NCBI GenBank assembly: GCA_025923995.1
Contig: JAICEW010000023.1
Location: 1-34,493 of the forward strand
Direction of reading: 5' to 3'
DNA length: 34,493 nucleotides
From: Vicinamibacteria bacterium
GTDB taxonomy: Bacteria; Acidobacteriota; Vicinamibacteria; Fen-336
Part shown: positions 1 to 34,493 of the stretch, piece by piece
Layout of the letters: every line of letters begins with the position of its first letter
How positions within the stretch are numbered: the stretch's first letter is position 1
The notes under the pieces: model-generated
What the model saw: only the letters and a program-made list of their open reading frames with translations
Databases searched by the model: none
What the model was told of the DNA's origin: nothing
Made by a program: the position numbers and the translations under genes

Positions 1-1071
<1,071 letters not shown>

Positions 1072-1240
1072 GGCATCCCGTTCCTTTCGATTGGCGCTTC
1101 TTTGCTGAGCCGCTGGAGCCTGAAGAGCAAGAGCCGAGCCATCGCACTTTCGGCGACGGGCATCCGGTCCGGCGCGAATGGGCCGCTCGCGTCCCTTTGC
1201 TCGCCCCGGCCGGCCGGAGCGTCTTCACGCTTTCTGGAAT

Positions 1241-1260
1241 CCGCTGTGATGGGACAGCGG
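1241..1260 (-). terminator. Hairpin between the GGDEF gene and groES
   Basis: A perfect 7-bp inverted repeat (CCGCTGT, loop GATGGG, ACAGCGG) lies about 45 nt past the stop of the GGDEF gene, in the 234-nt gap before groES. It could end the upstream transcript. No U-tract follows on the minus strand, so it is at best a weak intrinsic terminator, and it could instead sit in the groES leader. Nothing else was recognised in the gap. Confidence 0.3.
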
Positions 1261-1305
1261 CCGGGAGATGCTGCGACCGGCCGCCGGCACGACTGCGTCC
1301 TGGGT

Positions 1306-1986
1306 TCAGGACACCGCCGAGTCCGTCCCGCCGGGGAGCGCCGAGCGCCGCTGCTTGTCCCTGTACATCGCGGCGTCGGCGCTGCGCACGAGAGCGCCGG
1401 CGGATTCGCCGTCCTCAGGGAAGAGGCCCACTCCCACACTCGCGCGGATGGCGACCTCGGAGCCGTCGATCCGGAAGGGTGCGCGCAGGGCGTCAAGGAG
1501 CTTCTCGACGACCCGCCCCGCGGCCGCGGCCGCGGTCACGTGCGGGAGAAGCACCGCGAACTCGTCGCCGCCGAGGCGAGCCACCGTGTCCTCGGCGCGC
1601 TCGCTGGCCCGGATCCGGTCGGCGAGCTCCACCAGCACGCGATCGCCGAGGCCGTGGCCCAGCGAGTCGTTGACCGCCTTGAAGCCGTCCAGGTCGAGGT
1701 AGAGCACCGCCAGCCGGCTCTTCTCCCGGGTGGCGTGCGCGATGGCCTGGCTCAGCCGATCGTCGAAGAGGCGCTGGTTCGGCAGGCCCGTCAGCGGGTC
1801 GTGGTAGGCGAGATCGCGGAAGTGCTGCTCCTGCCGCTGCATGCTCGCGAGCGCGGTCCGCAGCCCATCGCGCTCGCCCTGCGACCGGCCGAGGCTCCCG
1901 AGCAGGCGGGTGGCGAGGCGCCGCCACCGAGCCATCTCGCCCACTCCCAGGGCGATCCGATCTTCCTTCCGAGTCGCTTCACTCAC
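1306..1986 (-). CDS. Diguanylate cyclase (GGDEF domain)
   Basis: This 226-residue protein should make cyclic di-GMP from two GTP. A short charged N-terminal helix (about 1-55) is followed by one GGDEF domain that begins at the canonical DPLTGLPNQRLF. The active-site signature is exactly GGDEF (residues 139-143). An RxxD inhibitory site (RAED, 130-133) sits five residues before it, so product inhibition is expected. The metal-binding Asp lies in YLDLDGFKAVND. There is no sensor domain or membrane segment, so the protein is probably cytosolic. The GTG at 1986 gives the longest frame; an ATG 17 codons in (MARWRRLATR) also has a GA-rich upstream stretch. It lies 52 nt downstream of the chalcone-isomerase-like gene on the same strand and may be cotranscribed. 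Confidence 0.93.
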   Translation of the reverse strand: MSEATRKEDRIALGVGEMARWRRLATRLLGSLGRSQGERDGLRTALASMQRQEQHFRDLAYHDPLTGLPNQRLFDDRLSQAIAHATREKSRLAVLYLDLDGFKAVNDSLGHGLGDRVLVELADRIRASERAEDTVARLGGDEFAVLLPHVTAAAAAGRVVEKLLDALRAPFRIDGSEVAIRASVGVGLFPEDGESAGALVRSADAAMYRDKQRRSALPGGTDSAVS

Positions 1987-2038
1987 CGGAACGCCCCAGG
2001 AGCAACGCGTGTGCCATCGGTCGGAAGACCTGCGTCCG

Positions 2039-2674
2039 TTACTGGAGGGACGTCTGCGCCGGCCGTCGGGGGCCCGCCATGAGACCCGCCGCCCGCGAGA
2101 CGAGCTGCTTTCGAAGCGGGTCTTCCGAGGGGCGATCCCGCAGCCAGATGGCGAAGATCGCGTCCGAGAAGGCCTTGTCGGCGATGGGCCGCTTCACCAC
2201 CCCCGCCACGGTGGTCTCCAGCCTGCCGCCAGGAACCCAGCGCAGGACCAGCTCCTGGCCGGCCCTGGTCGAACCGAAGTAGGACACGAACTGGTCGAGC
2301 AGGCGCGGATCGGCCGAGGGCATGTGCGAACGGAACGTTCCCTGGATCTGCTCGGCGGACAGGTCGCGGGCGAGCTTCAGCACGAACTGCTTCTCGAAGT
2401 CGCCGCTCACCAGGTCGCGGTAGAAGGACGACGTGCCGATCCTGCCGTCGTGCACCGCCAGCGCACCGGACAACGCGGAGTCCGCCACGTAGAAGCCCAG
2501 CGCGTACACCTTGAGCTTCAGGATCGTCTTCGTCCGGACGCCGACGCCCATGAGCGACATCTCGCCCACGCGGGCCGGGAAGGCCGCCCCCGTCCTGGGC
2601 TCGGTGACGAGCGGAGGCGGGGCCGGCAGCGCGGCGGCGCAGGACAGGGCGAGAGCGGCAGAGGCGCCGATCAT
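2039..2674 (-). CDS. Secreted chalcone-isomerase-like domain protein
   Basis: This 211-residue protein has a hydrophobic N-terminus (MIGASAALALSCAAALPAPP) that looks like a signal peptide, though it lacks positive charges. The rest resembles the chalcone isomerase-like fold found in many bacterial periplasmic proteins: MGVGVRTKTILKLKVYALGFYV, then the region around QFVLKLARDLSAEQIQ, and a C-terminal KAFSDAIFAIWLRDRP motif. Bacterial members are not shown to isomerise chalcones; some bind fatty-acid-like ligands, and the role here is unknown. The ATG has a purine-rich GAGAGGGG stretch just upstream. The operator-like repeat at 2814-2827 lies 140 nt upstream, between this gene and the divergent racemase operon, so co-regulation with that block is possible but unproven. 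Confidence 0.75.
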   Translation of the reverse strand: MIGASAALALSCAAALPAPPPLVTEPRTGAAFPARVGEMSLMGVGVRTKTILKLKVYALGFYVADSALSGALAVHDGRIGTSSFYRDLVSGDFEKQFVLKLARDLSAEQIQGTFRSHMPSADPRLLDQFVSYFGSTRAGQELVLRWVPGGRLETTVAGVVKRPIADKAFSDAIFAIWLRDRPSEDPLRKQLVSRAAGLMAGPRRPAQTSLQ

Positions 2675-2813
2675 GCACGCCCCTCTCGCTCTCCTGACGG
2701 CCGGCAGCGACGGCGTGTCGGGTGCATCTTGAGAGCGTACGCCCGCGGGGAGGGTTCCGGGGGCGGCTGCCCGAAGTTACTCGGGGCGGCGGACGAAGAC
2801 GCGGCCGGCAGCC

Positions 2814-2827
2814 TCAACACTTGTTGC
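2814..2827. promoter_or_regulatory. Operator-like 14-bp inverted repeat, site 1
   Basis: On the minus strand the site reads GCAACAAGTGTTGA: half-sites GCAACA and TGTTGA around an AG spacer, 5 of 6 positions symmetric. It belongs to the four-copy family described under the findings. It lies in the divergent region between the chalcone-isomerase-like gene and the racemase operon, 90 bp centre to centre from site 2. Confidence 0.6.
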
Positions 2828-2870
2828 GCCGCCCCGGCCGAGGTGGCCTCTGGTGCCGCCGATGATGTGA

Positions 2871-2876
2871 GACAAT
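2871..2876 (+). promoter_or_regulatory. Candidate -10 box of the racemase operon
   Basis: GACAAT matches 4 of 6 positions of TATAAT and lies 9 nt before the ATG at 2886, so transcription would begin at or very near the start codon and the mRNA could be leaderless. No convincing -35 box or Shine-Dalgarno sequence is visible. This is a weak call made from spacing and the absence of a ribosome binding site. Confidence 0.3.
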
Positions 2877-2885
2877 GCCGGCCAC

Positions 2886-4049
2886 ATGCGTGCGCCTGCG
2901 AACGCATCGAGTGTTGCAGCGATAGGCCTTCCCGCTCCCCTGCGACTGGACGCCCTGGAGCTGCGCCTCGCGCGGCTGCGCCTGCTTGAGCCCTTCGAGG
3001 TGAGCTTCGGGCGGATGGACAGCCGGCCCCTCTTCCTGCTGCGGCTGCAGGCGGACGGGCACGAGGGCTGGGGCGAGTGCGCCGCCTTCGACGCCCCCCT
3101 CTTCAGCTACGAGACGGTCGGCACCGCGCGCCACGTGATCCGCGACCACCTGGCGCCGGCGATCCTCGGCCGGGAGGTTCGCGACCTGGCCGACCTCGCC
3201 TCGCGACTCGGTGCCTTCAGGGGCCACCCCATGGCGAAGGCCGCGATCGAGCTGGCCTTCGTGGACCTCCTGGCCCGGTTGCGCGGCGAGCCCGTCGCGC
3301 GGGTCATCGGAGGCGTCCGTCACCACGTCGAGGTCGGGGTGAGCCTGGGCATCCAGCCCACGGTGGACGCGCTGGACGAGAGGGTGCGCCGCTTCCTCGA
3401 CCTCGGCTACCGGCGCATCAAGCTCAAGATCAAGCCGGGCGCCGACGTTCCGGTGGTCGAGGAGATCCGGAGGCGGCACCCGCACATCCTCCTGTCCGTG
3501 GACGCGAACGCGGCCTACACGCTGGCCGACGCCGCGCGGCTGCGCCAGCTCGACGCCTGCCGCCTGCTGATGATCGAGCAGCCGCTGGCCCACGACGATC
3601 TCCTGGACCACGCGCGGCTGCAGATGACGCTCAACACGGCGATCTGCCTCGACGAGAGCATCACCGGCCACGACCGGGCCCGCCAGGCGCTCGACACCGG
3701 CGCCTGCCGCATCGTCAACATGAAGGTCGGCCGCGTGGGCGGCTACAGCGAGGCGCTCCGCATCCACGACCTCTGCCTCGAGCGCGGCGTGCCCCTGTGG
3801 TGTGGCGGCATGCTCGAGTCCGGCGTCGGCCGCGCGCACAACGTGGCACTGGCCAGCCTTCCCGGCTTCACGCTGCCGGGAGACATCTCGGCCAGCCACC
3901 GGTACTTCGAGCGGGACGTCGTCGTGCCGCCGGTTGCGGTGTCCGCGGACGGCACGATCGCCGTCCCCACCTCGCCGGGGCTCGGCTTCGAGATCGACCG
4001 CGACTTCCTGGAAAGCCGCACGGAATGGGTGGAGCGCCTGCGCGCCTGA
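2886..4049 (+). CDS. o-Succinylbenzoate synthase / N-succinylamino-acid racemase (enolase superfamily)
   Basis: This 387-residue protein belongs to the MenC-type NSAR/OSBS family. A capping domain (LEPFEVSFG, GWGECAAFDAP) is followed by a barrel with all catalytic residues: KxK at K179/K181 (RIKLKIKPG), metal ligands D206 (SVDANAAY), E231 (MIEQPL) and D256 (CLDES), and the second general base K280 (NMKVGRVGGYSEA). Members either dehydrate SHCHC in menaquinone synthesis or racemise N-succinylamino acids, and many do both. No other men gene is present and the next gene is an M20 deacylase, the partner known for NSAR-based D- to L-amino-acid conversion, so I favour racemase. The stretch MRAPANASSVAAIGLPAP lies before the family's usual start and covers operator site 2. 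No good ribosome binding site precedes the ATG, so translation may be leaderless. Confidence 0.88.
   Translation: MRAPANASSVAAIGLPAPLRLDALELRLARLRLLEPFEVSFGRMDSRPLFLLRLQADGHEGWGECAAFDAPLFSYETVGTARHVIRDHLAPAILGREVRDLADLASRLGAFRGHPMAKAAIELAFVDLLARLRGEPVARVIGGVRHHVEVGVSLGIQPTVDALDERVRRFLDLGYRRIKLKIKPGADVPVVEEIRRRHPHILLSVDANAAYTLADAARLRQLDACRLLMIEQPLAHDDLLDHARLQMTLNTAICLDESITGHDRARQALDTGACRIVNMKVGRVGGYSEALRIHDLCLERGVPLWCGGMLESGVGRAHNVALASLPGFTLPGDISASHRYFERDVVVPPVAVSADGTIAVPTSPGLGFEIDRDFLESRTEWVERLRA
2904..2917. promoter_or_regulatory. Operator-like 14-bp inverted repeat, site 2
   Basis: GCATCGAGTGTTGC lies just inside the annotated 5' coding end of the racemase gene, about 20-33 nt after the inferred transcription start. 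Together with the next four bases it matches site 4 (10412-10429) at 17 of 18 positions. A repressor bound here would block early elongation. Confidence 0.65.
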
Positions 4050-4070
4050 GGGCGGGCGGAGGGGGCCAGA

Positions 4071-5180
4071 GTGAGCCGCTTCTCCATGGACGCGCTGCTG
4101 CCGGAGCTCGAAGCGCTCGTGGTGCGCGAGAGCCCCTCCGACGACGCGTCCGCGGTCAGCGCCCTGGCTCACCACATCGTGGCGCGCCTGCGCGCCGCGG
4201 GCGTCCACGCCGAGGCGCGCCCGTGCCCGCCGCGCGGTGACGCCGTGCTGGCCACGGTCGGCGGAGGCGCCGGAGGCCGGCTGCTGCTCGGCCACCACGA
4301 CACGGTCTGGCCGCGGGGGACGCTCGCGGAGATCCCCTTTCGCGTCGAGGACGGACGGGTGCGCGGGCCGGGCGTGTTCGACATGAAGGCGGGCATCGCG
4401 GTCGCGATCGCGGTGCTCGAGGACCTGGCCCGGCGCGAAAGCCCTCCCGCGGTCACGCTCCTCCTCACGCCGGACGAGGAGCTGGGGACGGAGGCGTCAC
4501 GGAGCCTCCTGCTCGAGGTGGCACGAGCGCACCGCGAGGTCCTCGTCCTCGAGCCCTCGCTCGGCGGCGCGGCCAAGGTCGCGCGCAAGGGCGCGGCCAG
4601 CTTCGCCTTGACGTTCACCGGACGCGCCGCCCACGCCGGCCTCGATCCCGAGCGTGGCGCGTCCGCCCTGCTGGAGCTGGCCCACTGCACGCTCTTCGCG
4701 GACGCGCTCGCCCGGTCCGACGCGGGCACCACCGTGACGCCCACGGTGGGACAGGCCGGGAACCGGACCAACGTGGTGCCCGACCGGGCCCGGCTCAGCG
4801 TCGACTGTCGCGTGTGGACACGGGCGGAGGCGGAGCGCGTCGAGGCCGCGCTCAGCGCCTATGAGCCGCGCGATGCGCGCGTCAGCGTCGCCCTGGAGGG
4901 CGGGTTTCATCGGCCGCCGCTGGAGCCGACGCCAGCCGCGACCGCGCTCTACGAGCGGGCCCGGTCGATCGCGGCGGAGCTCGGCTTCGACCTCGCGGCC
5001 GCGCGGGTCGGCGGAGCCTCCGACGGGAACCTGACCGCGGCCGCGGGCGTGCCGACCCTGGACGGCCTGGGCCCGATCGGCGACGGAGCGCACGCCCGCG
5101 ACGAGTGGGTCCTGGCCGCCGACCTCGTCCGGCGGGCCGAGCTGCTCGCCCGGCTCGTCGACGGCCACGGGAGCGAGTGA
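4071..5180 (+). CDS. M20-family zinc amidohydrolase (CPG2/ArgE-like deacylase)
   Basis: This 369-residue protein is a two-domain M20 metallopeptidase of the carboxypeptidase G2/ArgE/desuccinylase type. Visible motifs are GHHDTVW (H75, D77), GPGVFDMKAG (bridging D104), the catalytic-base pair in TPDEELGT (residues 135-137), LEPS, the dimerisation domain with GRAAHAGLDPERG, and a C-terminal metal His in GDGAHA. There is no signal peptide, so it should act in the cytosol. It begins with GTG at 4071 after a GGAGGGGG ribosome binding site, 21 nt behind the racemase, and its stop overlaps the next start. In this setting it probably removes the acyl group from N-acyl-L-amino acids made by the racemase. 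It could also be a dipeptidase or folate-type carboxypeptidase; motifs alone cannot decide. Confidence 0.9.
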   Translation: MSRFSMDALLPELEALVVRESPSDDASAVSALAHHIVARLRAAGVHAEARPCPPRGDAVLATVGGGAGGRLLLGHHDTVWPRGTLAEIPFRVEDGRVRGPGVFDMKAGIAVAIAVLEDLARRESPPAVTLLLTPDEELGTEASRSLLLEVARAHREVLVLEPSLGGAAKVARKGAASFALTFTGRAAHAGLDPERGASALLELAHCTLFADALARSDAGTTVTPTVGQAGNRTNVVPDRARLSVDCRVWTRAEAERVEAALSAYEPRDARVSVALEGGFHRPPLEPTPAATALYERARSIAAELGFDLAAARVGGASDGNLTAAAGVPTLDGLGPIGDGAHARDEWVLAADLVRRAELLARLVDGHGSE

Positions 5181-6283
5181 TGGGCGACTTCTTCAGGCGA
5201 TACCTGCTGCCCGGCTTCGTCTTCGAGGCCGCGGTGATCGGCGGCGGGTACGCCACGGGGCGCGAGCTCGTGGAGTTCTTCCTTCCCGCCGGCCCGCTGG
5301 GCGGGCTGCTCGGGATGGTCGTGAGCATGCTGGTGTGGAGCGCCGTCCTGGCCGTGAGCTTCGAGCTGGCGCGGCGGGCGCGCGCCTACGACTACCGCTC
5401 GTTCCTGAAGCTGCTGCTCGGGCGCGGCTGGTTCCTGTTCGAGGTCGCCTACCTCCTGTTGATCGTCCTCATCCTGGCGGTGATGGGGGCGGCGGCGGGC
5501 GAGATCGTCCACAGCCTGTTCGCGGCGCCGCGGCTCGTCGGCTCGCTGCTCATGATCGCCGGCGTCGCCGCGGTCCTGTTCTTCAGCAGCGGGGCGATCG
5601 AGAAGTTCCTCTCCCTCACGGTCGGCTACCTCTACCTCGTCTACGTCGTGTTCGTGGTCTGGAGCCTCGCGACCTTCGGCGACCGCATCGGGGCCGCCCT
5701 GGCGGCGGAGCCGATCGGACACCGCTGGTTCATGGCCGGCGTCACCTACGCGGGGTACAACGTCGCCACCATTCCGGCCGTCCTGTTCAGCATCCGGCAC
5801 CTGACCCGCAAGCGTGAGGCCGTGGCGGCGGGGCTGCTGGCCGGTCCGCTCGGCATGCTGCCGGGCCTGGCCTTCTACCTCGCGATGATCGGCTACCACC
5901 AGGAGATCCAGGCCGCGGCCCTGCCGTCGGCCTTCCTGCTGGCCAAGCTCCACGCGCCCTGGTTCGAATGGGCGTTCCAGGCGGCCGTCCTGCTGACCCT
6001 GGTGGACACCGGGGTGCCGATCCTCCACGCCGTCAACGAGCGCGTGGCGAAGGCCTACGAGGAGCGCCAGCAGACGATGCCCCGGGCGCTGCGCCCCGCG
6101 CTGGCGGTGGGGATCATGGTCCTGTCCGTCTATGCCGCCGCCGCCGTGGGGTTGATCGGCCTCATCGCCAAAGGCTACGGCGTGCTGACCTATGCGTTCA
6201 TCGCGCTGCTCGTCCTGCCCGTGCTGACGGTCGGGCTCTGGACGTTGCGGAGGCTCCCGGCTACTCCTTCGGCGCCGGCCTGA
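5180..6283 (+). CDS. YkvI-type multispanning membrane protein (putative transporter)
   Basis: This 367-residue, very hydrophobic protein has roughly ten predicted membrane segments. It begins MGDFFRRYLLPGFVFEAAVIGGGYATGRE, the conserved opening of the YkvI (COG3949) family, which is related to APC/LeuT-fold carriers. The first segment has the broken-helix glycine pattern (AAVIGGGYATG). Family substrates are not established. Since it is translationally coupled to the M20 gene (TGATG, one shared base, start at 5180), it is likely to carry the substrate or product of the two enzymes, perhaps an amino acid or N-acylamino acid. Its 3' end overlaps the convergent serine hydrolase gene by 23 nt. A frame open to GTG 5105 exists, but the family start and coupling favour 5180. 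Confidence 0.82.
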   Translation: MGDFFRRYLLPGFVFEAAVIGGGYATGRELVEFFLPAGPLGGLLGMVVSMLVWSAVLAVSFELARRARAYDYRSFLKLLLGRGWFLFEVAYLLLIVLILAVMGAAAGEIVHSLFAAPRLVGSLLMIAGVAAVLFFSSGAIEKFLSLTVGYLYLVYVVFVVWSLATFGDRIGAALAAEPIGHRWFMAGVTYAGYNVATIPAVLFSIRHLTRKREAVAAGLLAGPLGMLPGLAFYLAMIGYHQEIQAAALPSAFLLAKLHAPWFEWAFQAAVLLTLVDTGVPILHAVNERVAKAYEERQQTMPRALRPALAVGIMVLSVYAAAAVGLIGLIAKGYGVLTYAFIALLVLPVLTVGLWTLRRLPATPSAPA

Positions 6284-7862
6284 AGTCCAGGTCCTGGTAG
6301 TCGAAGCTGAAGTCCGCCAGCGGCGAGACCGCCTTCATGCCGATGCGATCGATGGTGCCGTCGGCCTTGAGCGCGAACGTCACGTAGGCCGGCTCGATCA
6401 GGCGGTCGCGCCAGTCCACGCGGAAGGTGTCGTACTGCCAGTGGGTCAGCTGGCCGGTCATGCCGGGCGTCTGCTTGAAGTCCATGGTCAGCCGTCCGTC
6501 GGCGTGCGCGATCGCGACCTCTCCGTACCAGGGATCCGCGAACGTGCCGGCGTAGCGCTCGAGCGGGAGCGAGGGGCCGACACGCGCCGGCGCGCCGGCC
6601 TGCTTGTTCAGCAGCGCCACCGCCTTCTCGTCCCTCTGGCGCACGAACTCCTGCCAGGCGGCGGCCCAGTCGTAGCGGGGCCGTCCCAGGTAGTGGTCGA
6701 GCAGCTCGTAGGCGATGCCCAGCGCGGCTTCGCCGTCCTCGCAGTTGATCGCCACCGAGAAGCCGACGTTGCGCTCCGGCACCAGCACGATGACCGCCTG
6801 CGCGCCGAACACCGCCCCCGTGTGCATGAGGAGCCTGTGGCCGCGATAGTCCCGCTCGTTCCACCCCAGCGCGTAGGAGCTGAACTGCGGCGTCGCCGCC
6901 GCGACCGGCTCCGGCGCCGGGCTGATGGGCAGGTGCACGCGCGGCGTCCACATCTGGCGCGACGACTCCTCGCTGAACAGGCGCCCGCCGCCTTCCGGCA
7001 GCGCCCCCTTCGCGAGGTGGATCGCGATCCAGCGGCCCATGTCGTTGGCGCTGGCCGCGACGCCGCCCGCCGGCGCCGCGTTGCTCCCCAGCTCGGGATC
7101 GAGCTCCGCCTTCCCGCTGTCGTCGAGGGACTCCTGCGTGCCCATGCCGTGCATGGGGCCGTCGCGGCGCGCGTGCGGCCAGGCGCGGTTGTCCGCGCGC
7201 CGGCGCTCGACGCGGTCCGACGTCGCGGTGCGCATGCCGGCCGGGACCAGGACCTGCTCGCGCACGAAGCGCTCCCACGTGGTCCCGGTCACCTCCTCGA
7301 CCAGCTGGCCGGCCACGACGTAGAGCACGTTGTCGTAGGCATAGCCGCTGCGGAAGCTGGTCGCGGGCCGGATGTGGCGGAGGCGACGGACCGTCTCGGC
7401 GCGGGTGAGCGTCGACCGCGGCACGAACATGAGGTCGCCGGCGCCGAGGCCCAGGCCACTGCGGTGCACGAGCAGATCGATCACCGTCATCTCTCGCGTG
7501 ACCCACGGGTCGTACATCTGGAACCACGGGACGTGCTTGGTGACCGGGTCGTCCCAGGCGATCCGGCCGCGGTCGACGAGGATGGCCAGCGCGGCCGTGG
7601 TGAACGCCTTGCCGACCGAGCCCAGCTGGAAGAGCGTGTCCGCGTCGATGGGGGCGCTCTCGCCCAGCCTGCGGACGCCGTAGCCGCGCGCGAGCGTCAC
7701 GCGTCCGTTCTCCACGATCGCCACCGCGACGCCGGGAACGCCGACCGCCTTCCGGACCTGCTCGACGCGCGCGTCGAACCTCGGAGGAGGGTCGGCCCAC
7801 GCCGTGCCCGCGAGGCACAGGGCCGCGGCCGCGAGGGTCCCCGCTCTCGAGATCCGTTCCAT
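6261..7862 (-). CDS. Periplasmic serine hydrolase (beta-lactamase/D-aminopeptidase family) with DUF3471-like tail
   Basis: This 533-residue protein begins MERISRAGTLAAAALCLAGTAWA, a typical signal peptide. The penicillin-binding-protein/class C beta-lactamase fold is shown by SVGK (catalytic S82, K85), YDN (Y176-x-N178) and a third motif HTG. Members hydrolyse D-amino-acid peptides, esters or beta-lactams. After about residue 420 comes a domain like DUF3471 (LERYAGTFADPWYGEVAIAHADGRL), common in such enzymes. The ATG at 7862 is 8 nt past the stop of the TonB-dependent receptor, so the two form an operon. A secreted peptidase paired with an outer-membrane receptor suggests trimming of imported peptides. 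It is more likely a D-aminopeptidase-like enzyme than a resistance beta-lactamase, since it is long and chromosomally embedded. Confidence 0.9.
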   Translation of the reverse strand: MERISRAGTLAAAALCLAGTAWADPPPRFDARVEQVRKAVGVPGVAVAIVENGRVTLARGYGVRRLGESAPIDADTLFQLGSVGKAFTTAALAILVDRGRIAWDDPVTKHVPWFQMYDPWVTREMTVIDLLVHRSGLGLGAGDLMFVPRSTLTRAETVRRLRHIRPATSFRSGYAYDNVLYVVAGQLVEEVTGTTWERFVREQVLVPAGMRTATSDRVERRRADNRAWPHARRDGPMHGMGTQESLDDSGKAELDPELGSNAAPAGGVAASANDMGRWIAIHLAKGALPEGGGRLFSEESSRQMWTPRVHLPISPAPEPVAAATPQFSSYALGWNERDYRGHRLLMHTGAVFGAQAVIVLVPERNVGFSVAINCEDGEAALGIAYELLDHYLGRPRYDWAAAWQEFVRQRDEKAVALLNKQAGAPARVGPSLPLERYAGTFADPWYGEVAIAHADGRLTMDFKQTPGMTGQLTHWQYDTFRVDWRDRLIEPAYVTFALKADGTIDRIGMKAVSPLADFSFDYQDLDFRPAPKE

Positions 7863-7870
7863 CGCGGGCG

Positions 7871-10228
7871 CTACGAGCCCCACAACCTCGTGCCGATCGA
7901 GAGCCCGACGGACCGGGGCCGGATCAGCCCGAGCGCCAGCGCGCCGTTCGGCAGCAGACCGGGATCGCCGATCGAGGTGATGCCCAGCTCGTTCGCCAGG
8001 TTCCTGCCGTAGAGCTCCACGGACCACTTGCCGACGTACAGGCCTGCGCGCAGGTTCACGGTGGTGAAGCCCTCCGCCTCCCTGAGGCTGCCGTCGGCCG
8101 CCCTGTTGTCGAAGGCGATCGTGCGGTCGCCCGTATAGCCGAGGCTGCCGCCGACGTAGGCCCGCGAGCTGCCCTTCACCGTCCACTCGTAGTCGGCGCT
8201 GAGCCCGAAGCTCCACTTCGGCACGTACGGGAGAGGATCGCCGTCCAGGCCTCCCACGACGGGGTCGGTGTCCTGCGTGAGCTTGGCGTCCGTGTAGGCT
8301 GCGGTGAGCGACAGCGCGAGGCCGTTCAGCGGGAACACGTTGGCCGCGACCTCGGCCCCCTTGCTCGAGGCCGTTCCGCCGTTGCCGTTGATCCCGAAGT
8401 TGTTGACCACGGCCAGCAGCTGGATGTCCTCCCAGTCCAGGTAGTAGCCGGTCAGGTCGAGCGAGAACCTGTCGGCCGCCCCACCCCCGGTCTTGAGGCC
8501 CAGCTCGTAGCTGGTCAGTCGGTCCGAGTCGTACTGCCTCGGGATCTCCGGAGGAGCCGCAGGCGGGAGGACGTTGGGCCCGCCCGGCCGGAAGCCGGTC
8601 GCGATCCGGCCGTAGATCGACGCGCGGTCGTTCAGCTCGAAGCGCGGGGCGAACGAATACGTGAACGGGGTCTCCGAGGACTCCACCTCGTCGAACTGCG
8701 TCAGCCCACCCACCAGGACGCCGTCGGAGAGCTGCGAGGCGACCTGGCTGTTGTGGCTGAGGCGGCCGCCGACGGCCAGGTCCAGCCGCGGCGTGGCGTG
8801 CCAGGTGGCGTTGCCGAACCCGGCGATCTCCTTGTACGTCGAGTCCAGCGACAGGTCGGCGAGGACGGGCACCCCGCCGGCCACGGTGCCGGCAACGGCC
8901 TCGACGGCGAGTATCTTCTGCTTGATCGCGGAGTCCTCGTTCGTGTAGTACGCCCCCACCAACCACTCGAAGGAGTCGCTCTTGCTGGAGACGAGGCGGA
9001 GCTCCTGCGCGAACTTGTCCGTGCTGGTCGTCTGCGGAAGCACGGCGCTCAACGGCCGCGACGCGTTGCCGAAGAGGGCGGTCACCAGGGAGGACAGGGC
9101 CGGCCCTCCCGTCAGGTTGGTCGCGATGGTCAGGTCGGTCTGGAAGTCCGACTCGAACGTGCCGAAGCTCGAGATGGACTCGAGGCTGGCCGGACCGAGG
9201 TTCCAGTCCACCGTGCCGCTGAAGATCCGGTACTTCGTGTCGTTGAACTCCGACTGGTATCGGGACTGGACCGGATCGTCGTCGATCGCCTGCAGCGTGT
9301 CGGGATCGCCGTCCACCGTGCTGCCGGCGTCGGTGTCGATGTTCTGCACGTTCACGCCCAGGTTCACCGAGAGCGTCTCGGAGGGCTTGAACAGCGCAGC
9401 CAGGCGCCCGCCGAACCGGTCGAGCGAGTTGAGGCCGTCCTCGACGCGGGTGCCCGGGATGATGTCGACGCCCGGGTTCGTGAGGCTGGGGACCGGGTGG
9501 TTGCCGATCGAGTCGATGAAGCCGCTGTCGAACCGGTACAGCCCGCTGACCCGCAGAGCGACCTTGTCGCTCAGCGGCACGTTCACCAGCCCGGTCATGG
9601 AGTAGGCCGGATCGCCGTTGGCGACCGTCTCGGCGCTGCCCAGCACCCGCGCCTCGAACCTCTCCGTGCTGGGCCGGTTCGGAACGTACTTCATCACGCC
9701 ACCGACCGAGCTGGCGCCGTACAGGGTGCCCTGCGGGCCGCGCAGCACCTCGATCCTGGCGACGTCGAACGTGTCGAAGTCGCCGGCCAGGATGGCGGCG
9801 TTGGCCAGGCCGCTGCTGGACCCGAACGGCACGTCGTCGAAGTAGACGCCGACGGTGGAGGCCACACCGCCGGTGTTGACGCCGCGCAGGGTCACGCGGG
9901 TGACCCCGGGCCGGGTGGCGGTGAGGCTCAAGCCAGGGACCAGCGGCACCAGGGCCTCCAGGTCGTCGGCGCGCTGCTGCTCCAGCAACTGGCCCCCGAC
10001 GACCGTGACCGAGGCCGGGATGTCCGCGATCTCCTCCGTCCGTTTCTGGGCGGTGACCTCGACGTCCTCGCGGAAGGCGAGGGGCTTGGAGGTGTCGTCC
10101 TCGCCGGCGGGCGGCGGGGCCTCCTGCGCCTTCTTCTGCGCGTCCGTCGGCGGCGGCTCCTGTGCCCAGGCCAGTGTCGCGGCGAGCGAGCCGATCAGGG
10201 CGACCACGCTCGTTGTCGAAGGACGCAT
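7871..10228 (-). CDS. TonB-dependent outer-membrane receptor
   Basis: This 785-residue protein has a signal peptide (MRPSTTSVVALIGSLAATLAWAQ), a proline-rich linker and a TonB-box-like EDVEVTAQKR. The plug domain follows (ADIPASVTVVGGQLLEQQ, GVTRVTLRGVN, and IEVLRGPQGTLYGASSVGGVM). The 22-strand barrel fills residues 190-785 with alternating aromatic strands. Such receptors import siderophores, vitamins, sugars or peptides using TonB energy; the substrate cannot be read from sequence. Because it is in an operon with a serine hydrolase and has the same operator-like element as the racemase operon, I infer a peptide or cell-wall fragment. An AGGAGGT ribosome binding site stands 5 nt before the ATG. 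The last residue is Ser rather than the usual Phe/Trp. Confidence 0.92.
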   Translation of the reverse strand: MRPSTTSVVALIGSLAATLAWAQEPPPTDAQKKAQEAPPPAGEDDTSKPLAFREDVEVTAQKRTEEIADIPASVTVVGGQLLEQQRADDLEALVPLVPGLSLTATRPGVTRVTLRGVNTGGVASTVGVYFDDVPFGSSSGLANAAILAGDFDTFDVARIEVLRGPQGTLYGASSVGGVMKYVPNRPSTERFEARVLGSAETVANGDPAYSMTGLVNVPLSDKVALRVSGLYRFDSGFIDSIGNHPVPSLTNPGVDIIPGTRVEDGLNSLDRFGGRLAALFKPSETLSVNLGVNVQNIDTDAGSTVDGDPDTLQAIDDDPVQSRYQSEFNDTKYRIFSGTVDWNLGPASLESISSFGTFESDFQTDLTIATNLTGGPALSSLVTALFGNASRPLSAVLPQTTSTDKFAQELRLVSSKSDSFEWLVGAYYTNEDSAIKQKILAVEAVAGTVAGGVPVLADLSLDSTYKEIAGFGNATWHATPRLDLAVGGRLSHNSQVASQLSDGVLVGGLTQFDEVESSETPFTYSFAPRFELNDRASIYGRIATGFRPGGPNVLPPAAPPEIPRQYDSDRLTSYELGLKTGGGAADRFSLDLTGYYLDWEDIQLLAVVNNFGINGNGGTASSKGAEVAANVFPLNGLALSLTAAYTDAKLTQDTDPVVGGLDGDPLPYVPKWSFGLSADYEWTVKGSSRAYVGGSLGYTGDRTIAFDNRAADGSLREAEGFTTVNLRAGLYVGKWSVELYGRNLANELGITSIGDPGLLPNGALALGLIRPRSVGLSIGTRLWGS

Positions 10229-10274
10229 GAACCACCTCCTAAGCGTTGCCCGATGCGGTCAGCGAGCGGCCGCG

Positions 10275-10303
10275 ATCACAGCATCAAATGTTGCATGTGT
10301 CAA
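10275..10303 (-). promoter_or_regulatory. Sigma70-type promoter of the receptor-hydrolase operon
   Basis: On the minus strand a perfect TTGACA (10303-10298) is followed by a 17-bp spacer and TGTGAT (10280-10275, 4 of 6). The operator-like repeat lies entirely inside the spacer, the classic place for repression. Transcription should begin near 10268, about 40 nt before the ATG. Confidence 0.6.
10281..10294. promoter_or_regulatory. Operator-like 14-bp inverted repeat, site 3
   Basis: GCATCAAATGTTGC: half-sites GCATCA and TGTTGC, 5 of 6 symmetric, 2-bp spacer. It lies between the -35 and -10 boxes of the receptor promoter. Confidence 0.68.
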
Positions 10304-10375
10304 GCCTCCGCCGCGGCCGCGCGGGCCTGCCGGCGCCGAGCCCGCGCCCCCACTTGCGGCGGCGACCCGCGCATC

Positions 10376-10406
10376 TTGACGGCTTCCCCGCCCAATGGGA
10401 TAGACT
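10376..10406 (+). promoter_or_regulatory. Sigma70-type promoter of the membrane-anchored serine hydrolase
   Basis: TTGACG (10376-10381, 5 of 6) is followed after 17-19 bp by GATAGACT (10399-10406), whose TAGACT matches 4 of 6 of the -10 consensus. The predicted start of transcription near 10412 falls on operator site 4. Confidence 0.55.
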
Positions 10407-10411
10407 CCGAA

Positions 10412-10425
10412 GCATCAAGTGTTGC
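10412..10425. promoter_or_regulatory. Operator-like 14-bp inverted repeat, site 4
   Basis: GCATCAAGTGTTGC, the best copy of the motif, overlaps the inferred transcription start and precedes the GGAGGT ribosome binding site (10429-10434). It includes a GTG codon in frame with the downstream gene, which would be a misleading start. Confidence 0.68.
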
Positions 10426-10445
10426 AGCGGAGGTCCACAAGCGCC

Positions 10446-12446
10446 ATGACTCGCCCGTCACGCCCCGGAACCACGTGCCTCCGGACCGGTCTTGCATCGG
10501 CCCTCGGCCTGCTGGCCGCCCTCGCCGCCGCCGCGGACGCGCCCGCGCGCGGCTTCGACGCGGGAGGCGATGCGACCTACCGTCCCGTGGCGGCCGCGCC
10601 GCAGCCGCTGGACGGCGGGGGCCTGCGCACTCCCGAGGAGCTGGAGGCCTTCGTGGACGGCTTCGTGAGCGGCGAGCTCGAGGCCTACGACGTGGCCGGC
10701 CTGACCGTGGCCGTGGTCAAGGACGGGCAGCTCTTCTTCGCCAAGGGCTACGGCTGGGCGGACGTGGACGGCCGCGTGCCTGTCGATGTGGACAAGACGC
10801 TGTTCCGCCCCGGCTCCGTGTCCAAGCTCTTCACCTGGACCGCGGTCATGCAGCTCGTCGAGCAGGGAAAGCTGGACCTGGACGCGGACGTCAACACCTA
10901 CCTGACCCAGTTCAAGATCCCCTCCACGTACCCGGCGCCCATCACGCTCCGGCACGCGCTGACGCACACGGTGGGGCTGGAGGACGGCGGCATCGGCTAC
11001 CTGATGGCGCGCAGCCCCGAGCAGATCGTGCCCCTGGGCCGGTCGCTGGCCGACCACGTGCCCGCCCGCGTGCGGCCGGTGGGGACCAGCGGCGAAGGGC
11101 TCAGCTCGTCCTACTCCAACTGGGCCACGGCCCTGGCCGGCCTGATCGTGGCGAACGTGTCCGGTGTGTCATTCGAGGACTATGTCGAAGCGAACATCCT
11201 GCGCCCGCTGAAGATGGAGAGCAGCACGTTCAAGGAGCCGCTCCCGGAGGCGCTCTCGAAGCGGATGTCGGCCGGCTACTCGTTCGAGGCGGGAGCGTTC
11301 AAGGCGCACGGCTACGAGTACATCGCGAACTTCGGCCCCGCCGGCGCGCTGGCCGCCACCGCGCCCGACATGGCGCGCTTCATGATCGCGCACCTCCAGG
11401 AGGGAGCGGCGGGAGACGCCCGCATCCTGAAGCCGGAGACGGCCCGCGCCATGCACGCGCGCGTGTTCAGCCCCCACTCCGCCGTCGACGGGTCCGGCCT
11501 GGGCTTCTACGAGACGCACATGAACGGCCGGCGGATCATCGGGCACGGCGGCGACACGAACTACTTCCACACCGAGCTGGGGCTGCTCGAGAAGGAGGGC
11601 GTCGGGTTCTTCTTCTGCGTCAACACCGGCGGCAAGGCGGCGCTGGTGCCGCGGCACTTCGTCCGCGCCTTCATGGACCACTACTTCCCGGCGCGCCTGC
11701 CGGAGGTGAAGCCCCCCGACGACTTCAACGCGCGGGCCGCGAAGTACGCCGGTCGCTACGGCGCGATCCGCCATTCCTACACCCGCTTCGAGAAGGTGTT
11801 CGGCCTGGCGGGAGGGGCCGCCGTCGCCCCCAGCGGGAAGAACACCCTCATCATCCCGGACCTGTTCGGCGAAAGCGCGCAGTACGCGGAGGTGGCGCCC
11901 GGCGTCTTCCGCGAGGTCGGGGGCGACCGCACCGTCGCGTTCGTCGAGGACGGAGCGGGTCGGGTCACGGGCATGGTCGGACAGTTCGCGTTCATCCCCT
12001 TCGTCAAGCTGCGCTGGTACCAGGGCCCGCCCTTCCACTTCCTGCTGCTCGGGCTGTCGCTGCTCTTCTTCCTGATCGCCCTGGTGTCGGCGCTGCGGCA
12101 CTGGAAGGCCGACCAGGCCGGGCCATCCGCCGCCCGCTGGGCCCGGCTCAACCTGGGCCTGCTGGCGCTGCTGAACCTGGTCTTCCTCGTGGCCTTCGCC
12201 TCGATCTTCGCGGCGGGCATGGACGACATCGTCTTCGCGACGCCCAAGGGCCTGTACGCGGTGCTGACCCTGCCGTTGATCGGCCTCGTGCTCGCGGCGC
12301 TCGCGGTGTACCTGCTCGTGCGCGTCTGGCGGGAGAAGTACTGGACGCGCGCGTCGCGCGTGTACCACACGGCGGGAGTGGTGTCGGCGATCGCCTTCGT
12401 GTGGTTCCTGAACTACTGGAACCTGCTGGGCTACCGGGTCGGCTAG
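10446..12446 (+). CDS. Serine hydrolase (beta-lactamase family) with four C-terminal membrane helices
   Basis: This 666-residue protein has a signal peptide (TGLASALGLLAALAAAADAPA), then a class C beta-lactamase/D-aminopeptidase-like domain with SVSK (S124, K127), YSN (Y223-x-N225) and a third motif HGG (GHGGDTN). A beta-rich region follows. About residues 520-666 hold four hydrophobic helices (FLLLGLSLLFFLIALVSAL and three more), placing the catalytic domain on the periplasmic face of the inner membrane. I chose ATG 10446 because GGAGGT precedes it; a GTG at 10419 lies inside the operator. It is a paralogue of the hydrolase at 6261-7862, and both are behind the same operator motif. A likely role is cleaving D-residue peptides near the transporter; the true substrate is unknown. 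Confidence 0.88.
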   Translation: MTRPSRPGTTCLRTGLASALGLLAALAAAADAPARGFDAGGDATYRPVAAAPQPLDGGGLRTPEELEAFVDGFVSGELEAYDVAGLTVAVVKDGQLFFAKGYGWADVDGRVPVDVDKTLFRPGSVSKLFTWTAVMQLVEQGKLDLDADVNTYLTQFKIPSTYPAPITLRHALTHTVGLEDGGIGYLMARSPEQIVPLGRSLADHVPARVRPVGTSGEGLSSSYSNWATALAGLIVANVSGVSFEDYVEANILRPLKMESSTFKEPLPEALSKRMSAGYSFEAGAFKAHGYEYIANFGPAGALAATAPDMARFMIAHLQEGAAGDARILKPETARAMHARVFSPHSAVDGSGLGFYETHMNGRRIIGHGGDTNYFHTELGLLEKEGVGFFFCVNTGGKAALVPRHFVRAFMDHYFPARLPEVKPPDDFNARAAKYAGRYGAIRHSYTRFEKVFGLAGGAAVAPSGKNTLIIPDLFGESAQYAEVAPGVFREVGGDRTVAFVEDGAGRVTGMVGQFAFIPFVKLRWYQGPPFHFLLLGLSLLFFLIALVSALRHWKADQAGPSAARWARLNLGLLALLNLVFLVAFASIFAAGMDDIVFATPKGLYAVLTLPLIGLVLAALAVYLLVRVWREKYWTRASRVYHTAGVVSAIAFVWFLNYWNLLGYRVG

Positions 12447-13390
12447 GCCTGCTTCCGGCGGCGCGCGCTCCGCCCCTGGCTGGACCTGTCCTCGTCGGGA
12501 GCCTCCTCGTACCAGCGGGGCCCCGAGAGGTACTCCTTCTCCGTCTGCCGCAGCAGGGCGAGCGCGCGGCTGGGCGCGATCTCCGCGCAGGCGAGGACGA
12601 CGGCGTTGAGGAGCGCCATGGGGGCGACGTACGAGCCGCTGAACGTCGCGCCCACGGTCGAGGCCACGAAGTACTCGTCGCACTCGCGGGCCAGCGGCGT
12701 GGTGTCGCTGTCCGTGAGCGCCACCGTCGGCACGCCGCGGCTCCGCGCGAGCTTCGCCGACTCGACGGTGACGCGGAGGCAGCGGCCGAAGCTGATGGCG
12801 ACGAGGAGGTCCTTGCGGGCCAGCAGCCGGATCTTGTGCTGGAGGTTGCCGCCGGTGCCGACCGGCGCTTCCGCGTCGAAGCCGAGGGGCAGGAGCGCGT
12901 AGGCCAGGAACGAGGCCAGCGACGCGGCCAGGTCCGAGCCGACCACCAGGATGCGCCGCGCCTGGTGGATCCGCCGGGCGAAGCCGACCACGCGCTCGGG
13001 GTCGAGGCCGCTCTGCAGCCGGTTCAGGTTCCCGAGGTCCCGTTCCAGGCTGTGCCGCACGTGGTCGGCCAGGCTGCGCTTCTCGTCGGTCGTGGCCTTG
13101 AGGATCCGGTAGGGGGTGAGCCGGGAGACGAAGTGCTCGCGGAGGTCGGCCGCGAAGTCGTTGTACCGCCGGTAGCCGAGGGCCTGCACCGTGCGCACGA
13201 TCGTGGCGGGGTCGACGCGGTACCGCCGGGCCAGCGCGCGCGAGGAGAGGAAGAAGGTCTCGTCCGGGTTCTCCAGCGTGGCCTGCAGCAGGCGTCTGCG
13301 GTTCGGCGAGAGCCGCCCCTCGAACTGCGCGATCCTCTTCTCGATGGCCGTGCGAGTCGGAATGCCGGGACTCCTTCCTCGCACCAGCAT
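12443..13390 (-). CDS. MurR/RpiR-family transcriptional regulator (HTH plus SIS domain)
   Basis: This 315-residue protein has an N-terminal HTH_6 domain (about 15-95: LSPNRRRLLQATLENPDETF, then SRALARRYRVDPATIVRTVQALGY, the recognition helix region) and a C-terminal SIS domain (about 140-270: RRILVVGSDLAASLASFLAYAL, LLVAISFGRCLRVTVESAKLARSRGVPTVALTD). Such regulators bind phosphosugars or related ligands; MurR senses MurNAc-6-phosphate. Since it is the only regulator in the block with four copies of one operator-like repeat, it is the best candidate to bind them. Its stop shares the palindrome CTAG with the stop of the convergent hydrolase. The ATG follows no strong ribosome binding site. None of the operator copies lies at its own promoter, so autoregulation is not suggested. 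Confidence 0.9.
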   Translation of the reverse strand: MLVRGRSPGIPTRTAIEKRIAQFEGRLSPNRRRLLQATLENPDETFFLSSRALARRYRVDPATIVRTVQALGYRRYNDFAADLREHFVSRLTPYRILKATTDEKRSLADHVRHSLERDLGNLNRLQSGLDPERVVGFARRIHQARRILVVGSDLAASLASFLAYALLPLGFDAEAPVGTGGNLQHKIRLLARKDLLVAISFGRCLRVTVESAKLARSRGVPTVALTDSDTTPLARECDEYFVASTVGATFSGSYVAPMALLNAVVLACAEIAPSRALALLRQTEKEYLSGPRWYEEAPDEDRSSQGRSARRRKQA

Positions 13391-13436
13391 ACTTGGAAAC
13401 CGGCCGGCCCCTCGTCGGGCCGGCCGGCGGGACGCT

Positions 13437-13483
13437 CGTCACGCGTTTGCGGGGGTCTTCCGCATGTCACGAAACGCGTGACG
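13437..13483. repeat. 12-bp perfect inverted repeat upstream of the xylanase promoter
   Basis: CGTCACGCGTTT (13437-13448) and AAACGCGTGACG (13472-13483) are exact inverted copies separated by 23 bp. Each arm contains the palindrome ACGCGT, and the arm centres are about 33 bp apart, near three helical turns. The element is in the divergent region between the RpiR gene and the xylanase and ends 5 bp before a TTGACA box, so a two-site operator is likely; a hairpin is the alternative. Confidence 0.55.
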
Positions 13484-13488
13484 TCCCC

Positions 13489-13517
13489 TTGACACGACTC
13501 CGGGCCGTGATCATCTT
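13489..13517 (+). promoter_or_regulatory. Candidate promoter of the xylanase gene
   Basis: A perfect TTGACA (13489-13494) is followed after 17 bp by CATCTT (3 of 6). The -10 box is poor, so an activator bound at the inverted repeat just upstream may be needed. Confidence 0.4.
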
Positions 13518-13613
13518 CGTTTGAGACAAAGTTCCAGACACACCCCAGCGCCGGCCGCGTACGGCCGGAGGTGTGCCGAGCCTCGAGCGGGTGTTCGAAG
13601 AAGGAGTCCCTCC

Positions 13614-16600
13614 ATGAAGTCTCCGGTGCGCCTCGTCCTCGCCGTCCCCATCGTCCTGCTTGCGCTGCTGGCGGCCGCGCCCGGCGCGGCCCAGACCCTC
13701 GTCGTCCAGCACGACTTCGAGGACGGCACGTTCCAGGGCTGGGTCCCCCGCGGCGGCGGCGTCGTGCTCACGAACACCGAAGAGGTGGGATCGCGCACGG
13801 GCGGGGTCGGGACGCACAGCCTTCGCACGACGAACCGCACGCAGGGCTTCCACGGGCCGAGCGTCCAGACGCTGGGGCTCCTCACGAAGGGCGCGACCTA
13901 TCAGGTGACCGTGTGGGCCCGGCTGGTCGCGGGCCAGGCGCCGGCGCAGCTGCGGGTGACGGTGCAGCGGACGGTCAACGGCGCGAACAGCTTCGACACG
14001 GTCGTCCAGACGGCGGCCGGGGCCGTGACCGACGCGGCCTGGGTGCAGATGACGGGCCTCTATGCGTTCGCGGGCACGGATCCGACGGGCCTGCTGCTCT
14101 ACGTGGAGTCCACCACGGCGACCACGTCGTACTACATCGACGACTTCCGCATCGACAAGATCGCCGACGCGCCGGGCCTGCCGCCCAACACGGCCGGGCT
14201 CACCTCGACCTTCGAGTCGGGCACGACGGAGGGCTGGACCTCGCGCACCGGCACCGAGGTGGTCGCGCCGTCGTCCGCGGACGCGCACTCGGGCGGCTTC
14301 TCGCTCCTCACCACCAACCGCACCGCCGCCTTCCGCGGTCCCAACTTCAACGTCACGAACGTGATGTTCAACGGGTCACGCTATCGCGTGTCCGTGTGGG
14401 CGAAGCTGGCTCCCGGCGAGGCCCCGGCCCAGCTGCGGGTGAGCCTGCAGCGCAACGCCGGCACCGTTCCCTCCACGTTCCACACGGTCGTGAACAACAC
14501 GAACGTCACGGCCGACGCGTGGGTGCGGCTGGTCGCGACGTACGACGTCGCGCTCGCCAACAGCTCGCTGTTCCTCTACGTCGAGTCGGCCAGCTCGCTC
14601 GCGTCCTTCTTCATCGACGACGTCCAGGTGACCTACATCCCGCCGCCCACGATCGAGACCGACATCCCCTCCCTGCACGAGGTGCTGGCCGACTCGTTCC
14701 CGATCGGGGCCGCGGTGCGCAACGCGGCCGTCGCCGGCGTGCACGGCGACCTGCTGAAGAAGCACTTCAACAGCCTGACGTCCGAGAACGACATGAAGTG
14801 GGACGCGACCGAGCCCACCGAGGGCAACTTCACGTTCACGAACGCGGACCAGCAGGTGGCGTTCGCCGAGCAGAACGGCATGCAGGTGCGCGGGCACACG
14901 CTCCAGTGGCACCAGCAGGTCCCGGCCTGGGTGTTCACCGACCCCGCGACCGGCCAGCCCATGCAGCCCTCCCCCGCCAACCACGACCTGCTCCTGCTGC
15001 GCCTCGCCAACCACGTGCGCGGCGTGGTCACGCACTTCGGGGACAGGGTCTTCGCCTGGGACGTGGTCAACGAGGTGATCGACGAGAACCAGCCCGACTG
15101 CATGCGGCGCAGCCCCTGGTTCAACATCACGGGGACCGACTTCCTCGACACCGCCTTCCGCACCGCGCGCGAGGCGGCTCCCGACGCGCTGCTGTTCATC
15201 AACGACTTCAACACCACGATCCCGAACAAGCGGCAGTGTCTCTTCAACGTGGTGTCGGCCCTGCAGGCCCGCGGCGTGCCCGTCGACGGCGTGGGGCACC
15301 AGATGCACGACAACTTCGAGTTCCCGTCCGCGCAGAGCATGGCCGACACGCTGGACCTGTTCGCCGGGCTCGGCGTGACGCAGCACGTCACCGAGATGGA
15401 CGTGAGCATCTACTCGGGCAGCGCGAACGCGCCCTTCGCGAACTACGACGAGATCCCGTCCGAGCGCTTCCTGCTCCAGGCCCGCCACTACCGCGACTTC
15501 TTCCGCGTCTTCCGCGCGCACGCCGGCCAGCTCACGTCGGTCACGCTCTGGGGCCTCGCGGACGACGTCACGTGGCTCAACAGCTCCGGCCGCGTCAACG
15601 GCCCGCTGCTCTTCGACGACCAGCTCCAGCACAAGCTCGCCTACACCGCCATCGTGAGCCCGCAGGACCTGCCGCGGACGCCGGCCACGGTGACGCTCTC
15701 CAACCTGGTGCAGGTCTACGACGGCAGCCCGCGCGCCGTCGCCGTCGCCACCGATCCCGCGGGTCTCCTCGTGAACGTCACGTACGACGGTTCCCCCCAG
15801 CCGCCCGTCTACCCCGGCGCGTATGCCGTCCAGGCCGCGATCGACAGCGAGGACTTCGCGGGGACGGCCGCGGCCACGCTGCTGATCGTGAGCCCGAACG
15901 TGACGCGCCGCGCGCCGACGCTCAACGGGCGCCTGAACGGGTCGCTGCAGGTCCTGACGGGCGAGTCGATCGTCCTCAACGGCCCCGCGTCGGTGACCGG
16001 CGACCTGCTCGCGCCCGGCTCGCCGTCCGTGCTGCTCAACGGGCTGCCGTCCTACGGCGGCACGCTCGATGCCGACGGCGACGTCGCGCCGTCCGGATAC
16101 CCGGTGGTCCTGAACGGTGGGGCCGCGCTGCGGCACCTCGTGCGCCGGGTGGATCCGGCCGCCTTCCCCACCGTCGCGCCTCCGCCGGCGCCTGCCGGGA
16201 CGCGGAACGTGGTGCTGAGCGCGCCCGGCCAGAGCCCCGGAGACTTCGCGACGCTCCGGAACCTCACGCTGAACAGCGGGGCGGGCCTGGTCGCCGTCCC
16301 ACCCGGCACGTACGGCTCGTTCGTCGCGAACGGACCCGCCGGGTTCGTGCTCGGCGTTGCGGGCGCGACCACTCCCGCCGCCTACGCTCTCCAGGGCCTG
16401 ACGCTCAACGGAGGCGCCACGCTGCAGGTGGTGGGGCCGATCGTCCTGACGATCGCGACGGGTGTCACGCTGAACGGGTCCGCGGGCAGCGCGACGCATC
16501 CGGAATGGCTGTCGCTCCAGGTCGCCGCCGGCGGGGTGACGCTCAACGGCGGCGCGACGCTGAGCGCGTTCGTGACCGCCCCCGCGGGCACGGTGATGCT

Positions 16601-16679
16601 GAACGGGACGCTGAATGGCCGCGTGACGAGCGACCGGATCACGATCAACGGGCCCGGCGTGCTGAACACGACGCCCTGA
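13614..16679 (+). CDS. Secreted GH10 endo-xylanase with two CBM domains and an LNG-repeat tail
   Basis: This 1021-residue protein starts at ATG 13614 after AAGGAG and has a signal peptide ending near AAPGAAQ. Two carbohydrate-binding domains of the CBM4/9 type follow (about 28-187 and 196-348; each has FEDGTFQGW or FESGTTEGW and an FxIDD/YYIDD end). A GH10 barrel covers about 352-690 with SENDMKWD, GHTLQWHQQ, acid/base E487 (WDVVNEVID) and nucleophile E594 (VTEMDV). An MBG-like beta domain (VYDGSPRAVAV) and about 230 residues with roughly ten LNG repeats complete it. It hydrolyses beta-1,4-xylan outside the cell. The LNG tail resembles a beta-solenoid and may anchor or space the enzyme; its function is my inference. 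Confidence 0.93.
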   Translation: MKSPVRLVLAVPIVLLALLAAAPGAAQTLVVQHDFEDGTFQGWVPRGGGVVLTNTEEVGSRTGGVGTHSLRTTNRTQGFHGPSVQTLGLLTKGATYQVTVWARLVAGQAPAQLRVTVQRTVNGANSFDTVVQTAAGAVTDAAWVQMTGLYAFAGTDPTGLLLYVESTTATTSYYIDDFRIDKIADAPGLPPNTAGLTSTFESGTTEGWTSRTGTEVVAPSSADAHSGGFSLLTTNRTAAFRGPNFNVTNVMFNGSRYRVSVWAKLAPGEAPAQLRVSLQRNAGTVPSTFHTVVNNTNVTADAWVRLVATYDVALANSSLFLYVESASSLASFFIDDVQVTYIPPPTIETDIPSLHEVLADSFPIGAAVRNAAVAGVHGDLLKKHFNSLTSENDMKWDATEPTEGNFTFTNADQQVAFAEQNGMQVRGHTLQWHQQVPAWVFTDPATGQPMQPSPANHDLLLLRLANHVRGVVTHFGDRVFAWDVVNEVIDENQPDCMRRSPWFNITGTDFLDTAFRTAREAAPDALLFINDFNTTIPNKRQCLFNVVSALQARGVPVDGVGHQMHDNFEFPSAQSMADTLDLFAGLGVTQHVTEMDVSIYSGSANAPFANYDEIPSERFLLQARHYRDFFRVFRAHAGQLTSVTLWGLADDVTWLNSSGRVNGPLLFDDQLQHKLAYTAIVSPQDLPRTPATVTLSNLVQVYDGSPRAVAVATDPAGLLVNVTYDGSPQPPVYPGAYAVQAAIDSEDFAGTAAATLLIVSPNVTRRAPTLNGRLNGSLQVLTGESIVLNGPASVTGDLLAPGSPSVLLNGLPSYGGTLDADGDVAPSGYPVVLNGGAALRHLVRRVDPAAFPTVAPPPAPAGTRNVVLSAPGQSPGDFATLRNLTLNSGAGLVAVPPGTYGSFVANGPAGFVLGVAGATTPAAYALQGLTLNGGATLQVVGPIVLTIATGVTLNGSAGSATHPEWLSLQVAAGGVTLNGGATLSAFVTAPAGTVMLNGTLNGRVTSDRITINGPGVLNTTP

Positions 16680-16688
16680 GCGGGCCGG

Positions 16689-17888
16689 CTATCCGACGCG
16701 CAGCCCCAGCGCCTGCGCGTACCTGTCGAGCGCCGCGCGCGTCGCCACCCGGTCCCGTTTCGCGGTGGCCCGGTCCGCCTTCTCGTAGTGCGCCGACAGG
16801 ACACGCAGCCGGCCGTTCCTGCGATCGGCCTTGAGGTCCACGCGCGCCACCAGCTTCTCGCCCGCCAGGACCGGCAGGCAGTAGTACCCGTACACGCGCT
16901 GCGGGGCGGGCTTGAAGATCTCGAGCATCGCCTCGAAGCCGAACAGCCGTGCCACGCGCAGGCGGTCCCAGAGCAGCGGGTCGAAGGGCGAGAGCAGCAC
17001 GCCGCTCTCGGCGCGGGGACGCGCGCGCAGGAGGCGCGCGGCCAGCTCGCGATCCGCGGGACGGATCCAGCCGGCCTTGGGTGGGCCCTCCTCCGACTCC
17101 AGGCCGCAGGCGACGATCGCGCCCTTCTCCTGCAGGCGCCTGAGGGCGGCGGCGAGGTCGGCCTTGCGGTTCCGGAGGCGCCAGGTGGCGGCCAGCGTTC
17201 CCGTCGTCGCCCAGCCGTGGCCATCGAGTGCGGCCAGCAGCAGCGCCTCCAGGCCGTCGGCGGTCGAGAGCGGCTGGCGCCGCAGCGGTTCCGGGATCAC
17301 GCGCTCCGCGAGGTCGTACGTCCGCTGGAAGTTGTTGCGCTCGCGGATGGCCAGCTCGCCGCTGGACCACAGCGCCGACGCCACGCGCTTGGTCACGCTC
17401 AGGTCCCACCAGCCCTTGCTGGCACGCCCCTCCATCTCCACGGATCGCAGCGGGCCGTTGTCGCGGATGCGCCTCAGCAGCTCCTTCGCGACCTTTGGCT
17501 GCGAGCCCACCATGTCGCCCCACCAGGGATGCGCCTTGAACTCGCGCCGGCGGAACTCGAGCGCGGGATAGAGCGCGAGCGGGATCCAGCTGGCCTCGTG
17601 GCCCCAGTACTCGAACAGCGACGCGCCCGGGCGCAGCAGCCGCTCGCCGACCGAGGGATCGAGCCCCTCCAGCCGCGAGAGCAGCACGATCGTGTGGCTG
17701 CGGGCGCCGGCCACCGACACCGTGTCGAGCTGCAGGTACCCGAAGCGCTCGATGACGGCCTGCGCCGCCGCGAAGGCGGTCGGACCGCGCCCGCGCGCGA
17801 AACGCGGGAGGCCGGTCGGCTCGGGTGTCAGCAGGCCGGCGCGGGCCAGGGCCAGGCGGCGGGCTTCACGGACGCTCAGGGTCTCCAC
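16689..17888 (-). CDS. YcaQ/AlkX-type DNA glycosylase (winged-helix HTH_42 family)
   Basis: This 399-residue protein matches the HTH_42 (DUF1006) family, whose studied members AlkZ and YcaQ (AlkX) excise crosslinked or alkylated bases. The catalytic QxD motif is present as QLD in GYLQLDTVSVAGARSH. The family signature LFEYWGHEASWIPLALYP and the C-terminal SPFDPLLWDRLRVARLFGFE...YGYYCLPVLAGEKLVARVDLKADR are clear. The length is normal. The protein should be cytosolic. It starts with GTG at 17888 and ends 9 nt from the convergent xylanase stop. Its neighbours do not share an obvious function. The 22-bp palindrome at 17964-17985 is 76 nt upstream and could be its operator. Confidence 0.9.
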   Translation of the reverse strand: METLSVREARRLALARAGLLTPEPTGLPRFARGRGPTAFAAAQAVIERFGYLQLDTVSVAGARSHTIVLLSRLEGLDPSVGERLLRPGASLFEYWGHEASWIPLALYPALEFRRREFKAHPWWGDMVGSQPKVAKELLRRIRDNGPLRSVEMEGRASKGWWDLSVTKRVASALWSSGELAIRERNNFQRTYDLAERVIPEPLRRQPLSTADGLEALLLAALDGHGWATTGTLAATWRLRNRKADLAAALRRLQEKGAIVACGLESEEGPPKAGWIRPADRELAARLLRARPRAESGVLLSPFDPLLWDRLRVARLFGFEAMLEIFKPAPQRVYGYYCLPVLAGEKLVARVDLKADRRNGRLRVLSAHYEKADRATAKRDRVATRAALDRYAQALGLRVG

Positions 17889-17963
17889 GATCCCGGATTC
17901 TCGCGCGAAGGAGTGTCACGGCGGTTCCGGTCCAGGGTGGACGATCGCCATCCGCCCGGTTCG

Positions 17964-17985
17964 CGACTCGGTCCGGACCGAGTCG
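17964..17985. repeat. 22-bp perfect palindrome between DUF1152 and ycaQ
   Basis: The sequence CGACTCGGTCC followed by its exact reverse complement. It lies 30-51 nt past the DUF1152 stop and 76 nt before the ycaQ start, both on the minus strand. It may fold into a terminator-like hairpin, but no U-tract follows; as a gapless palindrome it equally suits an operator for a dimeric regulator. Confidence 0.5.
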
Positions 17986-18014
17986 TCAGCCGATTGAACT
18001 GAGCACCGGCCGCC

Positions 18015-18952
18015 TCACAATGGGATGTCGGTCGGCGGACGGGCGGGCACGACCCTGCGACACTCGCGGATGACGGCCGTCACGTCGAAGATCGACTCCG
18101 TTTCCATGAGGTGCGACAGGAAGACGTGCGTGCGGGCGACCTCCGCCAGGTCGAAGAGCCAGCAGATGCTGGACAACGGCGAGACCCAGACGTCCGCCTC
18201 GCCGCCGCCGAACTCGCCCCGCAGCGACGCCAAGATCACGGACTGAACGTGGCTGAGCTTCTGCCCGGCCTGGTTGGCGAACGTGAACTCGAGGGCATCG
18301 CGGTACGCGGCCCCGGCCGGCGTCGAAGCATGGATCATGGCCGCGCCGCGATGTGCTCCGAGGCGCGTCAGCTCGGCCATGCGCTCCAGGACCTGCGCAT
18401 GCCGGATCCCGTCGCGCAGCTCCGACCCGAAGCCGATGCAAGCGATGAGGCGATCGGGCCCGGTCAGCCGCGACAGCGCTGCGAGCGAGCAGAGGTCCTC
18501 GGCCGGCGTGCCGATGGAGGTCTCGTTGCCCTTCAACAGGACGTCGATGCCACCGTCGACCAGGACGACCGTGTCGACGTCCAGGGAATGGATGAGCCAC
18601 TGGTACGCATCGACCGCGAGCCGGACGCCACATTTCTTGAGCAGCCAGATCGGCTCGCGGTAGCCATGGCCGCGCTCCAGCCATCGTGCCAGCCACGGTT
18701 CCGGACAGTACCGATCCTCAACCGCTTGATCCGGTCCGACGCCGTAGAGCTGCGGATGATCGGCGCTCGCAGCCGCGCCGGGCAACAGCGAGACGTTCGT
18801 GAACGTGACGCCTGCGAAGTGAACGGCCTTTCCGGCGTCGAGCAGCTCGACCGCGAGCGGCACCGCGCCGAAGACGTCGTACCCGCCCCCCGCGCCGACG
18901 AACAGGACCGTCCGCGCCTTCGCGAGGGTCAAACCAGCTGGCTGCCCCAGGA

Positions 18953-18956
<4 letters not shown>
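18015..18956 (-). CDS. DUF1152 family protein
   Basis: This 313-residue protein has a Rossmann-like nucleotide-binding opening (ARTVLFVGAGGGYDVFGAVPLAVEL) and the DUF1152 motifs VDTVVLVDGGIDVLLKGNE, IACIGFGSELRDGI and FANQAGQKLSHVQSVI. The family occurs in archaea and bacteria and has no established function; the acidic VDGGID loop could be catalytic or metal-binding. No signal peptide or membrane segment is present, so it is cytosolic. Its ATG overlaps the stop of the prolyl oligopeptidase gene (ATGA, 18953-18956), which indicates translational coupling. It might modify products of the peptidase, but the peptidase is exported, so the link is unclear. Confidence 0.85.
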
Positions 18957-21049
<2,093 letters not shown>

Positions 21050-21206
21050 TCCTCCTCCTCGTCGTCCAGCCGCTGCCCGGCGATCATGGTTGCGCCGTCG
21101 CGAGGCGCAGCTCGATGGTGCAGCGCGCGGACCGACCGATAGCCGTCGACCGCGAGAAACGAGAGGGGCACGCGCGATGGTACCGCGCCTCGCGCTCGGT
21201 TTTCCC

Positions 21207-21236
21207 TTGACAGATCTCGGCGCGTGGGCGCACACT
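21207..21236 (+). promoter_or_regulatory. Candidate promoter of the RNA-repair operon
   Basis: A perfect TTGACA (21207-21212) is followed after 18 bp by CACACT (3 of 6). Transcription would begin near 21243, leaving a leader of about 210 nt before the RbfA-like gene. The 403-nt gap 21050-21452 holds this promoter, a small ORF and two hairpins. Confidence 0.4.
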
Positions 21237-21290
21237 GCACGGCCTGCCGAGCGGATGGTCTTGAGATTTCGGCAGGACTGGAGGCGACCG

Positions 21291-21347
21291 ATGTCGGTAT
21301 CTCGAATCGAGCTGATCGCGGCGAGCCTCTGCCCCGCCCGGCGCTAG
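21291..21347 (+). CDS. Possible 18-residue leader peptide
   Basis: ATG 21291 opens an 18-codon frame, MSVSRIELIAASLCPARR, after a GGAGG ribosome binding site (21280-21284) with good spacing. It is followed by a GC hairpin (21360-21375). The position between a TTGACA promoter and the RbfA-like gene, and the Cys/Arg-rich end, suggest a regulatory leader. Actinobacterial cysteine-responsive leaders have a loosely similar look, but I cannot show a relation. The frame also lies in longer antisense open frames, so it may be chance. Confidence 0.35.
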   Translation: MSVSRIELIAASLCPARR

Positions 21348-21359
21348 CCCATCCCGGCT

Positions 21360-21375
21360 GGCCCCGTCCGGGGTC
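21360..21375 (+). other. GC hairpin downstream of the leader ORF
   Basis: GGCCCC, loop GTCC, GGGGTC: a 6-bp stem with one G-T pair, 12 nt past the leader stop. No T-run follows, so it is not a standard terminator; it may be part of a leader structure. Confidence 0.3.
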
Positions 21376-21416
21376 AGGCTCCACATAGAAGAAACAAACC
21401 GTTCCCTGGCGTGAGC

Positions 21417-21432
21417 GTGCGCGTTCGCGCGC
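21417..21432 (+). other. GC hairpin just before the RbfA-like ribosome binding site
   Basis: A 6-bp stem (21417-21422 with 21427-21432, loop GTTC) ends 8 nt before the GAAGGAG ribosome binding site at 21441-21447. It could affect access to the site; this is inferred from base pairing only. Confidence 0.3.
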
Positions 21433-21452
21433 CGCCACCCGAAGGAGATCGT

Positions 21453-21863
21453 GTGTCTTTTCGCAGCACGCGGAGGCGGAGCTCTCCGCGAAGGGGAGAC
21501 GTGTCGCTGGACGGGGATAAGGAGCAGTTCTTCGGCGCGCTGGGCGAGCGTCGCAAGACGAACTGGAAGCTGCAGCAGCTGTGCCGTCAGGTCGAGCGTG
21601 CCGCGGCGCTCGCTTTGGCCGAGGTGGATGTCCCGGTGGGGGCCGCCGTGGCCGAGGTGGCGCCGGCGCCCGACGCGTCGCGGCTCAGGGTCATCGTGGT
21701 CCTGGCCGCGGGCAGCGGCGCGCAGCACCTGGTGGACACCCGCGCCGCGCTGGAGCGGGACGCGGCGGCGTTCCGGTCGGAGATCGCGCGCGCGATCCAT
21801 CGCAAGCGCGTGCCGGAGGTCGTGTTCGACGTGAGGCTGGCGGAGGAGGTGGAGATTGGATGA
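21453..21863 (+). CDS. RbfA-like ribosome-binding factor
   Basis: This 136-residue protein resembles ribosome-binding factor A, a KH-type protein that binds helix 1 of 16S rRNA during late 30S maturation. The matching parts are RKTNWKLQQLCRQVERAAALAL, RVIVVLAAG and the C-terminal AAAFRSEIARAIHRKRVPEVVFDV. RbfA normally sits between infB and truB; here it is next to rtcB, so it is probably a specialised paralogue. The start GTG 21453 follows GAAGGAG with 5-nt spacing; in-frame GTG codons upstream, such as that at 21411, lack a ribosome binding site. The N-terminal extension (SFRSTRRRSSPRR) is strongly basic and may bind RNA. It overlaps rtcB by 8 nt. The family call is from pattern memory and fairly firm. 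Confidence 0.75.
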   Translation: MSFRSTRRRSSPRRGDVSLDGDKEQFFGALGERRKTNWKLQQLCRQVERAAALALAEVDVPVGAAVAEVAPAPDASRLRVIVVLAAGSGAQHLVDTRAALERDAAAFRSEIARAIHRKRVPEVVFDVRLAEEVEIG

Positions 21864-22986
21864 AGCGACGGTTCGGAGCTGGCTCGCCGAGCCGATGCCG
21901 GCGGCGGTCCAGGCGGCGATCGACCGCCTGGCCCGCAGCGAGGACGTGAAGCGCATCGCGGTGATGCCGGACGTACACCTCTCGGCGGACGTGTGCGTCG
22001 GCGTGGTCCTGGCCACGGGCGGCGTGCTCTATCCCAACGCGGTGGGCGGCGACATCGGCTGCGGCGTGGCCGCGATCGCGTTCGACGTCGAGGCGCGGGC
22101 GGTCGACGACGAGCGCGTCGCGGCGGCGGTGCTCGCCGGCCTCTACGCGCGCATCCCCTGCATCCGCCACTCACGGCGCACCAGCGCGCCGCTGCCGGAG
22201 GATCTCGACTCGTGGGAGCTGAGCGCGCCCGCGCTGGAAGCGCGCAAGGGCCAGGAGGCCGCCGCCCAGCTGGGCACCCTGGGCCGCGGGAACCACTTCG
22301 TGGAGCTGCAGCAGGGCGAGGACGGCCGCCTGTGGGCGATGGTGCACAGCGGCTCGCGCGGCATCGGCCAGGCCATCCGCGACCACCACCTCGCGCGGTG
22401 CCCGGCGGGACGGCAGGGGCTCCGCTTCGTGGACGCCGGCAGCGAGGCCGGGCGCGCCTACCTGGCGGACGCGTCGTGGGCGGTCGCGTACGCGGCGGCG
22501 AGCCGGCGCGCGATGGCGGACGCGCTCGGCCACGTCGTCGCGCGCGTGCTGGGGGCCCAGGCGGACGCGGGCTCGTTCGTCGACTGCAACCACAACCACG
22601 TCCGCCGCGAGACGCACGCCGGCGAGACGCTCTGGGTCCATCGCAAGGGCGCGATGCCGGCCGCGGACGGGGAGCCCGGGCTCATCCCCGGCTCCATGGG
22701 CACGCCCAGCGTCCACGTCGTCGGCCGCGGCTGCGTCGAGGCGCTCTGCTCCAGCGCGCACGGGGCGGGCCGGCGCCTGAGCCGCACCGATGCGCGGCGC
22801 GCGATCTCCACGCGCGACGTCGGCCGCGAGATGCGCGGCGTGTGGTTCGACCATCGGGTGGCCACGGGCCTGCGCGAGGAGGCGCCGTCCGCCTACAAGG
22901 ACATCGACGGCGTGCTGCGGGCGCAGCACGAACTCGTCCGCATCGTGCGCCGGCTGCGTCCGGTGCTGTCGTTCAAGGGGGTCTAG
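21856..22986 (+). CDS. rtcB: RNA ligase RtcB (short, RtcB2-like form)
   Basis: This 376-residue protein is an RtcB RNA ligase, which joins 2',3'-cyclic-phosphate or 3'-phosphate ends to 5'-OH ends using GTP and Mn2+. Metal and active-site motifs are PDVHL (D39, H41), GGDIGCG (D66, C69), GRGNHFVE, VHSGSR, CNHNHV and the guanylylated His in SSAHGAGRRLSR (H302). It is shorter than E. coli RtcB and fits the compact type seen in stress-repair operons such as RtcB2-PrfH. The TTG start at 21856 follows GGAGGTGGAG and keeps the conserved opening WLAEPMPAAV; ATG 21895 would cut it. It overlaps the RbfA-like gene by 8 nt and ends 2 nt before the next gene. No archease or PrfH gene is near. Confidence 0.92.
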   Translation: MDEATVRSWLAEPMPAAVQAAIDRLARSEDVKRIAVMPDVHLSADVCVGVVLATGGVLYPNAVGGDIGCGVAAIAFDVEARAVDDERVAAAVLAGLYARIPCIRHSRRTSAPLPEDLDSWELSAPALEARKGQEAAAQLGTLGRGNHFVELQQGEDGRLWAMVHSGSRGIGQAIRDHHLARCPAGRQGLRFVDAGSEAGRAYLADASWAVAYAAASRRAMADALGHVVARVLGAQADAGSFVDCNHNHVRRETHAGETLWVHRKGAMPAADGEPGLIPGSMGTPSVHVVGRGCVEALCSSAHGAGRRLSRTDARRAISTRDVGREMRGVWFDHRVATGLREEAPSAYKDIDGVLRAQHELVRIVRRLRPVLSFKGV

Positions 22987-22988
22987 GC

Positions 22989-23645
22989 ATGGCCACGAAG
23001 AAGCTGGCACGAACGGTCGTCGAAGGAGGCCGCGCCGGATACTCCAAGTGGGACCGGAGGCGGCGCAACCGCTCGCAACGCCGCCTGCGGTTCGACGAGG
23101 AGGGCGATCGGCTTCACGGGAAGGACTGCGCACCCGGCTGGCGCGGGTTCGACGACTGCCTGAAGCCACTGCGGCGCTGGATCGACAGTCACGTCGGACG
23201 CGGGTGGAACAACGTGTATCGCGATTTCTGCGCCCTCACCGATCGGCGCACGGTGAAGGGCTGGCACCTCGACGACCACCTGCAGGGAATGGTCGACCGC
23301 GGCGACCCGCTCGCGTACGGGCGCTTCTACGTCGACGGCCGAGGCATCCTCCGCCGCAAGGATCGAGTCCCGCGTGAGCGCGGGACCGGCTACTGGGAGC
23401 AGCGGCGGGCGCTCGACTGGGCCCGTGGCCGCCAGGTCATCGAGCACGGCGGCACGGCCTTCTGGACCGCGGACGCGGTCGACGACCCGGTCGCGGCCAG
23501 CCGTCAGGGGCCGCGGCTGACGGATCGCGAGATCGCGTTCTGGACGTCGCTGGCCGAGGACGTCCGACGCACGCTCCGCTACGACGCGGAGGGCCGCCGC
23601 CGGCTCCGCGCCATTCCGCCCGCGAGGCGCGGGAACAGGGGCTGA
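22989..23645 (+). CDS. Unrecognised basic protein in the RtcB operon
   Basis: I do not recognise a named family. The 218-residue protein is rich in Arg and Lys and has no signal peptide or membrane segment. The N-terminus (YSKWDRRRRNRSQRRLRFDEE) looks RNA-binding. The central part, with PLRRWIDSHVGRGWNNVYRDF followed by VKGWHLDDHLQGMV, is dense in Trp, Arg and His and has the look of a conserved domain I recall in unannotated proteins of other soil bacteria. No catalytic motif is evident, and two Cys (GKDC, FDDC) are too few for a zinc finger. It begins 2 nt after rtcB, so it is in the same operon, and probably works on RNA or the ribosome with RtcB and the RbfA-like protein. Confidence 0.8.
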   Translation: MATKKLARTVVEGGRAGYSKWDRRRRNRSQRRLRFDEEGDRLHGKDCAPGWRGFDDCLKPLRRWIDSHVGRGWNNVYRDFCALTDRRTVKGWHLDDHLQGMVDRGDPLAYGRFYVDGRGILRRKDRVPRERGTGYWEQRRALDWARGRQVIEHGGTAFWTADAVDDPVAASRQGPRLTDREIAFWTSLAEDVRRTLRYDAEGRRRLRAIPPARRGNRG

Positions 23646-23655
23646 CGCCGGCGTG

Positions 23656-23790
23656 TCAGTCCGCGCGCAGCGTCGTCACGGGATCGGTCCGCATCGCGCG
23701 CAGGGCCGGCAGCGAGCAGGCGGCGAACGCGACCGCGGCCAGCATGGCCAGGACGGCGAGGCCCGTCCCCGGGTCGGCCGGCGAAATCCC
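23656..23790 (-). pseudogene. 3' relic of an ADOP/MacB-type ABC permease
   Basis: The last 44 codons of this frame read GISPADPGTGLAVLAM...ACSLPALRAMRTDPVTTLRAD and a stop. This is the characteristic end of FtsX/MacB-type permeases, and of the ADOP permeases abundant in Acidobacteriota (last membrane helix followed by ARRA-x(2-3)-DP-x(3)-LR). No permease sequence precedes it: the frame runs straight into the metal-transporter permease gene in another frame. So it is a truncated remnant, probably left by a deletion that placed the metal operon next to it. It is not expected to be translated. Confidence 0.7.
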
Positions 23791-23801
23791 CGCGCGAGGC
23801 G

Positions 23802-24650
23802 TCAGGCCGCCCCGGCGGCCGCGCGCCGCCCGATGAACGGCCGCGCGATCGCCATCAGGATCAGCACCAGCCCGAACGTGCAGACCATGGTCGCGCCCGT
23901 GGGCAGGTCCAGCCGCACCGACAGGTAGATGCCGAGCGCGGACACGATCGTGCCCATGCTCCAGCCGATGGCGAGCCGCCGGCCGATGCCCTCCGCGTAC
24001 AGCATCGCCGCCACCGACGGCACGATCAGGTAGCAGAAGACGAGCAGCACGCCCGCGATCGCGACGGACGAGGTCACCACGAAGCCGAAGGACGCGTAGA
24101 ACAGGAAGTCCCAGAGTCGGACGTTGAGGTGCGCGGGCGGCGCGTCGTGGCTGAGCGAGATGGCGAGGAACTTCTCGCGGCAGACGTAGTGGAACGCGCC
24201 CACCGCGGCGTAGAGCGCGGCCGTCTTCAGCACCTCGGGCCACGACACGGCCAGGATGTTCCCCACCAGCATGTCCTTGAGGTGCTCGCTCTCGGACGTG
24301 GCCTTGCTCATGGCCAGGATGGCCGCGGCGGACGCGACCGCGTAGGAGATGCCGATGATGGCCTCCTGCGGGATGCGCGCGCGGCGGCTGCGTATGGTCG
24401 AGAAGATGGCGGCCCCCACGAACGTGAAGCACAGGCTGATCCAGTACACCCAGGGACCGTGCGGGTCGTGGTCCGCGAACGGCAGCAGCAGGGCCACGGT
24501 CGCGCCCAGCGCGGCGATCTGCGCGAGGGAGAGGTCCACGAAGATGACGCCCCGCTCGACCACGTGCACGCCGAGGTAGGCGTGGATGCCGGTGAGGATC
24601 AGGCTGGCGGCAAAGGGCGCCGCCAGGAACCTCAGGATGTCGAAGTCCAT
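23802..24650 (-). CDS. Metal ABC transporter permease (ZnuB/MntB, ABC-3 family)
   Basis: This 282-residue protein has about eight membrane helices and the ABC-3 signatures: GIHAYLGVHVVERGVIFVDLSLAQIAALGATVALLL near the N-terminus, then EAIIGISYAVASAAAILAMSK, and GVLLVFCYLIVPSVAAMLYA. Such permeases carry Zn2+, Mn2+ or Fe2+ across the inner membrane with a separate ATPase. The ATG is one base after the stop of the solute-binding gene (TGACATG), so they are coupled. The ATPase that should complete the transporter is absent; only a permease relic lies downstream. It may be supplied from elsewhere in the genome. Confidence 0.92.
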   Translation of the reverse strand: MDFDILRFLAAPFAASLILTGIHAYLGVHVVERGVIFVDLSLAQIAALGATVALLLPFADHDPHGPWVYWISLCFTFVGAAIFSTIRSRRARIPQEAIIGISYAVASAAAILAMSKATSESEHLKDMLVGNILAVSWPEVLKTAALYAAVGAFHYVCREKFLAISLSHDAPPAHLNVRLWDFLFYASFGFVVTSSVAIAGVLLVFCYLIVPSVAAMLYAEGIGRRLAIGWSMGTIVSALGIYLSVRLDLPTGATMVCTFGLVLILMAIARPFIGRRAAAGAA

Positions 24651-24651
24651 G

Positions 24652-25557
24652 TCAGCGCGCTCCCGCGGCCCTGGCGAACTTGTCCACGTCGTAGTCGAAC
24701 AGCTTGATGTAGTCGGTGATGACCTTCTCGCCGCCGACCGACGGCGGCAGGACGAGCACGGCGGCGCCGGTCTCGCGTCCGATCGAGTTGGGCGTCTTGA
24801 GGTCGAAGTAGGGCTCGACCAGCAGCACCTTGATGCCCTGCGCCTTCATGGCCTTGATGAGGGCGATCGTGTGCTGGGGCGAGGGCGGCACCCCGGGCTT
24901 GGGCTCCACGAAGCCGATCACGTCGAGCCCGAAGCGGTCCGCGAAGTTGGTCCACGAGCGGTGGTACGTCACGATCTTCATCCCCTTGAAGGGCGCCATC
25001 GTCGCGTCCCAGCGCTTCTCGGCCTCGGCCAGCCGCCGGTCGAAGTCTGCGTAGCGCTGCTCGTAGTAGGCCGCGTTCGCGCGGTCCAGCTCCGAGAGCT
25101 TCGCCTTGACCGCCTGCGCGACCTTGCGTCCGTTGCCCGGGTCGAGCCAGTAGTGGGGGTTGCCCGAGGGGTGAACGTCGCCCATCGCGCGCGTGACGGT
25201 CCCGGTCGGGACGTCGAGGATGCGCACGCCCTGCGAGGCGTCCAGGTACCCGGGCGAGCCGGGCTGGATGCGGGCGTTGCGGCTCTGGGTGACGAGGGGC
25301 GGCAGCCACGAGACCTCCAGCTCGCGCCCGACGGCGATCAGCAGGTCCGCCTTGGCCAGGAGCAGGATGAAGCTGGGCTTGGCCTCCACGAAGTGCGGGT
25401 CCTGGTAGCCGCGCGCGATGGCGTCCACCTTGACCTTGTCCCCGCCCACCTCGCGGGCGATCGCGGCCATGTCCTCGGTGGCGCCCACCACGCGCAGCTG
25501 CGCCTGCGCCGACGACGCCATCATCACGGCGATGGGAGCGAACAGCAGTCTCTTCAT
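24652..25557 (-). CDS. Periplasmic metal-binding protein of an ABC transporter (ZnuA/TroA family)
   Basis: This 301-residue protein has a signal peptide (MKRLLFAPIAVMMASSAQAQ) and the cluster A-I fold. Metal ligands are H55 in DPHF, H135 in GNPHYWLDP and H199 in YHRSW; the fourth is an acidic residue in the C-terminal lobe. The long backbone helix lies between the lobes. The His-rich loop of many zinc-specific ZnuA proteins is missing, with only H129 in GDVHPSG, so Zn2+ is likely but Mn2+ is possible. It sits between the porin-like gene (9-nt gap) and the permease (1-nt gap) in one operon. Confidence 0.92.
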   Translation of the reverse strand: MKRLLFAPIAVMMASSAQAQLRVVGATEDMAAIAREVGGDKVKVDAIARGYQDPHFVEAKPSFILLLAKADLLIAVGRELEVSWLPPLVTQSRNARIQPGSPGYLDASQGVRILDVPTGTVTRAMGDVHPSGNPHYWLDPGNGRKVAQAVKAKLSELDRANAAYYEQRYADFDRRLAEAEKRWDATMAPFKGMKIVTYHRSWTNFADRFGLDVIGFVEPKPGVPPSPQHTIALIKAMKAQGIKVLLVEPYFDLKTPNSIGRETGAAVLVLPPSVGGEKVITDYIKLFDYDVDKFARAAGAR

Positions 25558-25566
25558 GGCGATCCC

Positions 25567-26802
25567 CTAGAACGCGTGCGCGCCGTGCGCGCCGATCGAG
25601 AACAGGAGCTGGAACAGGAACTCGTTGGCGGTGTTTCCCTCGCCGAAGCGCGTGCGCCGGAGCTGCGTGCGCACCTGGCTGAACTCGCTGGGCCAGAACG
25701 TGAGCAGCAGCGAGCCCCCCTCGTCGGCCAGGTCGGGCGCGGTCGGACGCTCGGCGTAGTCGTAGCGGGCGCCGGCGAACCAGCGGCGCGCGAACTGGTA
25801 CTCCCCCGAGACGTAGAGGCCGAAGGCGTTCGCGTCGCCCCCGGGCGCCTCGCGCCGGCTCCACACCGCCTCCGTGCGTCCGACCAGGCGCTTGTAGATC
25901 GCGCGGCGCAGCGGCCGGTAGCGGAACGTGAGGTCCGCGCCGACCAGCCGCGTCTTGAACCCGGGCCCTTCCTCGTTGCCGCCGTAGGCGATCGACCCGC
26001 CCAGGTCGAGGTTCGTGGACTCGGTCAGGTCGCGGTACGCGCGCAGGCGCCCCACCCAGGTGAGGTCGTCGCGCTCGGGCGTGCTGAAGACGTCGTCGTC
26101 GCCGCGGTAGACCTCGCCCGTCGCCTCCAGGAACGCGACCGGGTTCTGGATGAGCCGCGAGATCGAGACGCCCGCGTTCGAGATGCCCTCCTCGCCCCCC
26201 AGGAGGCTCGTGGCCACCAGCGGCCGGTCGGTCCAGGGCAGCACGTGGTCGTGCATCTGGTTCACGCGCCCGAAGCTGCCGCGCATCTTCCCCACCTTCG
26301 CCAGCAGGCCGCCGGGGAGCGTGGGGAACGTGACGAACCCCTCCTCCACCTCCGCGCCCTCGGGCGAGAACGCGAGGAAGAAGTCGGCGCGGGCGTACGG
26401 GTCGACCACCGCCTGGAAGGTCGCCTCCACCTCGTTGAGCTCGAGCGACGGCGGCGCATCCGGCGAGTCGTGGCCCGCCGCGCCCAGGAAGTTCCCGATG
26501 ACGGCGATGTCGGGATTGAACACCTTGCCACCGGCGGGGGGAGTCGCGCCCGCCGTGAGGGCCGGCGGCGGCTCCGTGACCGGCGCGGGCGGCGGAGGGG
26601 GCGCCGGTGTGGCGGCGGTCAGCGCGCCCAGGCGCGCCTCCAGGTCGGCCAGGCGGCGTTCGTAGTCGGCACGGAGCGCCTGGATCTCCGAGCGCAGGAC
26701 CTGCACGTCGTCGGGCGGCGCCGGCTCCTGGGCCGACGCGGCGAGGCACGGACACAGCGACACGAAAAGGACGAAGAACCGTCGCGGACGAATGATCCCC
26801 AC
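25567..26802 (-). CDS. Porin-like outer-membrane protein with N-terminal coiled coil
   Basis: This 411-residue protein starts with GTG 26802 after AGGGGAGG and has a signal peptide ending in LAASAQ. A short heptad stretch (VQVLRSEIQALRADYERRL) looks like a trimerising coiled coil, followed by a proline-rich linker (residues 65-95). The remaining 310 residues have alternating strands with aromatic girdles (FEVYRGDDDVF-type turns, GARYDYAERP, LLLTFWPSEFSQVRTQLRR), which fit a beta-barrel. The last residue is Phe, the usual BAM signal. Its place ahead of the metal-binding protein suggests an outer-membrane entry route for metal or a metal chelate. I do not recognise a more exact family. Confidence 0.75.
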   Translation of the reverse strand: MGIIRPRRFFVLFVSLCPCLAASAQEPAPPDDVQVLRSEIQALRADYERRLADLEARLGALTAATPAPPPPPAPVTEPPPALTAGATPPAGGKVFNPDIAVIGNFLGAAGHDSPDAPPSLELNEVEATFQAVVDPYARADFFLAFSPEGAEVEEGFVTFPTLPGGLLAKVGKMRGSFGRVNQMHDHVLPWTDRPLVATSLLGGEEGISNAGVSISRLIQNPVAFLEATGEVYRGDDDVFSTPERDDLTWVGRLRAYRDLTESTNLDLGGSIAYGGNEEGPGFKTRLVGADLTFRYRPLRRAIYKRLVGRTEAVWSRREAPGGDANAFGLYVSGEYQFARRWFAGARYDYAERPTAPDLADEGGSLLLTFWPSEFSQVRTQLRRTRFGEGNTANEFLFQLLFSIGAHGAHAF

Positions 26803-26870
26803 GATGAGCCTCCCCTGTGGAACGAGGGGTTCCCGGTTGTCGGCCGCGCGGCGCGGCCGGCGGAGAGGCT

Positions 26871-27149
26871 CTAGGCGGGAGGCGCCCGACCGTTCTGCGT
26901 GACGACGAGACCGGATCGAGGCGTCGCGTCGATGCGATGCGGCACATCGCCCTGGTCGAGCAGCGTGGGCGGGCCCAGCCGGAACCCGGCCTCGACGCGG
27001 AGGACCTCGGGACCGCGCAGGCACGTCTCGCACTGGCTGGGCGCCTTGGGCGAGCAGGCCAGGTCGTGATGGCGCAGGTCGCTCGTCTCCGCCACCAGGG
27101 CGTAGAGCGCCACGACCAGGGCCGCGAGGACGCGGAACCGACTGCTCAC
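26871..27149 (-). CDS. Small secreted or membrane-anchored Cys/His protein in the metal operon
   Basis: I do not recognise a named family. The 92-residue protein has one hydrophobic N-terminal segment (VLAALVVALYALVAET) that is a signal peptide or anchor, then a potential metal site HHDLACSPKAPSQCETC with two His and three Cys. The rest is low in structure. It is the first gene of the metal-uptake operon, 68 nt before the porin-like gene. A TATAGT box lies 8 nt before GTG 27149, so I chose that codon as a leaderless start; TTG 27158 is in frame but overlaps the box. It may be a metal sensor or a periplasmic chaperone; this is inference. Confidence 0.6.
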   Translation of the reverse strand: MSSRFRVLAALVVALYALVAETSDLRHHDLACSPKAPSQCETCLRGPEVLRVEAGFRLGPPTLLDQGDVPHRIDATPRSGLVVTQNGRAPPA

Positions 27150-27157
27150 CGTACGCA

Positions 27158-27163
27158 ACTATA
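27158..27163 (-). promoter_or_regulatory. -10 box of the metal-uptake operon
   Basis: On the minus strand TATAGT matches 5 of 6 of TATAAT, 8 nt before the GTG start at 27149. No clear -35 box is seen. The direct repeat GCAAC-TATA-GCAAC (27155-27168) overlaps it and may be a regulator site, but no standard Zur box was recognised. Confidence 0.45.
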
Positions 27164-27212
27164 GCAACGGCGGCGGGGCAAGTGGGCGTCCGGGGCCGCG
27201 TCGTTTCAACGT

Positions 27213-27242
27213 TTGACACGTCCGGATGGGCGACGCTACTGT
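27213..27242 (+). promoter_or_regulatory. Promoter of the S9 peptidase fusion gene
   Basis: A perfect TTGACA (27213-27218) is followed after 18 bp by TACTGT (3 of 6). Transcription would begin near 27249, about 40 nt before the GTG start. Confidence 0.45.
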
Positions 27243-27289
27243 CCCCGCTCGAACTCGAGGCGGGGGGCGCCTTGAAGGAGGTCGTCCTC

Positions 27290-30200
27290 GTGAATGCTCG
27301 ACGTGGCGTCCTGGCCGCCTGGCTGCTCGCCCTGCCCGCCGTTCCGCTCGCGGCCCAGAGCCCGCAACCCGCGGCCACGCCGCCACCCCCGCCCCCTGCC
27401 GCGGCTCCCCTCGCCACCGACATCTTCCTGCTGGACGTCGGGACGCGCGGCGGCACGCTGAGCCTGGGCCGGCCCGTCCGCCTGACCGACCGCGCCGGCT
27501 ACGACAACCAGCCGTACTTCGCTCCCGACGGGCGCTCGATCTACTTCACGGCCATCGAATCCGGCCAGTCGGACATCCAGCGCTACGACCTGGCCAGCCG
27601 CCAGGTCGCGCCGGTGACCAGGACGTCGGAGAGCGAGTACTCCCCCACGCCGACGCCCGAGGGCGGGATCTCGGTCATCCGCGTGGAGACGAACGACACC
27701 CAGCGGCTGTGGCGGTTCCGCGAGGGCCGCGAGCCGGAGCTGCTGCTGCCCGACGTGAAGCCCGTCGGCTACCACGCGTGGTACGACGCGGACACGCTCG
27801 TGCTCTTCGTGCTGGGCGACCCCCCCACGCTGCGCGTGGTGCAGCGCGGCTCGGGTCGCGCGGAGACGGTGGCCGGCGACGTCGGCCGCTGCATCCGGCC
27901 GGTGCCCGGCCGCCACGGCATCAGCTTCGTCGAAAAAGTGTCGCCGGCCGAGTGGTGGCTCTCCGAGGTCGAGTTCCCCGCGCACTCGACCAAGCGGCTG
28001 GCCCGCATGCCTCAGGGCGTCGAGGACTACGCCTGGCTGGCCGACGGCCGCGTCCTGGCCGGCCAGGGCAACCGCCTGCTCGAGCTGCCGGCCGGCGGCA
28101 CGACCTGGCGGCAGGTCGCGACGTACGACGACCCCGCCCTCCAGAACATCACGCGCCTGGCCGTGAGCCCGCAGGGCGACCGGCTGGCGCTCGTCTCCGA
28201 CGAGGCCGCGCCCTTCCCGATGACGGTCGACAGCCTCATGCGCGGCCCGGAACTGGTCGGCTATCCGCCCAGCGCGCTGCGGTGGTCGGGCGACTCGAAG
28301 GAGCTCTACTTCGAGTGGCGGACGCCAGGCGAGGACGAAGCGGCCACCTGGGTCGTGTCGCGCGCGGGCGGCGAGCCGCAGCGCCTCACGGACGACGAGC
28401 GCCGCCTGGCCCCCGCCGCCGACTGCCGGTGGGACGAGCCGCGTCGCCGCTGCCTGTTCGCGGACGACGACGACATCGTGCTCGTGGACACGGTCGCGCG
28501 GACGCGGCGCCAGGTCACGCGCACGACCGCCAAGGAGAGCGACCCGCGCTTCACGCGCGGCGATGCCGCGGTGACGTTCGTGCGCGACAACAACCTGTAC
28601 CTGGTGCCTCTCGACGGGCAGGGCGACCTCACGGTCCAGGTCTCGAACGTCGGCCCCAAGAAGAAGGAGCCGCGGCTCACGGAGAGCCAGAAGTTCCTGA
28701 AGGAGGAAGAGCGCAAGCTCCTCAAGCACGTGGACGAGGCGGCGGCGCGCAAGAAGCGGGAGGAGGACAAGAAGGAGCGCGAGGCCCCGACCAAGGTGGA
28801 CGTGATCGAGACCCAGTCGGTGCCGGAGGCGGTCCTCTCCGGCGACGGTCGCTTCACGTACCTGCTGGTCGTCAACCGGACGAAGGCGTCCCGCATCGCG
28901 GACGTGCCCGACTACGTCACCGAGTCCTCCTATTCCGAGATGATCCCGACGCGCACCAACGTGGGCGACCGCCAGGAGACGCGGCGGCTCGCGATCGTCG
29001 ACGCGAAGGCGCGCCGCGTCACGTGGGCGTGGGTGGACGGCGTGACGGAGCCGGAGCCCGAGAAGAAGCCCGAGGAGGCCAGGCCGGAAGGCGAGGAGGC
29101 CAGGCCGGAAGGCGAAGAGGCCAGGCCCGAGGAGCCCGAGGCCAAGCCCAAGGGCCGGCAGGTGATCTGGGCCTCGCCGGTCCTCTCACCCGACGGCAGC
29201 GCCGCCATCGCCGCCGTTCGCGCGGCCGACAACAAGGACCGCTGGCTGGTGCTGCTGGACCCCGAGTCCGGGAAGGGCCGGGTGCTCGACCACCAGCACG
29301 ACGACGCGTGGGTGCGTCCGGGGTTCGGCGGAGGCGACAGCTACGGCTGGATCGACTCGAAGCGGATCTGGTTCCTGTCGGAGTCGACCGGCTTCCAGCA
29401 CCTCTACGCGCTGGCCCTCGCGGACGCGGCGCCGCGCGCGCTCACGTCGGGCCGCTTCGAGGTCCACGACGCGCGGCTCGCCCCGGACCGTGCCTCGTTC
29501 CACGTGACGACCAGCGAGGCGCACGCCGGCGAGCGGCACCTGTATCGCGTGCCGGTCGCGGGCGGCGCGCCGACCCGCATCACGAAGGAGACGGGTGCGC
29601 ACCTGGGCCAGCTCTCGCCCGACGGCCAGACGCTGGGCGAGGTCTTCTCGAACGGCCGCACGCCGCCCGAGGTCTACCTCTCGCCCGCCACCGGCGGGCT
29701 CGGCCGGCGGGTCACGGTGTCGCCCCGTCCCGCCTTCCGCGCGCAGGCGTGGCAGGACCCGCCGGTCATCACGTTCAAGGCCCGCGACGGCGTGGACGTG
29801 CCCGCGCGGCTGTTCACCCCCGAGTCGGTGGGTGCTTTGCGCGATCCCCGGAAGCCGGGCGTCGTGTTCGTCCACGGCGCGGGCTGGCTCCAGAACGCGC
29901 ACCGCTTCTGGTCCAACTACTACCGCGAGTACTTCTTCCATCACCTGCTCGCGTCGCGGGGGTACGTCGTGATCGACGTGGACTACCGCGGCAGCGCCGG
30001 CTACGGGCGCGACTGGCGCACGGCGGTCGCGGGCTTCATGGGCGGCAAGGACCTCGAGGACGTGGTGGACGCCGCGAAATACCTGGTCGAGAAGGAGGGC
30101 GTCGACGCGAAGCGCGTCGGCGTCTACGGCGGCAGCTACGGCGGGTTCATCACCCTGATGGCGATGTTCACGACGCCCGACGTGTTCGCGGCCGGCGCGG

Positions 30201-30553
30201 CGCTGCGGCCCGTGACCGACTGGGCGCACTACAACCACCCCTACACCTCGAACATCCTGGGCACGCCGCCCAGGGACGTCGAGGCCTATCGCAAGAGCTC
30301 GCCCATCTACTTCGCGGAGGGGCTCAAGGGCGCGCTGCTGATCTGCCACGGCATGGTGGACACCAACGTGCACTTCCAGGACTCGGTGCGGCTGGCGCAG
30401 CGGCTGATCGAGCTGCGCAAGGAGAACTGGGAGCTCGCCGTGTACCCCGTCGAGAACCACGGCTTCGAGGAGGCGACGAGCTGGGCCGACGAGTACAAGC
30501 GCATCCTGGCCCTGTTCGAGAAGACCCTGCGCGGGGCCGGCCCTCAGTCGTAG
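27290..30553 (+). CDS. Secreted S9 (DPP-IV-like) peptidase fused to a TolB-like propeller
   Basis: This 1087-residue protein begins with GTG 27290 after AAGGAGG and has a signal peptide (MNARRGVLAAWLLALPAVPLAA). Residues about 40-305 are a TolB/PD40-type propeller (YDNQPYFAPDGRSIYFTAIESG). From about 306 (PFPMTVDSLMRGPELVGYPP) it matches the mature start of S9 peptidases: a second propeller, a charged insert with EEARPEG repeats, and a catalytic domain with S949 (GGSYGG), D1024 (HGMVDTNVH) and H1057 (ENHGFE). It should release peptides or dipeptides in the periplasm. S9 enzymes of this type usually have only their own propeller, so the first 265 residues look like an added domain. Its 3' end overlaps the convergent glycosyltransferase gene by 10 nt. 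Confidence 0.88.
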   Translation: MNARRGVLAAWLLALPAVPLAAQSPQPAATPPPPPPAAAPLATDIFLLDVGTRGGTLSLGRPVRLTDRAGYDNQPYFAPDGRSIYFTAIESGQSDIQRYDLASRQVAPVTRTSESEYSPTPTPEGGISVIRVETNDTQRLWRFREGREPELLLPDVKPVGYHAWYDADTLVLFVLGDPPTLRVVQRGSGRAETVAGDVGRCIRPVPGRHGISFVEKVSPAEWWLSEVEFPAHSTKRLARMPQGVEDYAWLADGRVLAGQGNRLLELPAGGTTWRQVATYDDPALQNITRLAVSPQGDRLALVSDEAAPFPMTVDSLMRGPELVGYPPSALRWSGDSKELYFEWRTPGEDEAATWVVSRAGGEPQRLTDDERRLAPAADCRWDEPRRRCLFADDDDIVLVDTVARTRRQVTRTTAKESDPRFTRGDAAVTFVRDNNLYLVPLDGQGDLTVQVSNVGPKKKEPRLTESQKFLKEEERKLLKHVDEAAARKKREEDKKEREAPTKVDVIETQSVPEAVLSGDGRFTYLLVVNRTKASRIADVPDYVTESSYSEMIPTRTNVGDRQETRRLAIVDAKARRVTWAWVDGVTEPEPEKKPEEARPEGEEARPEGEEARPEEPEAKPKGRQVIWASPVLSPDGSAAIAAVRAADNKDRWLVLLDPESGKGRVLDHQHDDAWVRPGFGGGDSYGWIDSKRIWFLSESTGFQHLYALALADAAPRALTSGRFEVHDARLAPDRASFHVTTSEAHAGERHLYRVPVAGGAPTRITKETGAHLGQLSPDGQTLGEVFSNGRTPPEVYLSPATGGLGRRVTVSPRPAFRAQAWQDPPVITFKARDGVDVPARLFTPESVGALRDPRKPGVVFVHGAGWLQNAHRFWSNYYREYFFHHLLASRGYVVIDVDYRGSAGYGRDWRTAVAGFMGGKDLEDVVDAAKYLVEKEGVDAKRVGVYGGSYGGFITLMAMFTTPDVFAAGAALRPVTDWAHYNHPYTSNILGTPPRDVEAYRKSSPIYFAEGLKGALLICHGMVDTNVHFQDSVRLAQRLIELRKENWELAVYPVENHGFEEATSWADEYKRILALFEKTLRGAGPQS
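29072..29134 (+). repeat. Three tandem 21-bp repeats inside the S9 peptidase gene
   Basis: Units 29072-29092 and 29093-29113 are identical and 29114-29134 is a diverged third copy. They encode EEARPEG, EEARPEG and EEARPEE, an acidic, proline-containing linker in the propeller. Slippage could vary the copy number. Confidence 0.8.
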
Positions 30554-32058
30554 TGCTTGACCTGCGACCACAGCTGCGCCACCGGCGTGCGCAGCCGGCG
30601 GGCGATCCAGACGGGACGGCCGTTTTCGTACGGCATGCAGCGTCCGCAGGCGGTGGTGCCGGCCCGATCGACCTGCTCGAAGAGGCCGCGTAGCCGCTCC
30701 TCGCGTCCGCCGACCACGATCAGCACGCGGCCGTCCCAGCCGCGCGGGCCCCAGAGCCAGTAGTTGTTGTGCCCGCTGATGGCCGGCGGCAGGCCCTGCC
30801 GCCGGCCCACGAGGTCGACCGCGCCCGCGACACCGTAGTCGGGCGCGAACACGCGCGCGGCCGCGGCCTCGTCGGGAGCGAGCGTCGCGTGCGCCTCCGC
30901 GACCGTGGCCACGATCGAGTCCCAGCCGTGCATGTCGGCGTAGAACTGCCCCAGCTCGCCCAGCTCCTTGCGCTCCTCGGTCGAGGGCGCCTCGCCCAGC
31001 GCCCGCGCGTAGCGGACGTAGGTGTCGACCGGCAGCACGGGGAGCGCCAGCGGCGCGATGGCGGCGCCCGTCGCGAGCAGCAGTCCGACGTACGCCGGGC
31101 GCAGCCACGCGACCCGCGTGCGTGAGAGCACCTGCTCGGCAGCGACGCCGCCGGCGGCGAAGAGCCACGTGTACGCCGGCGCCAGGTAACCCGCGCGACT
31201 GCTCCCCCCCGCCATCAGGATCAGCGCGACCGTGACGTAGGTCCACGCCAGCACGCGTCCCTCGCGCCCCCCGCGTCCGGCGAAGAGCCACACCAGCCCA
31301 CCCAGCCAGAGCGGCAGCGTGAAGGGCAGCATCATGTCGACCTGGCCGCGCCAGAACGCGAACGGTGCGACCGCCACCATCTTCTCCGTCGTCGCGTTGC
31401 GGATGAACTCGCGCGTGGGCCAGCCGTTCGCGATCTCCCAGAGCACGTAGGGCGCGAACAGCGCCGCCGCGACGAGCCCGGCCAGCCAGGGCCCCGGCGT
31501 GCGCAGCGATCGGCGAAGGGGCGTGGCCAGCAGGCCGACCAGGAGCCCCGCGCCCAGCCAGAGCACGCTGATCTTGTTGAGGAGGCCCAGGCCGAGGCCG
31601 ACCCCCAGCGCGCACCAGCGCCCGGTCGTCTCCCTCTCCGCCACGCGGGACAGGAGGAACGCGGCCAGCGCCCAGAAGGCGATGTCGAACGCGTTCATCG
31701 AGTAGAAGTGGTCGAGCGCCAGGTATTCCGGCGCGACCAGCGCCGCCGTCATGGCGAGCGCCATGGCCCCTCGTCCGCCGCCGAACCGGCGCGCCATCAG
31801 GCCGACCAGCGCCACCGTGCCCGCGCCCAGCAGGGCCGGCACCAGCCGGATCGCGAGGCGCGAGTCGCCCAGCACCGCGCGCACCGCCGCCAGCACGAAC
31901 ACGCTCAGCGGCGGGTGGTCCACGTAGCCCGCCGCGAGATGGTCCGCGCAGGCCAGGTAGTAGAGCTCGTCGCGGAAGTACCCGTACCCCGGGCTGGTCG
32001 CCAGGTGGAGCGCCAGCTTCGACAGGGCGAACAGGGCCACCAGCGCGCGATGGGACAT
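30544..32058 (-). CDS. GT39-type membrane glycosyltransferase (ArnT/PMT family)
   Basis: This 504-residue protein has a run of hydrophobic helices over about residues 5-385 and a hydrophilic C-terminal domain. Near the N-terminus, the loop YFRDELYYLACADHLAAGYVDHPPLSVF holds the catalytic Asp-Glu pair (D30, E31) of PMT/ArnT enzymes. Another family motif is DHFYSMNAFDIAFWALAAFLL. Such enzymes transfer a sugar from a lipid-phosphate donor to lipid A, protein or a lipid acceptor outside the inner membrane. The acceptor cannot be inferred. ATG 32058 is chosen for the usual start (MSHRALVALFALSK); ATG 32082 (MGARLPPP) is in frame but overlaps the divergent gene's start. Confidence 0.88.
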   Translation of the reverse strand: MSHRALVALFALSKLALHLATSPGYGYFRDELYYLACADHLAAGYVDHPPLSVFVLAAVRAVLGDSRLAIRLVPALLGAGTVALVGLMARRFGGGRGAMALAMTAALVAPEYLALDHFYSMNAFDIAFWALAAFLLSRVAERETTGRWCALGVGLGLGLLNKISVLWLGAGLLVGLLATPLRRSLRTPGPWLAGLVAAALFAPYVLWEIANGWPTREFIRNATTEKMVAVAPFAFWRGQVDMMLPFTLPLWLGGLVWLFAGRGGREGRVLAWTYVTVALILMAGGSSRAGYLAPAYTWLFAAGGVAAEQVLSRTRVAWLRPAYVGLLLATGAAIAPLALPVLPVDTYVRYARALGEAPSTEERKELGELGQFYADMHGWDSIVATVAEAHATLAPDEAAAARVFAPDYGVAGAVDLVGRRQGLPPAISGHNNYWLWGPRGWDGRVLIVVGGREERLRGLFEQVDRAGTTACGRCMPYENGRPVWIARRLRTPVAQLWSQVKHYD

Positions 32059-32080
32059 CGGAGGCGGTAATCTAGCACCC
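32059..32080. promoter_or_regulatory. Overlapping divergent promoters in a 22-bp gap
   Basis: TAGATT (minus strand, 32074-32069) stands 10 nt before ATG 32058, and TAATCT (plus strand, 32068-32073) stands 7 nt before ATG 32081. Neither gene has a Shine-Dalgarno sequence. Both mRNAs may be leaderless, with -35 regions inside the opposite gene. Confidence 0.35.
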
Positions 32081-34138
32081 ATGATCCCCTTGCCTTTGCC
32101 CTTCCTCTGGCTGGTCCTGGCGCCCGCGCCCCAGGCGACGCCCAGCTTCCCGACCGAGGTCGAGGTCATCACGGTCGACGCGGTCGTGGTGGACAAGAAC
32201 GACCGCCCGGTCACCGGCCTCACGCGCGACGAGTTCCGGGTGCTCGAGGACGGCAAGCCGCGCGAGATCGTGAGCTTCGAGGAGTACGCGCGGGGCGAGA
32301 CGCCGATCGAGGAGGAGGAGGCGGTGCCTCCGCCGGTCGCGACCAACGCGCGCGGCACCGAGCTGCGCGGACGCGCGTTCGCGCTGCTGCTCGACGACGT
32401 GTTCACGCCGCTGCACGGCTCGGAAGAGGTGCGCCGGGGGGCCGAGGCGTTCCTGCGCAGCTCCGTGGGCCCTGGCGACGAGGTCACGATCTCGACCACC
32501 AGCGGGAACGCGTACTGGAGCGCGGGTCTGCCCGAGGGTCTCGAGGACCTGCTGGCCGTGGCCGCCCGCTTCAAGGGCCGCGACACGCAGGGCCGCTACG
32601 GCACGCAGGAGTACGGGGAGTTCCGCACCGACCTCTCGGGCACCGACGCCGCGTCGATCGAGAGGGCGCGCAACAGCATGTTCGAGATGAAGCGCATGAC
32701 CGAGCTGCAGGCCTACGAGATCGTGAACGGCCGGCGGAACGGCGACCGGCAGATCGCGTTCGAGATCGACCACATCCGCAAGCAGCGGATGAAGATCACG
32801 CTGGCCGCGGTGCGGCGGCAGCTGGACGCGCTCGCGACCGTGCGCGGGCGCAAGTCCCTCATCCTGATGAGCCCCGGCTTCCTGCGGGACGACACGCCGG
32901 ACATCCGCGAGACGGCCGCGGCCTCGCGTCGTGCGAACACCGCCCTCTACTTCGTCGACGTCCGCGGCCTGGCCGGCCAGAACATCTTCGACGCGTCGCA
33001 GAGGGTCGAGGGCGGACCGTCGTTCCAGGCCCTGACGGGCGAGGAGGCCGAGCGCAACCTGGTCACCGCGGGGACGCAGTCGCTGGCGCAGGACACGGGC
33101 GGCTTCAGCATCCGCAACGTGAACGACTTCGCGAACGCCACCGCGCGCATCGCGGCCGAGTCGCGCTCGTACTACCTGCTCGGCATCCATCCCGCCGAGG
33201 GCAAGGGCCCGCGCGACTGGCGGAAGCTGACGGTCGAGGTCACGCGCCCGGGGCTCACGGTGAGGTCGCGCCGCGGGTACTCGCTGCGCGACGCGCCGCC
33301 GCCGGAGGAGGACGCGAAGGGCAAGGACAAGGACAAGGCGCCCGCGCCCACGCGCAAGGCGCTCGACCCGGCCGTCGCGGGCGCGCTCGACGCGGCCCAC
33401 GCCGTCTCCGGCATCCCGCTGCGCGCCATGGCCTACGTCATGGAGCCGGCGCCCCAGGACATGACGCGCGTGCTGGTCGCGGCCGAGTTCGACCCCAGGG
33501 ACCTCGGCCGCGGGGGGGCGTCGGCGAAGCTCGGCTTCAGCGTCAACATCACGCACCGCGACACCGGGCGCGCGTTCGAGTCGAACGAGAGGGTCGAGGT
33601 GAGGCGGGGCGACGGGGCGCCCGAGGGCTGGCGGTCCGTGGCCCGTGAGTTCATGCTGCCCGCCGGAGTGGCCAGTGCCCGCGTGGTCGTGCACGACCCG
33701 GCCACGGGCGCGCTCGGCGCGGTGACGCAGCGCATCGAGGTGCCGGCCGCGTCCGTCTTCCGCGTCTCGACGCCCATCCTCAGCGACCAGGTCGACCCGT
33801 CCGGCCAGAAGCCGCAGGCCGCCGTGGCCGTGCACCGCGAGTTCGTCGCCAGCGGGCAGCTCTTCTGCCAGTTCGAGGTCCTGGGCGCCGCTCGCGGGCC
33901 TCAGGGGCCGCGCGTGTCCTCGGGCCTGCTCCTGCGCGCGGCCGACGGCACGATCGTCCGCAAGGGCGAGCTGACGCCGATCGCCGCCGACCCGGACGGG
34001 CGCGTGGTGCGGCTCATCGGCATGGGCCTGGAGGGGATGAAGGAGGGGAGCTACGACCTCGTCCTCGACGTGCGCGACGAGGTGAGCGGCCAGCAGGTCC
34101 AGCGCAGCGAGCCGTTCACGCTCGTCCCGCCGTCCTGA
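32081..34138 (+). CDS. VWFA-related protein of the acidobacterial type
   Basis: This 685-residue protein has a hydrophobic, uncharged N-terminus (MIPLPLPFLWLVLAPAPQA) acting as a probable signal. Its opening, ITVDAVVVDKNDRPVTGLTRDEFRVLEDGKPREIVSF, is the hallmark of the acidobacterial VWFA-related domain. The VWA fold follows (FALLLDDVFTPLHGS, GRKSLILMSPGFLRDD, YYLLGIHP), but the usual metal-site DxSxS is replaced by DDVFT. A lysine- and aspartate-rich linker (KGKDKDKAP) joins a beta-rich C-terminal half. The function of the family is unknown; it is thought to bind proteins at the cell surface or in the periplasm. The start ATG has no ribosome binding site. Confidence 0.92.
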   Translation: MIPLPLPFLWLVLAPAPQATPSFPTEVEVITVDAVVVDKNDRPVTGLTRDEFRVLEDGKPREIVSFEEYARGETPIEEEEAVPPPVATNARGTELRGRAFALLLDDVFTPLHGSEEVRRGAEAFLRSSVGPGDEVTISTTSGNAYWSAGLPEGLEDLLAVAARFKGRDTQGRYGTQEYGEFRTDLSGTDAASIERARNSMFEMKRMTELQAYEIVNGRRNGDRQIAFEIDHIRKQRMKITLAAVRRQLDALATVRGRKSLILMSPGFLRDDTPDIRETAAASRRANTALYFVDVRGLAGQNIFDASQRVEGGPSFQALTGEEAERNLVTAGTQSLAQDTGGFSIRNVNDFANATARIAAESRSYYLLGIHPAEGKGPRDWRKLTVEVTRPGLTVRSRRGYSLRDAPPPEEDAKGKDKDKAPAPTRKALDPAVAGALDAAHAVSGIPLRAMAYVMEPAPQDMTRVLVAAEFDPRDLGRGGASAKLGFSVNITHRDTGRAFESNERVEVRRGDGAPEGWRSVAREFMLPAGVASARVVVHDPATGALGAVTQRIEVPAASVFRVSTPILSDQVDPSGQKPQAAVAVHREFVASGQLFCQFEVLGAARGPQGPRVSSGLLLRAADGTIVRKGELTPIAADPDGRVVRLIGMGLEGMKEGSYDLVLDVRDEVSGQQVQRSEPFTLVPPS

Positions 34139-34147
34139 AGCGTCAGG
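34134..34147. terminator. Small hairpin spanning two convergent stop codons
   Basis: CCTGA, loop AGCG, TCAGG. The two arms contain the TGA of the VWFA-related gene and, on the other strand, the TGA of gltB. It is short and has no U-tract, so its role as a two-way terminator is doubtful. Confidence 0.3.
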
Positions 34148-34493
34148 CTCTCTGCGCTCGTTGTGCCTTCGCGGCCGACGCTGCCACCTGGCGCGCCCGG
34201 GCGGTCTTGACCGGCGCTTCCCAGGCGGGCAGCGCCGTGCGCACGCCGCTGCGGGGCGCGACGCGCGCGAACAGCAGGCGGTTGACGATCCAGTCGTCGA
34301 GCAGCCGCGCCGCCACGCCGCTGCCGGTCGCGCGCAGGTGGCGGACGATCGCCTCGCGCAGCCAGGACTCCTCGTCGCGGTCGAGCGCGTCCACCTCGAC
34401 CAGCTCCGGGTTCACCTGGCCGGCCAGGACGCCCTCGGCGTCGAGCGCGAAGGCGCGTCCCCCCGACATGCCGGCCCCGAAGTTGCGGCCCAC
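34143..34493 (-). CDS. gltB: Glutamate synthase large subunit, C-terminal end, cut by window edge
   Basis: The last 117 codons or so of a gene that enters from the right edge. The sequence GRNFGAGMSGGRAFALD is the start of the last right-handed beta-helix repeat of the GXGXG domain of GltB (GlxB-type). VNPELVEVDAL and WLREAIVRHLRATGSGVAARLLDDW follow, as at the end of GltB. GltB makes glutamate from glutamine and 2-oxoglutarate with GltD. The C-terminal tail (KAQRAQRA) is basic and unlike the end of most GltB proteins, but tails vary. The first codon at the edge is GTG by chance and is not a start. Confidence 0.9.
   Translation of the reverse strand: MGRNFGAGMSGGRAFALDAEGVLAGQVNPELVEVDALDRDEESWLREAIVRHLRATGSGVAARLLDDWIVNRLLFARVAPRSGVRTALPAWEAPVKTARARQVAASAAKAQRAQRA

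Follow-up and report, generated by a model that had tools for sequence, protein, structure and literature searches.

Much of the nitrogen in soil is held in microbial cell-wall remains, partly as D-amino acids, and to our knowledge the uptake and use of D-residue peptides by soil bacteria are poorly known. E. coli and Bacillus possess peptide-recycling systems with a D-aminopeptidase (DppA) and a dipeptide epimerase. In Geobacillus kaustophilus, D-amino acids are converted to L-amino acids by a route that consists of an NSAR racemase, an M20 succinylase and a GNAT succinyltransferase. The pairing of NSAR with the L-succinylase has been described (PMC7431475). While the D-to-L chemistry is already known, the regulon, the operator, the uptake modules and the carrier assignment that we report here appear to be undescribed in the open-access literature. 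There we found nothing on NSAR together with RpiR, nothing on D-amino-acid use by Acidobacteria and nothing related to the combined D-residue enzymes of the regulon, and the combination of RpiR with TonB-dependent uptake and a D-amino acid regulon gave only unrelated chitin work.

We analysed a 34,493-nt stretch of DNA (the window) from a Vicinamibacteria bacterium (genome G000, 6.8 Mb, 96.8% complete). Positions 2886–12446 encode six genes, for an NSAR/OSBS-type racemase, an M20 hydrolase, a LeuT-fold carrier, two PF00144 serine hydrolases (SH_A and SH_B) and a TonB-dependent receptor (TBDR). All six gene calls of an earlier note on this DNA were borne out, and the locus is probably a repressor-controlled module for the uptake and use of short D-amino-acid-containing peptides. 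In common with the G. kaustophilus route, NSAR lies beside M20 and a GNAT is present in the genome (within the locus in sister systems). The window set differs from that route in having an RpiR-type regulator, its own operator, an outer-membrane receptor, exported hydrolases and an inner-membrane carrier, and its GNAT is unlinked. With the DppA/dipeptide-epimerase systems the locus would share D-residue peptide uptake and stereochemical processing, and related loci carry an M55 D-aminopeptidase (L164, Pfam-confirmed) or a dipeptide-epimerase-like enolase (L147) near this type of regulator; the window, in contrast, employs an N-acyl racemase, TonB-dependent uptake and PF00144 hydrolases.

Gene content of the locus

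The racemase gene (2886–4049, + strand) encodes a protein whose top PDB relative is an N-acylamino acid racemase (2zc8, 378 bits), with 1r0m and 1sja also among its relatives. When aligned with 2zc8, it has the catalytic KxK, D, E, D, K residues, that is two lysines and the D/E/D metal ligands, in the stretches KLKIKPG, VDANAAY, MIEQPL, CLDESI and NMKVGR. By these motifs and matches, and by a TIGR01928 score above the curated cutoff, the enzyme belongs to the NSAR/OSBS subfamily of the enolase superfamily, and racemase activity is predicted. It is directly neighboured by the gene of a carboxypeptidase-G2-like M20 metallohydrolase (4071–5180, +; PF01546/PF07687; closest PDB relative CPG2), which we propose to be an N-acyl-L-amino-acid deacylase. 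A GNAT N-acyltransferase is absent from the window locus and does not occur in the NSAR operon. The earlier statement that the transferase is missing thus holds for the locus and fails for the genome, where a single GNAT homolog lies elsewhere (at C12) and is kept in both sister genomes (G008 and G010); its absence from the genome was therefore rejected. The C12 GNAT is 31–37% identical to NSAR-linked GNATs, and GNAT adjoins NSAR in 55 of 80 NSAR loci.

The third gene (5180–6283, +) encodes a YkvI-like inner-membrane carrier that had no Pfam or NCBIfam match. Its AF2 model (pLDDT 91) adopts the LeuT/APC fold, and Foldseek returned a query-normalised TM of 0.72 to the Na+/alanine symporter AgcS (6cse) and a probability of 1.0 to many LeuT-fold carriers. 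As modelled, the carrier has a LeuT-like helical fold of the YkvI/APC type, and transport of D-amino acids is predicted. This fold is common to AgcS and other LeuT-fold amino-acid carriers at ∼15% identity. YkvI-like carriers also lie next to or near NSAR in L033, L164, L073, L083 and L198, the one in L164 being 73% identical to the window carrier.

On the opposite strand follow SH_A (6261–7862, −), an exported serine hydrolase with PF00144 and DUF3471 domains and an SxxK motif, and the TBDR (7871–10228, −; PF07715 and PF00593), which has a signal-peptide-like N-terminus. SH_B (10446–12446, +) consists of a signal-like segment, a PF00144 domain and C-terminal membrane helices, as judged from Pfam and hydropathy peaks; its structure model is poor (pLDDT 68). 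Among the PDB relatives are a D-amino acid amidase (2dns) and an alkaline D-peptidase (4y7p) for SH_A, and alkaline D-peptidase and ClbP for SH_B. Both hydrolases scored 80–81 bits against the bla_class_C model (cutoff 415) and 60–64 bits against the D-aminopeptidase model PRK13128 (cutoff 443). As the cutoffs for named enzymes were not reached, only membership of the PF00144 superfamily is secure for SH_A and SH_B. PF00144 proteins have varied activities, esterases and beta-lactamases included.

The regulator gene (12443–13390, −) sits just past the end of the 2886–12446 interval, although the earlier note names it. Its product scored above cutoff for both PF01418 (31.7 bits) and PF01380 (61.7 bits), which gives an HTH_6 plus SIS architecture and, from its domains, places it in the RpiR/MurR superfamily. 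It shares this architecture with MurR/RpiR regulators, but it falls far under the MurR equivalog cutoff (25.5 versus 408 bits), so that identity as the MurNAc-6-P repressor MurR was ruled out, and its SIS loop is altered. Where 4ivn has SSSGST in this loop, the window regulator has ISFGRCLRVT; the usual serine-rich motif is missing and the sugar-phosphate loop, judged by this alignment, is degenerate. Both the MurR score and the loop weaken the earlier suggestion that a MurR-type regulator fits a cell-wall signal. Neither tRNA nor structured RNA was found in the window.

Predicted operators

A near-palindromic operator is found at each of the three promoters of the locus. The NSAR promoter has two predicted sites, an upstream one, TCAACACTTGTTGC (2814–2827; 11/12 match to GCAWCANNTGWTGC), and GCATCGAGTGTTGCA (2904–2918, +) just inside the predicted NSAR start. 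The upstream site is 90 bp from the next operator and the block is kept in L033 and L034, where the counterparts of the 2904 operator lie at 10019 and 10007, respectively. The TBDR–SH_A unit has a promoter-like TTGACA-17 bp-TGTGAT (10275–10303, −), the spacer of which is filled by operator GCATCAAATGTTGCA (10281–10295), and this arrangement recurs in L033. At the SH_B gene, the predicted operator GCATCAAGTGTTGCA (10412–10426, +; counterpart in L033 at 16302) lies directly downstream of TTGACG-17 bp-GATAGA. A simple sigma-70 consensus scan called no promoter, and the −35 and −10 elements were read by eye from the sequence. The regulator's own promoter region is without an operator.

The exact operator form GCATCRARTGTTGCA has 3 copies in the whole 6.8-Mb genome, all of them in the locus, compared to ∼0.014 expected from base composition. 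The grouping of the genes is therefore non-random, as three promoters have a common operator whose exact form occurs nowhere else in the genome. Zero-mismatch sites in G008 and G010 are likewise confined to their regulator loci, and the cluster is found again in other genera. The operator was present in 12 of the 13 loci that had been left out of the motif derivation: 15 sites lay upstream of regulated genes (7.7 kb in total) versus 3 in the remaining 194 kb (Fisher p 4e-19), while the reversed-motif control gave 0 sites upstream versus 2 elsewhere. Among the other regulator-ortholog loci, 14/15 had an operator at ≥11/12 (one at 10/12) in the tested upstream stretches; no good operator was seen in those of L164. 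When one mismatch was allowed, the palindrome had 17 sites in genome G201, most of them inside genes, and a genome-wide extension of the regulon by this form was dropped as noisy. The operators, the geometry of repression and a phylum-wide regulon were absent from the earlier note.

Related loci

Orthologs of the regulator across Acidobacteriota adjoin similar kinds of genes, which often include D-residue enzymes. We compared 16 regulator-ortholog loci with 20 arbitrary loci and found PF00144 in 14 versus 1, NSAR in 10 versus 0, M19 in 5 versus 0, GNAT in 4 versus 0 and a deacylase in 4 versus 0. Pfam confirmed a VanX-type D-Ala-D-Ala dipeptidase fused to PF00144 (L034 and L163), M19 dipeptidases (L140 and L168) and amidohydrolases akin to N-acyl-D-amino-acid deacylases (L142 and L168). 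L164 combines M20, GNAT and the regulator with the TBDR, NSAR and carrier. These neighbours, together with the M55 enzyme, strengthen the core idea of the earlier note, that D-residue peptides are taken up and used by way of an N-acyl racemase. No NSAR was present within the DNA seen at the regulator loci L160–L163 and L167. The NSARs of the regulator loci fall into two separate clades, indicating that the association of NSAR with the regulon arose at least twice.

Peptidases of the S15, tricorn and prolyl-oligopeptidase types also occur in the regulator-ortholog loci. Along with the broad specificity of PF00144 and the lack of a GNAT in the window locus, they would suit a general regulon for scavenging peptides and N-acyl-amino acids, in which D-residues are incidental and NSAR and M20 handle N-acylated amino acids of either hand. 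This seems unlikely, as the regulator is repeatedly found with a VanX-type dipeptidase, an M55 D-aminopeptidase or D-aminoacylase-like enzymes, and a racemase is useful only if the wrong hand is present. Still less likely is a response to cell-wall damage or beta-lactams, in which wall fragments are sensed and beta-lactamase-fold enzymes and the D-Ala-D-Ala dipeptidase are induced for protection or wall recycling. Besides the VanX-type domains in related loci, a class A beta-lactamase domain in L142 (217 bits, cutoff 200) and a class A beta-lactamase beside carrier–GNAT–NSAR in L198 speak for it, but the receptor, the carrier and the enzymes (peptidases, racemase and deacylase) serve uptake and catabolism, and the class C beta-lactamase scores of the window hydrolases are far below the cutoff.

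The best NCBIfam model of the TBDR is a TonB-dependent siderophore receptor (142 bits, under the 223.5 cutoff). SH_B has the same layout as ClbP-type membrane-anchored D-peptidases, PF00144 followed by membrane helices, although similarity is low (∼50 bits) and no prodrug synthesis genes were seen near SH_B. The locus could thus serve to import and open one D-residue peptide natural product, siderophore- or antibiotic-like, and not general nutrition. We consider this very unlikely: no siderophore reductase or iron regulator was seen, and other loci have several general peptidases and Oar-type receptors, which are of another type than the window receptor. Finally, although the top NCBIfam model of the racemase, TIGR01928 (324 bits, cutoff 200.65), is o-succinylbenzoate synthase, the identity as menaquinone OSBS (MenC) that the earlier note had considered was rejected with near certainty, because in the 96.8% complete genome no MenD scored over the cutoff (78 versus 244 bits), MqnA and MqnD of the futalosine route are present and a second NSAR-family gene lies elsewhere.

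Proposed pathway

If the locus is a module for D-residue peptides, these would enter the periplasm through the TBDR and be cleaved by the two penicillin-binding-type serine hydrolases, presumably at D-residues. The released amino acids, or small products, would pass inward over the inner membrane through the LeuT-fold carrier. In the cytoplasm, D-amino acids may be N-acylated by the unlinked GNAT, or may arrive already N-acylated; NSAR would then invert the N-acyl-D-amino acids and the M20 deacylase would free L-amino acids. The RpiR-type protein is proposed to repress the three promoters by binding TGCAWCA-NN-TGWTGCA and to be let go by a ligand from the pathway. Peptidoglycan is a possible source of the peptides. 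Several points weigh against this pathway. PF00144 and CPG2-like M20 proteins range in activity from esterases and beta-lactamases to folate hydrolases, the GNAT is unlinked and distant in sequence, and the cluster in L033 is without an M20 gene, with a 64% relative encoded elsewhere in that genome. To these are added the lack of a good operator in L164, the regulator loci without NSAR, the differing receptor type of the window and the operator-free promoter region of the regulator.

A wider reading is tentative, and we hold it at somewhat less than even confidence: the regulon may be phylum-wide, modular and repeatedly reassembled, with a SIS repressor that has lost the sugar-phosphate loop and responds to D-amino acids, to their N-acyl forms or to D-residue peptides. 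Soil Acidobacteriota could then use polymers with D-residues as food, for example peptidoglycan remains or nonribosomal peptides. Bacillota would have built a counterpart of their own, in which an oligopeptide ABC importer goes with a similarly altered regulator loop; in Viridibacillus the order is RpiR–GNAT–NSAR–M19–serine hydrolase–oligopeptide ABC. If the D-residue module is real, it provides the Acidobacteriota, which abound in soil and are difficult to culture, with a defined and testable route, and any genome can be searched for its regulator and operator. Uncharacterised YkvI carriers would get a role and the promiscuous NSAR/OSBS enzymes would be placed in a physiological setting. The module would also include a SIS-domain regulator that probably responds to something other than a sugar phosphate.

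Organisation of the locus and its operator

The window genome (6.8 Mb, 96.8% complete, phylum Acidobacteriota) carries all six genes that the earlier note had named, and they fall into three units: NSAR-M20-carrier (2886-6283, plus strand), receptor-hydrolase A (10228-6261, minus strand) and hydrolase B (10446-12446, plus strand). The regulator gene follows hydrolase B on the minus strand (13390-12443). The whole genome contains exactly three copies of GCATCRARTGTTGCA, one per unit (2904, 10281 and 10412), compared to ∼0.014 copies expected by chance from base composition; a weaker, fourth operator-like site is located at 2814. In the receptor promoter, TTGACA and TGTGAT are separated by a 17-bp spacer that the operator takes up, and at hydrolase B it starts directly after a -10-like GATAGA. 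A consensus promoter scan called neither of these two promoters; both arrangements are retained in L033, which, together with L034, is one of the Acidobacteria MAGs that are the closest named relatives of the window genome. Both sites at the NSAR promoter are conserved blocks in three genomes. In the sister genomes G008 and G010, zero-mismatch sites were likewise found at the regulator locus only. Judged from its placement at promoters, the operator would fit repression.

The window begins with groEL and groES (1-1071, minus strand), a GGDEF protein (1306-1986) and a chalcone-isomerase-like protein (2039-2674). Adjoining the regulator is a secreted, multidomain xylanase-like protein (13614-16679) with two CBM_4_9 stretches, GH10 (323 bits) and MBG_3. 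Between them, at 13437-13484, lies a perfect 12-bp inverted repeat, CGTCACGCGTTT / AAACGCGTGACG, which is unlike the described operator and is possibly the site of another regulator.

The regulon in the phylum

Searches for regulator orthologs covered 193 genomes at class level and 396 at phylum level. Sixteen ortholog loci were read and compared with 20 arbitrary loci of 20 kb each, most of them from the same genomes; some of the query proteins used for all these counts came from the ortholog loci themselves. In ortholog versus arbitrary loci, the counts were 14/16 and 1/20 for PF00144 hydrolases, 14/16 and 4/20 for receptors, 5/16 and 0/20 for both M19 and S15, and 4/16 and 0/20 for both GNAT and D-aminoacylase-like enzymes. 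NSAR-type enzymes were present in 10 of the 16 and none of the 20; fragments and, at L147, a single enolase resembling dipeptide epimerases are part of that count. In the four loci L143-L146, where the regulator is 36% identical and belongs to a distinct subfamily, neither NSAR nor PF00144 was present; its neighbours there are receptors and peptidases of the tricorn or S15 type, and it may govern a sister regulon for different peptides.

A palindrome built from the window, L033 and L034 sequences, GCAWCA-NN-TGWTGC, was present in 12 of the 13 other loci: upstream DNA totalling 7.7 kb (approximate stretches, as start codons were placed by eye) contained 15 sites, versus 3 in 194 kb elsewhere, while the reversed motif gave 0 and 2, respectively.

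Pfam also identified enzymes acting on D-residues beside the regulator: a VanX-type D-Ala-D-Ala dipeptidase fused to PF00144 (L034, L163), an M55 D-aminopeptidase (L164), M19 dipeptidases (L140, L168) and amidohydrolases resembling N-acyl-D-amino-acid deacylases (L142, L168). GNATs at regulator loci were confirmed in the same way. L164 combines M20-GNAT-regulator with receptor-NSAR-carrier, its carrier being 73% identical to that of the window. These recurring neighbours point to a D-substrate.

Enzymes, carrier and completeness of the proposed route

The racemase scored 324 bits against TIGR01928 (cutoff 200.65), its catalytic motifs are intact, and its nearest solved structures are N-acylamino acid racemases (2zc8 best). 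The possibility that it is instead the menaquinone OSBS, raised in the earlier note, is contradicted by the window genome, in which no MenD scored above the cutoff and MqnA/MqnD-family proteins are present. The genome has a second NSAR-family gene (C315), which groups with sister-genome copies in the tree.

The M20 protein is nearest to carboxypeptidase G2. Hydrolases A and B are PF00144 members with SxxK and further active-site motifs, and hydrolase B has membrane helices at its C-terminal end. Alkaline D-peptidase, D-amino acid amidase and ClbP are among their many relatives in the PDB, but so are beta-lactamases and esterases, a range too broad for sequence to pinpoint what each of them does. 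The carrier matched no Pfam or NCBIfam model; its confident structural model (pLDDT 91) has a LeuT/APC fold, and the sodium/alanine symporter AgcS gave the highest query-normalised TM (0.72) among the matches listed.

GNAT adjoins NSAR in 55 of 80 NSAR loci. The transferase had been reported as missing, which holds for the locus but not for the genome, where an unlinked GNAT (C12) has an amino-acid-permease-like gene as its neighbour; its single ortholog in each sister genome (67-73%) has the same kind of neighbour. With it, the genes for the proposed route are complete, from receptor, hydrolases and carrier to N-acylation, racemisation and deacylation. The core reading of the earlier note, uptake and use of D-amino-acid peptides, is probably correct and now set within a regulon. 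It is weak on the substrate (peptidoglycan or other D-peptides), on how stereospecific the hydrolases are and on what the regulator binds. Chemistry of this D-to-L kind has been described before; for the regulator, operator, uptake modules and carrier assignment, the open-access literature searched appears to hold no description.

Recruitment of NSAR and the regulator ligand

Regulator-linked enzymes formed two separate, well-supported clades in the NSAR tree, one holding the window and the other in another acidobacterial family, indicating that NSAR entered the regulon at least twice. Parallel arrangements exist in Bacillota: RpiR-GNAT-NSAR-M19-hydrolase-oligopeptide ABC in Viridibacillus (ABC genes read by eye) and RpiR-GNAT-NSAR-carrier in Edaphobacillus.

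The SIS loop of these acidobacterial and Bacillota regulators reads ISF... or FSF..., whereas the RpiR structure 4ivn has SSSGST at this position. Loops of this kind give no support for a sugar-phosphate ligand such as MurNAc-6-P and weaken the "MurR-type" cell-wall signal suggested earlier. A D-amino acid or N-acyl derivative may act as the inducer.

Three further loci were of note. In L142 (12116-14755), one ORF encodes both an N-acyl-D-amino-acid-deacylase-like amidohydrolase and a class A beta-lactamase domain (217 bits, above the curated cutoff of 200). L198 (222-3942), from another acidobacterial family, has the order class A beta-lactamase-YkvI-like carrier-GNAT-NSAR, which ties beta-lactamase to D-amino-acid metabolism. 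In the Edaphobacillus locus (L073, 8225-14544), a nagA-like gene, read by eye, follows the carrier, which suggests that in Bacillota the system is connected with the breakdown of amino sugars or cell wall.

Follow-up and report, generated by a model that had tools for sequence, protein, structure and literature searches.

Bacterial repair of broken ribosomes is known mainly from the RtcB2-PrfH system, and the locus described here raises the question of whether an RNA ligase of the RtcB family could be brought to damaged ribosomes by a different partner, a paralogue of RbfA. The window, by which we mean the whole stretch of 34,493 nucleotides that was analysed (contig JAICEW010000023.1 of a Vicinamibacteria bacterium, phylum Acidobacteriota), carries a three-gene unit on its + strand, at 21453 to 23645, with the following features:

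21442 to 21455, + strand: AAGGAG ribosome-binding site, 5 nt before the GTG of the first gene, read from the sequence
21453 to 21863, + strand: RbfA-like paralogue of 136 aa, with a GTG start at 21453 behind AAGGAG and a stop at 21861-21863
21856 to 22986, + strand: RtcB RNA ligase of 376 aa, with a TTG start at 21856 behind GGAGG and a stop at 22984-22986
22989 to 23645, + strand: third protein of 218 aa, with an ATG start at 22989 and a stop ending at 23645

The coordinates, starts and stops hold as they were given in an earlier note on this DNA, which had described three tightly packed genes, the first two overlapping by 8 nt and the last two separated by 2 nt. The frame of the first gene is open from a further GTG at 21411 as well, and a plausible ribosome-binding site precedes each of the three. 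The neighbours, which encode a prolyl oligopeptidase on the upstream side and a metal transporter of ABC-3/ZnuA type on the downstream side, are unrelated and lie on the opposite strand, and the trio is therefore an isolated unit. The transporter region (23802-25557, - strand) consists of genes for an ABC-3 permease and a ZnuA-type metal-binding protein, convergent with the trio. No toxin or damage gene was found near the trio, and a promoter scan of the locus found none, although such a scan says little at 72% G+C.

The first gene encodes a divergent paralogue of RbfA. Its product matches the Pfam family RBFA (PF02033) with an E-value of 7e-5 and 23.5-23.8 bits, under the curated cut-off of 34.7 bits; 30 of its 32 relatives match the same family at E <= 0.01 (best 5.5e-10), and a profile built from these relatives retrieves solved RbfA chains. 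The AlphaFold (AF2) model of the protein (mean pLDDT 82.5) predicts a KH-type, alpha-beta-beta-alpha-kink-alpha-beta fold with a kinked helix pair, as in RbfA. When this model was searched with Foldseek, all eight PDB matches with E <= 0.001 were RbfA, and the matches through rank 18 were RbfA or chains of 30S or mitoribosome assembly intermediates. In a tree built by a careful method, 31 RbfA-like proteins formed a group apart from canonical RbfA with a support of 100/99, the deep branches within the group being poorly resolved. A canonical rbfA is present elsewhere in the same genome (114 bits), between infB and truB in the order infB-rbfA-truB-rpsO-pnp (L142), which rules out the first gene as the genome's sole rbfA, and canonical RbfA is retained in nearly all genomes that carry the RbfA-like/RtcB pair. 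The separate clade, the fold match and this canonical copy, found at the very infB locus where a second rbfA was to be sought, bear out the earlier reading of the gene as an RbfA paralogue.

The paralogue and canonical RbfA share the same fold and topology, but the RbfA-like proteins differ in their N-terminal extension, in their linkage to RtcB in many genomes, and in a signature near the C-terminus, R-[KR]-x-x-P, which is mostly RKR-x-P and reads RKRVP in the window copy, whereas canonical RbfA has at this position a hydrophobic residue followed by R. The AxG interhelical kink motif is only partly retained among the RbfA-like relatives (Ala in 16/32, Gly in 19/32) and is replaced by DAA in the window copy, so that a binding to the 30S subunit identical to that of canonical RbfA cannot be assumed.

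The second gene encodes an RtcB with an intact active site. It matches the Pfam RtcB family (PF01139) with an E-value of 3e-81 and 274 bits against a cut-off of 27, and alignment to solved RtcB shows that the metal- and GMP-binding residues (Asp66, Cys69, Asn146, His147, His164, His246 and His302) are conserved. The trio's ligase had been likened to the compact RtcB2 enzymes, and it is compact, but in other respects this comparison failed. The protein scores 167.8 bits against the release_rtcB family TIGR03073 (cut-off 271.8) and 206.3 bits against PRK09588 (cut-off 407), while the PrfH-linked RtcB of L138, used as a control, passes both with 485 and 533 bits, and in RtcB trees built by a quick method the window's enzyme falls outside the PrfH-linked clade. 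These scores and the tree position rule out an assignment to RtcB2. No PrfH over the cut-off of 166.65 bits was found in the window's genome, whose assembly is 96.8% complete in 592 contigs; the two release-factor matches that it does hold, at 115 and 84 bits, are read as RF1 and RF2. The claim that PrfH is absent here, with an RbfA paralogue adjoining RtcB in its stead, is supported within this assembly. A second RtcB is encoded elsewhere in this genome.

To what extent the RbfA-like gene and the ligase belong together can be judged from their distribution. Approximately 85,000 genomes were scanned for RtcB, and the best 80 loci were analysed. Among these 80, an RbfA homologue lies directly upstream in 33/33 members of the window's RtcB clade that have upstream DNA, and the single member without an upstream RbfA sits at a contig end. 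The clade spans at least five phyla, Acidobacteriota (to which the window belongs), Planctomycetota, Myxococcota, Pseudomonadota (Parabeggiatoa) and Nitrospirota, and the intergenic distances in the pair loci range mostly from a slight overlap to about 40 nt, being longer in Myxococcaceae. An RbfA paralogue also occurs in the same operon as RtcB in three further RtcB lineages (L078, L073/L074 and L189). The RbfA-like proteins of Methylovulum nest beside those of Parabeggiatoa and planctomycetes, in the main group, whereas the Methylovulum RtcB belongs to another lineage, which indicates that the ligase was exchanged while the link was kept. The RtcB-paired RbfA paralogues of Myxococcaceae and of L078, a Polyangiaceae genome, group nearer to canonical RbfA, and their position suggests that an RbfA paralogue was recruited to RtcB separately in these lineages. 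We conclude that the RbfA-like protein and RtcB almost certainly constitute one functional module.

Other observations were made on the same loci. In a Methylococcaceae locus (L089, 1112-1315), a 68-aa RbfA-like frame, in which the N- and C-terminal ends are joined and the RNA-binding core is missing, lies near an RtcB from the same bacterial group as L073/L074, and is either degenerating or misassembled. The myxobacterial genomes of L048, L054, L049, L057 and L055 have five or six RtcB matches each, and carry, in addition to the RbfA-linked RtcB, an RtcB at a second locus that is linked to PrfH and/or to the family of the third protein. Plasmids that were searched yielded no RbfA-like gene, and the viral contigs searched yielded two RtcB loci, neither with RbfA; L035 and L036 (IMG/VR) are phage-like contigs in which RtcB lies directly upstream of an integrase-like gene.

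Examination of the RbfA-like genes themselves revealed that, in the window's phylum, the protein occurs in 3 of 396 genomes (above 100 bits; the other matches reach at most 57 bits), each time beside RtcB. Such a sporadic distribution speaks against a role of the pair in rRNA maturation, in which RtcB would join programmed 16S breaks, e.g. once an intervening sequence has been cut out, and the RbfA paralogue would present the ends to it. RtcB does serve as a splicing ligase in archaea and metazoa, but we know of no programmed 16S break in the lineages that carry the pair, and we consider this explanation highly improbable, even though RbfA works in late 30S maturation (PMC8201178).

In samples of Myxococcota and Planctomycetota, 14 of 36 RbfA-like genes adjoin RtcB and 22 (~60%) have no RtcB within 1.5 kb; in the wider stretches around 17 of these 22, no RtcB was seen. 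One planctomycete clade accounts for 10 of the solitary genes, in related planctomycetes. The solitary genes are found at the following loci:

Planctomycetota: L209-L212, L214-L216, L218-L226
Myxococcota: L192-L195, L198, L202

These copies indicate that the RbfA-like protein also has a function where no ligase gene lies next to its own, and that its partnership with RtcB is not exclusive. They could also be taken to mean that the two genes are merely co-regulated, the RbfA-like protein being an alternative 30S assembly or stress factor, as canonical RbfA is an assembly factor (PMC8201178), and RtcB an independent enzyme that is co-expressed with it under translation stress. However, the genes overlap or nearly abut in most loci, the pairing was regained with different RtcB lineages, and no further gene family recurs beside the RbfA-RtcB pair in the neighbourhoods examined, translation and assembly genes included. 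Co-regulation alone is therefore an unlikely explanation of the pairing.

As the earlier note had stated, the third protein is strongly basic (pI 10.9; 50 K+R against 31 D+E); it has no match in Pfam, PHROGs, PADLOC or the PDB sequences; a structure search also returned no PDB match, the model being confident only around a helical core at residues 51-101. Its family is basic throughout (pI 9.8-11.6) and shares the conserved core PLRRxLxSxVGRPWDxVxSE...HIxDH. A search with one sequence as query picked up distant, solitary members and missed the linkage to RtcB, which was revealed by a family profile. The members without RtcB nearby are:

L004-L011: members in the window's class
L020, 5851-6615: member in Myxococcus phage Mx1

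The phage Mx1 also carries a gene for a macro-domain protein a few kb from its third-family gene.

With the profile, the family was found to adjoin RtcB in 12 further loci, mostly in PrfH operons, which rules out the third gene as an unrelated neighbour and sustains the earlier view that the protein belongs with RtcB. Nannocystis and other myxobacteria hold such genes beside RtcB at L138, L139, L179, L180, L181 and L183-L187, mostly together with PrfH, and seven of the eight family members in the Myxococcota sample lie beside RtcB. The RtcB-linked member nearest to the window's protein, at 37% identity, is that of L181, a third-gene/RtcB pair. On a 1.3-Mb plasmid of Novosphingobium sp. KACC 22771 (L244, 3788-6058), a third-family gene, RtcB and PrfH follow each other in a row, in a region where the source collection has no gene annotated. 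One myxobacterial genome (L182/L189) has the same three families as the window in the order RbfA-like, third, RtcB, with an RtcB of a different lineage. Among the other members of the window's RtcB clade that were checked, none showed the third gene next to it. The earlier notion of a conserved trio stands for the RbfA-RtcB pair, which recurs across phyla, and fails for the third gene: the trio as a unit is ruled out for the clade at large, and recurs in that one myxobacterial genome. The conserved core is the pair, with the third gene outside it, and the third family is common to RbfA-type and PrfH-type RtcB systems, occurring mostly in PrfH operons. Operons of RFH (PrfH) and RtcB are known to carry charged, homologue-free accessory proteins (Burroughs and Aravind 2019, PMC6514570), and the third family, which fits these RFH-/RtcB-associated unknown proteins (RFR) in description and genomic context, the two grounds of the match, may be one of them. 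RbfA is not mentioned in the text of that paper.

The function of the pair is postulated by analogy with known systems. Colicin E3 cuts 16S rRNA in the decoding centre, between A1493 and G1494, and the ends that result are a cyclic phosphate and a 5'-OH. PrfH frees the damaged 70S ribosome, and RtcB2 seals the 30S subunit once the subunits have split (PMC9223846). Canonical RbfA is turned towards the 16S rRNA at the junction of h44 and h45, and prevents the top of helix 44 from docking (PMC8201178). Since the site of RbfA is the region of the colicin E3 cut and of RtcB2-PrfH action, a paralogue of RbfA would be well suited to the 30S-sealing half of such a repair. By this parallel, repair of the 30S subunit and its 16S rRNA is, on balance, the probable function of the pair, and it is somewhat probable that the RbfA paralogue guides RtcB to its presumed substrate, 16S rRNA broken at that end of the 30S subunit which holds the decoding centre. 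The points that weigh against this reading are the solitary RbfA-like genes, the partial retention of the AxG motif, and the lack of a toxin or damage gene near the trio. In the proposed sequence of events, an endoribonuclease (a secreted toxin, the toxin of a toxin-antitoxin system, or one acting under stress) would cut 16S rRNA close to the decoding centre or to the 3' end and produce ends with a 2',3'-cyclic phosphate and a 5'-OH. The RbfA-like protein would attach to the free, damaged 30S subunit where canonical RbfA binds, at the h44/h45 junction, and hold the upper part of helix 44 undocked so that the broken ends are exposed. RtcB, co-produced through translational coupling and presumably in physical contact with its partner, would then seal the break, and the basic third protein might aid in RNA binding, recruitment or release. 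Cuts beyond 1493/1494, such as those of MazF or in the anti-Shine-Dalgarno near the 3' end, fit the repair model equally well; 16S rRNA cut by MazF is a reported RtcB substrate (PMC9223846).

It is conceivable that the RbfA-like protein is instead a generic KH-type RNA-binding subunit that takes RtcB to tRNA halves or mRNA, the ribosome not being its substrate. The KH-type nature of the RbfA fold allows for this, a relaxed AxG kink together with a new basic R-K-R patch would be compatible with new RNA targets, and damaged tRNA has likewise been connected with bacterial RtcB (PMC7790460). However, RtcB has been joined to at least two subgroups of RbfA, apparently on separate occasions; this favours a feature that RbfA proteins have in common, namely 30S binding. 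The third family also occurs in PrfH operons, which are known to act on 16S rRNA in the ribosome. We therefore regard a generic RNA-binding role as doubtful, though credible, and retain 30S repair as the preferred reading.

The window's system can be compared with other RtcB operons. Like RtcB2-PrfH (RFH), for example in E. coli ATCC 25922, its core is a two-gene operon of RtcB and a descendant of a ribosome-acting factor, and the basic accessory family is shared between the two; the partner here is an RbfA paralogue and not a release-factor homologue, with no adjacent PrfH. RbfA-paired RtcB is thus an RtcB with a ribosome-acting partner that is distinct from RtcB2-PrfH. The RtcAB/RtcR operon shares the RtcB ligase for 2',3'-cyclic phosphate ends, but window-type pairs have no conserved neighbours, hence no sign of RtcA or RtcR, and their RtcB is compact. 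The archease-RtcB operon likewise combines RtcB with a small co-transcribed partner, but the partner in the window has a predicted RbfA fold and not that of archease. Our literature search found no paper linking RtcB with RbfA in a relevant way; the 2016 survey by Burroughs and Aravind (doi 10.1093/nar/gkw722), which might do so, was not covered.

There is about an even chance that the pair represents a second, PrfH-independent class of ribosome repair, with an RbfA paralogue that opens up the decoding centre again on damaged free 30S subunits for RtcB, and with a shared basic adaptor family that joins the RbfA branch to the PrfH branch. The three proteins provide a defined set for testing this possibility, and the accessory family that both have in common suggests that models of the RbfA-RtcB and of the PrfH-RtcB2 systems lack a component. 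If the proposal is true, 30S assembly factors that act on helix 44 can be re-used for rRNA repair, and repair would be predicted to take place on free 30S subunits, and not on stalled 70S ribosomes.
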